A stretch of DNA of 64,000 nt from Ktedonobacteraceae bacterium (GTDB lineage: Bacteria > Chloroflexota > Ktedonobacteria > Ktedonobacterales > Ktedonobacteraceae), in NCBI GenBank assembly GCA_035653615.1, contig DASRBN010000035.1, positions 62,001 through 126,000 of the forward strand, given 5' to 3'. Below are positions 1 to 64,000 of the stretch, piece by piece; position 1 is the first letter of the stretch, and each line of letters begins with the position of its first letter. The translations under genes and the position numbers were made by a program. Below the pieces are notes generated by a model. It ran no database searches, was not told the origin of the DNA, and saw only the letters and a list, made by a program, of their open reading frames with translations.

Positions 1-520
1 GGCCGACTACACCGGTCGCGCCGAGGATCAGCACGTTATCGCCTGGCCTTATTCTGGCGATCTCGACCAATGGTATGTATGCCGCAACTCCAGAGTTTCC
101 GATGGCGGCAGCCTGTATCGGATCGAGTCTATCGGGCAACAAAAGGATGTTCTCGTCGTCCACAAGTACCTGGGTTGAAAAAGCTCCCGGTCTGGCCGGC
201 GACGCATGACACTCCGCATACACGAGGGTTCCCTGCGCGAATCGGTCTGAGTCGATCACGACTCCCACGCATTCGCTGCCGGGGACGTATGGAGATTCGT
301 GGCGTACGGAATGAAATGTCCCCGAAGCGATGAGCAGGTCGAGGGGGTTTAATGGAGCGGCAATCACTTGTAGCGATGTGGTGCCGGGCGAGCGCGAGGG
401 CAATTCAAGCCAGCCCACCAGCGGTTCTGCGCCGGGAGCGTTCACAATCCCCGCGAGCGCCTTCACAGTGTCCGCCTTCTGCGGGCCATGGTTAACAAAT
501 CGAGCATCCATCGACGACAC
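1..520 (-). CDS. MDR-superfamily (zinc-type alcohol dehydrogenase/quinone oxidoreductase-like) protein, 3' end outside window
   Basis: Reading leftwards from 520, the frame is open to the window edge and gives about 173 residues of the GroES-like N-terminal half of a medium-chain dehydrogenase/reductase. Visible features are the 'PLNPLDLLIASG' strand, 'VPGSECVGVV', and the start of the Rossmann fold 'NVLILGATGVVG' at the very edge. The usual catalytic zinc ligands are not evident in the visible part, so a quinone-oxidoreductase or enoyl-reductase-like member is more likely than a true zinc alcohol dehydrogenase. I chose the GTG at 520 because GGGAG lies 5 bases upstream; an in-frame ATG at 511 and one at 541 are alternatives. 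The substrate cannot be read from the sequence. It belongs to the catabolic island and is divergent from the DUF3500 gene. Confidence 0.8.
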   Translation of the reverse strand, partial: MSSMDARFVNHGPQKADTVKALAGIVNAPGAEPLVGWLELPSRSPGTTSLQVIAAPLNPLDLLIASGTFHSVRHESPYVPGSECVGVVIDSDRFAQGTLVYAECHASPARPGAFSTQVLVDDENILLLPDRLDPIQAAAIGNSGVAAYIPLVEIARIRPGDNVLILGATGVVG

Positions 521-608
521 GTCATCTCCCTTGCTAAACATCGATATGGTTATGATGTTTTGTTAATTATATGCACCTCGTGTAGGGGATGTCAAGACGT
601 CCGCGCCA

Positions 609-638
609 TTGCCAAGAAATACGCATAAATGTTATAAT
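609..638 (+). promoter_or_regulatory. Sigma70-type promoter for the DUF3500/GntR pair
   Basis: TTGCCA (609-614) and TATAAT (633-638) are separated by 18 bases and sit 28 bases before the ATG at 666. The match to the vegetative consensus is good, with one mismatch in the -35 box. The divergent MDR gene begins at 520 on the other side of this 145-base gap. Confidence 0.6.
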
Positions 639-665
639 CTTTTCATGAGCAGAAAGGAGGCCCAA

Positions 666-1823
666 ATGACGACCCGCAACTCCACCAGACAGCCGACACA
701 CGAAGACGCGCAGACCATCCAGAAGTTGCTCGTTGGCGTGATTGGCCTGATCGATACTTTTTCAGCCGAGCAGCGCGGCGCAGCCCTGTTCGGATTCGAT
801 GACGCTCGTCGTCTCGACTGGGACATCATTCCGAAGCCCGACCGCGTCGGAGTCTCGATGCATAACCTCGATCGTCACCAGAAGGTCGTGGTGCATGACC
901 TCGTGCGACTTGCGGTCTCACACGAGGTCTACACCAAGGTGCTCGCCATTATGCAGCTCGAGCACGTACTACGGGCGCGGGAGGCGGAATTCCTGGGGGT
1001 CGCCGCACCACTATGGCGCACCTCCGATTCCTACTTCCTCAGCATCTTCGGCCGACCCGGGTTCGAAGATACCTGGTCACTGCGCTTCCTCGGTCACCAC
1101 GTGTGTCTCAATATCACCATCGTGAACCAGCGCTGGATTTCGACCACGCCAAGCGCTCTTGGCCAGCAGCCTATGATCGGCTCCGGTGTGCTGAATCCGA
1201 TGTCCGATGACGAAGGACTCGGCTTCGAGCTGCTCGACTCACTGAATGACGACCAGCGCAGTCTCGCTGTCATCCATGACGTGGCGCCCGCCGACTTCGT
1301 GTCACGACAGGTGCCGTTGATCGGCGCGATTGAGTATCCCGACCACTACGACCTGGGAATGCCGCAGTACCAGATCACGACCGAAGATCGGAAGGCGCTT
1401 GCTTTGGTGCGTGATCAGCCGTCCGGCATTCCGGCAGACCGTCTCATGGAGACCCAGCAGGCTCTGCTTACCCGTCTGATCGACACGTACCTTGCCCGCC
1501 TTCCCGCGCGCGCGGCCGGAGAGTACCGCGCGCAGATCGATGCTGACGGCCCGACCGAAACCCACTTCGCATGGGCAGGCGGGCTAGTGCGAGGTCAACC
1601 TCACTACTTCCGAATCCAGACACGCTTACTCCTCATCGAGATGGTGAATGCTGTCGACAGCGGAAACCATCTTCACTCTGTTATTCGGGACTTCGAGCAC
1701 GACTTCGCCCACGACACTCTCCATGACCATGCGGCGCGCCTGGCCGAGTACGGCTCTCACCTCTCGACTCGCACCACGTCGAGCGAGAGCACCGGGCTTC
1801 AAGTAAATGACTGGTCCTGGTGA
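666..1823 (+). CDS. DUF3500 family protein
   Basis: A 385-residue protein that I recognise as DUF3500 from 'FGRPGFEDTWSLRFLGHH', followed by 'LNITIV' and, near the C-terminus, 'HLHSVIRDFEHDFAHDTL'. The function of the family is not established. The histidine-rich 'GHH' and 'HDFAHDTLHDH' stretches suggest possible metal binding, which is inference. There is no signal peptide or membrane segment. The start at 666 is preferred over upstream ATGs (609, 645) because AAAGGAGG ends 5 bases before it. It probably forms a unit with the GntR gene, and lies beside the hydrolase/monooxygenase operon of the island. Confidence 0.8.
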   Translation: MTTRNSTRQPTHEDAQTIQKLLVGVIGLIDTFSAEQRGAALFGFDDARRLDWDIIPKPDRVGVSMHNLDRHQKVVVHDLVRLAVSHEVYTKVLAIMQLEHVLRAREAEFLGVAAPLWRTSDSYFLSIFGRPGFEDTWSLRFLGHHVCLNITIVNQRWISTTPSALGQQPMIGSGVLNPMSDDEGLGFELLDSLNDDQRSLAVIHDVAPADFVSRQVPLIGAIEYPDHYDLGMPQYQITTEDRKALALVRDQPSGIPADRLMETQQALLTRLIDTYLARLPARAAGEYRAQIDADGPTETHFAWAGGLVRGQPHYFRIQTRLLLIEMVNAVDSGNHLHSVIRDFEHDFAHDTLHDHAARLAEYGSHLSTRTTSSESTGLQVNDWSW

Positions 1824-1880
1824 TCCCCGCACCCGGTGCGGCCCTATCCAATCTAGACTGTTTCTTGGGAGTCTGAATAC

Positions 1881-2579
1881 ATGAAATCCTTAGCAGGCCT
1901 GACGCGCGCGAATATCCTTGCGAGCGAGATCGAACAGCAGATTCTCGACCGAGAGTTCAAGCCCGGCGAACTGATCGGCACTATTGACTCGCTGAGGGAG
2001 CGCACTGGATTCGCCCGGTCGACTGTCGCCGAAGCCATTCGGCTCCTGGCCGATCGCGGGCTCGCCGAAATCCGCCCTGGGCGTGGAGGCGGGCTGTTTG
2101 CAACAGCCCCGGGACCGATGGTCAAAATCCGGCACACCCTCCTTGCCGTCACCGATGCCCCCACCGCCGTTGCCGAAGCTATAGCCGTGCGAGAAGCGCT
2201 CGAGGTCCTGATCGATGTCGACGCTGCGAAACACCGAAGTGCCATCGACGTCGCCGACATCAAGAAACTGCTTGCCAAACTCAAGTCAGCGGCAGCCAGG
2301 GGTAGGACCAAGTTCCTGCTGGCGAACTGGGACCTGCACGAACGCATTGCGCTCATTTCTCCGAACCAGACGGCATCGGCGCTCTACCTGTCGATGACAA
2401 GGTTCGTGCGCGAGCATGCTGTGGTCGCTACTCACGATGCCTCCCACGAATCGGCCGCTGAGTGGCTGCACATCCGCATGGAGACGCACGAGGAGCTTGT
2501 CAATGCCATCATCGCCGGGGACACCCGGCGCGTAAAGATCGCGGTCGAAAAGCACGCTGGATTACTCGACGTGGAGTAA
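1881..2579 (+). CDS. GntR family transcriptional regulator, FadR-like (FCD ligand domain)
   Basis: A 232-residue protein with an N-terminal winged helix (about 8-75; 'ASEIEQQILDREFKPGE', recognition-helix region 'RTGFARSTVAEAIRLL', then the wing 'GRGGG') and an all-helical FCD effector domain (about 100-225) with 'DLHERIALIS' and 'RMETHEELVNAI', whose histidines normally contribute to the metal or ligand site. It likely controls the island operon in response to a carboxylate-type metabolite; this is inference from family and position. A GGGAG ribosome site lies 9 bases before the ATG. The last codons overlap a strong terminator hairpin. It is convergent with the operon that ends at 2656. Confidence 0.88.
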   Translation: MKSLAGLTRANILASEIEQQILDREFKPGELIGTIDSLRERTGFARSTVAEAIRLLADRGLAEIRPGRGGGLFATAPGPMVKIRHTLLAVTDAPTAVAEAIAVREALEVLIDVDAAKHRSAIDVADIKKLLAKLKSAAARGRTKFLLANWDLHERIALISPNQTASALYLSMTRFVREHAVVATHDASHESAAEWLHIRMETHEELVNAIIAGDTRRVKIAVEKHAGLLDVE

Positions 2580-2596
2580 CCCGGCGTGCTTCTTTT
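2550..2596. terminator. Strong bidirectional rho-independent-type terminator
   Basis: The arms AAGCACGC...TTACTC and GAGTAA...GCGTGCTT form an 18-pair stem with one wobble and one mismatch around a six-base loop (gacgtg), followed by TCTTTT. The hairpin includes the stop codon of the GntR gene. It also lies downstream of the minus-strand operon ending at 2656, so it may serve both convergent units. Confidence 0.7.
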
Positions 2597-2655
2597 CAGG
2601 GCCCGTTCGAGTGGAAGTGAGCCGGCAGCGGCGTGTCAACACCAGCCATAAGGGC

Positions 2656-3090
2656 TCACGACGAGCTGCTCGTCGACGCTCCCGGAGTCCTCGCCGCCTT
2701 GAGACGAGCGGCGGCAGCGATCCATGGCGCTGGATCGTGGTAGAAGGGTCGGATCTCGCAGATCTGCTGCCCGCGGAACCGGATCACCTCGGTGTTCTGA
2801 ACCGTCACACCGTCGTCTCCGGCAAACGTGAACTCGACGACTTCGACAGCATGGTCATCCCCAACGGTCGTTGCGACGGACTTTATCTTCACCACAGCGA
2901 GCGACTCGACCACGCGCGGGATCAACTCGCGGAAGGCCTTCTTGCCCCGGTAGACGCCCGCGAACGGCAGGAAGGGAGGGATCGTGATGACGAAGTCGTC
3001 GGTCAGCAGGTCCTCCGCCGCCGCGTAGTCGCCGGACGCGTTGAGCGCGTAGTGCTTCTTGACGAGCTCAATTTGCTCTTCTGGAGTCAT
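2656..3090 (-). CDS. NTF2/SnoaL-like protein (cone-shaped alpha+beta barrel)
   Basis: A 144-residue protein with the NTF2-like layout: an N-terminal helix 'EEQIELVKKHYALNASGDYAAAEDLLTDDFVI' region, the strand and pocket segment 'FAGVYRGKKAFRELIPRVVESL', and the C-terminal sheet with 'NTEVIRFRGQQICEIRPFYHDPAPW'. Family members are isomerases, cyclases, hydratases or non-enzymatic binders, so the reaction cannot be assigned. The last 10 residues are a serine-rich tail of no clear role. AGGAGGT lies 6 bases before the ATG. It is the last gene of the long minus-strand operon and one of three NTF2-like genes in it. Confidence 0.82.
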   Translation of the reverse strand: MTPEEQIELVKKHYALNASGDYAAAEDLLTDDFVITIPPFLPFAGVYRGKKAFRELIPRVVESLAVVKIKSVATTVGDDHAVEVVEFTFAGDDGVTVQNTEVIRFRGQQICEIRPFYHDPAPWIAAAARLKAARTPGASTSSSS

Positions 3091-3135
3091 AGTCTTACCT
3101 CCTGGCCCGTGATGGAAACGGGCTTACTTGACCTT

Positions 3136-5424
3136 CTAGGAACCTGCGGAATGCGGAATAAGGGTCGGGAGGACAGGAAGCTGCACGTAGGTGACATGCC
3201 CCGGACCTGTGTACACGGTGTTGGTCGCGCCGTCGTGATAGCTCGGGTCATAGGCGTGATGCATGCCGTGAGCAACGCCGTCGTATGGCTGGATGTCGAC
3301 CCGGATGCGCTGTCCCTTTCGAATGAGCCCCGTGTTGGGTATGAGTTCGATTTCCACCTGCACGAGTTCGCCGGGCGCCAATGGCGCGTAGTCGGCCTTG
3401 CGATGCGTGTGCTTTGGGCTGTACTCCGTCGATCGCTCGAGATCTAGCGTGCGATGGGATACCTTCAGCCATCCCTTCATCAGCGGGGTCGGCCGGTCGC
3501 CGAAGCCCATCGTTGTGAAGCCTGTGTAGTCAACCTCTCGACCGTCTTCATTGACCGCGCGAACCGACACGTAGATATCCATGTCCGCAGTACTCGAAGA
3601 CACCCACATCCCAGCCTTGCCGTACCCGGCGAGTACCGTATCCTCGCCGAGCGGCTCGCTGATGAACGAGATGCCAGTGACCTGTGGATTTGACTCAGGC
3701 GACTCCGGGTCGAGACGTATGGCTGCGCCGACGCCGGGCGGAAGAAGCCGCACTTCCGCAGAATAGCTCCGCTGTCGCTCGACCGAGGGCTCCGACCTCG
3801 ACAGGCGCAGGAAGTCGGAGCGGGCGTCGGTTCCGGCCCATTCCGCCGAAGTCGCGTCGAGATACCACCTGGTGTAGTTCGTGCGCGCAACCGGCCATTC
3901 GTTCTCCTGAAGCACGAACGACGCACCGTTACCGGTGCGGATCTCTAGCCGCACCGGCGGAACATCCATTATTCCGTTGTCGATCCCTTTTAACCAGTGA
4001 TCGAAGAACGCTTTGTGGCTCGCGAATGTTTCGGTCGCGTAGGCTTTTTGGAACCAGTCCTCCCAGAAGTCGAGCTTCTTGTTCGGGGTCGGCGTGCTCA
4101 GGTACGCCCCGCTGCCGCCGAGCTGGTGAAAGTGAGCGACGTGCGTGGTAGCCGCCACAGCCCACAGCGGAACATCCACTCCGCTCAAATCGGGGCTCAT
4201 GAACACTTTCGCACGCGGGCCGAACACGCTTTCTGGATCGGAATCACGGAAGGGCGAGTGCTTCAGCGTGGTGATGAAGTCGGCGACGTCCGGCTCACCG
4301 ACGATCGCGGGCATCAGCCCGGAAGCCTTCCAGATCGACCAGAACTGCTCGTTGAAAATCCCTCCGTTGTAGGCGACCTCTTCATAGAGATCGACATCGG
4401 TTCCGATAGCGATCATGGCCTTCAGGTGCTGCGGATGCAGACTGGCCGCACCATGCTGGCTCATTGCGAGATACGACATACCCCATGTACCGACAGCTCC
4501 GTTCGACCAGGGCTGCTCCCCTGCCCACTCGATCGAGTCGCGCAACGCTTCGGCACCGGCGATTCCCCACGGAGCGAGCTGTCCCGGGCTCTTGCCCGAC
4601 CCCGGCATGTCCACCCGAACGACGGCATAGCCGTTGGGCACCCAGTCGGCCGTGTTGACCGTCTCGTGGTTCTCGAACTGGAGGCCGGCTGAGTTCCCGA
4701 AGAAGTAGTCCTCCTCCATCTGCTCGTGCTTCTCGAGGTCGTCCGCCGTCTCGATGGAGTGGTGATTGAATGCCTTGCCGTAGGGCCCGCAACTGACAAT
4801 CACCGGATAGTTGCCCGGCGTCGCAGGTCGGAAGACGTCTGCGAGAACATACTCGCCGTTCTGCAGCGGGATTTTCACATCGCGGAAGCGGAGGATTCCC
4901 ATCACGTTTCGCCTGAGTTCATTACGCACGTTCGCTGGGGTACAGAGCTCACGCCGGGTGCCATCGGTGAACACTCCCGAGTTATTGAGGTCGTCAAGGA
5001 GTTCGAGAACGACCTGATCCTGGGTGAACTGCTGCACTTTATCGACTACTGTCGTAGCCTCATAGTTGGCATCGTGACGGAAGTTCAATCTTCGGTCGCC
5101 GATGATCTCGTGGACTTCGGGCGCGATGTCTGTGCCGTTGTCCCGGATACCGCTGCGCCCAAGCGAGAAGACCAGGCGAGCGATGTTTGTGACGCCGGGA
5201 TCTCTGAGTTTGTTGATATTGCCATCAACGCGCGCGACGATGTCTGCGAGAGTCACGCGGGGTCGTCCCGTTACGTTCCCGATCGCCGTGTTTCCGACCA
5301 GGAACGCGACGCGTTCACCGTCCTCATACTGAAACTCTCCTCTCTCGTTTGTCAGACCGCTGTGCGTGGGCGTTTCGTATTTCAGGCCGGCGATCGGCCC
5401 AGCCATAACACCTGTCTTCGTCAT
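3136..5424 (-). CDS. CocE/NonD-type (S15 family) alpha/beta hydrolase with unusual N-terminal domain, copy 1
   Basis: A 762-residue protein. Residues about 1-190 form a domain not usual for this family: 'GPIAGLKYETPTHSGLTNE' followed by 'GEFQYEDGERVAFLVG' resembles the 'TDxxGxFxYxxGxxVxFxxG' modules found in exported lipoproteins. Residues about 190-480 are the alpha/beta hydrolase ('KIPLQNGEYVLADVFRP', nucleophile elbow 'GTWGMSYLAMSQ' with Ser near 315). Residues about 500-750 are the C-terminal jelly-roll domain seen in cocaine esterase and X-Pro dipeptidyl peptidases ('ISFISEPLGEDTVLAGY'). It likely hydrolyses an ester, amide or acylated intermediate. There is no signal peptide. The start at 5424 has GGAG 6 bases upstream; an ATG 21 codons earlier lacks one. 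It is a paralogue of the protein at 10878-13187. Confidence 0.85.
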   Translation of the reverse strand: MTKTGVMAGPIAGLKYETPTHSGLTNERGEFQYEDGERVAFLVGNTAIGNVTGRPRVTLADIVARVDGNINKLRDPGVTNIARLVFSLGRSGIRDNGTDIAPEVHEIIGDRRLNFRHDANYEATTVVDKVQQFTQDQVVLELLDDLNNSGVFTDGTRRELCTPANVRNELRRNVMGILRFRDVKIPLQNGEYVLADVFRPATPGNYPVIVSCGPYGKAFNHHSIETADDLEKHEQMEEDYFFGNSAGLQFENHETVNTADWVPNGYAVVRVDMPGSGKSPGQLAPWGIAGAEALRDSIEWAGEQPWSNGAVGTWGMSYLAMSQHGAASLHPQHLKAMIAIGTDVDLYEEVAYNGGIFNEQFWSIWKASGLMPAIVGEPDVADFITTLKHSPFRDSDPESVFGPRAKVFMSPDLSGVDVPLWAVAATTHVAHFHQLGGSGAYLSTPTPNKKLDFWEDWFQKAYATETFASHKAFFDHWLKGIDNGIMDVPPVRLEIRTGNGASFVLQENEWPVARTNYTRWYLDATSAEWAGTDARSDFLRLSRSEPSVERQRSYSAEVRLLPPGVGAAIRLDPESPESNPQVTGISFISEPLGEDTVLAGYGKAGMWVSSSTADMDIYVSVRAVNEDGREVDYTGFTTMGFGDRPTPLMKGWLKVSHRTLDLERSTEYSPKHTHRKADYAPLAPGELVQVEIELIPNTGLIRKGQRIRVDIQPYDGVAHGMHHAYDPSYHDGATNTVYTGPGHVTYVQLPVLPTLIPHSAGS

Positions 5425-5558
5425 GTCATTCTCCAAGTCGTCATTCACTGGTGGTCGTTGGTCGAAGTGCTGAGCGCATGCCTGCACCTGCGGTCGCCCG
5501 CGACTTCACTCACGGTAGTTGCCTCAAGGGCAGGATCCGTCCTGAACTTCGGGCGCGC

Positions 5559-5730
5559 CTATGAACGGCGTTCAAGCACGCTCATGGATGAAGGACCGGC
5601 CTCGACGCCTGTGAGTGCTCGTCCAAGGTTCTCCGCCCAGGTGTCCAGGTTGTTCGCCGCGTGCAGGCTGCAGTTCTACGATTCGCGCGATGATCTCTTC
5701 GGCTCGGGGCTGTGCGATGTCCGTGCTCAT
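5559..5730 (-). pseudogene. Small translationally coupled ORF, probably frameshifted
   Basis: The ATG at 5730 overlaps the stop of the preceding NTF2-like gene (ATGA), with a GAGAGGA site upstream, which supports real translation. The first frame gives MSTDIAQPRAEEIIARIVE and ends at 5572. A change of frame near residue 20 gives the more protein-like 'NNLDTWAENLGRALTGVEAG' and ends at 5559. I read this as a decayed short gene of about 55 residues, function unknown. It could equally be an intact short peptide in the first frame. Confidence 0.3.
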
Positions 5731-6275
5731 GGCCAGTCCTCTCTCGAGATGGGTGTCCCTGTGAAACCTGCGACTGGCTCGACGCTGGGGTCCGATCCGT
5801 CGCGACCGAGCGCCGACGCGTCGGGATGATCATCGAACCAGCCTTCCGCAGGATAGCGGTACATCCACCCGGTGGCAAGCTTGCGCCGTGCTATGCGCCA
5901 GACGCCGTCACGCTGCTCGAATCGATCGAGATAGCGCGCCCAGAGCTTGACGATCTCGCCCTTCCACTGATGCACTTCTGATCCCTGGTGATCCGCGTTC
6001 AGGTACGTCTCGACGTGGGCGATGGTCGGTCCGTCAAATTCGATGAGACTGTTGCCAAGAAAGTGCATGGTTCTCACGAACCGCGGCATCTCTCCCGACA
6101 GGAATTTGACGAAGCCGTCGACGGAGCCAATGTGCAGGCTTGCGGGGAACTGAATCCAGGCGTCCGGATGAAATACGCTGCGTACCAGGTCCATGTCCAT
6201 GCGGTCCAGACCCCGGCAGTACCGCAGGAGCGCGTCGTGAATCTCAACGCGAGCGCTCAATTCTTCAAGGTTCAT
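5727..6275 (-). CDS. SnoaL-like (NTF2 superfamily) protein, aromatic-dioxygenase-beta-like
   Basis: A 182-residue protein of the SnoaL-like type: 'ARVEIHDALLRYCRGLDRMD' then 'LVRSVFHPDAWIQF', with 'MHFLGNSLIEFDG' and 'ARYLDRFEQRDGVWRIARRKL'. The 'RYCRGLDRxD...FHPDA' signature is typical of a family often encoded beside ring hydroxylases and dioxygenases in degradation clusters; some members act as dehydratases or cyclases. The exact reaction is not assignable. It sits between the FAH gene and the first hydrolase in the operon. Its stop overlaps the next small ORF. Confidence 0.82.
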   Translation of the reverse strand: MNLEELSARVEIHDALLRYCRGLDRMDMDLVRSVFHPDAWIQFPASLHIGSVDGFVKFLSGEMPRFVRTMHFLGNSLIEFDGPTIAHVETYLNADHQGSEVHQWKGEIVKLWARYLDRFEQRDGVWRIARRKLATGWMYRYPAEGWFDDHPDASALGRDGSDPSVEPVAGFTGTPISREDWP

Positions 6276-6398
6276 CGGTGGTTCCCCCTTCCAGCTAGTC
6301 GGACGCCGCAGACATCGAGAACGAAGATCGTGAAAACAGGCGTCGAAACGTCGTCTATGTCGTCAGGTCGGTCGCCAGGGCGAGCGAGATATGCACGT

Positions 6399-7307
6399 CT
6401 ATATGCCATGATTTGCTCCAGTCGGTCGTGAGTTGGATGTGAGGCTCACCGAGTCAGCGGTGAGCCGACGATGTGTGTTGTCAACGATGTGATTGGTGAG
6501 AATTCCAAGTCGCTCGATCTCGACTTCAACGACATCGCCGGGGTGCAGCAACCACGGCGGCGTTCGCGCGTAGCCGACACCGGACGGCGTACCGGTTGCG
6601 AGGAGATCGCCTCGATGGATCGTGAAGCTTTTGGAAATGTGGGCCAGAGTCTCACCAACTCCGTAGATCATCTGCGCGGTGTTTCCCTGCTGCACGACCT
6701 CACCATTCACGCGTGTTTCGATCTGAAGTCCGTCCCTGAGGTCGCCGACCTCCGCGACGGGTACCATCGGCCCGATCGGGCCTGATCGGTCGCCGTTTTT
6801 CCCCATAATCCATTGCGACGTTGCCTTCTGTGCTCGTCGCGCTGTGACGTCATTGAAGGTCGAGTAACCGACCACAGCAGCGAGAGCCTCTTCGGCAGTG
6901 GCGTCAACCAGTGGCGCCCCGATCCAGGCGACGACCTCGCCTTCCCAGTCGAGGCCTTCTTCGTTGGAGGGAACAGGAATTTTGGCACCGTCGACACTCA
7001 ACGACGCCGGCCACCGCGCGAACAGGGTGGGGATCTCGGGCAATTGCGTGTCCCGGTACGTGCCCTCATTTACATGGTCAAGATAATTGAGGCCCACGCA
7101 AAGGACTCGGGCGCTTTTGACGACCGGAGGGACAAGCTCGACATGCTCGACCTGAAACGTGGGTCCAGTGGGGCCAGCAGCGATAAACGCGTGCGGGGAC
7201 GCCCAAAAATCTTCGACCTCTGCAAAGACCACGACCTCGGTGCCGTTCGAGCTGAGAGCACCGACGAGAACAGTTCCATCATCCTGTTTGAGGCCAACGA
7301 TCCGCAT
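6399..7307 (-). CDS. Fumarylacetoacetate hydrolase (FAH) family protein
   Basis: A 302-residue FAH-fold enzyme. The N-terminal arm (1-65) is followed by the catalytic core beginning 'VLCVGLNYLDHVNE', the metal-binding acidic patch 'LDWEGEVVAWIG', 'GYSTFNDVTARRAQ', and 'LLATGTPSGVGYARTPPW'. Enzymes of this family cleave C-C bonds in acylpyruvates or decarboxylate/hydrate ring-fission products using Mg or Ca. Here it probably acts on a product of the island's oxygenases (inference). The start at 7307 has GGAG 5 bases upstream; an upstream in-frame ATG at 7325 has none. It lies 29 bases downstream of the cupin gene in the same operon. Confidence 0.9.
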   Translation of the reverse strand: MRIVGLKQDDGTVLVGALSSNGTEVVVFAEVEDFWASPHAFIAAGPTGPTFQVEHVELVPPVVKSARVLCVGLNYLDHVNEGTYRDTQLPEIPTLFARWPASLSVDGAKIPVPSNEEGLDWEGEVVAWIGAPLVDATAEEALAAVVGYSTFNDVTARRAQKATSQWIMGKNGDRSGPIGPMVPVAEVGDLRDGLQIETRVNGEVVQQGNTAQMIYGVGETLAHISKSFTIHRGDLLATGTPSGVGYARTPPWLLHPGDVVEVEIERLGILTNHIVDNTHRRLTADSVSLTSNSRPTGANHGI

Positions 7308-7336
7308 ATTCTCTCCATTCCTCATATGTTCAATGC

Positions 7337-7678
7337 CTACCTCTTCGCTCGAATGACGAGCATGCTGGCCGGCAGGTTTGTGCGGTTCTCGACGGTACGC
7401 AGCGTGCCGGCCGTAAAGTGGACCGAGTCGTATGCGCCAAGTGTTTCTTCGACCCCGTCGCTCGCCATCACGAGTTGCCCGGAAAGGACGACATACACTG
7501 TTTCGGCCTCCTGCGGCGCGAGTTGTGCCGTTCCACCGGGCAGGTAATGGGATAGCACGATGGTGAAGTCTGTTGTAGGAGTGGATGCTCCCCCTTGCAG
7601 GCGCACCGGTCCGACACCGTCATGCCCGACCGGATTGAACGGCTCGGCATCAGCAATCCTCGTCACACGCATGGTCAT
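7337..7678 (-). CDS. Small cupin-domain protein lacking canonical metal ligands
   Basis: A 113-residue single-domain cupin: 'HYLPGGTAQLAPQEAETVYVVLSGQL' region as motif 1 and 'LGAYDSVHFTAGTLRTVENRT' region as motif 2. The HxH pair of motif 1 and the histidine of motif 2 are replaced (Q-L-A and R), so a metal-dependent dioxygenase role is doubtful; a ligand-binding or isomerase/lyase role is open. The start overlaps the stop of the FAD monooxygenase gene by four bases (ATGA), indicating translational coupling. It is an operon member between the hydroxylase and the FAH hydrolase. Confidence 0.82.
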   Translation of the reverse strand: MTMRVTRIADAEPFNPVGHDGVGPVRLQGGASTPTTDFTIVLSHYLPGGTAQLAPQEAETVYVVLSGQLVMASDGVEETLGAYDSVHFTAGTLRTVENRTNLPASMLVIRAKR

Positions 7679-9297
7679 GGTAGTGTACCTTTCTCGATGG
7701 GTTTATTCGTGTCCGTAACAGCGACGCCCAGAGCGTTGCGTAGATCGCCGAGAAGGCGCGCGGCATCCTGTGCATCGCCAGTTCCATAGATATAGAAGTC
7801 GGGTCGCGCGAGCAGGAGACTGCAGCCGTGGGCTTCGAACCATGCGCGGTATGCGCCGTCGATGTCGCGAACCCCGCCGTCGACGTCGAGCGCGGTAGCC
7901 GTGCCGCCGAGGTCTTCAAACCACGTGCGGAGTTCTGCCGAAACGTCCACCATCGGTTCTGCATCCAGCCCGATGAGTTGCCACGCGCCACCCACGACAT
8001 CGTCGAAGAGCCCGACGATCCCGTTAGCTTCGACCCGAGCCTGAACGGACAGCCGGCCAGCGTTGTCGTCGCCTGCTTCGGTGATCGAGGGCTGACCGAG
8101 TCGCGGGTGGGGTGGCTCGACGGTGACTGCCTCGGGGTCGTTCAGCTCGGCGCGCATGTCTGCATCGCGCTTGGCTGCTCTAAGTGGATCGAGTTCGCAG
8201 ATTATCTTGCCAAGTGCGACGGCTCCCGCAATGATCTCTTGTACATGGCCGCCACGCTCTGTGCCGTACGAGTCGAGGATCGACTCGGACGCTCGACCGG
8301 ACTCGACTAAGGACAACCGCCAGGCGAGCGAACTCGCATCACGAAGTCCCGAACACAGGCCCTGCCCGAGAAACGGTGGCATCAAGTGGGCGGAATCTCC
8401 AGCGAGAAAAATGCGGCCCCGGCGCCACTCCCGCGCCCACCGGCCGCGGAAGGTATAGACGGCATGGCGCTCAAGACGCGCGTTTTCGGGTGTCACCCCC
8501 CATGGCTCCATCAGTTTCCACGCAGTCTCCATTCGTCCTAGCTCGTCAGCCGAGACATCCGCTCGACGCATGAACTCGAAGCGTCGCCGACCAGGGCCGC
8601 TGTTGACCGCCGTCGCCGGCTGGACCGGATCGCAATACTGCGTGACAAACGCATCCCACTGTCGGTGATCGAGCGGCTGATAATCGACGACGAGCCAGTC
8701 CGCCTCGAATCCCGTGTCGACGCTTTCGATTCCAGCGAGCTCGCGAACGACGCTGTTGGCGCCGTCGGCACCGATGAGCCAGTGACCCCGCAACGAATCA
8801 TGCCGTGAATGATCGTTGGTGCGGAACACGGTCAGCGTGATCGAGCCCTCATCCTGGTCGATGGCAGTGGCAGACCATCCTCGACGGATCTCCACCGATG
8901 GCAGGGCGTGTGCCATCGACTCGAGTACCGCCTCGAGGTCGGGCTGGTAGAACCCGTTGACGTTCGCCCAGCCGGACTCTGCCGGTCGGTTCCAGTTGAT
9001 CGCGCGAAGGAGCTCACCTTCCCCATTGCGAATCTGGTAGCCACCCCGTTCTCCGCGCGACGGTTCGAACAAATCGGCATGCTCACGCATGACCCCGGCC
9101 GCCTGCAGGATACGAAGAGCCTCGTGGTCGATCGTGCATGCCCGTGGCATCGGATAGCGCGACGGCCATTTCTCGACGACTGTCACGTGCCATCCCTCAC
9201 GTCCGAGGAGAATTGCCGTCACCAGACCAACCGGGCCCGCGCCCACAACGAGGAAGTCGATCAGGCCGGACGTCTCATCAAAGTACGGTGCATTCAT
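7675..9297 (-). CDS. FAD-dependent aromatic hydroxylase, MhpA/PheA-like
   Basis: A 540-residue class A flavoprotein monooxygenase. The dinucleotide fold 'DFLVVGAGPVGLVTAILL' is at residues 14-31, with 'RACTIDHEALRIL' near 54, the NADPH/FAD motif 'GHWLIGADGANSVVRELAG', and the FAD pyrophosphate motif 'RGRIFLAGDSAHLMPPFLG' near 300. The C-terminal third is the thioredoxin-like dimerisation domain common in MhpA, phenol and resorcinol hydroxylases. It probably hydroxylates a phenolic or enolic ring substrate with NAD(P)H. The protein appears complete. Its gene is followed by the coupled cupin gene and preceded by a hydrolase remnant. Confidence 0.9.
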   Translation of the reverse strand: MNAPYFDETSGLIDFLVVGAGPVGLVTAILLGREGWHVTVVEKWPSRYPMPRACTIDHEALRILQAAGVMREHADLFEPSRGERGGYQIRNGEGELLRAINWNRPAESGWANVNGFYQPDLEAVLESMAHALPSVEIRRGWSATAIDQDEGSITLTVFRTNDHSRHDSLRGHWLIGADGANSVVRELAGIESVDTGFEADWLVVDYQPLDHRQWDAFVTQYCDPVQPATAVNSGPGRRRFEFMRRADVSADELGRMETAWKLMEPWGVTPENARLERHAVYTFRGRWAREWRRGRIFLAGDSAHLMPPFLGQGLCSGLRDASSLAWRLSLVESGRASESILDSYGTERGGHVQEIIAGAVALGKIICELDPLRAAKRDADMRAELNDPEAVTVEPPHPRLGQPSITEAGDDNAGRLSVQARVEANGIVGLFDDVVGGAWQLIGLDAEPMVDVSAELRTWFEDLGGTATALDVDGGVRDIDGAYRAWFEAHGCSLLLARPDFYIYGTGDAQDAARLLGDLRNALGVAVTDTNKPIEKGTLP

Positions 9298-9306
9298 AGG
9301 ACTGCC

Positions 9307-9507
9307 ATCTCCTCCCTACGGCCCCGTCTCGCAACGTGACCGCGACATCCTTCTCGAAGACGATGTCGGCGGCAGCGACTCGAATGGCGGCGCGCCCTGG
9401 TAAGTCGCCTCAAGCGTACTGGCGCCCGGCTCGAACGTGGTCAGAACGCTGGATCTCGCCGTCCGCAGAGGACTGGACGGAATGGAGATCTTCTTGTCGT
9501 CGGTCAT
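9307..9507 (-). pseudogene. 5' remnant of a CocE-type hydrolase gene
   Basis: A 63-codon ORF starts at 9507 after a GGAAG site. Its first 37 residues are unremarkable, but the overlapping +1 frame then reads 'RAAIRVAAADIVFEKDVAVT' followed by 'LRDG', which aligns with the strand entering the catalytic domain of CocE hydrolases ('...NVMGILRFRDVKIPLQNG' in copy 1). The rest of the hydrolase is missing, and the FAD monooxygenase start follows at once. I read it as a truncated, frameshifted third hydrolase gene. Confidence 0.45.
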
Positions 9508-9579
9508 GGCACTTCCTACTTTCTGTCGATCCGAGGGTCGGTTCTCGCGTCGTTGCGAGCGTACGGCTTTACGGTGAGA

Positions 9580-9599
9580 AACTCAACAATCATTGAGTT
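9580..9599 (-). terminator. Weak hairpin terminator at end of the flavin monooxygenase gene
   Basis: AACTCAA-caatca-TTGAGTT is a perfect 7-base inverted repeat that includes the stop codon of the gene ending at 9590; read leftwards it is followed by TTTCTC. It could attenuate the operon before the remnant at 9307-9507. Confidence 0.35.
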
Positions 9600-10855
9600 A
9601 TCTCAGGTGCCGGCGCAAACCGGTCGAGCGTGGTGATGCCCGCGACCAGATGCGGCTGAATGCCGGCCATCAGGCGCCCGTAGTTTTCGGACAGCGCCTC
9701 GAGGTTGAGGGCCCCATGAAGCGTGATGATCCGCGCATCGCGCCAGGATCGCTGGATCGGCTCGAAGTCCATGATCGCGGTGGACCCCGAGTTGCGCTGC
9801 AGCAGTTCGATCGCCTCGGCGCACCACTTGGCCGCGTATGCCGTCTCGACGAGAACCCTGGCGCTGAACCGTTGCATGTACTCGGGGGCCGCCGGTGTGC
9901 CTGCGGCAGCGAGTTCACCGAGCCTGTCGGTCTCCTCGGCATTGGCACGCGTCATCAGCGTCGCGGACTGGATCTTGGAGTGGACCTCAGCGAGCATCAG
10001 ATGCGTGAGTGGTGCCTCGAGTTGGTTCTTGTAGGTGGTCCCCCTGATGGAGCGTCCGTTCGAGCGCTCGAGAAAACGCTCGAGGGCGCCCTGCGCAATG
10101 CCGATCGACATGCCCGCCATCAGGCTGAATGACCAGCCGAGAGAGGGAGCCTTCCAGAGTGAGCCGGCAAGGCCACTGTCAATCGCGCCTGACGTGATCT
10201 GCCGGAAGTCGACTCCTCGATAGTCGGGGACGAGCAACTCATCGCCCTTCAGCACGACTGAGACACTTCCGGTGCCACGCATGCCAGCGACGTGCCAGTC
10301 GTCGAGGAATTTCAGTTCGTCGCGCGGCACCTGCACGGCGACCAGGTAGGTTCCGTCGGCGTCTTCGGCGATGCACCCGAGGTTGGTGAAGGGCGCCCAC
10401 AGCGACCCGGTCGCGAACGTCCACGGGCCGCCGGTGATGATCCAGCCGTCATCAACTCGCTTGGCACGACCTCGGGATGCCGGGAAGTGGCTCGATCCGG
10501 CAACGCGCGGTCCGACCCATTCCGGTGCGAAGACCTCCTCGAGTACGCGCGAACCCGATCCGGCAAGGATCCAGTCGGTCGAGGCGCCCGCCCAGACGAC
10601 CCATCCGCACGACCCGTCCCATTTCGAGACTTCGATCACCACGTCGAGTTGCTCCCTGACGGAGAGCTCGTCACCGCCGAACTCGGCCGGGCTTGCAATA
10701 TTGAAGGCACCGGTAGCGTCAAGGTCGGCGATGGTCTCGTCAGAGAGTCTGGTAGCGCGTTCTGCTTCGGGGGCGCGCGCGCGCAGGGTCGGTCCGATGG
10801 CGCGCACTTTCTCGAGGATCGTCGCAAGCCGGTCGGCGGAGTCGGGGGTCGTCAT
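9590..10855 (-). CDS. Two-component flavin-dependent monooxygenase, oxygenase subunit (HsaA/HpaB C2-like, acyl-CoA dehydrogenase fold)
   Basis: A 421-residue protein with the acyl-CoA dehydrogenase-like fold used by reduced-flavin hydroxylases: N-terminal helices 'RLSDETIADLDATGAFNIAS', 'GWVVWAGASTDWILAG', the central barrel 'RVDDGWIITGGPWTFATG' and 'GMRGTGSVSVVLKGDELLVP', and a C-terminal helical domain 'LAEVHSKIQSATLMTRANAE'. The substitution of the dehydrogenase active-site region and the 'GSxxFAxG/W-TFATG' segment favour the HsaA/p-hydroxyphenylacetate hydroxylase branch over a true dehydrogenase. It needs a flavin reductase, very probably the fused protein at 14121-15254. The start at 10855 is preferred over a frame-open ATG at 10978 that would overlap the upstream hydrolase by 101 bases. 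Confidence 0.85.
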   Translation of the reverse strand: MTTPDSADRLATILEKVRAIGPTLRARAPEAERATRLSDETIADLDATGAFNIASPAEFGGDELSVREQLDVVIEVSKWDGSCGWVVWAGASTDWILAGSGSRVLEEVFAPEWVGPRVAGSSHFPASRGRAKRVDDGWIITGGPWTFATGSLWAPFTNLGCIAEDADGTYLVAVQVPRDELKFLDDWHVAGMRGTGSVSVVLKGDELLVPDYRGVDFRQITSGAIDSGLAGSLWKAPSLGWSFSLMAGMSIGIAQGALERFLERSNGRSIRGTTYKNQLEAPLTHLMLAEVHSKIQSATLMTRANAEETDRLGELAAAGTPAAPEYMQRFSARVLVETAYAAKWCAEAIELLQRNSGSTAIMDFEPIQRSWRDARIITLHGALNLEALSENYGRLMAGIQPHLVAGITTLDRFAPAPEITQ

Positions 10856-10877
10856 GATTCTCAATTCCTCTCCTCTC

Positions 10878-13187
10878 TTAGTTCTGCGGCACAATGGGCA
10901 GCTGCACGTAGCTGGGGTGGTTAGGTCCGGTATAGATGGTATTCGTCGCTCCGGCGTGGTAGTTCTCGTCGTACGCACGAGACGGGATTCCGGCCGGCGA
11001 ATAGGGTTGGATGTCGACCCTCAGCCGGCAGCCCTTTCGGATCACCGCGCTACTCGGGTTGAGGCCGACCTCGACGTACACGACTTCGCCATCTCTGAGC
11101 GGCTGGTAGTCCGCCTTGAGGTGCGTCTGCACCGGCCAGTACGCCGTCGACCGCTCATCGTCCAGCTTGCGATGCGACACCTTGAGCAGGCCATGCCCGA
11201 CCGGATGGATGTTGGCCGGATCGATCGGGGGCACGAGGGACTCGTAGCGTATCTCGCGATCGTGCTCGTCGAGCACTCGGAGCGACACGTAGACATCCAT
11301 GTCGCTGCTCGTCGAAGACACCCACAAGCCTGCCTTCATGTAGCCGACGAGCACCATATCTTCCGTCATCGGCTCGCTGATGAACGAGACGCCAGTAGAC
11401 CAACGCGGAGTTCCACCGATGTAGCCGGTCGGTGCCGGGATGGGATGCCCGCGGTCCAGTGAAGCGTCATAGCTCGCGGATGCCTCGACGGTCGGAATGC
11501 TCGTGCCGATTCGAAGGAAGTCGTCACGTCGATCATCACCTGTCCAGTCGGATGGCGTCGCATCGAGATACCACCGCAGATACGTCGTGCGGGCAAGCGG
11601 CCACTCCTGTTCTTCGAGAAGGTAGTGGCCACCGTTTCCGGTGCGGACCTGCACCAGCACCGGCGCGCCATCCATCACACCGTTGTCTTCGCCCTTCAGC
11701 CAGTGGTCGAAGAAGCGCTGATGATCGGCAATCGTCGAGTTCTTATAGCTGTGCGGAAACCACGCGTCGACGAAGTCGAACTTCTTCGACTGCACCCCGG
11801 TCGAGTGGATGAACGTCTCGCTGCTGCCGAGCTGATGGATGACGACCCCGGTCTGCGGGCCGACGATCCAGACTGGCGCGATCGCTTTTTCGATCTCAGG
11901 ACACATGAAGATCGACCCTCGTGGGCCGTATGCCTCGGGGTCGTTGAACGGAGTGGCCAGCATACGGGAAAACCAGTCGGTCTCCTGCCGCTGCTCAGTG
12001 TTATAGTTGTGGCCGGTCATCGCCATGCGCCACCATGCCCAGAATCCTTCTCCGTAGAGGCCTCCTCCATAGAAGGCCTCGTTGTACAGGTCAGAGTCGG
12101 TGCCGATGGCGATCATCGCTTTGAGGTGTGGCGGCTGCAGGCTCGCGACGGCGTGCTGGGTGATTGCAAGGTACGACATCCCCCACAGTCCGACGTTGCC
12201 GTTGGACCAGGGTTGAGTGCCAGCCCACTCGATGGCGTCGTAATAGTCCTCGGCCTGCTGCACGCTAAACGGCGCTTGCAGCCCTGGGCTGTTGCCGACG
12301 CCGCGAGCGTCGACCCGGATGCAGACGTATCCCTTTGGCACCCAGACCGACGAGTCGACACTCTCGTGGTTCTCGTACTGCAGGCCGTCCGGATTGCCCG
12401 TGAAGTAGCGGTCCTCGATCTCCTCCTTCTGCTGGGCCTCCTCGTCGCTACCGATGACGCCGTGGTCGAAGCTCTTACCGTAGAACCCCTGGTTCATGAT
12501 GACCGGATGCTGGCCGTCGTCGGCGGGCAGGAAGATGTCGGCGCACACATATGACCCGTCTCGCAACGGGATCCGGACATCCGTGAGCTTGACGATGCCG
12601 CGGATGTTCCGGCGGAGTTCGTTGCGGGCCGCAGCACCATTGCGCAGTCTGCGCGGGGTGTTCGCGGTGAACGCACCGGGTGTCGCATTGAGTGTCGCCA
12701 ACAGGCCCGTCACTGCAGGGTCGCTGGCGAACGTGATCATCTGGTCAGTCGAGAACGCGACCATGGCCGCTGTGCCCTCTGAGCCGTGCGCGGCACCGTC
12801 GACCTCTGCGGCATCCGTCGCGGCCTGGTTGAAGTTGAGAACGATCGGTCCGATTAGATCGTGCATGATTGGCGCGATCGTGATGCCGTTCTCGAAGTCG
12901 CCGTCCTCGTCCAGTGTCTGTACGAACCTGGCGAGGTTGGTCACCATTGGGTCGTGAAGCCGATCGACCTTGCCGTCTGCACGCTTGACCAACTGCGCCA
13001 GGTTCACGCGCGGTGCGCCATCGATGGATCCCAGCACGAGGCCGCCGATCGAGAACGTGACACATTCGCCCGCTCTGTACTGGAACTCGCCACGGTCGTT
13101 GGTGATGCCGCTTCTCGTCGGGGTCTCGAACCGCAGTCCGCGGATCGGGCCGGCGAACACTCCGGTTTGCGTGTCGGTCGTGCTCAT
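10878..13187 (-). CDS. CocE/NonD-type (S15 family) alpha/beta hydrolase with unusual N-terminal domain, copy 2
   Basis: A 769-residue paralogue of the protein at 3136-5424 with the same architecture: an N-terminal module 'GVFAGPIRGLRFETPTRSG' and 'GEFQYRAGECVTFSIGGLVL' (about 1-200), the alpha/beta hydrolase core with 'GLWGMSYLAITQ' (Ser near 337), and the C-terminal jelly roll ('VSFISEPMTEDMVLVGYMKAG'). Identity between the copies is high throughout, so they probably arose by duplication or are specialised for successive acyl or ester groups. It probably hydrolyses an ester or amide bond in the catabolic pathway. It is the second complete gene of the operon, after an NTF2-like gene and a scar. 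Confidence 0.86.
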   Translation of the reverse strand: MSTTDTQTGVFAGPIRGLRFETPTRSGITNDRGEFQYRAGECVTFSIGGLVLGSIDGAPRVNLAQLVKRADGKVDRLHDPMVTNLARFVQTLDEDGDFENGITIAPIMHDLIGPIVLNFNQAATDAAEVDGAAHGSEGTAAMVAFSTDQMITFASDPAVTGLLATLNATPGAFTANTPRRLRNGAAARNELRRNIRGIVKLTDVRIPLRDGSYVCADIFLPADDGQHPVIMNQGFYGKSFDHGVIGSDEEAQQKEEIEDRYFTGNPDGLQYENHESVDSSVWVPKGYVCIRVDARGVGNSPGLQAPFSVQQAEDYYDAIEWAGTQPWSNGNVGLWGMSYLAITQHAVASLQPPHLKAMIAIGTDSDLYNEAFYGGGLYGEGFWAWWRMAMTGHNYNTEQRQETDWFSRMLATPFNDPEAYGPRGSIFMCPEIEKAIAPVWIVGPQTGVVIHQLGSSETFIHSTGVQSKKFDFVDAWFPHSYKNSTIADHQRFFDHWLKGEDNGVMDGAPVLVQVRTGNGGHYLLEEQEWPLARTTYLRWYLDATPSDWTGDDRRDDFLRIGTSIPTVEASASYDASLDRGHPIPAPTGYIGGTPRWSTGVSFISEPMTEDMVLVGYMKAGLWVSSTSSDMDVYVSLRVLDEHDREIRYESLVPPIDPANIHPVGHGLLKVSHRKLDDERSTAYWPVQTHLKADYQPLRDGEVVYVEVGLNPSSAVIRKGCRLRVDIQPYSPAGIPSRAYDENYHAGATNTIYTGPNHPSYVQLPIVPQN

Positions 13188-13194
13188 TCATTTC

Positions 13195-13305
13195 TCACTT
13201 TCGTGGGGCGGCGAGGGCAGCACCACGTACTTCACGTGCGGCTCCAGTGCCGACGACGATGAAATCGACGAGGCCCGTCGATTCCCCGCTTCGCGACGTG
13301 TTCAT
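13195..13305 (-). pseudogene. Chimeric scar: FAD-monooxygenase N-terminus joined to hydrolase C-terminus
   Basis: From 13305 the frame reads 'MNTSRSGESTGLVDFIVVGTG', nearly the start of the FAD monooxygenase at 9297 ('ETSGLIDFLVVGAG'). The sequence then jumps: in another frame the next bases give 'EPHVKYVVLPSPP', which matches the very end of the CocE-type hydrolases ('GHVTYVQLPVLP'). This is what a deletion between a monooxygenase gene and a downstream hydrolase gene would leave. Confidence 0.55.
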
Positions 13306-13327
13306 AACGTTTTCTTTCGCGCCTGGG

Positions 13328-13849
13328 CTATTTGCCCTGGAGCGCCTTGAGGAAACTGAGATCCCCGGCCTCGGCAAACGAGTGCAGCACCTTCACGTTC
13401 ATGTCGGGGTTGTGCTCGTTGTGCTGTTCGGGAACTTTCGGGTTACCAGTCCAGCCCTGGAGTCGGCAGACGCGGCGCTTGATGCGCCAGCCCTGCTCAG
13501 TGCGTACGAGGTCGTCGTCGTACCAGCCCGTGCCGGTCCAGGTCGGGCCGCCCTCGGCCGCTGCGCGTATGAGCAACCAGTTGCCGTAGCTGAAGGCGTG
13601 GGCGGTGTCCCCGTCGACTACGACGAGATGGCCCATTATGGTGTGCTGATGGCTGTCGAGCCTGGAGTGGAATTCCGCGAATGAGGCTTTGAAGATATTG
13701 AGGCCGTTCCAGCCGGCTCCGGCCGGACCGAACACCGCGACGACGTCTTCGGTGAAGACGCGGTCGAACAGGTCCCACTGGTGGGTGTCGAGTGCGAAGG
13801 CATAGAGATTGAGGATCTCGATGATCTCGGCTTTGTCGTCGTTGGTCAT
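13328..13849 (-). CDS. SnoaL-like (NTF2 superfamily) protein, first gene of the island operon
   Basis: A 173-residue NTF2-fold protein: 'AEIIEILNLYAFALDTHQWD', 'FDRVFTEDVVAVFG', 'HQHTIMGHLVVVDGDTAHAF', and 'GWYDDDLVRTEQGWRIKRR'. The 'H-T-x-G' and 'YxDDLVRTxxGWRIxxR' pattern is typical of SnoaL-like proteins found with ring-modifying enzymes. The C-terminal helix after 'QGWTGNPKVPEQ' is longer than usual. Reaction unknown. It directly follows the consensus promoter at 13921-13949, so it is the promoter-proximal gene of the unit running to 2656. Confidence 0.83.
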   Translation of the reverse strand: MTNDDKAEIIEILNLYAFALDTHQWDLFDRVFTEDVVAVFGPAGAGWNGLNIFKASFAEFHSRLDSHQHTIMGHLVVVDGDTAHAFSYGNWLLIRAAAEGGPTWTGTGWYDDDLVRTEQGWRIKRRVCRLQGWTGNPKVPEQHNEHNPDMNVKVLHSFAEAGDLSFLKALQGK

Positions 13850-13896
13850 ATGTGTAGTCCTCGTCTTTGGGAGAGCGGCCGGGCCGGAATTAAAAC

Positions 13897-13913
13897 ATCC
13901 GAACCTTTCGGAT
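13897..13913. promoter_or_regulatory. Operator palindrome at the start of the island operon
   Basis: ATCCGAA-cct-TTCGGAT is a perfect 7-base inverted repeat located 7-23 bases past the -10 box of the minus-strand promoter, so it covers the expected transcription start. A repressor such as the GntR protein at 1881 could bind here; the link is inference. Confidence 0.55.
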
Positions 13914-13920
13914 ATTTACG

Positions 13921-13949
13921 ATTATACTCTGTGGCTTCTCGCTTGTCAA
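13921..13949 (-). promoter_or_regulatory. Consensus sigma70 promoter of the island operon
   Basis: On the minus strand TTGACA (13949-13944), 17 bases, TATAAT (13926-13921): an exact match to the vegetative consensus with optimal spacing. It faces the NTF2-like gene at 13849. Two further TTGACA hexamers on the plus strand (13996-14001, 14039-14044) may belong to the divergent reductase promoter, but no good -10 box accompanies them. Confidence 0.75.
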
Positions 13950-14120
13950 GATGGCGTTTTCCCTCATCTAAAATGCGGTCACATTTTCATTTGACTTGAC
14001 ACGGACGGCCTATTTATCGTTTTATTCAATCATAACCGTTGACATGTTTAGGAAGAATTGGTTTGCTTCAAAAGTTGGGCGACAGAACCGCTGCTCAGCA
14101 CTATGTCTAATGGAGGTCGC

Positions 14121-15254
14121 ATGTCCAAAGATATTGATCCCGCGCTCTTCCGCGAAACACTGGGTCACTATCCGACCGGTGTCGCCGCCGTCACTGCAGT
14201 GGCAGGCGACGGCAAGCCCGTCGGAATGATTGTCGGCACCTTCTCGTCGGTTTCTATGGATCCCCCGCTGATCGCCTTTTACTCCATGCGCAGTTCGCGG
14301 AGCTTCGCGCAGGTTCAAACCGCTGCCGCTTTCTGCGTGAATGTCCTGGCGTCCGATCAGGAACCGTTCTGCCGCCGATTTGCAACTGCGGGCGACTCCA
14401 AGTTCGACGGCGTCGCCTGGAGACCGGGCCCCCTTGGTTCGCCGATCCTCGCTGGTGCAGTGTCGTGGATCGAATGCACCTTCGAAGATGTTCGGGAAGC
14501 TGGTGATCACTACATCGTGCTCGGACGCGTGCGCGACCTGGCCGTCGAGCGGTCCACGCTGCCGCTGCTCTTCTTCCAGGGGGGATATGGAAAGTTCTCG
14601 CCAGGGTCCTTCATCGCCGCGCCGGATCCCGAGTTGATCCAGGCCTGCCATGCCGCCGAAACGATGCGTATCCAAGTCGAAGAGTTCAGCGTCGAGGTCG
14701 GCGTCAACTGCAGCGTCTTAGCGAGAATCCGCTGGGACGCGGTGCAAGTCCTGGCCGCGAATCATGCGCCGATCGTAGAACCCTTCCCGCTTGGTCATCG
14801 CCAACCGATCATCCCGCCATTCGGTGCGGTCTTCATGGTGAACGCTTCAGACTCCGATATAGACGAATGGTTGGGGCGTGCACCGGACCTCAGCGACGAA
14901 CGTCGCGCTCTCAACCGCTCCCATCTCGAGCGAGTTCGTGAGTGCGGCTATTCGCTGCTCGCGGCTGGGTCGGAGGTGCTGCAGCGTCATCAGGCCGCGC
15001 TGTCAGCCTTCGAACAGTCCGACCGCCTCCCTCGGCAGCAGCGCGTTGTGCAACAAGTCACGTCAGATCTGGCCAACTTCCTCTTCACCGACCTCGTCGC
15101 CGGTGAACACTATGACCTCGCGAACATTGTCGTCGTCGTCGCGCCCAAAGAGGGGAGACCCCCAATGGCCTTACGCATGACAGGCTTGCCGACCGGCGCC
15201 TCGACGGGGCAGATCGAATCATGGATAGACAGGATGAAGCAGATCGCCGCATGA
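14121..15254 (+). CDS. Flavin reductase fused to an IclR-type effector domain
   Basis: A 377-residue fusion. Residues 1-160 are the flavin reductase split-barrel domain ('LGHYPTGVAAVTAV', 'VGTFSSVSMDPPLIAFY', 'FCVNVLASDQEPFCRRFA', 'HYIVLGRVRDL'). Residues about 175-377 resemble the C-terminal effector domain of IclR regulators ('FGAVFMVNASDSDIDEWLG', 'LERVRECGYSL'), but no helix-turn-helix is present. It likely supplies reduced flavin to the HsaA/HpaB-like oxygenase at 9590. By analogy with HpaC-type reductases that carry a regulatory C-terminal domain, the fused part may sense the substrate and stimulate flavin reduction. GGAGG lies 4 bases before the ATG; an upstream ATG at 14058 lacks a site. 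Confidence 0.85.
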   Translation: MSKDIDPALFRETLGHYPTGVAAVTAVAGDGKPVGMIVGTFSSVSMDPPLIAFYSMRSSRSFAQVQTAAAFCVNVLASDQEPFCRRFATAGDSKFDGVAWRPGPLGSPILAGAVSWIECTFEDVREAGDHYIVLGRVRDLAVERSTLPLLFFQGGYGKFSPGSFIAAPDPELIQACHAAETMRIQVEEFSVEVGVNCSVLARIRWDAVQVLAANHAPIVEPFPLGHRQPIIPPFGAVFMVNASDSDIDEWLGRAPDLSDERRALNRSHLERVRECGYSLLAAGSEVLQRHQAALSAFEQSDRLPRQQRVVQQVTSDLANFLFTDLVAGEHYDLANIVVVVAPKEGRPPMALRMTGLPTGASTGQIESWIDRMKQIAA

Positions 15255-16006
15255 TCAAACCACTCGAGGGAATCAGGGTAGTCGACCTTAGCCGTGCTCT
15301 GGCGGACCGTACTGCACGGCACTGCTGGCTGACATGGGCGCCGAGATTATAAAGGTCGAACGTCTGAACGGGGGCGACATCGCACGCTAGTGGCCGCCCG
15401 TCCAAAATGACCATAGCCTGTACTTCGGCTCCGTGAATCGCAACAAGCGATCGGTGTGCATCGACCTCTACTCGGCGGAAGGGCGCGCGATCCTCGAAAA
15501 GCTGATTGTGGGATCCGATGTCCTCGTAGAGAACTTCAAACTCGGCACACTCGAGAAGCTAGGACTCACCACCGAGCGACTCGAGCAACTGCATCCCCAA
15601 CTCGTCGTGGGATCTGTCAATAGCTTCGGCATCACCGGACCGCTCAAGGACGATGCGGGCCTCGACCAGGTCATCCAGGGGATGTCGAGGCTCATATCGG
15701 TAACGCGTTCAGGAGCCGATACGTAGCGTGTCGTGTGCCGATCGTGGACATCACCTCTGAGATGATCTGCGCGTTCGGATCGTGTCGGCGTTAGTGGGGT
15801 GCAGCACCGGTAATGCGGTCAGCCACCTCAGCACATCGCTGCTCGAAACAGCACTCAACCTCTCAGTGTTCCAGGGACAGCGTGCATTCAGCCTCAGCGT
15901 TGACCCCACACCACAGGGCACCAACCACCCGACAATCGCACCCTACGGCACATTCACGACCGCGGGCGAACCGATCAACATCGCGGTTGGCAACGACAAA
16001 CAGTGA
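15251..16006 (+). pseudogene. Disrupted CaiB/BaiF family (class III) CoA-transferase
   Basis: The ATG at 15251 overlaps the reductase stop. Translation gives 'MIKPLEGIRVVDLSRALA', then one base is missing near 15303; the shifted frame continues 'GPYCTALLADMGAEIIKVE', hits TAG at 15388, resumes 'RNKRSVCIDLYSAEGR' and 'VLVENFKLGTLEKLGL', hits TAG at 15724, then 'VPIVDIT', another shift near 15775, and 'TSLLETALNLSVFQGQRAF' to a TGA at 16006. About 250 of the usual 390 or so residues remain, and the C-terminal part is absent. At least two frameshifts and two stops mean it cannot be functional. It marks the right edge of the G+C-rich island. Confidence 0.85.
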
Positions 16007-16166
16007 TGCACTTTGCTCTTGACGTTTACAGGTAAGTATGCTTTTGGAGCTTGTTTCCGGTGGCAGCCTCAGCTGAGCAGGAAGCGCGGCTTCTTCTCCA
16101 GCATGTTCCCCTGTGCGTATATGCAACACAGCCCTCTTCATTGAGAGCAAGGGAAGAGGAAAAAGA

Positions 16167-16199
16167 CATGCCCAAGCCTCCTTTAAGGGCTTGGGCATG
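16167..16199. repeat. Perfect 12-bp inverted repeat
   Basis: CATGCCCAAGCC and GGCTTGGGCATG (16167-16178, 16188-16199) flank a nine-base loop. It lies in the 280-base gap between the broken CoA-transferase and the HTH fragment. It has no T-run, so it is more like a mobile-element or repeat hairpin than a terminator. Confidence 0.5.
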
Positions 16200-16285
16200 A
16201 TCGCGGAACCGACCGGAACCGACGGGCTACGACTACGCTGTCACCAATTTTATACCTCTTCCAATTACCCTCATCTCCCCTTTCC

Positions 16286-16510
16286 CTGAAGCTCCAAAAA
16301 GTCCTTTCAGAAGTTGATGTCCCGCCTGTCGTTGAGACGCAGCGACGACCTGGCCCCAAAGACATTCCCTACGGTATTCCAGAGGATGAATGGCAACTTG
16401 TCCTTGCACGAGTGGCGAACCATGAGTCCTATCGCACCATTGCGAAAGATTACAACATCTCACGAGAAACCATCCGCCGTTTAGTCCAGGCAGCAAAACA
16501 GGCAAGCTGA
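16286..16510 (+). pseudogene. C-terminal helix-turn-helix fragment of a recombinase/transposase-like protein
   Basis: An open frame ending at 16510 encodes 'VETQRRPGPKDIPYGIPEDE' followed by 'SYRTIAKDYNISRETIRRLV' and 'QAAKQAS'. The second segment is a clear helix-turn-helix of the type at the end of serine recombinases and related transposase proteins. No start codon or catalytic domain precedes it. It is therefore a 3' remnant next to the island's edge and may mark the event that brought the island in (inference). Confidence 0.5.
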
Positions 16511-16881
16511 AAATCGGGCTGAACAGGAAGTGGAAACTTTTGCCGCAGGTGCATCATACCACGGTTTAAGTCGCTATTGACACAATCCTGGTTGTACGTC
16601 GTTGAGATCCGTTGGTTTGAGGTCTGGATTACCCAAAAATATATTCATGCTTGTCTGTTCTCCTTTCTGTTTTCCCCAACAGAGTACCCTATGGCAATGC
16701 GTGCAGAAGCCCACTCCAGTTCATGAGCTCGCCGCTAGGCGAGAACACGAGGCAGTGACTCTGCATGCGTCGCTGTCACTGCGAGATGTTGCTCCGCCGA
16801 TGTGTGCAGCAGCCAGGCAACCTACAGGGCCGGGATCAAGGCGGGACTCAATCAGTGTATGGTTACCGAAAATTCGACTGC
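16511..16881. other. Gene-free stretch
   Basis: No coding frame with recognisable protein features is seen on either strand. It contains a small hairpin CTCGCC-gcta-GGCGAG (16728-16743), downstream of the minus-strand amidohydrolase stop only in the sense that it lies beyond 16882; no T-run follows it. Confidence 0.4.
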
Positions 16882-17976
16882 CTAGCGAACTTGCACTCCT
16901 GCCACCCAGACCCCACGAATAGCACGGGTGGCAGCAATATCCTGGGTCGGGTCTCCCTCGATGAGCAGCAGATCAGCCCGGCGACCAGGCTCAATGGCAC
17001 CTCGATCTGTGAAGCCAAAGTATGCAGCCGGCAGGACTGTGGCAGAACGCAGTGCTTCCACAGCCGTCAGCCCTGCCTCGACAAGCAACCCTAATTCATC
17101 ATGCAGTGCTTTCCCGTGTTGAATCTGTGCGGGCGAAACAGATCCTTGATTTGCATCCGTTCCGGCCAGGATGGTGACGCCTGCCCGGCGGAACGCTGTC
17201 ACTGTCGATCGCGCGTGGGCATAATCGACGCTGGAACCAGCATGGGTTGGGAGGCGTGCTGCGATGCTTGCCACGGCACGCATCATCACTAACGTCGGCA
17301 CCGACACGATGCCTCGCTTCGCAATTGAGGACGCCAGAATGTCGTCAACCTCCGCATCGATGGGGGCATGTGTGAGAATGTCTACTCCTGCCTCCGCAGC
17401 GATGGTGAATGCAGCTAAGGTGGTGACATGCGCGATCGCTTTCAGACCCGCCTGGTGAGCGGCCTCGACCAGCGCCGTGATGGTTGCCACGTCAAGCGCA
17501 GCGGGACCCATTCTGGCAGGGTCTTCAACAATCACTTTGATATAATCCGCACCCTCCGCAACGCGTTCAGCCACAAAGCGATTCGCATCGGCTGGGCCTG
17601 CCACTGCACTCGAAGCAGGGAAGCCCATGCGAGTTGTCTGCATCCCTCCTGGTGCGCTCGCTGGATTTCCAGCACCACGAATATCGGCTAACCCGTGTCG
17701 ATGACGCAGTGAATCGGTCACTGCCATCGATGGCGAAGCCATATCGAGCATCGTTGTACAGCCCCAGTATGTCCCTTGCTCGAGTTCAGCGACATTCCTC
17801 AGATGGACATGGGAGTCGATGAGGCCAGGCAGCAGCGTTCCATGCCGCCCATCAACGATGGTGTCAGCCGTCGTGGCAGCAGAGATGATGCCATGGTCAA
17901 TGACCACCGTGCGTTCTCCGGTCAAGGCGTTGCCGTCAAACACGTTGACATTCGTAATGGCGATTATTTCAGACAT
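16882..17976 (-). CDS. Imidazolonepropionase-like amidohydrolase
   Basis: A 364-residue metal-dependent amidohydrolase. Visible metal and catalytic elements are 'LLPGLIDSHVHL' (HxH, near residue 55), the bridging-lysine segment 'GADYIKVIVEDP', 'KAIAHVTTLAAF' and 'ILTHAPID' (His ligands), and 'TILAGTDANQG' (catalytic Asp). The C-terminal 'GAIEPGRRADLLLIEGDP' is typical of the prolidase/imidazolonepropionase branch. The substrate is probably a cyclic amide or lactone-like compound and cannot be specified. It has a plausible AAGGGAAA ribosome site. It stands with the broken hydrolase and the GntR gene on the minus strand. Confidence 0.87.
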   Translation of the reverse strand: MSEIIAITNVNVFDGNALTGERTVVIDHGIISAATTADTIVDGRHGTLLPGLIDSHVHLRNVAELEQGTYWGCTTMLDMASPSMAVTDSLRHRHGLADIRGAGNPASAPGGMQTTRMGFPASSAVAGPADANRFVAERVAEGADYIKVIVEDPARMGPAALDVATITALVEAAHQAGLKAIAHVTTLAAFTIAAEAGVDILTHAPIDAEVDDILASSIAKRGIVSVPTLVMMRAVASIAARLPTHAGSSVDYAHARSTVTAFRRAGVTILAGTDANQGSVSPAQIQHGKALHDELGLLVEAGLTAVEALRSATVLPAAYFGFTDRGAIEPGRRADLLLIEGDPTQDIAATRAIRGVWVAGVQVR

Positions 17977-18055
17977 AGGTATATTTCCCTTCTTTTCTGC
18001 TTTTTTTCGTCCTCACTTATCTCTTTCAACTCCTGTGAATGCTGTGTTTGGCTCC

Positions 18056-18645
18056 TTATGATCTCATATACTGCTTCACTTTCTCTCGAACAATCTGTGT
18101 CATTTCTTCCGGCATCGTAAGATGGGGAGAGTGGGAACTGTTTATCCAGGTGACTGAACGATTTCCGCGTGCGGCGGTAGTTTGATTAGCAGCCGTCAAC
18201 CAGGAAGGCGTCCACGTCCCAATGGTGAAGTCGAAAAGCCAGCATTTTCAATGGGTGTATCCGCCTGTAATGGAGCTTCATGAACAATGCCATTTCTGAG
18301 AATATCTGCGTGGAACCTGGCCAGCGCGAGAACTGCCTGTCTTCCCGAACTCACACCAAATGCCGAAACAGGCGTTTCTACAGGAACTTGTTGAGCAAGG
18401 GAGGCGATATCATCGGAAAATAATTCTGGTGTTACTGGACGAGGATGGGGATCAGGTGAGCGTGATCCACCACGAGGATCGAAAGTCAAAACGGTGAACT
18501 CATCGGATAGATATGCCATCATCTTCTCATCCGGACCGCAATCATTGCTCCCATCGGGGACAAGCACAACGGTTGGACCTTGACCCATCATTTCGCAATG
18601 GAAATCCATGCCATTCGCGTGCGTCGTAAACGTCTTGATTTCCAT
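18056..18645 (-). pseudogene. Alpha/beta hydrolase with internal deletion and frameshift
   Basis: From the ATG at 18645 the frame gives a 149-residue N-terminal half: 'GQGPTVVLVPDGSNDCG', 'FTVLTFDPRGGSRSPDP', and nucleophile elbow 'SAFGVSSGRQAVLA'. At about 18235 the frame is lost. In the next frame the sequence reads 'FDFTIGTWTPSWLTAANQ' and 'TWINSSHSPHLTMPEEM', a normal hydrolase C-terminus with the catalytic histidine, ending at 18056. Roughly 60-80 residues of the cap/core between them are absent compared with relatives of about 270-290. The gene is probably inactive. Confidence 0.65.
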
Positions 18646-18721
18646 CACGTTCACCTCTCTCAGCATGTCCTTCTTGCATTCCAGGGATGTGAATAACCTC
18701 AGTGAATACGTCTGAGGACTA

Positions 18722-19429
18722 TCATCTTGCCTCTTCCGCTTTCCCTCCCTGTTCAAGCAGTTTCGTGACATGAGCGATAGTCTGTTGCATATGCTGGCGC
18801 ACCGCATTGGCAGCACGAACCGGATCGTTCGTCTGGCAGGCAGCCAGAATCTCGCGGTGTTCCGCGTCGAGGCGCTCTGCATCCCTGGGAACATCGGCTG
18901 CGGCATAGAGATGGTTGTAGGCAAGCGAGGCATTGCGCAGTTCTTCAATCATCGTGACTAGCCGCGAACGTCCCCCAAGTCGATACAAGCGCAAGTGGAA
19001 CTGTTGATTCAGCTCGACATAGCGAACGGCATTGCTGGTGGTGAGCATCTCATCGAGGAGGGCAATAAGTGGAGGAGCATCCTGCGCCTGGAAGTGTTCG
19101 GCAGCTTTCTCGGCGGCCAGCATCTCCAGTGCCATGCGAATTTCATAATGCTCGATGAGATCCTGAATGGTTGGCAAGAACACGGTGACTCCCCGGTGGG
19201 GGTCAATTTGCACCAGGCCGTCACTTTGCAGCAGTCCAAACGCCTCGCGGACGGGAGTCGTACTGACCCCAAAGCGTTGCGCGATCTCATTCTGGCGCAA
19301 CCGGGTGCCTGCGGCAAGCTGCCCAGTGACGATTTCCTCACGCAGAGCAGTCGCAATCTGCTCCGGCATCGTGATTTTTGTGAGGATAGTCGGTTGGCTA
19401 CCCTTTCCCGTATGTGCCGTCACGTTCAT
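18722..19429 (-). CDS. GntR family transcriptional regulator (FadR subfamily, FCD domain)
   Basis: A 235-residue regulator: winged helix about 15-85 ('MPEQIATALREEIVTGQLAAGTRLRQNEIAQRF' region with 'GVSTTPVREAFGLLQSDGLV') and FCD domain about 95-225 ('HYEIRMALEMLAAEKAAEH', 'ELNQQFHLRLYRLGG', 'DAEHREILAACQTND'). The Asn/His residues in the last two segments usually bind a metal that positions the effector. It is divergent from the catabolic operon starting at 19583 and is its probable regulator. The start at 19429 follows a GGGGAGA site; an ATG at 19474 lies inside the promoter region. Confidence 0.88.
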   Translation of the reverse strand: MNVTAHTGKGSQPTILTKITMPEQIATALREEIVTGQLAAGTRLRQNEIAQRFGVSTTPVREAFGLLQSDGLVQIDPHRGVTVFLPTIQDLIEHYEIRMALEMLAAEKAAEHFQAQDAPPLIALLDEMLTTSNAVRYVELNQQFHLRLYRLGGRSRLVTMIEELRNASLAYNHLYAAADVPRDAERLDAEHREILAACQTNDPVRAANAVRQHMQQTIAHVTKLLEQGGKAEEAR

Positions 19430-19447
19430 ACCTGTTGTTCTCTCCCC

Positions 19448-19477
19448 TTGACAAATATATGAAACATTATACATAAT
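19448..19477 (+). promoter_or_regulatory. Promoter and candidate GntR operator of the second catabolic operon
   Basis: TTGACA (19448-19453), 18 bases, CATAAT (19472-19477). The palindrome ATTAT-ac-ATAAT (19466-19477) overlaps the -10 box, in an AT-rich gap between the GntR gene and the operon. FadR-type GntR proteins bind short AT-rich palindromes, so repression by the adjacent regulator is plausible. Confidence 0.45.
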
Positions 19478-19582
19478 ATATCATATTTTAACGTGCTTTG
19501 TCTAGATGCGAAGCATTGGTTTATCCCCGGTTCTTGCTGAGATAGGCCAATCGTTGAGCGGAACATGAAGAAAGGAACAACT

Positions 19583-20467
19583 ATGGCAAGTCGCTCTGTC
19601 AGCGTAGATGCTGGGAACGTGAAGCTTTCAGGACGCTTCCTTCCAGCGACCAATGGCCAGCCAGGCGCGCTTCTGGTTGCACTGCATGGTGGAACCTACT
19701 CGAGTAAATATTTTGATACCGCTCCGTCCCGGTTACTCGAGTTGTGCGCTTCACTCGGCTATTCGATCCTGGCGCTTGACCGACCTGGGTATGGGACAGC
19801 TACTTCTGTTCCACAGGACCACCTTTCGTTCGATGGCCAGATTCCCATCTTGCGGCAGGCGCTTGCGGAGATTTGGGATGACTATGGCCAGCAATCCGCA
19901 GGGATGTTTGTGATTGGGCATTCCATCGGGGGGATGATTGCCTTACTGCTCGCGGCAGAAAACCCGCATGAACGTCTGCTCGGCCTGAATATGACTGGCT
20001 CGGGAGCTATTTATCAAACTCGGACAAGTGCAGCATTTGCAACGTTGATGAATGACGCACCGACCGTGGTGATGGATCAATCGATTAAAGTTGCTGTCAT
20101 GTACGGACCGCCGTGGTCCTATCCAGAGGAACTGGCGAAGTTGGACCCAGAACGGGACGTTCCTTGTCCCATGCCAGAGTTCAAAGAAGCACAAAAATGG
20201 GGCGCACGTCTTCCACAGGTTGCGGCGTCCGTGCGAGTTCCTGTCCAGTTCATTGTTCCGGAATATGATGGCATTTGGCGTGGTGATCAGGAGGCACTCA
20301 GCCACGTGGCCGCGATGTTTACTGCCGCGCCTTTTGTCGATGTGGGGATACAGCGCATGGCGGGCCATTCGGCAGAGTTGCATACGCTGGCCCGCGCATT
20401 CTACATGAAGATACTCGCTTTTGTCGAGGAGTGCATCTTGTACCATCAAAATCGAGCGAGCATGTAG
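19583..20467 (+). CDS. Alpha/beta hydrolase
   Basis: A 294-residue alpha/beta hydrolase: oxyanion strand 'LLVALHGGTYSSKYF', 'SILALDRPGYGTA', nucleophile elbow 'FVIGHSIGGMIALL' (Ser near 117), acid region 'PVQFIVPEYDGIW', and catalytic histidine 'RMAGHSAELHT'. It could hydrolyse an ester or a meta-cleavage C-C bond in this operon, but the fold alone does not decide. The start at 19583 has AAGGA six bases upstream; the ATG at 19565 is less well placed. It is the first gene of a unit of nine genes read rightwards. Confidence 0.85.
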   Translation: MASRSVSVDAGNVKLSGRFLPATNGQPGALLVALHGGTYSSKYFDTAPSRLLELCASLGYSILALDRPGYGTATSVPQDHLSFDGQIPILRQALAEIWDDYGQQSAGMFVIGHSIGGMIALLLAAENPHERLLGLNMTGSGAIYQTRTSAAFATLMNDAPTVVMDQSIKVAVMYGPPWSYPEELAKLDPERDVPCPMPEFKEAQKWGARLPQVAASVRVPVQFIVPEYDGIWRGDQEALSHVAAMFTAAPFVDVGIQRMAGHSAELHTLARAFYMKILAFVEECILYHQNRASM

Positions 20468-20481
20468 AAAGGAATATCATC

Positions 20482-21405
20482 ATGCAACTGGTGAGTTACC
20501 GGCCTCATGCTGGTACGGATGAAGCCTGGCGCGCAGGCGTGGAACACAAGGGCCTTGTGGCAGATGTCGTCCCCCTCTGGCATGGGAATAGCCATGAGGT
20601 GACGACGAGACAACTGCTCGCGGCTGGACCAGCGGTCATAGAGAGCGTCTTCAAACAGGCCCGCGAGATACTCGCTGCTGGTTCTGAGACATCAGGAGTG
20701 TTCCAGGTGGCATCTGTTGAACTTGGACCGCCGGTACCCGATCCCGATAAGATTATCTGTATCGGCGTCAATTATGCCGATCATGCCAGTGAAGCTGGAT
20801 TGGCACAGACATCTGTACCCCTCTTCTTCGCCAAATTCCGTAACAGCTTAACCGGTCCGACCAGCCCGATCCTCTTACCCCGTGTGAGCAGTCAGATCGA
20901 TTATGAAGGAGAATTAGCGGTCATCAGCGGAACGCGCTGTAAAGACGTTTCTGAGCAGGAGGCCCTCTCGTATGTGGCTGGCTATACCATCATGAACGAT
21001 GTGAGCGCGCGTGACCTGCAAATGCAGACGAGCCAGTACATAGCGGGCAAGGCACTCGACACCTTCGCGCCGATGGGGCCTGGGATCGTGCTGGCATCTG
21101 CTATTCCCGATCCCCGGGCGCTTCTGTTGACCACTAGAGTCAATGGACAGGAGGTACAACACGCCAGCACGGCCAGCATGATCTTTTCCGTGGCGGCCAT
21201 CATCTCGTTTCTCAGCTCCCTCATGGCGCTGGAGCCTGGAGATATCATTGCGACAGGGACGCCATCAGGAGTGGGATTCAAGCGTACGCCGCCCCTCTTT
21301 TTACAGCATGGAGATGTCGTGGAAGTCGAGATCGAAGGCATTGGTCAGCTACGCAATTCTGTTGTGGGTACGCGGACGGAAGCAGGAGCAGAGCGAGAGA
21401 AGTAG
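20482..21405 (+). CDS. Fumarylacetoacetate hydrolase (FAH) family protein
   Basis: A 307-residue FAH-fold enzyme: 'KIICIGVNYADHASEAG', acidic metal site 'IDYEGELAVISG', 'GYTIMNDVSARDLQ', and 'GDIIATGTPSGVGFKRTPP'. The metal ligands (E-x-E and the later D) are present. The family includes acylpyruvases, 2-oxohepta-3-ene-dioate isomerases and oxaloacetate decarboxylases; in this context it probably processes a ring-cleavage product. An AAAGGAA site precedes the ATG at 20482. It follows the alpha/beta hydrolase by 14 bases. Confidence 0.9.
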   Translation: MQLVSYRPHAGTDEAWRAGVEHKGLVADVVPLWHGNSHEVTTRQLLAAGPAVIESVFKQAREILAAGSETSGVFQVASVELGPPVPDPDKIICIGVNYADHASEAGLAQTSVPLFFAKFRNSLTGPTSPILLPRVSSQIDYEGELAVISGTRCKDVSEQEALSYVAGYTIMNDVSARDLQMQTSQYIAGKALDTFAPMGPGIVLASAIPDPRALLLTTRVNGQEVQHASTASMIFSVAAIISFLSSLMALEPGDIIATGTPSGVGFKRTPPLFLQHGDVVEVEIEGIGQLRNSVVGTRTEAGAEREK

Positions 21406-21490
21406 CACAAAAAAGAGGGAATTCTATCTGGAGAGATGCGTCCTATGGAAGGGGTGTCTCTCATCTGAACACCATGAGAGGAGAAAAGGA

Positions 21491-22111
21491 ATGTCACACG
21501 CATCTGAAGACACGACCATTATTCGGCCCACGTTACACCACTTCAACCTGAAGACATCACGCCTTCACGAGATGATTGCGTGGTACGGTACCGTGGTGGG
21601 CATGACATCAAACTATACGTTTCCCGGTGGGGCCTGGCTCACCAATGACGAGGCCAATCATCGCCTGGCGTTACTGGTCTCACCGGTGTTGACCGATGAC
21701 CCTGACAAGCTGATGCACAACGGCTTTCATCATAGCGCCTTCGAGTACCCGTCGATGGGGGATCTGCTCGACACCTACTCGCGTCTGAAGGCCATAGGCA
21801 TTGTGCCACACGCCAGCCTCGATCATGGCCTGACTACCTCCTTCTACTATGTGGATCCCGACGGCAACAGTGTCGAACTGCAAGCCGACAATTTTGGGAG
21901 CTGGCGGGAGTCCAGCGAATGGATACGTACCTCGCCGCAATTCGCCGCCAACCCCATTGGGATGCCCATCGATCCTGATCAGATGGTGGCCGCACGCCAG
22001 GCTGGAGCCTCCTTCGCCGAACTGCACGAGCGGGCCTACAGCGGTGAGTTCCAGCCCTCTCGTCCTCAGGATTTGCGTGTGCCGCTAGGCGATCCACACT
22101 CTCCCATGTAG
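21491..22111 (+). CDS. VOC-family protein, extradiol ring-cleavage dioxygenase-like
   Basis: A 206-residue vicinal-oxygen-chelate protein. The expected Fe ligands can be read: His in 'RPTLHHFNLKT' (near 17), His in 'HNGFHHSAFEY' (near 77) and Glu in 'DPDGNSVELQADN' (near 129), as in biphenyl-diol and catechol 2,3-dioxygenases of the type I fold. It has one full module plus a C-terminal extension, shorter than classical two-module enzymes of about 300 residues. It is the best candidate for ring cleavage in this operon. A GGAGAAAAGGA site precedes the ATG. Confidence 0.82.
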   Translation: MSHASEDTTIIRPTLHHFNLKTSRLHEMIAWYGTVVGMTSNYTFPGGAWLTNDEANHRLALLVSPVLTDDPDKLMHNGFHHSAFEYPSMGDLLDTYSRLKAIGIVPHASLDHGLTTSFYYVDPDGNSVELQADNFGSWRESSEWIRTSPQFAANPIGMPIDPDQMVAARQAGASFAELHERAYSGEFQPSRPQDLRVPLGDPHSPM

Positions 22112-22238
22112 TTGTAGGGACGTGCGGAGGGTGCCCATAGAGTGTCACTCCTTTGAAAGGAGTGAAACACGGGACACGCGTGCGGACAAACATGTCGGAG
22201 GAAAACACCTCCAGGAAAACTCTAAAAAGGAAAGATGG

Positions 22239-22736
22239 ATGAATCAAGAGCAACGCATCGCGTTTGTTCATGCTCATCGAACAGCCATTTACGGCTTCAA
22301 TCGTAAAAATGATGGCCCGGCGATGTCGGTCGTGTACTACCTGATGGATGGCGACGATATCCTCATCTCTACAATGGAAGGTCGAGGCAAGGCCAAAGCG
22401 ATTCGACGCAATCCAAAGGTTTCTCTCTGTGTGCTCGACGAGCAATGGCCGCTCACCTATCTGCAAGTCTATGGCGAGGCGACGATTGATGCAACCGTCG
22501 ATACCGACCTTGAAAAAGTGACAGACTTGTTGATGCGGATTCTCGGCTTGATGGCTGGAAAGCCTATGCCGGAGTCGGTACGCGAGCAGACAAGACACTT
22601 GGCACTTGCTGAGCGACGTGTCCAACTGCGTGTGCAGCCGTATGCCACCTTTGAGTCACCTCCCCGTCATGTCTACTCGTCAGAGGATGTTGCAGGTCTT
22701 ACACATGACCTTGGGCAGCATTTGCTGTGGAAGTGA
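22239..22736 (+). CDS. Pyridoxamine 5'-phosphate oxidase-like (FMN/F420 split-barrel) protein
   Basis: A 165-residue split-barrel protein: 'RIAFVHAHRTAIYGFNR', 'MSVVYYLMDGDDILISTMEG', 'GKAKAIRRNPKVSLCVLDE', 'YLQVYGEATID'. The 'RGKAKxIRRNPKVSL' segment typically contacts the flavin or F420 phosphate. It could be a flavin reductase partner or an F420-dependent reductase; the sequence does not decide. It begins after an unusually long 127-base gap, with AAGGAAAG upstream. It belongs to the operon by direction and context. Confidence 0.8.
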   Translation: MNQEQRIAFVHAHRTAIYGFNRKNDGPAMSVVYYLMDGDDILISTMEGRGKAKAIRRNPKVSLCVLDEQWPLTYLQVYGEATIDATVDTDLEKVTDLLMRILGLMAGKPMPESVREQTRHLALAERRVQLRVQPYATFESPPRHVYSSEDVAGLTHDLGQHLLWK

Positions 22737-22815
22737 ACAGGAAGCGCGTGTCTGTTGTTATGATCCATGCGGTTTCGAAGCCAATGGCGTTCTCTTCAAT
22801 TCGAATGGAGGCAGT

Positions 22816-23175
22816 ATGCACATGTTCGTTCTCATCTCTCGTTTCCAGAAGCCGTTTGAGGAGGTGAACCGCTCCTTCGCAGCGCACAGCGCGTGGGTAC
22901 AACGGAACTACGAATCTGGGCGATTTCTGGTCTCTGGACGGCGTGAACCCCTCATCGGGGGCATCATCGTGGCACGAGCAACCAGTGAACAGGAACTGCG
23001 TGAGGTTCTGACCACCGATCCCTACCAACAGCAGGGGCTGGCTGAGTACGAGATCTTTGCCTTCGAGGCCACCGATTTCCCTAAGCGCAGTAGCGCGTTT
23101 GACACCTTTGCTTCAAAGCCGTTGCGTGAACCTCCACCTGTACAGGAGACAGGAAGTTCACATACACACGAATGA
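22816..23175 (+). CDS. YCII-related domain protein
   Basis: A 119-residue protein: 'MFVLISRFQKPFEEVNRSF', then 'HSAWVQRNYESGRFLVSGRR' and 'GGIIVARATSEQELREVL'. This is the ferredoxin-like YCII fold, with the conserved His-Asp-like pair reduced to the His in 'AAHSAW'. Family members include dehalogenase- and muconolactone-isomerase-like enzymes, so a role in isomerising a ring-fission intermediate is possible. GGAGG lies 4 bases before the ATG. The C-terminal 25 residues are probably disordered. Confidence 0.75.
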   Translation: MHMFVLISRFQKPFEEVNRSFAAHSAWVQRNYESGRFLVSGRREPLIGGIIVARATSEQELREVLTTDPYQQQGLAEYEIFAFEATDFPKRSSAFDTFASKPLREPPPVQETGSSHTHE

Positions 23176-23232
23176 GATCATTGATTTGATCAGGCAAGGG
23201 ATGGATGGCATCCCGTTGAAAGGAACACCACT

Positions 23233-23595
23233 ATGATACGAACCGTCACACACCTGCTTCTCTCGGGTATCTACATTATTAACGGATGGGGGGCCTTTAG
23301 TAAGCCCGGTGGACGGCCCAAGTTGGTTGCTGCGGCAGGTATCCCACAACCAGAGCGGGCCGTGGTACTCAACGCTGCTGTCATGATCGTTGCTGGTTTC
23401 CTGCTCGGCCTGGGCATCACACCTCGGCTCGCTGCGGCCCTTCTGCTCGGCAGCATGATTCCAACCACGATTGTGGGACATGCCTTTTGGAAGGAAGAGC
23501 CAGGACCACAGCGCCAGAATCAAGAGACCCAGTTTCTGAAAAATCTGAGCATGATCGGCGGGTTGCTGATGGTTCTCACGGAAAAGGGCAAGTAA
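23233..23595 (+). CDS. DoxX family integral membrane protein
   Basis: A 120-residue membrane protein with about four hydrophobic segments (near 5-22, 42-62, 66-84, 103-117) and the DoxX motif 'INGWGAFSKPGGRPKLVAA'. DoxX proteins are associated with quinone-linked or redox-stress systems; the role in a catabolic operon is unknown. An AAAGGAA site precedes the ATG at 23233. Seven bases separate it from the next gene, so they are likely co-translated. Confidence 0.8.
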   Translation: MIRTVTHLLLSGIYIINGWGAFSKPGGRPKLVAAAGIPQPERAVVLNAAVMIVAGFLLGLGITPRLAAALLLGSMIPTTIVGHAFWKEEPGPQRQNQETQFLKNLSMIGGLLMVLTEKGK

Positions 23596-23602
23596 AAAGA
23601 AG

Positions 23603-24583
23603 ATGAAAATCATTGCCCTTGAAGAGCGCTTTGAGCTTGCGACGATCAAGAAGGTGGTAGCGAAATTTCTTCCAGGGGCCCAAGATACCGCTCAGTTAGC
23701 GTCGTATAGTCCACCCACAGCCCAACTCGAAGAACTGGGCGCTGGTCGCTTGAAAGCTATGGATGCCATGGGCGTCGATGTCCAGGTTCTTTCGTATCCT
23801 TCCTCGGGAATACCCATGGTTCCAGCAGCGGAGGCCGTTCCTCTCGCGCGAGAGGCCAATGACCAACTCGCGGCAGCCATTGTTGCCCACCCTGACCGTT
23901 TTGTCGGCATGGCGACCTTACCGATGCCTGATCCGGAGGCCGCCGAATTAGAGCGATGTGTGAACACCCTGGGTTTCAGAGGAGCGATGATCGCCGGGCA
24001 GACCAATGGTCGTTTTCTCGATGATTCCTCGTTTCGTCCCATGCTCGAAACAGCCGCTGCCCTCGATGTTCCCGTATATCTGCATCCTGCCATCCCGGTC
24101 AGAGCCGTGTGGGATGTGTACTATGCTGGATTTGATCCTGCTGTCAGCGGAAGCTTTGCCACATTCGGGTGGGGATGGCATCTGGACACGCGTATTCATG
24201 CGCAGCGCATGATTCTGGGTGGCGTCTTTGATCGCTATCCCAGCTTACAACTCATTCTCGGTCACTGGGAAGAAATGATCCCGTTCTTCCTGGCTCGCTT
24301 TGATGAGATCTTAACCCCGGTCGCCAAACAGTTGCAAAGGCCTGTCGCGGACTACTTCGTCCAGCAGATGTATGCAACTCCCAGCGGGATGTTTACGCTT
24401 CCCCCGTTCTTGCTCACCCTCCAGATCATGGGGGCAGATCGCATCATGTATTCCGTCGATTATCCCTATATTGCGGGCAATCAAGCCAGAGCGTTTCTGG
24501 AGAATGCCTCGGTCAGTCCAGCCGACAGAGAAAAAATCGCGCATGGGAATGCCGAAAAGGTGCTCAAACTTGCGCCTATGTGA
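23603..24583 (+). CDS. Amidohydrolase-2 family protein (ACMSD/gamma-resorcylate decarboxylase-like) with altered metal site
   Basis: A 326-residue TIM-barrel protein of the decarboxylase branch: 'DVPVYLHPAIPVRAVWDVYY', 'LQLILGHWEEMIPFFLARFD', 'DRIMYSVDYPYI' and 'NAEKVLKL'. The N-terminal motif reads 'ALEERFEL', where relatives including the paralogue at 26396 have E-x-H; the first metal-ligand histidine is therefore an arginine. It may have reduced, altered or no decarboxylase activity. The expected reaction of the family is non-oxidative decarboxylation of a hydroxybenzoate or semialdehyde. It sits in mid-operon before the FAD hydroxylase. Confidence 0.83.
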   Translation: MKIIALEERFELATIKKVVAKFLPGAQDTAQLASYSPPTAQLEELGAGRLKAMDAMGVDVQVLSYPSSGIPMVPAAEAVPLAREANDQLAAAIVAHPDRFVGMATLPMPDPEAAELERCVNTLGFRGAMIAGQTNGRFLDDSSFRPMLETAAALDVPVYLHPAIPVRAVWDVYYAGFDPAVSGSFATFGWGWHLDTRIHAQRMILGGVFDRYPSLQLILGHWEEMIPFFLARFDEILTPVAKQLQRPVADYFVQQMYATPSGMFTLPPFLLTLQIMGADRIMYSVDYPYIAGNQARAFLENASVSPADREKIAHGNAEKVLKLAPM

Positions 24584-24599
24584 TGTGAGGAGTTGTACC

Positions 24600-26234
24600 A
24601 TGACGGCGAGAGAAACCAGAGACAGCAGTCAAGATATTCCTCAGGAGACGCAAGTCCTCATCGTTGGAGGAGGCCCTGTTGGACTCAGCGCAGCCGTCGA
24701 GCTGGGGCAGCGAGGCGTGCAGTGCGTGATCGTGGAGCCGCGGTTGTCTGTCTCGCGGCTCAGACCCCGTGCTAAGACGACCAGTGTGCGCACAATGGAG
24801 CATTTTCGCAGATGGGGACTGGCCCAGCGCATTCGTGAGGCGGCGCCGCTCAAGGTCGACTGGTCGCAGGACATCGTCTTCTGCACGACCCTGCTCGGCC
24901 ACGAGGTGATGCGCTTCAGCAACTGCCTCGGTCTTTCACGAGAGCGAACCGAGGAGTTCGCAGAGGCGGGGCAGCAGATCGCCCAGCCCCTGGTCGAAGA
25001 GGTGTTGCGAGAGGCCGTGAGCAATTTGGAGCCGTGTCACCTTTGCCTGGGCTGGTCGCTGCACGCTCTTCAGCAGCATGACGACGAGGTACATGCGACC
25101 ATCGCGAGCGAGCAAGGCGAACAGCGGCGGGTCAGAGCATTCTACGTCCTGGGGTGTGACGGAGCTCGCAGCATCGTTCGTAGGGCAATCGGAGTACACT
25201 ATGAGGGTGCATCAGACCAGCGTCCGAACTTTGGCCTCGTCTTCCGCGCGCCGGGATTGGCCGAGCGGCAACCTCATGGCCCGGCGGTCCACTACTGGGT
25301 CCTCAATCCGGCCTGCCCTGGGGTACTGGGCCGGATGGATCTGGAGGATGTGTGGTGGGCCATCGCCAATGGCGTCCCTGCCGAGGTCGGTCAGTCCGAT
25401 CCACATGCCTTGATTCGTGGTCTTGTCGGTACTGAGATCGAGGCTGAGGTCCTGGGGACCGACCCCTGGACGGCACGCATGTTGCTGGCGGACCGCTATC
25501 GCAACGGTCGGGCCTTCCTGGTTGGAGACGCCGCGCACCTCAATCCGCCCTGGGGAGGACACGGCTTTAATACGGGCATCGGCGATTCGGTGAACATCGG
25601 CTGGAAGCTGGCGGCAGTGATTGACGGCTGGGGAGGAGATGGACTGCTCGCTAGTTATGAAGCGGAGCGGAGACCCATCGCCGAGCGCACCATTCGGGAG
25701 GCGGTCGCGAATATGAGTGTGCTGGCCCCGGAACTGGGTAATCCTGAGTTGGACGCTCCGGGTCTCGTCGGTGAGCAAGCGCGGCACGCGGCCGCTCAAG
25801 TGATCCGGGCCACCAAAGACCGCGAGTTCCATAGCCTGGGACTCGTCCTGGGCTACCAATACGATGCCTCGCCGGTGATTGTGGATGACGGGACGCCTGT
25901 TCTTCCTGAAGGCCAGGCGTATGTGCCGACGGCCAGACCGGGAGCGCGGCTGCCGCACCTGTGGCTACCAGATGGAGCCTCCCTCTATGATCGGCTAGGC
26001 AATGGATTCTCGCTGCTGCGGCTCCGTGATGACGCCGATGTGGCTCCATTTATCGCGTCCGCTGCGGCCCGTCGTGTGCCGCTGACCGTTGTCGAGCTAC
26101 GCGGACAGGCACTCGAAAGGCTCTACGAGGCTTCGCTGCTGCTTGTGCGACCTGATCAGCATGTGGCCTGGCGCGGAGTGTCCATTGATCGGCCAGGTGC
26201 AGATGCAATCATCGACCGAGTCCGTGGGGCCTGA
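24600..26234 (+). CDS. FAD-dependent aromatic hydroxylase (MhpA/PheA-like)
   Basis: A 544-residue class A flavoprotein monooxygenase: 'VLIVGGGPVGLSAAVELG' near residue 19, 'RPRAKTTSVRTMEHFRRWG', 'FYVLGCDGARSIVRRAIG', and 'GRAFLVGDAAHLNPPWGGHG' (the last motif is slightly longer than quoted) near 300. The C-terminal thioredoxin-like domain ('DGTPVLPEGQAYVPTARPG', 'LLVRPDQHVAWRG') is complete. It probably introduces a hydroxyl group into a phenolic substrate before ring cleavage by the VOC enzyme. GAGGAG lies 7 bases before the ATG at 24600, which is split across the line end; an ATG-open extension to 24372 overlaps the upstream gene and is rejected. Confidence 0.9.
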   Translation: MTARETRDSSQDIPQETQVLIVGGGPVGLSAAVELGQRGVQCVIVEPRLSVSRLRPRAKTTSVRTMEHFRRWGLAQRIREAAPLKVDWSQDIVFCTTLLGHEVMRFSNCLGLSRERTEEFAEAGQQIAQPLVEEVLREAVSNLEPCHLCLGWSLHALQQHDDEVHATIASEQGEQRRVRAFYVLGCDGARSIVRRAIGVHYEGASDQRPNFGLVFRAPGLAERQPHGPAVHYWVLNPACPGVLGRMDLEDVWWAIANGVPAEVGQSDPHALIRGLVGTEIEAEVLGTDPWTARMLLADRYRNGRAFLVGDAAHLNPPWGGHGFNTGIGDSVNIGWKLAAVIDGWGGDGLLASYEAERRPIAERTIREAVANMSVLAPELGNPELDAPGLVGEQARHAAAQVIRATKDREFHSLGLVLGYQYDASPVIVDDGTPVLPEGQAYVPTARPGARLPHLWLPDGASLYDRLGNGFSLLRLRDDADVAPFIASAAARRVPLTVVELRGQALERLYEASLLLVRPDQHVAWRGVSIDRPGADAIIDRVRGA

Positions 26235-26395
26235 GCACCCGGAGACCGCGACGCAGCTTCTGCAGTGAGCCACCTGCTGGATGCCCGCATTGCTGTCGGC
26301 GAAGCAAGGGTCAGCGTCTCCGCTCCTGAGCGTCCAATATTCGGGTCTGGATATGCTGACCCAAACCTATCAGTGAAGAAAGCAGGGAAACGCTT

Positions 26396-27400
26396 ATGCC
26401 TCGACAAGAACAAGCCAAGATGATGCGCACCATCACAGTAGAAGAGCATTACGCGACTCCAGCCTTTCTAGAGGGCCCGGGGCGCTCTCTGAAAGAGCGG
26501 GCCCAGGGGCCTGAGACAAGAATGCGCGGGGTGCCTGAACTGCTCTGCGATCTTGACGAACGCCGCATTGCCAATATGGATGCGGCCGGAATCGATGTCC
26601 AGGTCCTCTCTCATACCGCTCCCGGTACAGAACAGCTCGATGCCACCGAGGCCATCACGCGCGCCCGCGAGATCAACGATTTCCTCGCGCAAGCGGTCAG
26701 CCGCCATCCAGACCGTCTCGCCGGGTTTGCGACGCTGCCAACTCCCGTCCCGGAAGCTGCTGCTGCTGAGCTAGAACGCACTGTGCACACCTATGGCTTC
26801 AAAGGAGCGGTTATCAATGGTCACGTCCGGGGGCGTTACCTGGACGATCCTTTTTTCTGGCCGATTCTGGAACGCGCCGAAGCTCTCCAGGTGGCGCTCT
26901 ACCTCCACCCAACACAACCTCCACAAGCAGTGGTGGCCTCCTCCTATACCGGTAATTTCTCCCCGGTGATCGCGTCCGCTCTGGCAAACTCGTCCTGGGG
27001 CTGGCACATCGAAACGGCTCTTCACGTGCTGCGCATTGTACTCAGCGGCGCTTTTGATCGCTATCCAGACTTGCAAGTGATCATTGGTCACCTGGGTGAA
27101 GGGCTCCCGTTTATGATGCCAAGGCTTGAACTCACGTTGCCCCAACAGATAACAACCCTGGAACGCCCAATTGGAGCCTATCTCCGTGAAAATCTCCACT
27201 ATAGCTTTAGTGGCTTTAATTTTCTTCCGCCCTTTTTGAATCTGTTGCTTGAGGTAGGCGTCAACCGCATTCTGTTCTCAGCCGATTATCCCTACGCTTC
27301 CATGACCCAGGCTCGCTCTTTCCTGGACCAACTTCCAGTAAGTCCCGCCGATCGAGAACAGATCGCCCATGGCAACGCGGAGCGCCTCCTGAAGCTGTGA
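26396..27400 (+). CDS. Amidohydrolase-2 family protein (ACMSD/gamma-resorcylate decarboxylase-like)
   Basis: A 334-residue paralogue of the protein at 23603 with an intact metal site: 'ITVEEHYATPAF' (E-x-H), 'ALYLHPTQPPQAV', 'LQVIIGHLGEGLPFMMPR', 'NRILFSADYPYASM' and 'HGNAERLLKL'. It most likely decarboxylates a hydroxylated benzoate or an aminocarboxymuconate-type compound using Zn or Mn. It is the last intact gene of the operon; a 161-base gap without a recognisable feature precedes it. An alternative start at 26420 (MMRTITV) would give a more usual N-terminus. Confidence 0.88.
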   Translation: MPRQEQAKMMRTITVEEHYATPAFLEGPGRSLKERAQGPETRMRGVPELLCDLDERRIANMDAAGIDVQVLSHTAPGTEQLDATEAITRAREINDFLAQAVSRHPDRLAGFATLPTPVPEAAAAELERTVHTYGFKGAVINGHVRGRYLDDPFFWPILERAEALQVALYLHPTQPPQAVVASSYTGNFSPVIASALANSSWGWHIETALHVLRIVLSGAFDRYPDLQVIIGHLGEGLPFMMPRLELTLPQQITTLERPIGAYLRENLHYSFSGFNFLPPFLNLLLEVGVNRILFSADYPYASMTQARSFLDQLPVSPADREQIAHGNAERLLKL

Positions 27401-27494
27401 TCAGTGTCTGGCTACTACGAGTTGTACATACTAGCAGGGCCGTGAGGTCGTAAAGATCAAGCTGGTGAATCTCCCGTGCGACAAGCGGCGGCGC

Positions 27495-27827
27495 TTACTT
27501 CTGCTCTCCCGCCTGCGCTGTTTCGCGCTGCTCATTCACGCCCTGCAGGGCCATGAGGACCTCATCCCTCCACGCTCGCGCTGCCGCCATGACTTTGGTC
27601 ATCGATGCAGACACATGGACATGACCTAGTTGCATAGAATACGTTACTGGCACTCCCGCTTGTTCAAGCCGCTTCGCATACGCCTCGCCATCGCCACGAA
27701 GCACATCGTACTCAGCTGTCATGATGAATGCTGGCGGCAGCTGTCGTTTGACACATAAATTCGCCAAAACGGGGAGATATGCGCCAGAAGGATAAATTGG
27801 CGAGGATATTGCGTCAGATTCTGACCC
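27495..27827 (-). pseudogene. C-terminal fragment of an alpha/beta hydrolase-3 (lipase/esterase, HSL family)
   Basis: An open frame without ATG encodes 'SPIYPSGAYLPVLANL', 'LPPAFIMTAEYDVLRGDGEAY' (shortened here) and 'RLEQAGVPVTYSMQLGHVHV'. This is the end of the hormone-sensitive-lipase-like family, with catalytic Asp ('EYDVLR') and His ('GHVHV'). The N-terminal 200 residues, including the oxyanion and nucleophile motifs, are missing; the frame closes at a TGA at 27828, 17 bases from the MITE-like element. Confidence 0.7.
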
Positions 27828-27844
27828 TCATTTGTCTCGATGTC

Positions 27845-27960
27845 CATTTGGGAATTCTATGGGTGGAATCAGGATACATCAATGAATGACCTGCTCTCTT
27901 GTCTCCGGGAGGATTCACTCACCGATGTATCAACATGTTCGCTCACGGAATTCCCAAATG
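27845..27960. mobile_element. MITE-like element, 116 bp
   Basis: Perfect 13-base terminal inverted repeats CATTTGGGAATTC (27845-27857) and GAATTCCCAAATG (27948-27960), plus an inner pair GATACATC (27873-27880) / GATGTATC (27924-27931). There is no coding capacity. No obvious target duplication is visible at the ends. It lies between a truncated esterase and the TetR gene, whose last six codons and stop it provides. Confidence 0.6.
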
Positions 27961-28617
27961 TATATGAAGTTGACCAACCGTATCGAGGTACTGCTGGTGC
28001 TTCTTCTCTGGATCAGAAGGATCAGGTCGAGCGCTACCCCGGAGTCCCGCGATGAGCAACTCGACCATGCGGCGGGCGTCGTAGCGCGGGTCGAGGTCTC
28101 CGCCAACGCAGAGGCTGCCGATGCCACGCATCAGTTCATAGGCGTCAATATCGGCGCGGATCTCTCCGGCTTCTGCTGCGGCGGCGAGCAACTGAGCGCA
28201 CACGGGCACGAGGCGGTCAAGGAAGTAGGCATGCAGCGCATCGAAGCTAGCGCTGTCTGATTGCAGGACCGCAGCAAGTCCATGCTTCGTGACCAGGAAA
28301 TCAACGAAGAGGTTGACCCACTGACCGAGGGCCGCGTGCGGCGAGTCACTATTGGCCAGTAGGACCGGACCAGCCTCGGCGCAAGCTTCGACCTGATGGC
28401 GGTACACAGCCACCACGAGATCCGCTCGTGTCGGGAAGTGGCGGTAAATCGTCCCCATTCCGACGCCAGCAGCAGACGCGATGTCACGCACTGGCGCCTC
28501 GACACCGGACGTGACGAACACAGCAGCGGCTGCGGCGAGCAACGCCTGCTCGTTGCGCTGCGCGTCGGCCCGAATCTTGCGGGCTGGTTGCCTTGCTCCC
28601 TCGTCGTTGGTGGTCAT
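27943..28617 (-). CDS. TetR family transcriptional regulator with C-terminus supplied by a MITE-like element
   Basis: A 224-residue regulator. The N-terminal HTH (about 16-63) reads 'NEQALLAAAAAVFVTSGVEA', 'VRDIASAAGVGMGTIYRHFP' and 'RADLVVAVYRHQ'. The C-terminal ligand domain includes 'VNLFVDFLVTKHGLAAVLQ' and 'LMRGIGSLCVGGDLDPRYDA'. The last residues 'IHLGIP' and stop are encoded by the terminal repeat of the element at 27845-27960, so the native C-terminus has been replaced. A GGAAGGAAG site precedes the ATG at 28617. It is divergent from the aldo-keto reductase and probably binds the two palindromes between them. Confidence 0.85.
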   Translation of the reverse strand: MTTNDEGARQPARKIRADAQRNEQALLAAAAAVFVTSGVEAPVRDIASAAGVGMGTIYRHFPTRADLVVAVYRHQVEACAEAGPVLLANSDSPHAALGQWVNLFVDFLVTKHGLAAVLQSDSASFDALHAYFLDRLVPVCAQLLAAAAEAGEIRADIDAYELMRGIGSLCVGGDLDPRYDARRMVELLIAGLRGSARPDPSDPEKKHQQYLDTVGQLHIHLGIP

Positions 28618-28640
28618 CGCTTCCTTCCTCAAACCATAGC

Positions 28641-28669
28641 TTGACAAACGGAACAGCGTTCCGTATAAT
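28641..28669 (+). promoter_or_regulatory. Consensus promoter with embedded TetR operator O1
   Basis: TTGACA (28641-28646), 17 bases, TATAAT (28664-28669), a perfect consensus. The spacer holds the palindrome CGGAAC-agc-GTTCCG (28649-28663). Binding there would exclude RNA polymerase from the aldo-keto reductase promoter. Confidence 0.75.
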
Positions 28670-28674
28670 GGTAT

Positions 28675-28689
28675 CGGAGCATTGCTCCG
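28675..28689. promoter_or_regulatory. Second TetR-type operator O2
   Basis: CGGAGC-att-GCTCCG is a perfect 6+3+6 palindrome of the same design as O1, centred 26 bases further on and covering the expected transcription start. Two matched half-site patterns in one 103-base divergent gap make autoregulation and control of the reductase by the adjacent TetR protein likely. Confidence 0.65.
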
Positions 28690-28720
28690 TTTTGTCAGTA
28701 TATCATGGAGGAAGACAATC

Positions 28721-29829
28721 ATGCAATACCGCACCCTCGGCCGCACCGGCATCACGGTCAGCCACCTGTGCCTCGGCGCGATGATGTTCGGCGTATCGAT
28801 CAGGCAGAACACATTATTCAGGATGACAATGTCAGCCACCTGTGCCTCGGCGCGATGATGTTCGGCGCCTTCGGCAACCCCGATCATGACGAGTCGATCC
28901 GCATCATCCACAAAGCGCTTGACAACGGGATCAACTTCATCGACACCGCTGATGGCTACTCTGCCGGCGAGTCGGAAGAGATCGTAGGCAAGGCGCTCTC
29001 TGGCGGACGGCGGGAGAACGTGGTACTCGCCGTCAAGTTCGGCGTTCCTTTCGATGAGGACCCCAACCATCGCGGAGCGTCGCGGCGGTGGATCACAGAG
29101 GCGATCGAGGGCTCGCTGCGTCGGCTGCAGACCGACTGGATCGACCTCTACCAGGTGGGTGTTCCTGATCCCACCACCGATATCGACGAGACCCTCGGCG
29201 CCCTATCTGATCTCGTCCATGCTGGCAAGATCCGCTCCTTCGGCGCGTCGAAGGTTCCCGCCTCTCAGATCGTTGAAGCTCAGTGGACCGCTGAACGCCG
29301 CGGCCACGAACGGTTTCGTACCGAGCAGCCCCCCTACTCTCTGCTGACCCGTGCGATCGAATACGATGTGCTGCCGACCTGCCTGCGCCACGGAATGGGC
29401 GTGTTGACCTACAGCCCGCTGGCCGGGGGTTGGCTGTCGGGCAAATACCGCAAGGGCCAGCAGGTCAGCGGGCCGGGTTCCGCTGCTCGCGCCCAGCGCT
29501 CCGGCGTTTATGACTCCACCAGCCCAGCCAATGCCGCCAAGTTCGCCGCCGCCGACGCCCTCGGCGCTCTCGCCGACGAGGCCGGGATAACCCTCATCCA
29601 GATGGCAGTCGCATTCGTCACCCGCCATCCTGCGGTTACCTCCGCGATCATCGGCCCGCGCACCATGGAACACCTGGACACCTACCTCGAGGCCTCCAGG
29701 ATCGACCTGTCGAGCGACGTGCTGGACCGCATCGACCAGATCGTTCCCCCTGGAGTCACGATCAACATCGCCGACAACATGTGGAACATCGGCACAACAG
29801 CGCTCAGTGCGGCCTTCCGCCGCCGGTAG
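28721..29829 (+). pseudogene. Aldo-keto reductase disrupted by a 74-bp duplication/insertion
   Basis: The proper start is ATG 28721 after GGAGG: 'MQYRTLGRTGITVSHLCLGA' and MMFG. Then 38 foreign bases and a second copy of the preceding 36 bases shift the frame by two. The remaining 320 residues continue in the new frame: 'FIDTADGYSAGESEEIVG', 'VVLAVKFGVPFDE', 'RRLQTDWIDLYQVGVPDP', 'GVLTYSPLAGGWLSGKY', 'VTSAIIGPRTMEHL'. The catalytic Asp, Tyr and Lys are present, but the usual His after 'DLYQ' is Gly. A shortened protein could start at the ATGs near 28856, lacking the first beta strand. Otherwise the gene is inactive. Confidence 0.75.
28757..28866 (+). repeat. Direct repeat of 36 bp flanking a 38-bp insert
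   Basis: Identical 36-base copies at 28757-28792 and 28831-28866 lie inside the aldo-keto reductase gene. The unit of 74 bases is not divisible by three, which explains the lost frame. Exact identity of the copies indicates a recent event. Confidence 0.85.
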
Positions 29830-29976
29830 ACCAGCCCCGGCCAGGACCACCTCAGGAGTGAAGCGACTGAGAGCTTGCGCCAAATGAGTCAGCGACTGAG
29901 TCGGTCGGACTCGGGTGACTCGTTTGTCATGTAGGCACGGATGTTCGCATCAGCAAGATGTTCCAGCAACCCGATG

Positions 29977-30153
29977 GTCAATCCCACGATGAAACTGGTG
30001 GCAGCGGTACAATGATCCTGACCAATGGAGCCACGCTCTTTGGGGAAGAAAGAGAGCTCGTTTAGCCTCTCAAGCGAGAAGAGCGGAAAAGGAAGAAAGC
30101 TCAAAGCTACCAGAATAATGGTACTCCTTCACCAGTTTCATTGTGGGATTGAC
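29977..30153. repeat. Imperfect long inverted repeat
   Basis: Arms of 24 bases at 29977-30000 and 30130-30153 match at all but one position, and weaker similarity extends the arms inwards to about 50 bases. The 130 bases between have no convincing gene. This lies in the gene-poor stretch 29830-30322 after the reductase. Confidence 0.55.
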
Positions 30154-30322
30154 AGTATACCCACCTCTGGGACCAAAAACAAGGTGTTGACGCATTTTCT
30201 CTTACGCAACCTCGCTGATCCTAAATGTGGTATAATGAAAGGACATAATCTCTCCTTCCTAGCGAACCCATTTTTCCCAATGAGAATCTTCTCTGGTAAT
30301 TTTTCCCGAGTTTTCTGATGGG

Positions 30323-30634
30323 ATGGTCGAGCAGATCCATATGGCCGACGAGATCACGGTGACGCTGCGAGCCACTTCCCCCGCCGCTCCCTGTCCCTGT
30401 TGCGGGACTGAGGCCAAACGGGTGCAAAGTCGGTACACGCGACATTTACACGACCTTCCCAGTGGCGAACGAGCGCTTCATCTGCATGTGGAAGTCCGCC
30501 GCTTCTTTTGTCCCAAAGCGACTTGTCGGCGCAAAATCTTCGCCGAGAGGGTTCCTTTGCTCGCCCTTCCCCACGCCCAACGGACGCTCCGCCTGCCACG
30601 GTCGCTGCGTGTGCTCGGATTCGCTCTGGTGTAA
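30323..30634 (+). pseudogene. ISL3-family transposase, N-terminal zinc-finger fragment
   Basis: A 103-residue ORF contains the ISL3 zinc-binding domain: 'CPCCGTEAKRVQSRYTRHLH' , 'LPSGERALHLHVEVRRFFC' and 'CPKATCRRKIFAERVP', with the two Cys pairs of the finger. The DDE catalytic domain (about 300 residues) is missing and the frame ends soon after the domain. It is the remnant of an insertion sequence. Confidence 0.8.
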
Positions 30635-30649
30635 ATCCCAGGATTCTGC

Positions 30650-30780
30650 GGCTCTCCCTCACTTTCCGTGAGAAGGTCTGCAAGAAGAGGAATGAGCAAA
30701 GATTTGGGGAGTTCCAGAAGCAGCTCTGAAAAAAAGAAGTCTCTTCTAGGCTCATCTTTCACGCAAAGTGCGGGTGAGCC
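30650..30780. mobile_element. ISL3-type terminal repeats enclosing 131 bp (MITE or IS debris)
   Basis: Starting at 30650 (GGCTCTCCCTCACTTTCCG) and, reversed, at 30780 (GGCTCACCCGCACTTTGCG), two 26-28-base sequences match at about 22 positions and face each other. They begin with GGCTC, as ISL3 ends do. The 75 bases between are non-coding. This may be a short non-autonomous derivative or the two surviving ends of a deleted element related to the upstream transposase fragment. Confidence 0.55.
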
Positions 30781-30856
30781 TGACAATCTGGGTCACTATA
30801 ATAGGAAGGCGCTATAATCTAAAAATCCAAAACATATATCCTCAAAGGAGTGAAAG

Positions 30857-31308
30857 ATGAGGACTTATAAAAGACATATTCACACACATTTAGCAAAAGA
30901 GCTTTCTTCGCGCTTTTCTGCCTGATACTACTCAGTATCACAAGCTCATGTGGTTCGACAAAAATCACCCCTACAACGCTTGATGTCACACGTTCATCGC
31001 CTCTCCGACCTCTCCCCCCATTGAACATCACGATTACAGATAAACAGTCTGTGCAACAACTCTATCAAGCTGCTTACAATTTGCCTGCCGTGAGCAACGG
31101 TAAGCGAAACTGCCCGGAAGATTCTGGCATCGTTTACCATTTAAAATTTATCCAGGATACAAATACGAGCGAGGAAATGGATGTGCAAGCAACAGGGTGT
31201 TTAATCTTAACGACAAGCCAGGGGTTTCTGCAGGAAAACGACGCATTCCTTGATTTAGTTGCGAAAACTATCCACGTTAATCCTCTTGTTCCCCCGTATC
31301 AAAATTGA
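30857..31308 (+). pseudogene. Small lipoprotein gene with a frameshift in the signal peptide
   Basis: After AAAGGAG, the ATG at 30857 gives MRTYKRHIHTHLAKE and soon a stop. One base later in phase, the downstream sequence reads 'AFFALFCLILLSITSSCGS', a lipoprotein signal peptide with a Cys lipobox, followed by an open frame of about 120 residues to 31308 ('YNLPAVSNGKRNCPEDSG', 'QATGCLILTTSQGFLQ'). One base is missing near the A-run at 30892-30896. It may be inactive, a phase-variable tract or a sequencing error. I do not recognise the mature domain. Confidence 0.6.
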
Positions 31309-31444
31309 ACTGCTACAGGAACAATACCGATAGGGATATGTCTTCTGGAATAGCCATTCTGTCCACCTCTTGTCTACCTATGGTAGGATTCCGCATATAA
31401 TTGCAGCATAGGTGACCCTTACAGGTTGCGAAGGAGCGAAAAGA

Positions 31445-32083
31445 ATGGCAGGAGATTGGATTGATGTTTCGGTGCCGCTGCACAGCGGTATGGTTCACTG
31501 GCCGGATAATCCGCCTGTTTTGATTGAACGCGCGCTGGATATGAGCCGAGGTGATGCCGCGAATGTTTCGAAGATTTCAATGGGGGTGCATACCGGGACA
31601 CATATGGATGCACCGGTCCATTTCTTTCCCGGTGGGAAAGGTATTGATACCATGCCTTTAACGGCCGTTATTGGCCAGGCGCGGGTGATTGAGATTGCCG
31701 ACCCGGAGTCGATCAAATCCGGTGAATTGCGACCACATCAGATACAGGCTGGTGAACGTATCCTGTTGAAGACGCGCAATTCATCGAGGTGCTGGCAAAC
31801 GGATGATTTTGTCAAGGATTTCGTGTATATTTCTGCTGAGGCGGCGCAGTACCTGGCGGAACAAAAGGTACAGGCGGTCGGGGTCGATTACCTCTCGGTC
31901 GGGGGATTCTTCAAGGATGGGGCTGCGACCCATCATGCGCTGCTGGGAGCGGGCATCTGGATTATCGAGGGACTGAACCTTGCAAACGTACAACCAGGGC
32001 TGGTTGAACTGATCTGCCTGCCAATAAAGATTGTTGGTAGTGATGGCGCACCTGCGCGGGCAATCTTGCGCCCGCTGAGCTAA
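31445..32083 (+). CDS. Cyclase family protein (kynurenine formamidase-like)
   Basis: A 212-residue metal-dependent hydrolase of the cyclase family. The signature 'GVHTGTHMDAPVHFFPGG' (near 45-62) supplies the His/Asp metal ligands, and 'VQAVGVDYLSVGGFF' and 'HHALLGAGIWIIEGLNL' are typical of the C-terminal half. Family reactions are hydrolysis of arylformamides, isatin or cyclic amides. The substrate is not decided by the sequence. The start at 31445 is preceded by AAGGAG at 8 bases; an ATG at 31412 lacks one. It is probably co-transcribed with the CBM48 gene 25 bases downstream. Confidence 0.88.
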   Translation: MAGDWIDVSVPLHSGMVHWPDNPPVLIERALDMSRGDAANVSKISMGVHTGTHMDAPVHFFPGGKGIDTMPLTAVIGQARVIEIADPESIKSGELRPHQIQAGERILLKTRNSSRCWQTDDFVKDFVYISAEAAQYLAEQKVQAVGVDYLSVGGFFKDGAATHHALLGAGIWIIEGLNLANVQPGLVELICLPIKIVGSDGAPARAILRPLS

Positions 32084-32108
32084 AAATAACATAGTGGAAG
32101 AATAGCCT

Positions 32109-32438
32109 ATGATTCACAAGTCATTTATTGAAACAGAGCGAGGTCCCATTGCACGAGTCACATTTACTCTGCCGGAGAGTACCTGGGCTGATACCATTTA
32201 CCTTGTGGGTGATTTCAACGGATGGAACCAGACATCGCATCCTTTTCGACTCGACCGCGAAGGAAACTGGACGATTACGGTTGACCTGGAAGTGGGCCGC
32301 CGGTATGAATTTCGCTACCGCCGTGATGGAGAATGGATGAATGATAGCCAGGCCGATGGATATGTGAGCAATCCGCATGGCAGCGATAACTTTCTCGTGG
32401 TGACAGACCCCAATTTTAAGCGAAACCATGAGGGATGA
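32109..32438 (+). CDS. Isoamylase N-terminal-like (CBM48/AMPK-beta type) small protein
   Basis: A 109-residue protein made up of one CBM48-type beta sandwich: 'RVTFTLPESTWADTIYLVGD' then 'FNGWNQTSHPFRLDREGNW' and 'YEFRYRRDGEWMNDSQADGY'. The 'GDFNGWN' and 'G-x-W' residues form the alpha-glucan binding surface in AMPK-beta and branching enzymes. It stands alone without a catalytic domain. It may bind glycogen or act as a regulatory subunit. The stop codon is the first base triplet of the hairpin that follows. Confidence 0.85.
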   Translation: MIHKSFIETERGPIARVTFTLPESTWADTIYLVGDFNGWNQTSHPFRLDREGNWTITVDLEVGRRYEFRYRRDGEWMNDSQADGYVSNPHGSDNFLVVTDPNFKRNHEG

Positions 32439-32505
32439 GATTTTTCAGCACGAATGGGCATGAACAAAAAGGCATTTGTTCATGCCCATTCGTGCTGAAA
32501 AATCT
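32438..32505. terminator. 31-bp perfect hairpin between convergent genes
   Basis: Arms 32438-32468 and 32475-32505 are perfect inverted complements with a 6-base loop (aaggca). The outer part of each arm carries a run of five A or T, so transcripts from either direction end in U-rich sequence. It probably ends both the CBM48 unit and the thrBC gene. The length far exceeds what termination needs. Confidence 0.8.
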
Positions 32506-32511
32506 TTAGTC

Positions 32512-34995
32512 TCAGCTAGCTGTAAGTGACACCTGACGAGAGAGCATAATGGCGTCCGGGTCTTTGAGTAAATTGCCGGTCAGTATGGCAACTACGCGGT
32601 GTGAGGGATGGATGATGCCCTGGGCCGTGAGTTGCTTGAGGCCAGCAATCGAGGCGGCGGAGGCAGGTTCGCAGCCGATACCGGCGCTATCGATGATGGC
32701 TTTGGCGCGCAGAATCTCCTCATCGCTGACCTGGGCGACGATTCCTGCTGTCGCCTGAATGACCGTTTTCGCGCGTTGGAAGCTGACGGGATTGCCGATA
32801 TTGATGGCGGTGGCCAGGGTATGCGCCTTGACGGGCTGGAGAGCGACGAAACCATCGCGGTAACTCGCGTAAAACGGGTTCGCACCTGCCGCCTGGATGG
32901 AGGCGATGCGCGGAAGACGATCTATGATCCCCAAACGATACGCGCATAACAGGCCCATACCAAGCGCCGAGGTATTGCCAAGGTTGCCAGCTGGGAGCGC
33001 GATCCAATCGGGAGCATGCCAATGTAATTGTTGCAGGATGTCGAAGGCAAGCGATTGTTGGCCGAGCAGGCGAAAGGGATTGAGGGAATTGAGCAGGTAG
33101 ATGCCTTGATCGAGACACATGCGTTCCACGTCGAGCATGGCGCGGTCAAAGTCGCCGGGGACGTGGCGAATCTCGGCTCCATAGGCGATGGCCTGGGCGA
33201 GTTTTCCGGCGGCTACCTTGCCTTCGGGTAGCAGGACGATTGCATGCAGGCCAGCCTGGGCAGCGTAGGCGGCCATGGAAGCAGAAGTGTTGCCGGTCGA
33301 AGCGCAGGCGACGGCGGTCGCGCCCAACCATTTCGCGATGCTGACCGCTACCGTCATGCCACGGTCTTTGAAAGACCCGGTTGGATTCTCGCCCTCGTGC
33401 TTCACCCACAGGTGGTCGAGGCCTACAAACTCTCCGATGCGACCATGACCGTGACTATCCTGGGCGCGACCTGCTGGGTAGAGGTTGGTTAATCCTTCGG
33501 GCCGGGTGATGGGAGTGATGGCGGGCAGGGGAAGCAGGAGTTCGCGGAAGCGCCATACGCCGCTGCGGTCGATGGAATGCAGCGAGTTCAGACGCGCGTC
33601 GAAACGCTGCTGCCAGCGCGCGGCATTCATTTCTTCTCCGGTGTTGCCCTGCTCGATGTCTAATGGCTGTCCACAGGAACAGCGATAATCGGTGCGGGTG
33701 AGGGGGAAATGGGTGTTGCAATGGCTACAGGAAAGGGTGAGGGTGGGATGGGGCAGGGATTCTTCGCTGCGCTCAGAATGACATGGGGAGCCAGAATGAG
33801 ACGGCGAGAGGGAGCTGGTCGATTTTGTTGGTTCACATTCATTACCAGCGGTGGGCGGATGATTTGAGTTGGTGAGGGCGCGGGCCGATAAATCGGCGGT
33901 GGGCGCGATCAATCGGCCCCTACGGGGAACCGAGTGATTGGGTGGGTTGGGATGATCGATTTGGGGGGCCGATTGATTGAGCGAGGCGAGATGTTTTTCG
34001 GGAGCCGATTGATTGAGTGGGTTGGGGGGTTCGACTTCGATGGTTGCTCCCTGGTGATCGATTGCGGTGATAAGGATACGACCGGGAAGATTGAGCGATT
34101 GGGCTTTAAGCTCTAGAGTTGCCGCGACAGCCCGCGCGTTGCCGTTGGTAAGCGCGAGGATGCTGGAGCCGGCGCCTGAGAGGCAGGCTCCAATTGCGCC
34201 TGCCCGGCGCGCGGCGAGGAGTAAGTCAGGCAGTTGGGGAAAGATCTGCGCGCGATAGGGTTCGTGCATGCGATCATCCATGGCGGAGCCGATGCTGTGC
34301 AGGTCGCCATTCGCCAGGGCCGCGAGCAAGAGGGCGACGTGTCCGACGTTATGCACGGCGTGGCTGCGCGTATAGTGTTGGGGCAGTAGGGCTCGCACGG
34401 AGATGGTGTCCATCGGGAAGTCGGGTACGAAAAGGACGGCTTGCAGTCCGGCGGGTATCGAGGCGCGGATAGCGTGCCACTTTTCATCCTGCTCGCTCTT
34501 CGTCACGACGACAAGGCCGCCCAGGAGCGCGGCGGCGACATTATCGGCATGTTTGCCCTGCTCGAGTTCAACGGCTGCATGCAGTAAACCGGCGCGTTGT
34601 TGCGGTGAGGAAATGCGCCCGGCGAGGGCTTCGGCGGCAAGGATAGCGCCTACGACGGCGGTCGCGCTGCTGCCAAGTCCGCGACCAGGAGGGATGTCTA
34701 TACAGGCACGGATACGCATAGGGGGAACAGGTATTTGCAGAGTTTTCAGGCGCTCGCGGAGGACGCGGTAGAAGAGGTTGTGCTGATCTCTGGGCAATGC
34801 GGCGATGGCGGCATCATTGCACCATGCTGAAGAGATGTCGATGAGCGGTTCAGACTCGGCTGATATGTTTGCAGGCAAGAGCTGGATTTCGAATATGTTG
34901 TGTTGCTTGAGCGCAAGCCCAAGGCAGTCGAAGCCAGGGCCAAGATTGGCGCTGGTGGCGGGTACGCGCACCGTCACACGTGATGGCGAGAACAT
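32512..34995 (-). CDS. thrBC: Bifunctional homoserine kinase-threonine synthase fusion
   Basis: An 827-residue fusion for the last two steps of threonine synthesis. Residues 1-318 are ThrB, a GHMP kinase: 'RVPATSANLGPGFDCLGLAL' , the ATP loop 'PPGRGLGSSATAVVGA' and 'ACLSGAGSSILAL'. Residues about 420-827 are ThrC: zinc-ribbon-like 'CSHCNTHFPL...CSCG', PLP lysine in 'NPTGSFKDRGM', and 'ACASTGNTSASMAAYAA'. The linker (320-420) is low-complexity and contains translated intergenic repeats ('RGRLIAPTADLSARA', 'CHSERSEESLPH'). I know ThrB and ThrC normally as separate proteins, so the fusion probably arose by read-through of an intergenic spacer. The start at 34995 has AAGGA upstream. Both catalytic halves look intact. 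Confidence 0.9.
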   Translation of the reverse strand: MFSPSRVTVRVPATSANLGPGFDCLGLALKQHNIFEIQLLPANISAESEPLIDISSAWCNDAAIAALPRDQHNLFYRVLRERLKTLQIPVPPMRIRACIDIPPGRGLGSSATAVVGAILAAEALAGRISSPQQRAGLLHAAVELEQGKHADNVAAALLGGLVVVTKSEQDEKWHAIRASIPAGLQAVLFVPDFPMDTISVRALLPQHYTRSHAVHNVGHVALLLAALANGDLHSIGSAMDDRMHEPYRAQIFPQLPDLLLAARRAGAIGACLSGAGSSILALTNGNARAVAATLELKAQSLNLPGRILITAIDHQGATIEVEPPNPLNQSAPEKHLASLNQSAPQIDHPNPPNHSVPRRGRLIAPTADLSARALTNSNHPPTAGNECEPTKSTSSLSPSHSGSPCHSERSEESLPHPTLTLSCSHCNTHFPLTRTDYRCSCGQPLDIEQGNTGEEMNAARWQQRFDARLNSLHSIDRSGVWRFRELLLPLPAITPITRPEGLTNLYPAGRAQDSHGHGRIGEFVGLDHLWVKHEGENPTGSFKDRGMTVAVSIAKWLGATAVACASTGNTSASMAAYAAQAGLHAIVLLPEGKVAAGKLAQAIAYGAEIRHVPGDFDRAMLDVERMCLDQGIYLLNSLNPFRLLGQQSLAFDILQQLHWHAPDWIALPAGNLGNTSALGMGLLCAYRLGIIDRLPRIASIQAAGANPFYASYRDGFVALQPVKAHTLATAINIGNPVSFQRAKTVIQATAGIVAQVSDEEILRAKAIIDSAGIGCEPASAASIAGLKQLTAQGIIHPSHRVVAILTGNLLKDPDAIMLSRQVSLTAS
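33755..33931. repeat. Two dispersed repeat units inside the thrB-thrC linker
   Basis: 33755-33786 is a copy of the 'TTCTTCGCTGCGCTCAGAAT' family found also at 59268-59333 and 62700-62845. 33881-33927 is a copy of the 'CGATCAATCGGCCCCTAC' family found also near 40370, 51150 and 52505. Both are read in frame as linker of the fusion protein. Confidence 0.85.
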
Positions 34996-35256
34996 AGGTA
35001 TTCCTTCCATTTGCTAACAGTATTCACAAGGGACAGGATTTGGAATGCCATGCAGGGATTCCAATCTGACACATCTCAAAAAGGTGTGTGTGAATGTGTT
35101 AGCAGATGGTATTGCCGCCGGTGGTAAGCCGGCGGTTATGTTCCTCCTCAGGGTGACAATGCGTTAGTTGCATGCAGATGGTCCTTAGAAAAGGGTTCTC
35201 CAATTTTGCTGCTATGTACAGCTTTGTTTTTTGTCGTCACATGGATGACTTTGTAT
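34996..35256 (-). other. Long untranslated leader of thrBC
   Basis: About 260 bases lie between the inferred transcription start and the ATG. They include a GC hairpin CCGCCGG...CCGGCGG (35115-35135), a weaker inverted repeat TGGAAT...ATTCCA (35040-35062), and two direct copies of GCAGATGGT (35102, 35174). No coding frame or known riboswitch consensus is seen. It could be an attenuator. Confidence 0.35.
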
Positions 35257-35262
35257 GGAAGG

Positions 35263-35291
35263 ATTATAACATGAGATGGTGAGTTTGCCAA
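35263..35291 (-). promoter_or_regulatory. Sigma70 promoter of thrBC
   Basis: On the minus strand TTGGCA (35291-35286), 17 bases, TATAAT (35268-35263). It is one mismatch from consensus and faces thrBC, 268 bases from the start codon. The rest of the 35292-35452 gap shows nothing further except the ribosome site of the next gene. Confidence 0.6.
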
Positions 35292-35452
35292 CATCTCGCT
35301 CCTGCATCCCTTAAGAGGAGGAAGACCTTATTAATAATGACCTTTGACAATTTATCTGGCAGAGGATACATTTATGGTGATAGCGTGATATATTTGTCAG
35401 AATGCATTGTGGACCACGCGGAATCTTCGTGAAAAGATATGGGGACTGACGT

Positions 35453-37045
35453 ATGCAAAAGGAACTCTTTCGCCCATCGCTGCACTATCCATCCCATCCT
35501 TATGATGAAATGCTGGCCCGCACAGCCGAGCGTTTTCCAGAAAACGAGGCCGTTCTCTTTCAGGATGAAAACGTGACGTATCGCGAGCTGGATGCGCTGG
35601 TCAATGCCTTCGCCAATGCTCTGCTGGACCTCGGAATAGGCAGGGGCCAGCAGGTATGCCTGTTCATGGCCAATCGACCCGAATATCTGATTAGCTGGTT
35701 TGGGATTATTCGCGCGGGCGCGGTGGCCAGCCCTATGAACCCCTCTTACAAAGAGCGCGAGGTTGCCTATCAACTAAATAACAGCGAGGCGGTAGCGGTT
35801 ATCGTGCAGTATGATTTGCTCCCGATTGTTGAGGCAGCTCGCGCGGAGACTCCGTCTTTGAAACATGTGATTACGGTTGGCTCAGGCTCACAGCATACCG
35901 GGTTCCAGACGCATTCCTTCAGTGACTTGCTGCAAAACTGTCCAACAACGCCGCCAGTTCGCGCTCAATGGCAGTGGGAAGATATGATAGTGCTGCCGTA
36001 CAGCAGTGGGACGACGGGATTGCCTAAGGGCGTCATGCTGAGTCATAAAAACATGGTATGCAACACGTACCAGTCGGTGGCTACTGCGCGTATTACTTGC
36101 GCGGATCGCCTGCTGGTGTTTGTGCCGCTCTATCATATCTATGGTATTATGCTGATGGGGCTGGCAGCGATGACCGGTGCGACGATTGTGTTGATGGAAC
36201 GTTTTGACCCAGGTGAATGCCTGCGGCTAATCCAGGAGCAGCGCATTACGATTCTGTACAGCGTGCCGCAGGTGCTGGCGGTGTTGAGCGATTGGCCGCG
36301 ATTAAATGATTACGATTTACACACGGTGCGTTTTACGCAATGTGGCGCGGCGCCCGTGCCACCGGCGTTGGCTCGCCGCTTCGAGGAGCGCACGCACGTG
36401 ACGGTTATGACTTCGTATGGACTGACCGAGGCGGCGCCGGGAACGCATTCCAATCCGGTTTACAATCCGCGACTCATCAAGGTCGAAACGATTGGTTTGC
36501 CGATTCACGATACGAAACAGAAGATCGTCGATATCGAGACGGGGCTGGTTGAACTGGGCGTGGGCGGAGAGGGCGAGTTGATTGTCCAGGGGCCGCAGGT
36601 GATGCAGGGATACTGGAAGGCACCGGAGGCGACCGCTGAAGCATTGCGCAATGGCTGGCTGCACACGGGCGATATCGGCTGGCGCGACGAGGATGGATAC
36701 GTGACGATCACGGACCGCAAAAAGGAGTTGATCAAGTATAAGGGCTTCAGCGTCGCTCCTGCGCAGCTCGAGGCGTTATTGCTGGAACATCCTGCCGTTG
36801 CCGACGTGGCGGTGATCGCTAAAGCGGACGACAAGGCGGGAGAAATTCCCAAGGCTTTTGTTGTGCGTCGAGCGGGCTACGAGGCGGTAAGCGCGGATGA
36901 ACTGATAGTATGGGCGAATGGGAAACTGGCGGCCTATAAGAATGTGCGCGAGGTCGAATTTATCGATGCCATTCCTCGAAATCCTTCTGGCAAGATTTTG
37001 CGCCGTATTCTTAAGGAGCAGGAACGGCGCAGGATGGGCTTGTAG
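35453..37045 (+). CDS. Long-chain acyl-CoA / 4-coumarate-CoA ligase-like AMP-binding protein
   Basis: A 530-residue ANL-superfamily ligase: P-loop-like 'MIVLPYSSGTTGLPKGVMLS' near 178-197, 'TVMTSYGLTEAAPG' near 320, 'GWLHTGDIGWRDEDGYVTI' near 400, hinge 'DRKKELIKYKGFSV' and C-terminal lysine motif 'PRNPSGKILRRILKEQE'. It forms an acyl-adenylate and then the CoA thioester. The hydrophobic-pocket region resembles coumarate and medium/long-chain ligases, and chain specificity is unresolved. It is followed 24 bases later by an amidohydrolase, which suggests a coumarate-like side-chain pathway (inference). Confidence 0.9.
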   Translation: MQKELFRPSLHYPSHPYDEMLARTAERFPENEAVLFQDENVTYRELDALVNAFANALLDLGIGRGQQVCLFMANRPEYLISWFGIIRAGAVASPMNPSYKEREVAYQLNNSEAVAVIVQYDLLPIVEAARAETPSLKHVITVGSGSQHTGFQTHSFSDLLQNCPTTPPVRAQWQWEDMIVLPYSSGTTGLPKGVMLSHKNMVCNTYQSVATARITCADRLLVFVPLYHIYGIMLMGLAAMTGATIVLMERFDPGECLRLIQEQRITILYSVPQVLAVLSDWPRLNDYDLHTVRFTQCGAAPVPPALARRFEERTHVTVMTSYGLTEAAPGTHSNPVYNPRLIKVETIGLPIHDTKQKIVDIETGLVELGVGGEGELIVQGPQVMQGYWKAPEATAEALRNGWLHTGDIGWRDEDGYVTITDRKKELIKYKGFSVAPAQLEALLLEHPAVADVAVIAKADDKAGEIPKAFVVRRAGYEAVSADELIVWANGKLAAYKNVREVEFIDAIPRNPSGKILRRILKEQERRRMGL

Positions 37046-37069
37046 ACGATAGACAGGAGAGAGACTGTC

Positions 37070-37945
37070 GTGAATATACAGAACCTGGTTGCAATCGATG
37101 TGCATACGCATGCCGAGGTATCGAGCCGCATTCCTGACGACCCATTGTGGCAGTCAATGCAGGAGGCCTCGGCAAAATACTTCAAGGATGAGGGGCCGCG
37201 CCCGACTATTCCTGAGATCGCGGCTTACTATCGCGAACGAAAGATGGCCTGTGTGATTTTTCCTGTCGATATGGAGTCGACAACGGGGCTGGTGCGGGTG
37301 CCGAACGAAGAGGTGGCCGAGGTCGCTGCCGAGAATCCGGACGTGCTGATTCCGTTTGCCAGCATTGATCCGGCGAAAGGAAAGATGGGGGCGCGTGAAG
37401 CACGTCGCCTGATCGAGCATTTCGGCGTGCGAGGCTTCAAATTTCATCCCTCGATGCAGGAATTTTATCCAAACGATTCTAAGGCATACGTACTGTACGA
37501 GGTGATCGCGGAGGCGCGCCTGCCGGCTATTTTTCATACCGGGCATTCCGGCATCGGAACCGGCATGCGTGGTGGTGGCGGCGTGCGCCTCAAGTACTCG
37601 AATCCGATGTATCTTGATGATGTAGCAGTGGATTTTCCCGATATGCCGATCATCATGGCTCATCCCTCGTTTCCCTGGCAAGATGAGGCGCTCTCGGTCT
37701 GCCTGCACAAGCCGCAGGTGTACATCGACCTCTCCGGCTGGTCGCCCAAGTATTTCCCGCCGCAGTTGATACAGTACGCGAATACGCTGCTCAAGCATAA
37801 AGTGCTGTTCGGCAGCGACTATCCATTGATTACTCCCGACCGCTGGCTGGCTGACTTTGAGCAGATTGCGATCCGGCCCGAGGTGCGACCTCTGATTCTG
37901 AAGGAGAATGCGATCAAGTTGCTGGGGCTGGATGCTTCAGCTTGA
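37070..37945 (+). CDS. Amidohydrolase-2 family protein (possible aryl-beta-ketoacyl-CoA hydrolase)
   Basis: A 291-residue TIM-barrel hydrolase starting at a GTG after AGGAG. Metal-ligand candidates are 'AIDVHTHAEVS' (HxH, residues 11-13), 'GFKFHPSMQEF', 'AIFHTGHSGIG', 'IIMAHPSFPWQDEA' and 'VLFGSDYPLITPD'. Some relatives perform retro-Claisen cleavage of 4-hydroxyphenyl-beta-ketoacyl-CoA in phenylpropanoid catabolism, and the upstream CoA ligase fits that context. A simple hydrolase or decarboxylase role is also possible. A weak hairpin AGCGA...TCGCT follows the stop. Confidence 0.85.
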   Translation: MNIQNLVAIDVHTHAEVSSRIPDDPLWQSMQEASAKYFKDEGPRPTIPEIAAYYRERKMACVIFPVDMESTTGLVRVPNEEVAEVAAENPDVLIPFASIDPAKGKMGAREARRLIEHFGVRGFKFHPSMQEFYPNDSKAYVLYEVIAEARLPAIFHTGHSGIGTGMRGGGGVRLKYSNPMYLDDVAVDFPDMPIIMAHPSFPWQDEALSVCLHKPQVYIDLSGWSPKYFPPQLIQYANTLLKHKVLFGSDYPLITPDRWLADFEQIAIRPEVRPLILKENAIKLLGLDASA

Positions 37946-38079
37946 ATAGAGCGAAAAGGTTTCTCGCTTTATCTGCAAAGCTACAATAACGTTGTCAGGC
38001 CTCGATTGTGAAACAGTATGTTGTAGAATGAGGCAGAGTTGACCTGAGTGATACAAATGAATGGGGGGGAACTACCTCA

Positions 38080-38649
38080 TTGGACAGCAAGAGATTTGAC
38101 AATTTCAGCGAGCAGGCCAGGAAGGTCTTGAGCTTCGCTCAGGAAGAAGCGCAGCGCCTCCAACATGATGCTGTCGACACCGAACATCTCTTGCTGGGTT
38201 TGATACGCGAGATAGAGGGAGACGCTACCAACATATTGAGCAACCTTGGTGTGGACCTGACCATGCTTCGGTCTGCTGTTGAGTTGAGGGTTGAACGTGG
38301 AGATCGCGCTATTCCTGGCGAAATTGCCTTCACTCCGAGCGTCAACAAAGCGCTCGAACTCGCTGTGGATGAAGCTCGCCACCTGAATCATCACACGATT
38401 GGAATGGAACATCTGCTGCTGGGCCTGATGCGCGAGGGTGAGGGCATTGCCACCGGGGTACTCCAGAGCCTGGGTGTCAGCCTGGAGAAAGCGCGTGCGG
38501 CAGCCATATATATGCTCAGCTCGGCAGGCAATCTTCAGAAGTCACAAGTACCACCACGGCTAAAACAAGGGTTCGAATTGCTGGGTGATCGCTACCGGTT
38601 TCCAGGCTCTACTGGGCGAGGCAGCAAGATAATGAGCTCTACTGGCTGA
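38080..38649 (+). CDS. Clp_N (ClpA/ClpC N-terminal) double-repeat protein, 5' part of a Clp_N-kinase locus
   Basis: A 189-residue product from a TTG start behind a G-rich ribosome site. Two Clp_N repeats are visible: 'FSEQARKVLSFAQEEAQRL' with 'DTEHLLLGLIREIEGDA', and 'ALELAVDEARHLNHHTIG' with 'MEHLLLGLMREGEGIA'. No AAA+ domain follows. Residues 165-189 ('LLGDRYRFPGSTGRGSKIM') match the beginning of a Ser/Thr kinase domain with its glycine loop, and then a TGA at 38647 interrupts the frame. The same frame continues as the kinase below, so this is probably the front of one broken gene. As a separate protein it could still act as a Clp_N adaptor-like domain. Confidence 0.8.
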   Translation: MDSKRFDNFSEQARKVLSFAQEEAQRLQHDAVDTEHLLLGLIREIEGDATNILSNLGVDLTMLRSAVELRVERGDRAIPGEIAFTPSVNKALELAVDEARHLNHHTIGMEHLLLGLMREGEGIATGVLQSLGVSLEKARAAAIYMLSSAGNLQKSQVPPRLKQGFELLGDRYRFPGSTGRGSKIMSSTG

Positions 38650-38670
38650 GATACTCATCTGAATCGCCTC

Positions 38671-39393
38671 GTGACCATTCAAGTGCTCTATGATGTAGAA
38701 AGCGCTGATCCCGGGCTGGTGACGCGCTTGCAGCAGGAAGCGAAGGCAACCTCCTCCCTGTACCACCCCAATATTGTGCAGGTCTATGACGGTGTCCTAA
38801 GCCATGGAAATTTTTATCTGGTGAGGGAGCCGTTTGGAGGGATGGAACTGCGCCGTTATATACTGCGTACACAGGGCAGGCTTGCCGTCGAGCAGGCCAT
38901 CAGGATTGCGCGCGATGTCGCACGTGGTCTGGGCACGGCCCATCAAAAGGGATTGGTGCATGGCAATGTCAAGCCGTACCATATTCTGATGGGACACAAC
39001 GGCCTGGTCAAACTGGACGGCCTGGGCTATGCCCGCGCCTATAAGGAGATTGCTGCCTACCAGCGGCGCACCACTCCAGGGATGACGCTAGCAATAGGGA
39101 CGTTTGACGCGCCTGAGTTGGCGCTGGGGGCGATGGTGACTCCGGCTGCAGATGTCTACGCGCTAGGCATGGTACTCTACGAGATGCTCGCCGGCCGCTT
39201 GCCTTTTGATCGTTACTCGCCTCAAGAGGTGGCTATGCAAGAAACGCAAGACCCACTCGCACCACCCAGCCGGTACAATCCCAACATGCCTCCAGACGTG
39301 GAAGCGGTTATTATGAGCTGTTTGGAGCGCGTCCCGACACAGCGTTTCCTGAACGGTCATGCACTCGCCGATGCCCTGGAACGTTTGTTATGA
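38671..39393 (+). pseudogene. Ser/Thr kinase-like domain lacking catalytic residues, in frame with upstream Clp_N part
   Basis: The frame runs without interruption from the TGA at 38647; a GTG at 38671 could start translation. The kinase fold is clear ('LYHPNIVQVYDGV', 'FYLVREPFGGMELRRYI', 'ADVYALGMVLYEMLAGRLPF'), but key residues are lost: the beta-3 lysine position reads Q ('TIQVL'), HRD reads HGN ('LVHGNVKPYHIL'), and DFG reads DGL ('KLDGLGYA'). Even read through, it would be a pseudokinase. It may be a decaying gene or a scaffold. Confidence 0.75.
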
Positions 39394-39484
39394 CACCGAT
39401 GGATCGGCCATACATCCACCAAATATCGGGCTCCGTGTGCCGGATGCGAACCGATGGCACGGAGCGCGTTTGGTCAAGGAGCTA

Positions 39485-39841
39485 TCAACAGACTGGATTG
39501 CCATCACTCCGTTCACAAGTCGTCAATTGACCACCTGCACCACTCTGAGAGGGGTAGGTACTCCAGTACATCTGAGGGGGTGGAGCACCTAAATAAAAGT
39601 TTGGACACCCATCACCACCATTGCAAGGGGGGCTTGGAGTAGTTCTATACCCCCATTGAAAAGAGAGATTGAGAAACCGATTCTTCGTCCAATTAAAGAA
39701 CTCCGGGCCTAGATACCCGCCCCAGGTCGCATCATCATACTCCTGGAGACGGGTGTGATACCAAGCGGGAATAGGATACTGTCCGGCAAAGCCACAACTC
39801 CACCCTGGGCACGGCCCTGTCCCATTCCCACAATCAATATT
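39485..39841 (-). pseudogene. Unrecognised cysteine-rich protein fragment, no start codon
   Basis: Reading leftwards from 39841 there is an open frame of 118 codons with protein-like composition: 'CGNGTGPCPGWSCGFAGQYP', 'DDATWGGYLGPEFFNWTKN', 'SPPCNGGDGCPNFYLGAPPP', 'GGQLTTCERSDGNPVC'. Seven or more cysteines and many aromatic residues suggest an exported, disulphide-bonded protein. No ATG/GTG/TTG start exists in frame; an in-frame TAA lies at 39842-39844, and another 50 open codons lie upstream of it. I do not recognise the family. It is probably the 3' part of a broken gene. Confidence 0.5.
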
Positions 39842-40054
39842 TTAGTTAGCAGAAAAATGCACGGGCAACGGATACAAAACACACGCTACAGGATCTTCTG
39901 GGAAGCGCTCTGATTGGCCCTCACCTTTCCTGCTTCTAACCCCTCTATGGAGGCAGTTTAAGAAAATATCTATATTTAATTTATAAAAAATTAACATATG
40001 TTTTTTTCACTGTCAAGTGTTTTGGTATAAAATTCCTAGGATTAAGGGAAAAGT

Positions 40055-40275
40055 GAGTCTGGTTTTGGAAAGCCCGCCTGATGAATGCGGGGGCTAAGGA
40101 AACCGAGGCTTTCGGGTCGAGGGCAGCGGTTGAGACAAAACGCCTCAACCTGACCTGATACTCTGGCATGAATTGCCTAGACCTGCCATACTTTTATGTA
40201 CTTTGTGGCTCTGACAGCGGTTTTCAACAGCTTCTGGCTAGGCGAGGCAAATTGGCCGCAGGCGGTCTAATATTT
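40055..40275 (+). ncRNA. Structured RNA candidate resembling the HEARO/omega RNA of IscB elements, without its ORF
   Basis: The segment folds into nested helices: GAAAGCC (40068-40074) with GGCTTTC (40107-40113); within it CCGC (40074-40077) with GCGG (40087-40090); then GGTC (40115-40118) with GACC (40152-40155), enclosing GGTTGAG (40128-40134) with CTCAACC (40144-40150). The 'GGCTAAGGAAACCGAGGC' segment sits in the junction. Loop-rich conserved-looking sequence and this layout recall HEARO RNAs, which occur in many copies in Ktedonobacter. No IscB or other ORF is next to it, so it would be a stand-alone copy. The identification is from memory and needs a covariance search. Confidence 0.45.
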
Positions 40276-40324
40276 TTTTGCATGAGTTTTGACTTATTGG
40301 TTTTTGATGAAAAATTCGGCGATT

Positions 40325-40451
40325 GGGGCCGATCATGAGTTTTCGCAAATTATTCTGGTAACCCCGCGGGGGCCGATGAATCGGCGGTGGGCGCGATCAA
40401 TCGACCCCTACGGGTTGAAGCGGGCGACCACGAGGGTACGCCCCTACGGGT
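40325..40451. repeat. Dispersed G+C-rich repeat block
   Basis: 40369-40413 is a copy of the 'CGATCAATCGGCCCCTAC' family (here with one change), preceded by a GGGGCCGAT...AAATTATTC segment shared with 52478-52505. 40421-40451 is a copy of the 'GCGGGCGACC...TACGCCCCTAC' family also seen at 51121 and 55202. The block ends beside the stop of the MFS gene. Confidence 0.8.
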
Positions 40452-40457
40452 CAGCGA

Positions 40458-41999
40458 TTACGGTGAAACTTCGTCAAGACGCTTATCTCTGGTAGCAGTG
40501 CCGAACTGGGCGATGATGGCAGCTACGATGATGAAAGCTACGATGATCAAGAAAATCACGATTGCGCCGGTCGTATTTCCGAGAGACATGAGCAGGCCAG
40601 GGATGAGCGGAGCAATCACCAGGATGCCAACGCCACCGCCAAGATGACCGATACCATCCACCAGCGCGAAACCGGTGGCGCGCGCACGGGTTGGGTAGTT
40701 CTCAGTAGACCAGGTGTAGGTCATGGGCACCCACAGGTTGAAGCCAAAGAAGGTGATAATGGAGCCGATGGCAGCGAGTGGGAAGTTGTTGGCCGTAAAC
40801 AGCGCAATCATCAGCCCGCCAATGAGGGTGAGAACGGCAGAGATCGGCAGCCATACCTTTCGCTCCAGGCGCTCACCAAAGAAGTAGGCAAAGATGGCGG
40901 TTAGAATGAAGCCAAAGGTTCCAAATGCCGCGATCATTCCTGCTTCCCCGGCCCTTGCTGCTCCAGCTTCTGCCGGCGGAAGGTTAGGGGCAAGAGGTAA
41001 AATGCCGGCCAGTAGCGTGGTCAGACCTTGAGCAATCGAATAGACCGTAACATATCCAAGGAACCAGACCACTACCAGGAAGATGGTACGCCTCAGATAG
41101 AGGGGATTGCTGAAGATTTCTGTATATGAAACCCTGTCAGCGACCGCTTGCACGGGAAGCTCAGTGGCCGGGGGTGGCAAATTGGGCATTCTCCTGCGCG
41201 CGCGCTCCTCCATGTCTGTGACAATCTGGTCTGCTTCGTCCACTCGTCCTCTTGAAATGAGCCAGCGCGGGGACTCAGGCAACTGGAAACGCATCAGGAT
41301 GCCGATGAGTGCCAGGAGCGCTCCAATGCCGTACATGACACGCCAACCATTGCCTAAAAACTGGGGACCGCTTACTGTAGCCATGGCAAAAGGCAGGCCA
41401 TTTGGGAAAGGTGCCGCGGGTGTGGTCAGCCAGAGGCCCACCCAGATGCCAAAGAAAGCACCCAGCGCCGACATGATAAAGATCAGTGATGTGTAGCGAG
41501 CACGACTCCCGGTGGGCGCTACTTCATTGATGTAGGTGTTAACCAACGCGAGGTCAGCACCGATGCCAAGGCCGGTAATGGTACGAGCGATGATGAAGTT
41601 GGTATAGTCATTGACAAAAACGGTGTAGAGCGAACCAATACCCGTCAGGAGCAGGGTATAGAGCAGCATATTTCGCCTGCCGAACCTGTCTGACAGCGGC
41701 GACAGGATGAGCGCACCGACAACATAACCTGCCAGGTTCAACTCGACCGGAAGACCAAAGTAATTCACCGAGTTGCCAGGGTTACAGCTGGAGAGGATTT
41801 GCGTACAGGTCTGGATGAATGAGACGTTGATGACAAAAATGTCGAAGAAGGTGAAAAGGAAACCAACGCCGATGATACCGATGAAAAGGTAGGAGAGCGA
41901 CCATACTGGAATACGGTCCTGCCGGGCAATGATAGCAGCACCAGAGGGGCTACCTGCGCCTGCTACAGGTTTAGAAATACCGCCTGCTTCGGATGCCAT
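40458..41999 (-). CDS. Major facilitator superfamily transporter (sugar/metabolite:H+ symporter type)
   Basis: A 513-residue protein with 12 predicted membrane segments, the first near residue 35. MFS signatures are present: 'LSPLSDRFGRRNMLLYTLL' between helices 2 and 3, 'RTITGLGIGADLALVNTYINE' in helices 4-5, 'PESPRWLISRGRVDEA' before the central loop, and 'FFGERLERKVWLPISA' between helices 8 and 9. This is the sugar-porter/aromatic-acid symporter branch. The substrate is unknown; the nearby CoA-ligase genes would suit an aromatic acid. GAAAGGAG precedes the ATG. It is divergent from the MetE-like gene. Confidence 0.9.
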   Translation of the reverse strand: MASEAGGISKPVAGAGSPSGAAIIARQDRIPVWSLSYLFIGIIGVGFLFTFFDIFVINVSFIQTCTQILSSCNPGNSVNYFGLPVELNLAGYVVGALILSPLSDRFGRRNMLLYTLLLTGIGSLYTVFVNDYTNFIIARTITGLGIGADLALVNTYINEVAPTGSRARYTSLIFIMSALGAFFGIWVGLWLTTPAAPFPNGLPFAMATVSGPQFLGNGWRVMYGIGALLALIGILMRFQLPESPRWLISRGRVDEADQIVTDMEERARRRMPNLPPPATELPVQAVADRVSYTEIFSNPLYLRRTIFLVVVWFLGYVTVYSIAQGLTTLLAGILPLAPNLPPAEAGAARAGEAGMIAAFGTFGFILTAIFAYFFGERLERKVWLPISAVLTLIGGLMIALFTANNFPLAAIGSIITFFGFNLWVPMTYTWSTENYPTRARATGFALVDGIGHLGGGVGILVIAPLIPGLLMSLGNTTGAIVIFLIIVAFIIVAAIIAQFGTATRDKRLDEVSP

Positions 42000-42172
42000 A
42001 AGATACTCCTTTCACACGCCGCTCCACCGACGAGTGGAGGGACGGGCTGGAAACTAGTGCCAAAGGACTACGTATCAGATCCGTGAAAAGCCGCCAGTGT
42101 GTAGAAGATGTGGAACGCGCCGGTTATAGAACCGGGAAGAAATGAGCTGTCTTTTGTCCTCCTCTCTTGTAG

Positions 42173-42209
42173 GTTCATTATGGTGAACAAGTTGTTCTAC
42201 CACAAGAAC
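42173..42209. promoter_or_regulatory. Tandem operator pair GTTC-N8-GAAC
   Basis: GTTC-N8-GAAC occurs twice, at 42173-42188 and 42194-42209, with centres exactly 21 bases (two helical turns) apart; the second has 6-base perfect arms TGTTCT/AGAACA. The sites lie in the 411-base gap between the divergent MFS and MetE-like genes, so one regulator could control both. Confidence 0.55.
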
Positions 42210-42410
42210 AGTTTACCTGAGACGTGATATACTGTCAAGTATAGTAATGAGGGAATGAGGAATTACCCCTTACATTTTACAAGTTCCTGGGCTACACTTA
42301 ACAGGAGAATACAGGTGTTTCCAGAGCTTTGGAGTTGACTCTGTATTAGCGGGGTCAGGTTAATATGGTTCAAACCGTTGAGCATTTATTTACAGGGAGG
42401 TACTAGGAAC

Positions 42411-43511
42411 ATGACTTATCGCAGCGAAGTGGTGGGCAGTCTGTTGCGGCCTGCCTATCTTGCGGAAGCCCGCAAAGAGTATGAAGCCGGGCGGATGAGC
42501 GCGGCGGAATTCAAGGCGATTGAGGATCGCGCGGTAAATGAGGCGATTGCGCTGCAGGAAAATGCCGGGATCGATGTTATCACCGATGGAGAACAGCGCC
42601 GCTACGCGTTCTATGGGCACCTGATCGACTCGTTGAATGGTTTCGATAAGTTTGGCGGCTGGGCTATTCCGTTCAGAGATGAGACGGGTGAGCAACTGGT
42701 GCTGAAACGCCCGGTGGTCGTGGAGCGGCTGAGCTGGCGCAGGAGCATGTGCGGCGAGGAGTGGGTGTATTTGCGCTCGCGCAAGAATAGGCCGGGAAAG
42801 GTGACGATGCTCAGCGCTCAACAGGCGGCGGCCTACTACGACCCGGAGAAATCGCGCTCGGCTTATCCATCACTCGACGCCTACCTTGCCGATATCGTAG
42901 ATTTCTCGCGCAGGGAAATAGACGAACTGGTACGACTTGGCTGTACCTATATTCAAATCGATGCTCCCCAATACGCTGCCTTGCTTGATCCGCAGATGAG
43001 GGAAGGCTATCGACAGCGTGGCAGCGACCCCGACAAGTTGATCGACCGCTGTATCGAGATGGACAATGCCATTATCGATGGACATCCCGGCATCACGTTC
43101 GGGATTCATATCTGCCGCGGGAACAACCAGAGCAAATTCTATGCCCAGGGCGACTACGAACCGATCGCGCGTATCTTCAGCCAGACGCATTTCCAGCGTT
43201 TCCTGCTCGAATATGACGATGAGCGTTCGGGCGGCTTTGGGCCACTGAAGCACGTGCCCGAAGATCGCTTTGTCGTGCTGGGACTGGTGACGACCAAGAA
43301 ACCGCGCCTGGAGTCTCCCGATGAGCTACGCCAGCGTATTGAAGAGGCCGCGAAGCTCATCCCCCTGGAGCGGCTTGCGCTCAGCCCACAATGCGGCTTC
43401 GCATCGACCATGGAAGGGAACCGCATTTCGTTTGAGGACCAGCGCAAAAAGCTCGAACTGGTGGCACGCGTGGCACGCGAGGTCTGGGGTTCCTCGCAGT
43501 CAAACGAGTAG
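42411..43511 (+). CDS. MetE C-terminal-like protein (cobalamin-independent methionine synthase family)
   Basis: A 366-residue protein equal to the C-terminal catalytic barrel of MetE alone: 'YRSEVVGSLLRPAYLAEAR', 'DVITDGEQRRYAFYGHLI', the Zn-ligand motif 'FGIHICRGNN' (H-x-C), 'FLLEYDDERSGG' (Glu) and 'LSPQCGFASTMEG' (Cys). All zinc ligands are visible. Stand-alone members act as core methyltransferases or on sulfonium/thioether substrates; the methyl donor here is unknown. The start at 42411 follows GGGAGG. A PaaK-like ligase gene follows 11 bases later, so the two are co-transcribed. Confidence 0.87.
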   Translation: MTYRSEVVGSLLRPAYLAEARKEYEAGRMSAAEFKAIEDRAVNEAIALQENAGIDVITDGEQRRYAFYGHLIDSLNGFDKFGGWAIPFRDETGEQLVLKRPVVVERLSWRRSMCGEEWVYLRSRKNRPGKVTMLSAQQAAAYYDPEKSRSAYPSLDAYLADIVDFSRREIDELVRLGCTYIQIDAPQYAALLDPQMREGYRQRGSDPDKLIDRCIEMDNAIIDGHPGITFGIHICRGNNQSKFYAQGDYEPIARIFSQTHFQRFLLEYDDERSGGFGPLKHVPEDRFVVLGLVTTKKPRLESPDELRQRIEEAAKLIPLERLALSPQCGFASTMEGNRISFEDQRKKLELVARVAREVWGSSQSNE

Positions 43512-43522
43512 GAAGTCAAACG

Positions 43523-44794
43523 ATGTCTGAACTAGAACATGCTCCTCGATCAACTATCGAGGAGCATCAACTGGCGCGCCTGCAACGGGGCCTGAGCCGT
43601 ATTTTGCCGCAGAACGGTTTTTACCGGGAAAAGCTCTTGCAGGGAAGCGATATCATAACGCTGGAACAGTTGGCAGACCTGTCCAGGTTGCCATTCACGA
43701 CCAAACGCGAACTTGTCGCCGACCAGGAGCAGAATCCTTCGTTCGGGAGCAACCTGACGTATGCTTTGAGCGAGTACGTGCGCTTTCACCAGACCTCGGG
43801 CACGACAGGGCGGCCACTGAGGATTCTTGATACGCAGGAAAGCTGGGACTGGTGGGCTGATTGCTGGACGAGTGTGTACAGGGCGGCAGGAGTGAGCAGG
43901 GATGATATCGTTTTTCTGGCGTTTGGCTTCGGTCCTTTCATCGGTTTCTGGTCTGCTTACGAGGGGGCAAAGAAGCTGGGCGCGCTGACGATGCCGGGTG
44001 GTGGGATGGATTCGGTGCAGCGACTGCGAGCGATCCAGGATATTGGAGCGACCGTGCTGGTGTGTACGCCCAGTTACGCCCTGCGATTGGCGGAAGTAGC
44101 GCAGGAGCAGGGTATAAACCTGGCGGAGTCGAGTATTCGCGTGACGATCCACGCTGGCGAACCAGGGGCTTCGATCCCGGCGACGCGCGAGCGTATCGAG
44201 CAGGCATGGGGGGCGAAGACGTATGACCATGCCGGTATGACTGAGGTCGGCGCTTTTGGCTTCGCCTGCTCGCAGCAGCAGGGGATACACATCAACGAGG
44301 GCGAATTTATCGCGGAGATTCTGGATACGCAGAGCGGCTCGCCAGTGCAGGAGGGCCAGGTGGGAGAGCTTGTGTTGACCAACCTGGGGCGCTGGGGAAG
44401 TCCGGTTATTCGCTATCGCACGGGTGATCTTGTGCGTCATGGTGGCTATGCTTGCGCGTGCGGACGTAGCTTTCTGTCGCTGCCCGGAGGAGTTCTGGGG
44501 CGCGCCGACGATATGCTGATCGTGCGCGGCGTCAATGTTTATCCATCGGCGCTGGCGAATATCCTGCATCGTTATCCTGAGGTGCAGGAATACCGCATCA
44601 TCGTGACAAAAAATGGCGCGATGGATGAGATTGCCTTGCAGGTTGAATGCTCGCCTGACCTGGTAGCGGTGTTACAGGAAGAATTGCACGTGGCGCTGCA
44701 CCTGCGCGTGCCTATCGAGGCAGTGGAGCAGGGAACGCTGCCCCGTTTCGAGTTGAAAGCCAGGCGCGTGGAGGACCGCAGGCCGAGAGGATAA
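43523..44794 (+). CDS. Phenylacetate-CoA ligase-like AMP-binding protein
   Basis: A 423-residue PaaK-branch ligase: 'LPFTTKRELVADQEQNP', P-loop 'FHQTSGTTGRPLRILDT', 'IHAGEPGASIPATRERIE', 'YDHAGMTEVGAFGFAC', 'IRYRTGDLVRHGGYACACGR' and 'GRADDMLIVRGVNVYPSALA'. It would activate an aryl-acetate-like or other carboxylic acid to the CoA thioester. Substrate unknown. The first codons contain a perfect 12-base inverted repeat (43539-43567), which could lower translation initiation. It is convergent with the nucleotidyltransferase gene, 23 bases away. Confidence 0.88.
   Translation: MSELEHAPRSTIEEHQLARLQRGLSRILPQNGFYREKLLQGSDIITLEQLADLSRLPFTTKRELVADQEQNPSFGSNLTYALSEYVRFHQTSGTTGRPLRILDTQESWDWWADCWTSVYRAAGVSRDDIVFLAFGFGPFIGFWSAYEGAKKLGALTMPGGGMDSVQRLRAIQDIGATVLVCTPSYALRLAEVAQEQGINLAESSIRVTIHAGEPGASIPATRERIEQAWGAKTYDHAGMTEVGAFGFACSQQQGIHINEGEFIAEILDTQSGSPVQEGQVGELVLTNLGRWGSPVIRYRTGDLVRHGGYACACGRSFLSLPGGVLGRADDMLIVRGVNVYPSALANILHRYPEVQEYRIIVTKNGAMDEIALQVECSPDLVAVLQEELHVALHLRVPIEAVEQGTLPRFELKARRVEDRRPRG
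43539..43567 (+). promoter_or_regulatory. Hairpin in the first codons of the PaaK-like gene
   Basis: ATGCTCCTCGAT (43539-43550) and ATCGAGGAGCAT (43556-43567) are perfect inverted complements around a 5-base loop, starting 14 bases after the ATG codon. The predicted stem would sit at the ribosome's footprint edge. Confidence 0.4.
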
Positions 44795-44817
44795 GGATTT
44801 TAAAACGGGCAAGGGCC

Positions 44818-45618
44818 TCAGCTTTCCTCCTTCTCGGCCAGCAACTCTGAGGTGCCTGTCTGCTCCCTTTCGCCCTGGAAAGTCCCGAACTCTTGAAGGA
44901 GTGGTGATAGGCGGGCGCTGAGTTGCTTATCCCATTCCTCTAATTCCGCGATCAGGCACCGGGTCGCCACAGTAAGAGCGCGGCGCAGCTCCTTCGTGTC
45001 GAGCGAGCGAACAAGCGCGCCCGCGAGTGGGCCGGTTACGGATGATGGGAGGCGATCAACGCCACGGCCGTAGATGGCATTTTCGCCCAGGCGCAGGCAG
45101 GCCAGGGCAATGACTTGATCGCGGACTCCACTGATCCAGTATTCAGCTTTCCAGGGCTTGTTGCGCTCGATGGACGCGCGAGCATGGAAAACGTGAAGCC
45201 AGGCAAGCCCAATGAGCAAAGAGGCATCCGGCTGCGGCATGGCCTCCACTTGACGAGGAGTACCAAAGAGAACGTGGAACTCTGGGCCATAGGCGCCAAA
45301 CTCCTCCGGGGGCATCACTGATATGTCGATCTCCAGACCGTTGGGCAGCAGAAATACGCGAAAGATTCTTTTGCCAGCACGCAAATCAAAGTAGTTGACC
45401 AGGCTGAATTCCTGATCGAGGCTTCGCGTCCAGTCATCAAGAACTGTCTCAAGCCTGTTCCCATCAGCAATTCCAAAGGCAATATCAACATCGGACCACC
45501 TGTCGCCTGTGCCTAGAGATGCGGAGCCGGTGAGCGCTCCTCCTATGACGCGCGAGTCTGCTTTTGCCAGTTCAAGCACTCGTTGACGCACATAGTCGCG
45601 GAACTCTGCTGTAAACAT
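44818..45618 (-). CDS. Nucleotidyltransferase-domain protein (aminoglycoside-adenylyltransferase-like)
   Basis: A 266-residue protein with the Pol-beta-type nucleotidyltransferase signature 'ALTGSASLGTGDRWSDVDIA' (G-S...D-x-D near 45-47), a third acidic strand 'NGLEIDISVMPPEEF', and a helical C-terminal half. The fold is shared by aminoglycoside and lincosamide nucleotidyltransferases and by uncharacterised housekeeping enzymes, so resistance is not implied. The C-terminal 'EREQTGTSELLAEKEES' is probably disordered. A GAGGAAGAG site lies upstream of the ATG, rather distant. Confidence 0.8.
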   Translation of the reverse strand: MFTAEFRDYVRQRVLELAKADSRVIGGALTGSASLGTGDRWSDVDIAFGIADGNRLETVLDDWTRSLDQEFSLVNYFDLRAGKRIFRVFLLPNGLEIDISVMPPEEFGAYGPEFHVLFGTPRQVEAMPQPDASLLIGLAWLHVFHARASIERNKPWKAEYWISGVRDQVIALACLRLGENAIYGRGVDRLPSSVTGPLAGALVRSLDTKELRRALTVATRCLIAELEEWDKQLSARLSPLLQEFGTFQGEREQTGTSELLAEKEES

Positions 45619-45772
45619 ACGGCACTACTCTTCCTCTCTTTTCGATGCTAAGAACTTCTGTAACACATACTTCGCCCGGCTAGCCCTTTATTATCTGATT
45701 CCTTCAGTCTATACTATTCTATAACTATCCGTAAAAATCCCCTTGTTCAAGTGCAACTACGGGAAGGGAAAC

Positions 45773-47152
45773 ATGATGAGTACTACACATGCGACGGGAA
45801 CAGGTAAGCCGCTTGACCTGGCCTCTTCAGCCCAGGCGCTACCGGCATCCGCAACACTTTCTATGAACGAGGCGGTAGCAAAACGCCGTGCCGCGGGCCG
45901 CGAGACGATTCACCTGGGTTTTGGTGAGGCGAGTTTTCCTTTGCACCCGCTGTTGAAAGGCGCGTTGGCGAAGGCAGCGACGCGCACGGGATACGCGCCT
46001 GTGCTGGGCATACCGGCACTTCGGCAGGCTATCGCGGCTTATCTCACACGCACGCGAGGAGTCGAGTTTTTCGCGGAGCAGATGGTGGTTGGACCGGGCA
46101 GCAAGCCATTGCTCTACGCGCTCCTGCACATCCTGGATGGGGATATGCTGCTGCCGGTTCCGTCGTGGGTGAGCTACGCGCCGATGGCGAAGCTGGCCGG
46201 ACGACGGGTGATTGGCGTGCAGACGGATGCTGAAGAACATCATCGCCTGTCTCCAGAAGCCCTCACAGCAGCAATGGATCAAGCGCGTAGAGAGGGAGCA
46301 GATCCGCGCATTTTGATTATCAATACGCCGAGCAATCCAACCGGCAGTATGTTTGACCGCACCATCGTGGAAGCGCTTGCAGGCTGGTGCAAACAGGCAG
46401 GAGTAACGCTCATCAGCGATGAGATTTACGCGGAACTGGCTCATGGCTGGCGCGAACATATTTCACCTGCACGCTTCTATCCCGTCGGCTGCATTGTGAC
46501 CGGCGGACTCTCCAAGGCTTTCTCTGCCGGAGGGTGGCGGCTGGGATATGCAGTGCTGCCCGCGGCGGAAGCTGGAAGAGCGGCGATGCAGGCCCTGCGC
46601 TCACTGGCAAGCGAAATCTGGTCGTCGGCAGCTACGCCGATTCAAGAGGCGGCAATTATCGCTTTCAGCCCGGAGGCTTCAATCGAGCAATACGTGCGGC
46701 ATTCGGCGCTTGTGCATGGCTATGTTGCCGCTCAGCTTTACGATACGCTCTGCCAGCTCGGCATACCGTGCCCGCGTCCGGCCGGAGGCTTCTATCTTTA
46801 TCCTGATTTCGCTCCCTGGCGAGAGGCGCTCCTCGCGAACGGGGTGCGCACCAGCGATGAACTTGCGCATTATCTGCTGGAGAAATGGGATATTGCTACT
46901 CTTCCCGGCACCGTTTTCGGCGAGGAGCCTGAAGTGCTGCGCCTGCGCCTGTCGACGAGCCTGTTGTGCGAACCGGAGCATGGGCCTTCCGAGGAGGAAC
47001 GCGAGGCGGCGCTGTGGCAGATACTCGACCAGGCGGAGTTACTGCAAAGCGGCGAGAAGTCAGGAGTTGCTATCAGATTACCGGCGCTTCAGCAAGCCCA
47101 GCAGCGACTGAAGGAGGTCATTTCGGCACTTGCAGCCGGATCACCACAGTAG
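45773..47152 (+). CDS. Class I/II pyridoxal-phosphate aminotransferase
   Basis: A 459-residue fold-type I aminotransferase: 'AGRETIHLGFGEASFPLHP', 'GYAPVLGIPALRQAIAAYL', 'LIINTPSNPTGSMFDRTI', 'TLISDEIYAELAH', the PLP lysine motif 'TGGLSKAFSAGGWRLGYAV' and the C-terminal 'LRLRLSTSLL' arginine. Aspartate aminotransferase-like branch, with the amino-group acceptor not decided. The C-terminal 60 residues beyond the usual end are low in conservation. The last 35 bases overlap the oppositely oriented histidine kinase gene. GGAAGGGAAA precedes two adjacent ATGs; the first is used. Confidence 0.87.
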   Translation: MMSTTHATGTGKPLDLASSAQALPASATLSMNEAVAKRRAAGRETIHLGFGEASFPLHPLLKGALAKAATRTGYAPVLGIPALRQAIAAYLTRTRGVEFFAEQMVVGPGSKPLLYALLHILDGDMLLPVPSWVSYAPMAKLAGRRVIGVQTDAEEHHRLSPEALTAAMDQARREGADPRILIINTPSNPTGSMFDRTIVEALAGWCKQAGVTLISDEIYAELAHGWREHISPARFYPVGCIVTGGLSKAFSAGGWRLGYAVLPAAEAGRAAMQALRSLASEIWSSAATPIQEAAIIAFSPEASIEQYVRHSALVHGYVAAQLYDTLCQLGIPCPRPAGGFYLYPDFAPWREALLANGVRTSDELAHYLLEKWDIATLPGTVFGEEPEVLRLRLSTSLLCEPEHGPSEEEREAALWQILDQAELLQSGEKSGVAIRLPALQQAQQRLKEVISALAAGSPQ

Positions 47153-48632
47153 TACCCTGGCCTTGCACACTATCGATTGAGATGGTGCCACCCTGTGCTT
47201 CAATCAATTCCTTTGCGATGGCGAGACCGAGGCCGTTGCCGGTGACGCTTTGTGGCGAGCGGGCGCGGGCGGGGTCGGCGCGATAGAAACGATCAAAAAC
47301 GTGGGGCAAGGCATCAGGGGGAATGCCCTTGCCGGTGTCGTGAATTTTGATGATGACGGAAGTCTGTCCCTCGTCATGGGCCGAAATGTCCACAAGGCCC
47401 TCAGCAGGAGTAAATTTGAGGGCGTTATCGACGATATTGAGCAAGACCTGTTGCAGCCGGTCGGCGTCGGCGCGGACAGGCAAGATGTCGGTTGCGACCT
47501 CGTAACGAATCTCCTGGCCGTGCGCCAGTTGCTGTGCCTGATCGTATACCTTTTCGATCACCGGACGGATATCGATAGTCTCTACACGCAGCACTAATTT
47601 GCCCTCGTCGAGTCGTGTCAGGGCGAGGAGGTCTTCTACGAGACGGTGCATGCGCTGCACTTCGGCGTACATGTTATGCATCAGGCGACGCGATGCCTCG
47701 GTATCTCCCTGGTCGGCGCCGATGAGCAGCATTTCGAGGCTGCCACTCAAGGCGGTAAGCGGAGTGCGCAGTTCATGGGATACGTCGGCGACAAATTGCT
47801 TCTGGCGCTTAAATGCGGCTTCGAGCTGAGCTACCATCCAGTTGAATGAAACGGCGAGATGTCCAATTTCATCGTCAGTGACAGGTGTATCGAGACGCAG
47901 GGAGAGGTTGCCGTTAGCGATACGCCGGCTGGTTCTTTCCATGACGACAAGCGGGTGCAGTGCTGCTCCAATGAGGGGAAATGTGAGCGCTATGGCAAAG
48001 CTTAATGCGCCGAGAACACCTATGAGCAAGATGAGGCGCAAGGTGGTAATGTAGTTGTCATATGGCGCGGTGGGAGTATTGAGTTGCAGTATGGCGACGG
48101 TCCGGTGCTGGCTGACAAGTGGCATGAGGACGACGAGCTGGCGGTTTCCCTGTATATCGCGCGCAATCAGGTAACTACTACCCTGCGAATCATTGGCAAG
48201 CGTTTGCTGGATAAGCGAGGGTTTTAGTGTGACCGGGAACGGGGTCTGTGGGAAATTGTTGCCGACCAGGTCATTACCAGAAACAATGACCTGGTCATTG
48301 AGCGAAAGAACGGTGGCGTTGACGCTGGCGCTGGCGAGCTTTTCTACCAGAATGGTCGTGTATACATCAAAATTTGTTGGCAAGGAACCTGGCGGCGGGC
48401 CAGGAGGCGGTGCAGGGAAAAGAGGATGACCTTTGATTCCATCGGCGGCCAGGCGTGCCTCATTGCGCAGGGCTACAGCCTCATTGCTCAAAAGCGCCTG
48501 TTCCGCGGTAAAGAGGATAACAAGGCCCAGCGCGCTGAGCAGGAGCGCGAGCACTCCTAAAGAAATGAGCGCCAATCGCCAGCGAAGCGGGATGCGATTC
48601 ACCAACCTGCGCAATCGTTTCATGCGCCACAT
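47118..48632 (-). CDS. Sensor histidine kinase
   Basis: A 504-residue membrane kinase. TM1 is near 17-42 and TM2 near 195-218, with a sensor domain of about 150 residues outside containing a Pro-rich stretch 'PPPGPPPG'. HAMP follows ('ERTSRRIANGNLSLRLDTPV'), then HisKA with 'FVADVSHELRTPLTALSGSL' (phosphorylated His near 285), and HATPase_c with N-box 'LLNIVDNALKFTPAEG', 'IKIHDTGKGIPPDAL' and 'GNGLGLAIAKELIEAQGG'. It pairs with the response regulator 8 bases upstream. Stimulus unknown. The 3' end overlaps the aminotransferase gene. Confidence 0.92.
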   Translation of the reverse strand: MWRMKRLRRLVNRIPLRWRLALISLGVLALLLSALGLVILFTAEQALLSNEAVALRNEARLAADGIKGHPLFPAPPPGPPPGSLPTNFDVYTTILVEKLASASVNATVLSLNDQVIVSGNDLVGNNFPQTPFPVTLKPSLIQQTLANDSQGSSYLIARDIQGNRQLVVLMPLVSQHRTVAILQLNTPTAPYDNYITTLRLILLIGVLGALSFAIALTFPLIGAALHPLVVMERTSRRIANGNLSLRLDTPVTDDEIGHLAVSFNWMVAQLEAAFKRQKQFVADVSHELRTPLTALSGSLEMLLIGADQGDTEASRRLMHNMYAEVQRMHRLVEDLLALTRLDEGKLVLRVETIDIRPVIEKVYDQAQQLAHGQEIRYEVATDILPVRADADRLQQVLLNIVDNALKFTPAEGLVDISAHDEGQTSVIIKIHDTGKGIPPDALPHVFDRFYRADPARARSPQSVTGNGLGLAIAKELIEAQGGTISIDSVQGQGTTVVIRLQVPK

Positions 48633-48640
48633 ATGTTTCC

Positions 48641-49342
48641 TTACCCTCGCAATGTATAGCCAATGCCGCGTATGGTTTGCAGTAAGTGCGGTGGATTATC
48701 GTTCAGTTTTTCGCGCAGGTGGCGGATATACACTTCAATGATGTTGTCATCGCCATAATAATCATAGCCCCAGACACGCGAGAGTATGATATCGCGTGTG
48801 AGTACCTGGCGCGGATGCATAAGAAACAACGCTAAGAGATCAAATTCGCGTGGGGTCAGATCAATGCTCTGCCCATTATAGGTGACGATACGCGTGCCTC
48901 GATCAAGGGTGATGTCATGAAACGTGAGTACATCCGCGAATTCATTGCCATGTCGCCTCATGACCGCTCGCACGCGCGCCATCAGCTCTTTGAACGCGAA
49001 CGGCTTTGTGACATAATCATCGGCCCCGACATCCAGTCCAGAAACGCGGTCGTCGATATCTCCTTTCGCGGTAAGCATGATGATGGGGGCATCGTTTGTC
49101 TTGCGTAATTGGCGTGCGACCTCGATGCCATCTAAGCCGGGGAGCATGATATCTAGAATGATGATATCGGGATGATGCGCCGTTGCAGCCTGTACTGCTT
49201 CAGGACCGGTAGTGGCGACCTGGACGTTAAACCCTTCATATGAGAATCCCAGTTGTAGAAAGTCTACTATCTGCGGCTCATCGTCCACTATTAAGGCGAT
49301 AGGTTGCCTGCCGCTCATGTTATTTTGATTCAGTGTTGCCAT
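48641..49342 (-). CDS. OmpR/PhoB-family response regulator
   Basis: A 233-residue regulator. The receiver domain has 'LIVDDEPQIVDFLQLGF' (acidic pair), the phospho-acceptor in 'IIILDIMLPGLDGIEVARQL' (Asp near 58), 'IIMLTAKGDIDDR' and the conserved Lys 'DDYVTKPFAFKEL'. The winged-helix effector domain is typical of OmpR: 'LTPREFDLLALFLMHPRQVL', 'RVWGYDYYGDDNIIEVYIRH' and 'TIRGIGYTLRG'. The start at 49342 is chosen for length; ribosome sites are weak, and 49318 is an alternative. It forms a two-component operon with the downstream kinase. Confidence 0.92.
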   Translation of the reverse strand: MATLNQNNMSGRQPIALIVDDEPQIVDFLQLGFSYEGFNVQVATTGPEAVQAATAHHPDIIILDIMLPGLDGIEVARQLRKTNDAPIIMLTAKGDIDDRVSGLDVGADDYVTKPFAFKELMARVRAVMRRHGNEFADVLTFHDITLDRGTRIVTYNGQSIDLTPREFDLLALFLMHPRQVLTRDIILSRVWGYDYYGDDNIIEVYIRHLREKLNDNPPHLLQTIRGIGYTLRG

Positions 49343-49472
49343 AGATACATATTTTCTGCCTGCAAGGGCGATGGTAAAAGGCGATGAGACCGGCCCTTGC
49401 CATATATATTGATTGGTTACGGTTTCTCCAGGGCAATCATACATTTTTCACCCAGCATCAGTATAGCAAATT

Positions 49473-49510
49473 TCGCTGAAAAATTGCTGAATTCAGGGAT
49501 TTTTCAGCGA
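49473..49510. promoter_or_regulatory. 12-bp perfect inverted repeat in a divergent gap
   Basis: TCGCTGAAAAAT (49473-49484) and ATTTTTCAGCGA (49499-49510) flank a 14-base loop. It lies between the response-regulator gene and the ligase gene at 49583, about 70 bases before the latter. It could be a regulator site or a hairpin in the leader. Confidence 0.45.
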
Positions 49511-49582
49511 GGGATAGCTTCTTTTTCAGTCTGATGGATCAGAATAAAGACGATTTAAAAATTTCTTGAGAAGGAGATAAAG

Positions 49583-51292
49583 GTGTTAACTTTTCGGGAG
49601 GATTTAGAGGGCATAAGGAATCTTGCCAGGGGGTCATTATATAAGGGCCTTGTCGAGTGGGCACGCATACAACCGGAGGCGGTGTTTGTTGTGGAGGCGG
49701 AAACAGGGCGGGAGCTTACATATGCGCGCGCGCTTGCGGCGGTTAACGCTGTACGACGGATGCTCGGTGAGGCTCCACGACGGGTAATGCTGACTTTGCC
49801 CGGCGGAATAGCCAGCGCGGTAATCTGGCTGAGCGCGCTGAGTGGGGGACACCTGTTAGTGCCGGTGCCGCCGGATGCGACTGATGATGAGAAGTTGCGG
49901 ATTATGCAAAAATACGAGCCGGATGTTTTGTTTGTTGAAAACACGGAGGATTTTGCTTATCCCTATGCCAGAATTATAAGCCGGCAGCAATGCGATGCCT
50001 TGATTGAAGAGGCGTTTTTTTATGGCGCTATCGAGCCGGTGGAGGGGCGGATTTGTTTGACGACGTCGGGTTCGACCGGCACGCCGAAAGGGGTCATACT
50101 GAAGGAGAGGCAGATTGCCTGGACTGCGGATCGTGTGCGTGCCAGTCATGAACTTTCCCGTGTAGATCGAGGATTGACGGTGCTGCCTTTCTTTCACGTG
50201 AACGCGCCGGTGGTAAGCCTCTGCTCGTCGCTGCTGGCCGGTGGCACGGTTATTATCGCGCGACGGTTCAGCAGGAGGAATTTCTGGTCGTGGATCGAAC
50301 GCTACCAGGTTACGTGGGCAAGTATCGTGCCAACTATCGTGGCGATGCTGCTGGAAACAGAAAGACCGGCTTTTCTGCCGGGGTCTTTGCGCTTTGTACG
50401 AACGGGTTCGGCTGCGCTGCCTGCTGCTGATCTGCTGGCTTTTGAGGCTCGCTTCGGCATTCCTGTTATCGAAACGTATGGTTTATCGGAGGCGGCGAGC
50501 CAGGTGGTTGCTAACCCTGTGCCGCCAGGAGTTCGCAAACCAGGCTCCGCCGGTCGTCCCGTTGGCGTGGCTTTGCGTATCTGCTATCCGAGAACTGATG
50601 GCAGTGGAGAGCATGTTGAGTTATTGCGCGATGTTGAGCCTGGGGAGACGGGTGAAATCTGTATTGCCGGCCCCAGCGTGATCGATGCCTATGCAGATAA
50701 TGCTGGACAAGGGGCCTTTTCGGATGGATGGTTTCGCACCGGCGACCTGGGATACCTGGATGAGGATGGCTACCTGTTTATTCGGGGACGCCTGCGCGAG
50801 GTGATTAATCGCGGCGGAGAGAATATCGCGCCGCGCGAGGTTGAGGAAGTGCTCTTGAGACACGCCGCGGTACGAGAGGCGGCTGTGGTCGGTCGTCCTG
50901 ATGCTATCTATGGCGAACAGGTCGTGGCCTATCTTGCCGTCAGGGGCGCGTGGACTGAGGCGTTGGCGCGGGAGCTGCATGAGTTCGCGGCGCAACGGCT
51001 AAGCTCCCAGAAAGTGCCTATCGATTTTATTGTTCTCGATGCGCTGCCGAGGAATGCTACGGGTAAGATTGACCGGCATTTGTTGAGGTTGCGAGAACGG
51101 GCGGGCACGGGCAGGCGGGAGGCGGGCGACTATAAGGGTACGCCCGGAGGGGCCGATGAATCGGCGGTGTGTACGGTAAACCGGCCCCTCCGGGCCGATC
51201 AACCGGCGATGGGGGCGAGCAATGGTGGTCGGGGCCGATCAACCGACGAGGGGCACGGTGAACCGGCCCATACGAATACAGTAGGGGGTTGA
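49583..51292 (+). CDS. AMP-dependent acyl-CoA synthetase/ligase with repeat-derived C-terminal tail
   Basis: A 569-residue ANL-family ligase from a GTG start with AAGGAG 7 bases upstream. Motifs: 'ICLTTSGSTGTPKGVILKE' near 160-178, 'VIETYGLSEAASQVVANP', 'GWFRTGDLGYLDEDGYLFI', 'GRLREVINRGGENIAP', and C-terminal Lys 'LPRNATGKIDRHLLRLRE'. The enzyme proper ends near residue 503. The last 66 residues ('GADESAVCTVNRPLRADQPA' and neighbours) are translated intergenic repeats with no protein homology expected. It heads a four-gene unit with an acyltransferase, an amino-acid decarboxylase and a cysteine synthase. Confidence 0.88.
   Translation: MLTFREDLEGIRNLARGSLYKGLVEWARIQPEAVFVVEAETGRELTYARALAAVNAVRRMLGEAPRRVMLTLPGGIASAVIWLSALSGGHLLVPVPPDATDDEKLRIMQKYEPDVLFVENTEDFAYPYARIISRQQCDALIEEAFFYGAIEPVEGRICLTTSGSTGTPKGVILKERQIAWTADRVRASHELSRVDRGLTVLPFFHVNAPVVSLCSSLLAGGTVIIARRFSRRNFWSWIERYQVTWASIVPTIVAMLLETERPAFLPGSLRFVRTGSAALPAADLLAFEARFGIPVIETYGLSEAASQVVANPVPPGVRKPGSAGRPVGVALRICYPRTDGSGEHVELLRDVEPGETGEICIAGPSVIDAYADNAGQGAFSDGWFRTGDLGYLDEDGYLFIRGRLREVINRGGENIAPREVEEVLLRHAAVREAAVVGRPDAIYGEQVVAYLAVRGAWTEALARELHEFAAQRLSSQKVPIDFIVLDALPRNATGKIDRHLLRLRERAGTGRREAGDYKGTPGGADESAVCTVNRPLRADQPAMGASNGGRGRSTDEGHGEPAHTNTVGG
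51118..51273. repeat. Dispersed repeat block inside the end of the ligase gene
   Basis: It contains 'GCGGGCGACTATAAGGGTAC' and several 'GGGCCGAT(G/C)AA(T/C)CGGCG' units in tandem, the same families as at 33881, 40369 and 52505. The block is fully in frame with the ligase. Confidence 0.8.
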
Positions 51293-51301
51293 GGTGGTGA
51301 G

Positions 51302-52609
51302 ATGGTGAAAGAATTACAGGCTCGCCGCCCGCACGTGTATGAATTAGATCCGCTGCGAGTGATAACGGCTCTCTGTGTTGTCGCTGTGCATGCAGTCGCT
51401 TTAACTACTTTTCTCAACCATACGAGTGTGGGGGCACAGATACAAAATGCGCTGGTGGTGGCACTGCACTTTACAAGAGAGGAGTTCATCTTTGTAACGG
51501 CCTTCGCACTGATCTATGTCTATCATGGGAAGCCTTTTGATGTCAAGAAATTCTGGGCCAAACGAAGCATAGGGGTTCTGCTGCCCTATTGTATCTGGAG
51601 CGCGATCTATGTCGCGGTTAACGTGCCGGGACAGGCGCCGCTCCAATATATTCAGACCACGCTTATTGATATAGTGTCGGGGAATGCTTCATTTCAACTG
51701 TATTACATCCTGCTCACCCTACAGTTTTATATCCTCTTTCCGCTTTTCCTGGTGTTCATGACGCACGTTGCAAGCCATCCATGGAAAGTATTAAGTATTA
51801 GCTTCGTGCTTGAGGTTCTGTTGCTCTACGCGGACTATCGATGGGTGCAGCAGGGTACGCTGGCCTCATCCGGCTTCTGGCAGTTTTTCGCTACCTACCA
51901 GAATCGCTTCATACTGATCTACCAGTTCTACTTTGTACTGGGCGGGTTTACGGCATTGTACTTCCAGCAGGTGCGCTCATTTGTGCTGCGCAATGGATGG
52001 TTGATTGCATGCGGATTCCTGACTGCAACCGCTGCGCTGTGGCTGCACTTCGTGCTGCAACTGCGTGTGTACCAGGAGTCGATGGGATACGCGACATCGG
52101 TTTTGCAACCGATCATGGCTTTCTATAGCCTGGCCGTGATCCTCTTTTCGTTCTGGCTTGTTTGTCGTTGGGCAAGTCACAGGCAGAAGGACAACCTGCC
52201 ACGCGGCTATCGCACCTGGCAGGTGTTATCAGATGCCTCGTTTGGAGTATACCTCATCCACGTTCTCTTCCTGACGGCAATCCTGAAATGGGTGCTGCCC
52301 GCAATGCCGGCAGCGTGGCCCATCGCAATCCGCGTTTTTCTCACCTGGTTTTTGACCGCGGGAAGCGCAATGGGAGCGACGGTGATATTGCTGTATATTC
52401 CCGGCTTAAGTCACCTGGTTGGGCGCGCGCAGCCCACAAGTAAGAAGGTAGCACCAGGGGCGCTTCAAACATCTGTAGGGGCCGATAATGGGTTTGAACA
52501 AATTATTCCGTCCATCGCAAGGGCCGATCAATCGGCGATGGGCGCGATCAATCGGCCTCTACGGCAGAGCCGTGGAGCCGATTCATTTGCAAGGAGAAGA
52601 ACGATATGA
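51302..52609 (+). CDS. Acyltransferase family 3 (OafA-like) membrane protein
   Basis: A 435-residue protein with about 10 membrane segments. The family signature is at the N-terminus: 'YELDPLRVITALCVVAVHAV' with the catalytic His in the first helix, then 'GVLLPYCIWSAIYVAV' and, near residue 310, 'LSDASFGVYLIHVLFLTAIL'. Such proteins transfer acyl groups to sugars, amines or exported metabolites. The last 45 residues ('ADQSAMGAINRPLRQSRGAD') are repeat-derived. The stop overlaps the start of the decarboxylase gene (ATGA). In this operon it may acylate the product of the ligase or decarboxylase (inference). Confidence 0.85.
   Translation: MVKELQARRPHVYELDPLRVITALCVVAVHAVALTTFLNHTSVGAQIQNALVVALHFTREEFIFVTAFALIYVYHGKPFDVKKFWAKRSIGVLLPYCIWSAIYVAVNVPGQAPLQYIQTTLIDIVSGNASFQLYYILLTLQFYILFPLFLVFMTHVASHPWKVLSISFVLEVLLLYADYRWVQQGTLASSGFWQFFATYQNRFILIYQFYFVLGGFTALYFQQVRSFVLRNGWLIACGFLTATAALWLHFVLQLRVYQESMGYATSVLQPIMAFYSLAVILFSFWLVCRWASHRQKDNLPRGYRTWQVLSDASFGVYLIHVLFLTAILKWVLPAMPAAWPIAIRVFLTWFLTAGSAMGATVILLYIPGLSHLVGRAQPTSKKVAPGALQTSVGADNGFEQIIPSIARADQSAMGAINRPLRQSRGADSFARRRTI
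52478..52566. repeat. Dispersed repeat copy inside the end of the acyltransferase gene
   Basis: It carries GGGGCCGATAATGG...AAATTATTC followed by the 'CGATCAATCGGC' unit, the same order as at 40325-40413, and is read in frame by the acyltransferase. Confidence 0.8.
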
Positions 52610-54177
52610 AAACGATAGAGAGCTTTTCATTGAACAGAGAAACGAAGGTAATGCCGGATTCGTCAACCGGATTGTCTTTTGATAGGGAGACGTTCCGGCA
52701 GTTTGGCTACCGGGTGATGGATGAAGTGGCTTCGTACCTGGATGAGATAGATGAGCGGCCTATATGGCAACCAATGCCGGATGAGGTACACCAGGCCATC
52801 CGAGGGCAGGAGCTTCCGCTGGAGGGACAGCCATTCGAGCAAGCGCTGGATTTCATTCAACACATGATTCTTCCTTATCCACAGGGGAATGGGCACCCTC
52901 GCTTTGCCGGGTGGATTAACTCGGCGCCTGCCCATGCCGGTATCCTGGTCAAACCATTGGCGGCTGCTATGAATCCCAATTGTGGCATCGGAGATCATGC
53001 CGGCCAGGAGCTGGAACGGCGCATGGTGCAGTGGATCATGGAACTGTGCGGATTTCCAACAGGGGGAAGCGCCGGTGTGTTCGTCAGTGGCGGCTCCGAG
53101 GCCAATTTCACGTGCTTGCAGGCCGCTCGCCAGTGGGCAGCGCGCGTTGATGGCTGGGATGTACGGGCTGAGGGCGTGCAGGGAATGCATCGTCCTTTTA
53201 TACTGTACCAGTCAGATCAGGGGCATTTTTGCATTCGCAGGTCGGTCGAGGCGATGGGGCTGGGCCGCAATGCGATCCGTATTATTCCTTCGACAGATAC
53301 TTTCCAGATGGATGTCAAGCAGCTGCGCCAGCAGATTATTGACGATTGGGCAGCGGGACTGCGGCCATTCTGTGTGGTTGCGACCGCCGGAACTGTCGAC
53401 ACGGGCGCGATTGATCCGCTTGACGAGCTGGCCGATTTGTGTGAAGAGCAAGGACTGTGGCTGCACATAGATGGCTCCTACGGCTCTTTTGGCATTCTCG
53501 ATGAGGATGTTGCTCCTCTTTACAAGGGCATCGAGCGCGTGCATTCCCTGGCGACCGACCAGCATAAGTGGCTCTCTGTTCCTATTGACTGCGGCTGCGC
53601 GCTGGTGAGAAATGGTGAGGCGCTGCGCGATGCATTTCGCCTCACTCCGCCGGGGCAGGATGAGCATGAACCGTGGCAGTCGGAATATACATTGCAGCGC
53701 ACGCGCAGGTTCAGGGCGTTGGAAGTCTGGGCCATCGTTCATACTGCCGGTCGCAATGGGCTGGCCAGGGCCATTAGCAAAAATATCGAAATGGCTCACC
53801 TGCTCGGACAACTCATTGAAGCCAATCCAGACCTCGAACTCGTGGCGACAGGCCCATTGAGTATTGTGCGTTTTCGCTATGCTCCAGAGGAACTACGCGA
53901 TGAGCCATTGCTACTAGACCAGTTAAATAAAGCGCTGACCTACGAAATGCAGCGGCGTGGGAAAGCATTTCTGACGAGTACGCATTTTCAGGACAAGGAG
54001 GTACTGCGCGCCTGTATGGTCAATTATATGACCACTGAAGAAGATGTATGGGCCATCATCGAGGAAACGATTGCTACAGGCAAACATGTTGCGGGCCGTT
54101 ACTTCCACTCTCCACGCGCTTTTATTGACACCGCTGCTGTATCAGAAAGTATCGCTCAATTGAGTGCGAAGCCATAG
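52606..54177 (+). CDS. Pyridoxal-dependent decarboxylase (aromatic-L-amino-acid decarboxylase type)
   Basis: A 523-residue group II PLP decarboxylase: 'GNGHPRFAGWINSAPAHAG', 'AAMNPNCGIGDHAGQELER', 'GVFVSGGSEANFTCLQAAR', 'VVATAGTVDTGAIDPLDELA', 'WLHIDGSYGSFG' and the PLP lysine in 'ATDQHKWLSVPIDCG'. It probably converts an aromatic or acidic amino acid to its amine. The N-terminal 25 residues are not conserved, so the ATG at 52606 may be slightly early, but AAGGAG lies 9 bases before it. It is co-transcribed and coupled with the acyltransferase. Confidence 0.9.
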   Translation: MKTIESFSLNRETKVMPDSSTGLSFDRETFRQFGYRVMDEVASYLDEIDERPIWQPMPDEVHQAIRGQELPLEGQPFEQALDFIQHMILPYPQGNGHPRFAGWINSAPAHAGILVKPLAAAMNPNCGIGDHAGQELERRMVQWIMELCGFPTGGSAGVFVSGGSEANFTCLQAARQWAARVDGWDVRAEGVQGMHRPFILYQSDQGHFCIRRSVEAMGLGRNAIRIIPSTDTFQMDVKQLRQQIIDDWAAGLRPFCVVATAGTVDTGAIDPLDELADLCEEQGLWLHIDGSYGSFGILDEDVAPLYKGIERVHSLATDQHKWLSVPIDCGCALVRNGEALRDAFRLTPPGQDEHEPWQSEYTLQRTRRFRALEVWAIVHTAGRNGLARAISKNIEMAHLLGQLIEANPDLELVATGPLSIVRFRYAPEELRDEPLLLDQLNKALTYEMQRRGKAFLTSTHFQDKEVLRACMVNYMTTEEDVWAIIEETIATGKHVAGRYFHSPRAFIDTAAVSESIAQLSAKP

Positions 54178-54194
54178 AAAGAGAGTGATAAATT

Positions 54195-55142
54195 ATGCGT
54201 TATGCAAACATTTTGGAGACGATTGGGAATACGCCACTGGTCGAACTGAAAAGTTTTACTATCAAGCCAGGTGTGCAGATCTTCGCGAAACTGGAGGGGA
54301 TCAATCCATCGGGTAGCATCAAGGACCGCATCGCGTTGAAGATGATCGAGCAGGCTGAAGCTGAAGGTTTGCTGGCGCGAAACTCGATCATACTGGAACC
54401 GACAAGTGGCAATACGGGAGTGGCGCTGGCGCTGGTGGCAAATATGAAGGGATACCCGTTCACAGCGGTGATATCCGAGAAAGGAACGCAGGATAAACGC
54501 CGATTGCTCGAACTGTATGGTGCCGATATCATCACTTCTCCTGGATCAGCCGGCAGCAATGGAGCTATCCGGCTGGCTCAGGAGTTAGTTCAGAAGGATA
54601 AGCGCTACGTGATGCTGTATCAATACGGCAATGAGGCCAATGCAGCGGCACACTATACGACTACGGCGGCAGAGATCATTTCGGATATGCCCGGCGTCGA
54701 TGTCTTTGTCGCGGGACTGGGAACAGGCGGAACGCTGACAGGCGTGGCCCGGCGGTTAAAGATGCACAATCCTGGTATTCGCGTTGTCGCGGCAGAGCCG
54801 GTGCAGGGCGATAGTATTCAGGGATTGCGCAACCTGGCGGATGGTTTCGTACCCCCGGTACTCGATTTATCGGTCATCGATGCCCGGCAGTTAGTTTCAA
54901 GTTCCGAGGCCTGGATGCGCTCGTTGCAATTAAAGGCGCTGGAGGGGATTTTCGCGGGACCTTCGAGTGGCGCGGTGCTGGAAGTGGCCCTGCGTATCGC
55001 GGCTACTATGAATCGTGGCAAGATTGTGGTCATTCTGGCGGATGGAGGCTGGAAATACATGAGCGAGGATCATTGGATGACAAAGCTCTCGCCCCCGCCA
55101 TTGGTGGCCGGTACTGATCAGAGGGTTGTTTTCGCCGCATAG
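54195..55142 (+). CDS. cysK: Cysteine synthase-like PLP enzyme (O-acetylserine sulfhydrylase family)
   Basis: A 315-residue fold-type II PLP enzyme: 'ILETIGNTPLVELKSF', the PLP lysine 'EGINPSGSIKDRIALKM', the substrate loop 'EPTSGNTGVALAL', the phosphate cup 'AGLGTGGTLTGVARRLK' and 'IFAGPSSGAVLEVAL'. These are the hallmarks of CysK/CysM. In a biosynthetic context it could make another beta-substituted alanine. It follows the decarboxylase by 17 bases; whether it serves general sulfur metabolism or the cluster is not decided. Confidence 0.88.
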   Translation: MRYANILETIGNTPLVELKSFTIKPGVQIFAKLEGINPSGSIKDRIALKMIEQAEAEGLLARNSIILEPTSGNTGVALALVANMKGYPFTAVISEKGTQDKRRLLELYGADIITSPGSAGSNGAIRLAQELVQKDKRYVMLYQYGNEANAAAHYTTTAAEIISDMPGVDVFVAGLGTGGTLTGVARRLKMHNPGIRVVAAEPVQGDSIQGLRNLADGFVPPVLDLSVIDARQLVSSSEAWMRSLQLKALEGIFAGPSSGAVLEVALRIAATMNRGKIVVILADGGWKYMSEDHWMTKLSPPPLVAGTDQRVVFAA

Positions 55143-55438
55143 GACGGGAAATGTAAAGGCGAAGGAGGGAGAAGACAGGCAAACCAGATACGAGTGAAAG
55201 GCGGGCGACCGCAAGAGTACGCCCCTACATGGCCGACCATAAAAGAAGGCTCAGCGCAACATTTTTATTCGTAGTCTCGTTGTGATAGAATGGGTGCTGC
55301 TTTGCGCATATTCTTTTTACTGGCCGGCGAATTGGTTGCACTGAACGCAGCGGGGCGAGGACAGGTACAAGACGCTGTCCCCAGAAGGTACTCCGCCACC
55401 AATCTTGCCATATTCTTCATATAGAGAAGGTAAGAGTT
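55143..55438. other. Intergenic stretch with one dispersed repeat
   Basis: No gene is seen. 55202-55229 is a copy of the 'GCGGGCGACC...TACGCCCCTAC' repeat. The remainder before the esterase has no clear promoter; TTCGTAGTC...GATAGAATG near 55269-55292 is only suggestive. Confidence 0.4.
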
Positions 55439-56605
55439 GTGGTAGGCAATGGAGTCAGGAGTGACAAAGTATCGCTTAAGAAAAGAGGCCCAAACAAGGC
55501 ACTCCGTACAACTCTGATCGGTTTGATAAGCGTTCTCGTTTGTGGCCTGTTATTGATCTGTAGTTATAGCCCGTCCGGCATGTCTAAAAAGACTAACCAT
55601 GCTTTAGCAAAAACGAGCATAGTTACGCATCCAATAGTAAGTTCAGGCTGCGGCAAACCGGCGCCTTTCTCGCCTGGCTCGAGTGAGAACGAAACGATCA
55701 GGTCTGGGGGATTTGCCCGACTGTTCCGTTTGCACCTGCCTTCGGGCTACAGGAACAACACACCACAGCCTTTAGTGCTGAACTTTCATGGACACGGCAG
55801 CACTGCTACACAGCAGGAACATTTGACGAAGCTGTCGATACTGGCCGATCAGCAGGATTTTATAGCGGTCTACCCACAGGGGATGGTTGGGCCGGATAAT
55901 ACAACCGGCTGGGCGACAGGGCCGGCCCACGACCCGCATGCGAACGATGTGCTGTTTGTGAGCGATCTCTTGAATAGCTTGCAGGCGCGGCTATGCATCG
56001 ATCCGACGCGCATTTATGCCATGGGATTTTCAAATGGTGGTGGGATGGTAAATCTGCTGGCGGCACAATTGTCAGGGCGGATCGCAGCATTTGCTTCGAT
56101 ATCAGGCTCGTATTATCCTGTACCTGGCGGTTATCATGTTGTGAGGTCGGTTCCTTTGCTCGAAATACATGGCACAGGAGACCGGGTTGTGCCTTATAAT
56201 GGCAGCGTGTCGAAGGACTACGAATCGGTGACGAAATGGCTGCTGAGTTGGGTGCAGAGAGATAATTGTAATAACCGGCCAGATATATTCTTGAGGCAAA
56301 AAACGATTATAGGCGAGCAATGGCTGGGGTGTAGGGATGGAGTGGCGATTATTCACTATCGCATTTTGAATGAGGGGCACATATGGCCACATATGCTATT
56401 CGACGAGCAAATTCAGAAGAAATGGTGCCAGGTTACGGCTGCAGCCCTGATCTGGCAATTTTTCAAAAATTATCCAATGGTGGTGCGCCAGGTGAGCAAT
56501 TTGAAGCGAGATACGTATGTTTTTGGTCAAGAAATTCATAGTTTGGATAGCTCTTGCAATGATTATTATGGGTCTGGCACTGATCGCGCTGGGAATATTT
56601 TCTAA
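55439..56605 (+). CDS. Exported esterase of the PHB depolymerase/feruloyl esterase (LpqC) family
   Basis: A 388-residue protein from a GTG start. Residues 21-43 are a hydrophobic anchor or signal ('TTLIGLISVLVCGLLLICSYS'; the Cys could be a lipobox residue). The esterase domain has 'LVLNFHGHGSTATQQEH', 'FIAVYPQGMVGPDNTTGWA', the nucleophile 'IYAMGFSNGGGMVNLLA' and 'LEIHGTGDRVVPYNGS'; catalytic His likely in 'NEGHIWP'. The last 30 residues overlap the next gene by 89 bases and look unlike a normal C-terminus, so a frameshift near the end is possible. It acts on extracellular esters, substrate unknown. Confidence 0.82.
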   Translation: MVGNGVRSDKVSLKKRGPNKALRTTLIGLISVLVCGLLLICSYSPSGMSKKTNHALAKTSIVTHPIVSSGCGKPAPFSPGSSENETIRSGGFARLFRLHLPSGYRNNTPQPLVLNFHGHGSTATQQEHLTKLSILADQQDFIAVYPQGMVGPDNTTGWATGPAHDPHANDVLFVSDLLNSLQARLCIDPTRIYAMGFSNGGGMVNLLAAQLSGRIAAFASISGSYYPVPGGYHVVRSVPLLEIHGTGDRVVPYNGSVSKDYESVTKWLLSWVQRDNCNNRPDIFLRQKTIIGEQWLGCRDGVAIIHYRILNEGHIWPHMLFDEQIQKKWCQVTAAALIWQFFKNYPMVVRQVSNLKRDTYVFGQEIHSLDSSCNDYYGSGTDRAGNIF

Positions 56606-57473
56606 CGACGCGGCAAGTGGGAAAAGCAGGCAAAGCAGCTCTCAACATGTTCCTGCGCCTGTTGCCACGAACAATCCTACTCCCACGGCAGCACAACCAT
56701 CTTCGACGGCTACCACCTTCGATGGATTTCAGACACTTACGTTTAACGATGCAAGCGGGTCGAAGATGACCTACTATCTCTATATCCCCACCGGTTATAA
56801 TCCTGGGCAGAAGTATCCACTTGTGCTGTTGCTGCATGGCGGTGGAGAGGTTGCAAAGGCCAATGCGACTGCCCAACAGAACAGAGATGTACTGCTCAAG
56901 CAATATTATGTACAGGTATGGATTTCTCCGGCAATTCAGCAGAAGTGGCCGAGCTTTATTCTTGTTCCCCAGGTTATGGCACCGGATCGCTGGGTGAATG
57001 TTCCCGCTTCCACCGGCTCCTATACTATGACTTCGCAGCCCAGCAATTCTTTACGCATGGCAAAAGAAATCCTGGATTGGGTGCAACAGCAATACAAGGG
57101 CATAGACTCGCATCGACTCTACGTCACGGGACTTTCCATGGGAGGCTATGGAACCTGGGAGGCGATTGAGCGCTGGCCGAACTACTTCGCGGCAGCGGCT
57201 CCGCTTGCTGGAGCGGGCGATCCTTCAAAAGCGTATCTGCTGGTTCGCGAGCCAATCTGGGCGTTTCATGGGGCAAAGGATACGGTTGTGCCCGTATCGG
57301 GTTCGCGGGATATGATTTCTGCTATCATGCTGGCCGGTGGTCAGCCGCTTTACACCGAATATCCTGATGCCGGGCATGGTCTATGGGGTCCCGGCGGAGT
57401 TTACGATCCAAAGGCGGACCCTCCTTTCTTCGAGTGGCTGTTTTCGCAAAAGCTGCCGCAAGGTGGAAAATGA
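56517..57473 (+). CDS. Exported/membrane-anchored alpha/beta hydrolase (phospholipase/carboxylesterase-like)
   Basis: A 318-residue protein with an N-terminal membrane segment (7-28, 'FIVWIALAMIIMGLALIALG'), a Ser/Thr/Pro-rich linker (30-70) and an esterase domain: 'YPLVLLLHGGGEVAKANA', nucleophile 'LYVTGLSMGGYGTWEAIE', acid 'AFHGAKDTVVPVSGS' and 'EYPDAGHGLWGPGG' for His. This is the family of 'prolyl oligopeptidase-like' esterases often exported in Chloroflexota. It begins inside the upstream esterase gene in another frame. No good ribosome site is visible, so translation may depend on the upstream gene. Confidence 0.84.
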   Translation: MFLVKKFIVWIALAMIIMGLALIALGIFSNDAASGKSRQSSSQHVPAPVATNNPTPTAAQPSSTATTFDGFQTLTFNDASGSKMTYYLYIPTGYNPGQKYPLVLLLHGGGEVAKANATAQQNRDVLLKQYYVQVWISPAIQQKWPSFILVPQVMAPDRWVNVPASTGSYTMTSQPSNSLRMAKEILDWVQQQYKGIDSHRLYVTGLSMGGYGTWEAIERWPNYFAAAAPLAGAGDPSKAYLLVREPIWAFHGAKDTVVPVSGSRDMISAIMLAGGQPLYTEYPDAGHGLWGPGGVYDPKADPPFFEWLFSQKLPQGGK

Positions 57474-57493
57474 GATAAAAAAAATAGTATTGT

Positions 57494-57859
57494 TCATTGT
57501 GGCAGGGTTCTCTCCCTGGTAAGGAACGTGACAATTTGCTCCACGAAATCGGATGGGATCGGTTTCTCTACTGGGAACTTGATCGTACCCTTAGCTGTTT
57601 TATAATGCGAGAGTTCTTGCTGGAACGCTTCATCGCCAGCGGGTATAGGATGCAAGGAAATATGGTGTTTCCAACCGGCAAAGAACACTAAATGTCTGCC
57701 ATAAAGATCGAAGGTAGGTATGTTATAGCTGATGGTCTCCACGGCATTAGGAGCAGCGCGATGAATGGCTTGCCTAACTTGTTGCAGGGCAGCCTGGACT
57801 GGTCCTGGAAAGGTGGAGATGTATTCGTCAATGGTGGTGAAGTGTTTATTGTCTGTCAT
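57494..57859 (-). CDS. DUF1801 (YdhG-like) protein
   Basis: A 121-residue protein of the DUF1801 family: 'IDEYISTFPGPVQAALQQVR', 'PNAVETISYNIPTFDLYGRH', 'FFAGWKHHISLHPIPAGDEA' and 'GTIKFPVEKPIPSDFVEQIV'. Members are intracellular; a Bacillus relative is reported as an iron chaperone, but general function is unclear. It is convergent with the upstream esterase and stands alone or with the two minus-strand genes that follow. Confidence 0.85.
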   Translation of the reverse strand: MTDNKHFTTIDEYISTFPGPVQAALQQVRQAIHRAAPNAVETISYNIPTFDLYGRHLVFFAGWKHHISLHPIPAGDEAFQQELSHYKTAKGTIKFPVEKPIPSDFVEQIVTFLTRERTLPQ

Positions 57860-57894
57860 TCATGTATCCTCTTTCTATGATTCCCTGCGCAGGG

Positions 57895-58350
57895 CTAACG
57901 TTCAGGCTCGCGCTGATGAGCGATTTTTCCTGGAACGGACAATGTTGTATCTTTTTGCTCTCTCTCAAGCAGCACCAGTTTCTTCATGAGGTTCTGTAAT
58001 TCTTCCTCTGGATTGCTGCAGATACCGGCATGTACGGGCGAGGTCTGGATGATGGTGCTGCGTGGGGATATGAGCCAGTTAAAACGTTCTGATTGGGAGA
58101 GCTGCCCGATAGGACCGCCCTGCTTTTTTCCATGGCAGATCTGGATGATATGCTCAAGCTGTTGCTGCACGGCAGTAAGATCAAGTTGGGGAGCAAATGC
58201 GCGCAATCGCTCATAGTCAACATGGATGGATGCATCGAGAAAACGGCGCGTCGGGCTGTGCAGGATAATGCCGACGTTGAGGCATTCGCCACGCTCAACA
58301 TGGGGAACGACACGAATGATGGCGTAATCATATGAGCTGGTCTCGCGCAC
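57895..58350 (-). CDS. DUF3037 family protein, partner of the HipA-like kinase
   Basis: A 151-residue protein: 'YDYAIIRVVPHVERGECLNV' then 'GIILHSPTRRFLDASIHVD', 'RLRAFAPQLDLTAVQQQL' and 'RFNWLISPRSTIIQTSPVHA'. This is the DUF3037 pattern. It overlaps the end of the HipA-like gene by 23 bases, so they are translated as a pair. The two families are commonly adjacent, and a role as partner or antitoxin of the kinase is possible but unproved. Confidence 0.82.
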   Translation of the reverse strand: MRETSSYDYAIIRVVPHVERGECLNVGIILHSPTRRFLDASIHVDYERLRAFAPQLDLTAVQQQLEHIIQICHGKKQGGPIGQLSQSERFNWLISPRSTIIQTSPVHAGICSNPEEELQNLMKKLVLLEREQKDTTLSVPGKIAHQREPER

Positions 58351-59110
58351 GCAGGGCCTCCTCTACAAAGATTTGTGAATTTGCCAGGCGATCCAGCAAG
58401 TAATTCAGATAAGCGGCTCGATGAGCAGCGGGGTCTGGGAAGTCGGGATCATCCTCTAACCAGGATTCGGGAATGAGGTCGACGATATCCTGGAGTATCT
58501 GCGGTGAAAGCCGCGCGCTCAGGTCTCGATCAACTTCCTTTAGGGCGGACGCTACCGGCAAGAGGACATGATTTTTGATCGGAGAAAAGGCTATGCGGCT
58601 GCGCTCAATATAGTTCGAGTTCACGTGATGGAAGTAGAGCGAGGAGCCGTGGTCGATGAGCATCAAGCGGCGATGCCACCAGAGCATATTGGTGTTGCGC
58701 GGTGTGCGGTCAACATTGGTTATGTAGGCATCGAACCAGAGAATTGACGAGGCCAGTACAGGGTCTACGCTGCCGGCATCCAGGGCGTCGAAAGGCAGCG
58801 CGCCGGGCAGAAAATCGAGCGCGAGGTTGAGGCCCTCACTCGCCTCAATCAGTGCTTGAATTTCAAAGTCCGGCTCTGAGCGGCCCAGTACAGGATCAAG
58901 CTCCATGAAGACGATTTCAGGCACGGGCAGTCCGAGCGCGCGGCCAATTTCACCGGCAACCAGTTCTGCAATCAATGCCTTCGTCCCATGACCGGAGCCG
59001 CGAAATTTGAGTACATAGAGACCATCATCATCGGCCTCAACAATAGCGGGCAGCGAACCACCCTCTCTTAGCGGCGTGACATAGCGTGTAGCAGTTATTG
59101 TTCTTAGCAT
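58328..59110 (-). CDS. HipA-like kinase family protein
   Basis: A 260-residue protein of the HipA-like PI3/4-kinase fold: 'GLYVLKFRGSGHGTKALIAE' (ATP lysine), 'LVAGEIGRALGLPVPEIVFM', catalytic segment 'WFDAYITNVDRTPRNTNML' with Asp and Asn, and the metal-binding 'RRLMLIDHGSSLYF'. It lacks the HipB-type partner; instead it is coupled with the DUF3037 gene. It probably phosphorylates a protein or small molecule in the cytoplasm; target unknown. Confidence 0.83.
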   Translation of the reverse strand: MLRTITATRYVTPLREGGSLPAIVEADDDGLYVLKFRGSGHGTKALIAELVAGEIGRALGLPVPEIVFMELDPVLGRSEPDFEIQALIEASEGLNLALDFLPGALPFDALDAGSVDPVLASSILWFDAYITNVDRTPRNTNMLWWHRRLMLIDHGSSLYFHHVNSNYIERSRIAFSPIKNHVLLPVASALKEVDRDLSARLSPQILQDIVDLIPESWLEDDPDFPDPAAHRAAYLNYLLDRLANSQIFVEEALRARDQLI

Positions 59111-59259
59111 CCTGGGATTTCTTCTATGAAACGGGTCTTTTGGGCGTGATAAATCAGGCCCCTACTAGTGTATCACATGGGATGAGGATTCTCGTGGCAA
59201 ATGGACGTGGGACCAATAAGGGATTTTTACCAGCAAAATCGGGAAGCCTGGTGGCTCGG

Positions 59260-59420
59260 GCTGTGTCATTCTGAGCGCAGCGAAGAATCTCAGCACGAGG
59301 GGGCACAGATTCTTCGCTGCGCTCAGAATGACACGGCTTGGCTCGCTCGGATGGGCACGGATTCTTCCCCTTCGTTGCTCAGGGCTTCGGCTTCTTGCGC
59401 TCAGCATGACACGGTGGCAA
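59260..59420. repeat. Array of dispersed 'HSERSEES' type repeats
   Basis: Direct and inverted copies of CATTCTGAGCGCAGCGAAGA are at 59268-59290 and 59310-59332, with a degenerate copy at about 59360-59412. They are named here for the frame in which they translate. The segment lies between the HipA-like gene and the GH20 gene and also holds a degenerate 'CGATCAATCGGCCCCTAC' copy at 59143-59165. Confidence 0.85.
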
Positions 59421-59456
59421 GGTGCAGATTCTTCCCTTTCGTTCCTCAGTATGCGG

Positions 59457-61022
59457 TCACCAGGTTGGTACAGCGGGCAGGTGCGTGCCGGGAGGGTCGC
59501 CAATGAGTATGGCTAATTGCTGGAAGAGTTCATAGGGTAAGGGGGTTGTGGGGCCGTTCCAGAGTTTTTCGCTGAGCGTGGGCATGGCGGGTTTCACGCG
59601 GGCATAGACATCTGTAGTGCTTACTTTGCCGATCGCGTCGTTCCATACGGCAAACATGCCACCTAGCAGGTGAGGATCGTTTGGTGCAAGGTTGAGGCTG
59701 GGACGTGTGAAGTCGAAGATGTTTGGCTCCCATTGCTCGTAGAGCTGGCGGGTGTCTAAATAGTCATGATAGTATCCCGCCTTGGGGACGATATAGAGAA
59801 GGTTATCGTTCACGTTAATGATGTGGAAACCCTGCCTGACCATATCTACGGGGTTAGACCAGCTATTGTTCCAGTCTTCGATGACGATATTTGTGTTGAT
59901 GGGAATGTTACTGTTCATCTTCGACAGGCTCCCCCATATGCGCACAGTTTTGTCTTTCTGGTTAAGAAATACGTCGAGCGCGTTGAGGAAGAGGCGGTAG
60001 TCGTTTGCAGCGCTGGTAACATATTCATCGGCGCCAATATCGACCTGGGAGGCCTGAAACCATGGTAAAAATGTATTCCAGAGGGACTCTACAAAGGTAT
60101 AGGTTGCGGGATTGCTCAGGTCAAGCATCTCTTTTGAGTATGCGGAGCTGGCGAGGTCAGGACGATACTGGGTGAGAGCGAGGTCATGGGCGGGCATGTC
60201 AATCTCTGGCGTAATCGTGACGTGATACTGCCTGGCAACGGATTCGAGCGCGAGGATATCTTGCTCAGTATAGGAACCACTGGGAGCGGCAAGACCGGGA
60301 AAGTTCGGGCTGTTGAGGCGAAATGCGGCAAACTGGTGCATCCAATTCGAATTATTTCCGGCTCCAGGCGCGTTATCATTCAAATGAAGCTGGAAATCGT
60401 TCATCTTATACCAGGCCATCATGCGCACGATGTCCTCGAGGTAGCTGATGGGGAAATATTTGCGCCCGACATCGAGCATAAAGCCGCGTTCAGGATACTG
60501 CGGGTAGTCTCTTGCCATTCCCTTGGGGATATAGGTGCGGGCGGAGTCTTCTCTGAGTATCTGCAAGGCGGTGCGCGTTCCATAAAATACGCCTGTGCTG
60601 GTATGGGCGCTGATTGTGACGGCATCCTCTACATCGAGGAGGTAGCCTTCGTTGCCGAGGCCGCTATCCAGGCTGGTCAGCGTCAGGAAAAAATCTCCGG
60701 TATTGGGTGGGCTTGATATGGCTATAGGAAACCTGGTGCCGGTTTCATTGAAGAGGTCATTCTGGAAAACCTGGGCTGTATCGAGTAACTGCGCTTTGTA
60801 AGAAGGGTCCACAACGATGCGCGATGTATAGCTGAGGGCAAACGAGCCAGTGCTACCCTGCCACTGCTGTAGAGCAGGAATGACCGGCGGGGCAGGATTG
60901 ATGTAGGCAAGTTCGTAGCCGGTGAATTGCAGCGGATGAAAATAGGTGAAGATGCTGGCGGCGAGGAATAGCGTCACTGCATATAGGATGATGATGCGCT
61001 TTTTGGTGAAATATCTGCTCAA
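59457..61022 (-). CDS. Glycoside hydrolase family 20 beta-N-acetylhexosaminidase, membrane-anchored or secreted
   Basis: A 521-residue protein. Residues 8-27 form a signal or anchor ('IIILYAVTLFLAASIFTYF'). Residues about 45-150 are the GH20b domain ('FFLTLTSLDSGLGNEGYLL'), and about 165-480 the TIM barrel: 'RGFMLDVGRKYFPISYLEDI', 'YKMNDFQLHLNDNAPG', 'VTITPEIDMPAHDLALTQY' and the catalytic pair in 'VDIGADEYVTSA' (Asp-Glu), with the usual Gly-Gly before DE changed to Gly-Ala. It would release terminal N-acetylglucosamine or -galactosamine outside the cell, for example from chitin or wall fragments. Confidence 0.88.
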   Translation of the reverse strand: MSRYFTKKRIIILYAVTLFLAASIFTYFHPLQFTGYELAYINPAPPVIPALQQWQGSTGSFALSYTSRIVVDPSYKAQLLDTAQVFQNDLFNETGTRFPIAISSPPNTGDFFLTLTSLDSGLGNEGYLLDVEDAVTISAHTSTGVFYGTRTALQILREDSARTYIPKGMARDYPQYPERGFMLDVGRKYFPISYLEDIVRMMAWYKMNDFQLHLNDNAPGAGNNSNWMHQFAAFRLNSPNFPGLAAPSGSYTEQDILALESVARQYHVTITPEIDMPAHDLALTQYRPDLASSAYSKEMLDLSNPATYTFVESLWNTFLPWFQASQVDIGADEYVTSAANDYRLFLNALDVFLNQKDKTVRIWGSLSKMNSNIPINTNIVIEDWNNSWSNPVDMVRQGFHIINVNDNLLYIVPKAGYYHDYLDTRQLYEQWEPNIFDFTRPSLNLAPNDPHLLGGMFAVWNDAIGKVSTTDVYARVKPAMPTLSEKLWNGPTTPLPYELFQQLAILIGDPPGTHLPAVPTW

Positions 61023-61339
61023 GAACCTGTTCCTCGCACGAGAACTCCAGGGCGACCGCCAGGGTCGCCCCTACCATTGATAGGTAGTGGTTTCGATTTC
61101 GCAACAAGCACAGGTAGTATAACCGAAATAGAACACATTGTCAAAACAAGAAATGTCAAAATGACAAATGCCCTGCTGAGATGAGTATTGATGAACCATT
61201 TACTCTAGTAGAGTATATCTCCTCCTCAATCACCTCTGAGGGGAGAAAACTGACGTTAGAAATCTGGGATAGGGTATCTTTCAGGTGGTAGAATATGGTG
61301 TAGGGCAAAATGGATGCGATATACCAGGATTACTGATTC
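61023..61339. promoter_or_regulatory. Divergent regulatory gap with repeat and two palindromes
   Basis: 61048-61074 is an 'AGGGCGACCGCCAGGGTCG' repeat, itself palindromic. TGTCA-aaa-TGACA (61154-61166) and TACTCTA-g-TAGAGTA (61201-61215) are perfect inverted repeats in the AT-rich part before the Ser/Thr kinase gene, and are operator candidates. No strong promoter boxes are evident. Confidence 0.45.
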
Positions 61340-62665
61340 ATGAAAATATGTACGTTTTGTGGAACGAAAAATCACGACGATGAGAGCTTCTGCACGCATT
61401 GCGGGGCATCTCTGGATTCGTCTCCTGCCAGCGGAAATGTGGATACAAGCCTGCCCGCAAGCACCACGAACACCACACAGTTCCTGATTCCGGGCGCTCA
61501 GTTGCAGGAGGGGCGCTATGTTATCAAGAAGATATTGGGGCAGGGAGGAATGGGTACGTTAGCGCTGGCTATCGATACGCGCCTCGTCGATAAGCCTGTG
61601 GTTATCAAGGAACTGATTGCCGAGCATGCCGACCCAACAGAAGATGTGCGCAACTTTCAACGCGAGGTGCAGACGCTGGCGCATCTCGACCACCCGCTCA
61701 TTCCGGCGGTGACCGACCACTTTCAGGAGGGGTCGCACTACTTTATGGTGCAGGAATACGTCGAGGGTGAGAACCTGGATGAGCGAATGGAGCGCATCCG
61801 GCGACCGATGGATGAACAGGAAGCGCTCACCTATGCCGCGGAAGTGCTTGATATTCTGGATTACCTGGAGCAGCAGAGACCACCGATTGTGCATCGCGAT
61901 ATCAAGCCGGCCAATATTATTATCGGGGCCAGGGATCAAAAGGCCCACCTGGTAGACTTTGGCATTGCCCGCCTCTATGCTCCCTCGAAGGCACAGCGCA
62001 AACAGACGACCGCCCTCGGCACGCCTGGATATGCTCCGCCGGAACAATACCAGGGCAATGCTGAGCCACGTTCTGACCTGTATGCACTGGCGGCGACGCT
62101 GTATTACCTGTTGACGAATCGCGATCCGACCGAGCATCCGTTATTCCAGTTTCCGCCCGCGCGCACAATTAATCCACGGTTGTCTTCTGAGGTAGAGGCG
62201 TTGCTGGAACGCGCGCTGGCGCTGGATATCAACCGGCGCTACCAGACGGCGTTGGAGATGAAACGCGATATCGATGCTATCCTGTATCCAACGCTTGAGA
62301 GTCCAGGGCTGCAAAGTACAGGTATAGGGACGACTCACGCACCCGGACAGTCCAGTCCGTTAGGGCGCATACCGATTTCAGGGCCGTTGGGGGGATATTC
62401 ATCCGGCCAGATGCAACAGTTTTATCAACCACCTGTGTCACGACCGGTAACACGCCGGTCGCCTTTCGCGCCTTACCCGCCTTCACATACGTTCGGCAGG
62501 CAGCAACAGCCATCACCCTCACCCGGCAAGCAGCCACTTACAAGCAATGTGGCTTTCGTTTTTTTCCTGTTCGTGCTGTTCATTTTCCTGCTCGGTATCG
62601 TGGGCTACTTCCTGCTGAGTTACGCGCATGGCCTGGGCGCTGTTCCTACCAGTATGCCGTTCTAG
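61340..62665 (+). CDS. Ser/Thr protein kinase with N-terminal zinc ribbon and C-terminal membrane segment
   Basis: A 441-residue kinase. Residues 4-22 are a zinc ribbon ('CTFCGTKNHDDESFCTHCG'). The kinase domain (about 58-315) is intact: glycine loop 'ILGQGGMGTLALAIDT', Lys in 'PVVIKELIAE', 'IVHRDIKPANIII', 'HLVDFGIARLY' and 'GTPGYAPPEQY'. A Pro/Ser-rich linker (320-405) leads to a membrane helix near 410-432 ('FVFFLFVLFIFLLGIVGYFL'), so the kinase faces the cytoplasm. Substrate and signal unknown. ATG at 61340, weak ribosome site. Confidence 0.9.
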   Translation: MKICTFCGTKNHDDESFCTHCGASLDSSPASGNVDTSLPASTTNTTQFLIPGAQLQEGRYVIKKILGQGGMGTLALAIDTRLVDKPVVIKELIAEHADPTEDVRNFQREVQTLAHLDHPLIPAVTDHFQEGSHYFMVQEYVEGENLDERMERIRRPMDEQEALTYAAEVLDILDYLEQQRPPIVHRDIKPANIIIGARDQKAHLVDFGIARLYAPSKAQRKQTTALGTPGYAPPEQYQGNAEPRSDLYALAATLYYLLTNRDPTEHPLFQFPPARTINPRLSSEVEALLERALALDINRRYQTALEMKRDIDAILYPTLESPGLQSTGIGTTHAPGQSSPLGRIPISGPLGGYSSGQMQQFYQPPVSRPVTRRSPFAPYPPSHTFGRQQQPSPSPGKQPLTSNVAFVFFLFVLFIFLLGIVGYFLLSYAHGLGAVPTSMPF

Positions 62666-62699
62666 CGTGAGTAGGATTTCCGGTGATTACCCAGAATGC

Positions 62700-62845
62700 A
62701 ACGGGGGGATTCTTCGCTGCGCTCAGAATGACATGCCCCGGGCATGTCCAGACACGTCCGGGGCATGTCATTCTGAGCGCAGCGAAGAATCCATGCAGAA
62801 TGACATAGGGCATGTCATTCTGAGCGCAGCGAAGAATCCATGCCA
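62700..62845. repeat. Array of dispersed 'HSERSEES' type repeats
   Basis: Copies at 62706-62731 (inverted), 62766-62791 and 62815-62839 (direct), joined by palindromic CATGCCCCGGGCATG-like spacers. The last copy supplies the final codons and stop of the LacI-type gene. Confidence 0.85.
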
Positions 62846-63861
62846 ACTTTTGGGGAATCAGCAGGATTATTGTGGTGGGGAACGCTTGAACCGCGCACGA
62901 CCAACTGACCTTTGAGGATCACCTGGCGGGTTGGACGGTCGGGGTCGGTGATGCGCTGGATGAGGAGTTCAGCGGCGGTTTTGCCGATCTCGTAAGTTGG
63001 CTGGGCGATGAGGGTAATGGCGGGTTGGACGAGCGAGGCCCAGGTGGTCTCGTCAAAGGTGACCAGGGCGATATCGTCAGGGATGGTAACATTGCACTCG
63101 CGTATGGCTCGTAAAGCGCCTTCGGCAATCATGCTATTGACGGTGAAGAGAGCATCGGGAGGTTCGGCAAGGTCGAGCATCTTCAACGTTGCCGCGTACC
63201 CTGCATCGGCTCTGGGTGGAATATAGCGCATATATTCGGAGCGGAGAGAGAGACCATGGGCGCGCAATGCTTTTTCGTATCCTAGCTGCCGCTCCAGGCC
63301 GGTACTCATTTCACTGCATAGGGCGGCGATGCGCCTGTAACCCTGCTCGATAAGATGAGTAACGAGGCGATAGGCCGCGTCTACATTGTCAAGCAGCACC
63401 ACATCGACATCAACATTGAAGATAGAGCGGTCAATTACGGCTATAGGAAATGGAAGATTGGAGTCTGTAAAGCTGGCGATGGTCTGACGGGTAGGCGACA
63501 TGATGGCCCCTGCGACGCTCGTGTCGCGCATCAGGTTCAGGTAGATTGCTTCCTTCTGTGGATTCTCATCTGTGTTGCAGAGTACGACGCTAAAACCCTG
63601 TTCATAGGCGGTATCCTCAACCGCGCGGCTGATGGCGGTAAAGAACGGATTGCTGATATCGGAGACGATGAGGCCAATAGTGTTAGACTGCTGCGAGCGC
63701 AAGCTGCGAGCCACCAGGTTGGGTCGATATCCTAAACGTTCTACCGCGGCCATTACACGCTCGCGTACTTCAGGTCGAACGTGCAGACCATTGGAGAGTA
63801 CGCGGGAAACTGTGGCTGTCGAGACACCGGCAGCCTGCGCGACATCTTTGATGCTAGCCAT
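62815..63861 (-). CDS. LacI family transcriptional regulator
   Basis: A 348-residue regulator. The LacI HTH is at 2-25 ('ASIKDVAQAAGVSTATVSRV'), followed by the hinge 'RPNLVARSLRSQQSNTIGLI'. The periplasmic-binding-protein-like sensor has 'DISNPFFTAISRAVEDTAYE', 'GLERQLGYEKALRAHGL' and 'DIALVTFDETTWASLVQPAI'. The usual end is near 'GQLVVRGSSVP'; the last 20 residues, including 'GMDSSLRSE', extend into a dispersed repeat. It probably regulates a sugar pathway. A GGAGGTAAC site precedes the ATG. Confidence 0.9.
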   Translation of the reverse strand: MASIKDVAQAAGVSTATVSRVLSNGLHVRPEVRERVMAAVERLGYRPNLVARSLRSQQSNTIGLIVSDISNPFFTAISRAVEDTAYEQGFSVVLCNTDENPQKEAIYLNLMRDTSVAGAIMSPTRQTIASFTDSNLPFPIAVIDRSIFNVDVDVVLLDNVDAAYRLVTHLIEQGYRRIAALCSEMSTGLERQLGYEKALRAHGLSLRSEYMRYIPPRADAGYAATLKMLDLAEPPDALFTVNSMIAEGALRAIRECNVTIPDDIALVTFDETTWASLVQPAITLIAQPTYEIGKTAAELLIQRITDPDRPTRQVILKGQLVVRGSSVPHHNNPADSPKVGMDSSLRSE

Positions 63862-63893
63862 ATGAACAAGTTACCTCCTGATAATGCATCTAT

Positions 63894-63903
63894 TGCTTAA
63901 GCA
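63894..63903. promoter_or_regulatory. Candidate LacI-type operator
   Basis: TGCTTAAGCA is a perfect 10-base palindrome 33 bases upstream of the LacI gene's ATG, suitable for autoregulation. The remaining 97 bases to the window edge show no gene. Confidence 0.4.
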
Positions 63904-64000
63904 TGAAAGCAGAGATTTTTACTCCTTCTCATGAGCTTTTCTTTTCTCCCTTTTCCCGGTTCAGAATAAATTGGGCTGGAAACAACCTTTTGAGCAAATT

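Follow-up and report, generated by a model that had tools for sequence, protein, structure and literature searches.

The interrupted locus

The gene described here lies on the forward strand of the window, that is, the whole stretch of 64,000 nucleotides that was analysed, and occupies one reading frame that is broken by exactly one internal stop (table 1). It opens with a TTG codon, upstream of which stands a G-rich stretch (GGGGGGG). The part before the TGA matches Clp_N (PF02861; E = 9.3e-29, in two stretches), and the part after it matches the Pfam Pkinase profile (E = 1.1e-29), which it enters at position 42. GC at the three codon positions amounts to 0.67/0.42/0.62 in the second half and 0.66/0.39/0.69 in the PknB gene of the same genome. 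Because of these domain matches and of the resemblance to PknB in codon-position GC, a chance origin of the frame is excluded.

Table 1. Features of the interrupted locus (positions in the window)
Feature	Position	Strand	Remarks
Full locus	38080-39393	+	Single frame (frame 1), TTG start to terminal stop
First ORF, 189 aa	38080..38649	+	Two Clp_N repeats, linker, kinase beta-1 and degenerate glycine loop; ends at the TGA
Start of kinase domain, LGDRYRF...GRGSKIMSSTG	38581..38649	+	From codon and frameshift-aware alignment to PknB
Imperfect 15-nt direct repeat, GCTCTACTGGGCGAG / GCTCTACTGGCTGAG	38606..38650	+	13/15 identical, spacing 30
In-frame TGA	38647..38649	+	Residue 190, in beta-2; PknB of the same genome has an Arg codon here
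Second half, open for 247 codons	38650..39393	+	PknB-type pseudokinase, end of beta-2 to last helix

The codon alignment to the genome's own PknB runs ungapped across the stop, with GRG opposite GRG and Gly-stop-Asp opposite Gly-Arg-Asp, and in the frameshift-aware alignment to the PknB profile the straight frame was retained whenever the frameshift penalty was at least 7. Given this register and the preference for the straight frame, the interruption is one nonsense codon without a hidden frameshift, which bears out the earlier note in its description of a single in-frame TGA within an otherwise continuous frame. Compensating frameshifts in the glycine loop were considered and rejected, as the straight frame wins unless frameshifts are nearly free; the other frames of this region read LLGE and ELYWLR, and only in the straight one do GRG, G and D line up with PknB. 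The locus has the disrupted reading frame expected of a pseudogene. In the same comparison with the genome's own PknB, GRG is retained at the start of the kinase whereas the GGMATIY of PknB is gone, and the glycine loop beside the TGA is degenerate over about 12 codons. The TGA is contained in the second copy (GCTCTACTGGCTGAG) of a direct repeat; a comparable 15-nt repeat is present in 5 of 853 stretches of 75 nt in the window, and is thus rare, yet our argument does not need it.

Other features were seen elsewhere in the window. At 40325-40428 there is a stretch of about 90 bp that is found about 40 times across the genome (77-98% identity) and represents a dispersed intergenic repeat family. 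On the reverse strand, an 832-aa frame (32512-35010) joins homoserine-kinase-like (GHMP) and threonine-synthase-like (PALP) domains through a long low-complexity linker; the linker includes CHSERSEES, which resembles a translated dispersed repeat. A further kinase, with an N-terminal zinc ribbon, is encoded on the forward strand at 61340-62665.

The two halves and their sources

The first half is 68% identical to the ClpC of the same genome over 142 residues, and keeps at least 91 of the 137 positions that are invariant among the compared ClpC proteins, a lower bound since the count takes no account of a one-residue shift that follows position 70. The Clp_N repeats are thus indeed well kept, as had been proposed. 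This half is modelled confidently as a ClpC N-domain (match to the ClpC1 NTD 6ucr, TM 0.92 by target). In the alignment to the genome's own ClpC, the glutamates E32 and E106 are retained, and the changes include T7S, R9Q and K85N (beyond position 70 the numbering was corrected by eye for a one-residue offset). E32 and E106 belong to the phosphoarginine pockets, and R9 and K85 anchor the N-domain within the ClpC resting complex (PMC12583610). The gene thus has the Clp_N domain of ClpC/Hsp100 proteins and resembles ClpC in what is the source of its first half, but differs from it in lacking the AAA+ ATPase modules and in its altered resting-state anchors. A search with PF00217 (arginine kinase) gave no match, but as it gave none in the control genomes either, this result carries no weight. 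We also observed, in a related genome, a ClpC N-domain with LLLDWSVRVKG... as its aberrant tail, apparently frameshifted (L086:865-1281, reverse strand; G017:C1 3839346-3839756).

The best NCBIfam match of the second half is PknB_PASTA_kin (NF033483; E = 8.3e-62), with a score of 210 bits where the cut-off is 450, and its identity to the genome's own PknB is 52%. The beta-3 Lys is replaced by Gln, HRD by HGN and DFG by DGL, which confirms the loss of all three motifs claimed by the earlier note. Of 124 residues that never vary among 30 PknB proteins, 79 are retained, including APE, the alpha-F Asp and an Arg of the C-lobe; the catalytic residues are among those lost. Insertions and deletions relative to PknB are single codons only. 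The frame stops at the last kinase helix, without a transmembrane or PASTA part, and only kinase families match the second half. When modelled alone, this half gives a confident kinase fold (pTM 0.84), which together with the retained invariants upholds the claim that the rest of the fold is kept. In the predicted model of the read-through protein both domains are confident and the activation segment is disordered, and the position of the stop falls within strand beta-2 (residues 184-191); the fold matches of the models include PknB 2fum and ClpC1-NTD 6ucr. By sequence and predicted models, the second half thus shows what defines a bacterial pseudokinase, namely a kinase fold whose catalytic motifs are lost.

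These comparisons show the predicted product to be a chimera in which the N-domain of ClpC is joined to the kinase domain of a PASTA kinase of the PknB type; the genome has related genes for both. The PknB/Stk1-type PASTA kinases are the source of the kinase half, which is unlike them in missing the catalytic Lys/HRD/DFG residues and the transmembrane and PASTA parts. The bacterial Ser/Thr pseudokinases ActPs1-3, GLW and CP1 resemble it in having lost all three catalytic motifs while keeping the fold. The present gene differs in deriving from PknB itself in one lineage, and in a product that is predicted to be soluble and is fused to Clp_N. With the MviN pseudokinase domain, an example of this kind, there is a known case of a pseudokinase acting in the PknB pathway, and the same review does not mention a Clp_N fusion (PMC12599244); our search of an open-literature collection for Clp_N together with a pseudokinase found no paper. 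The domain combination is unusual, the stop itself probably ordinary.

Selection and distribution

In a codon model with branch-specific omega, the pseudokinase branch takes a value of about 0.25, which is rough since synonymous change is near saturation. Setting omega to 1 on this branch was rejected (4.4 log units worse, 2dlnL 8.7, p about 0.003), and setting it to the PknB background of 0.03 was worse by 7.1 log units. The earlier note had named relaxed selection in relatives among the grounds for abandoning its reading; this holds only in part, since constraint on the kinase branch is looser than on PknB without the branch being neutral. The dN/dS comparison that it had proposed for both halves is informative for the kinase branch, whereas on the Clp_N branch the fit hardly changes for omega between about 0.3 and 1.5. 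When the C-terminal half was evolved neutrally in simulation to the fitted distance, about 4 stops were expected and none arose in about 1% of the runs; the actual half shows no further stop and no frameshift. The omega of 0.25 and the lack of further damage together argue for protein-level selection on the kinase half until recently. The codon data thus show that purifying selection shaped this half during most of its history, and that the gene was maintained as a protein for most of its life, with a stop that is either young or bypassed. A branch-averaged omega cannot date the stop, and it is the absence of further damage, in one genome sequence, that makes us call it "recent".

Orthologs were searched for in genome sets that overlap one another and include the genome of the window. 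With a threshold of E <= 1e-86 none turned up among 29 genomes from the family or 400 from the phylum, and with E <= 1e-87 none among 47 from the class; a scan of the genome's contigs for related loci returned distant kinases only. The nearest genomes listed have their ordinary PknB as the best kinase match, at 46-54% identity, and the kinases that rank next are far weaker. Because no other locus in the compared sets reaches the level of an ortholog, only one genome is known to carry the gene, and this genome alone represents its genus among those compared.

Readings of the stop codon

Bacterial in-frame stops often persist with dN/dS below 1, and a stop alone is therefore no proof of a loss of function (Belinky et al. 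2021, PMC7918605). The genes of that study resemble ours in their coding signal past the stop; the inference there came from relatives, of which the present gene has none among the compared genomes. As such stops with preserved dN/dS are reported to be widespread, the main rival to a nonsense mutation remains a functional stop, at which ordinary ribosomal readthrough would yield a little full-length protein beside much Clp_N-only product in a fixed ratio. This we regard as unlikely. The second half is intact and was under past selection, which speaks for readthrough, but no ortholog among the compared genomes shows the stop conserved, the RNA around the TGA is ordinary rather than structured (fold z-scores 0.1 to 0.3), and TGA is a normal stop here, ending 9 of the 21 large ORFs of the window, a count by which we also rejected a reassigned code. 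Less credible again is a programmed stop, where readthrough would set the ratio between a free decoy of the ClpC N-domain and a longer scaffold tying PknB signalling to ClpC proteolysis; we consider it quite improbable. A promoter and terminator scan gave nothing exceeding shuffled sequences.

The genome does encode a selenocysteine machinery, with SelA, SelB (TIGR00475, 362 bits against a cut-off of 242), a tRNA-Sec with anticodon TCA, and a formate dehydrogenase (L066; G000:C33, about 143345-144931) whose one in-frame TGA lies at what we take to be the usual selenocysteine site of that enzyme. Downstream of the formate dehydrogenase TGA there is a hairpin of -18.0 kcal/mol whose loop contains GGUCU, whereas the hairpin after the TGA of the pseudokinase gene reaches only -4.2 kcal/mol (z about 0) and Rfam gave no SECIS match. 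In the compared PknB proteins, the residue facing the TGA is Arg, Gln, His, Val or Tyr, and never Cys. Selenocysteine, for which the gene has a TGA and the genome the machinery, but for which both the hairpin and a Cys homolog fail, was accordingly rejected, its chance being negligible. As a separate observation, selB adjoins pknB in this genome (L051).

Substitution errors of a single base are rare in consensus assemblies, and this speaks against a sequencing or assembly error within an intact gene, as does the degeneracy of the adjoining glycine loop itself; with a single genome sequence and a frame that is otherwise clean, such an error keeps some small likelihood. The slim chance that we give to two separately translated and assembling proteins, one comprising Clp_N with beta-1 and the glycine loop and the other the kinase fragment from beta-3 on, owes something to GTG codons at 38671 and 38683, near enough for re-initiation, and to the good model of the C-terminal half alone. 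Just after the TGA, however, no in-frame start has a clear ribosome-binding site, and neither GTG is preceded by one; the first half would hold merely a degenerate beta-1/beta-2 segment and the C-terminal half would be without these strands. The two interacting proteins envisaged by the earlier note are thus weakly supported.

Start of decay, the remaining proposal of that note, fits best with a lone nonsense codon, past purifying selection and a glycine-loop consensus that is already lost. With moderate confidence, we favor a lineage-specific scaffold pseudokinase that was recently cut by a nonsense mutation and whose Clp_N half can still be expressed. The full-length protein would have been a soluble, non-catalytic scaffold or decoy. 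Through its Clp_N part, in which the pocket glutamates are kept and the R9 and K85 anchors changed, it could take up ligands of the ClpC N-domain; through its pseudokinase it could dock on PknB or on partners of PknB, and in this way ClpC proteolysis would be coupled to kinase signalling. For the TGA, a recent nonsense mutation is the likeliest origin, in a glycine loop freed from ATP binding; that this loop had already lost its consensus is to be expected once ATP binding no longer matters. The present main product would be a free Clp_N protein of 189 aa, and the pseudokinase half would be at the start of decay.

A fusion of the ClpC N-domain with a dead PknB kinase would join Ser/Thr kinase signalling directly and physically with regulated proteolysis. 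If the stop is functional, it would represent a rare and testable case of a decoy-to-scaffold ratio set by readthrough. Under the nonsense mutation that we favor, the stop would be a snapshot of a chimera that was gained, lost catalysis and is then itself being lost.
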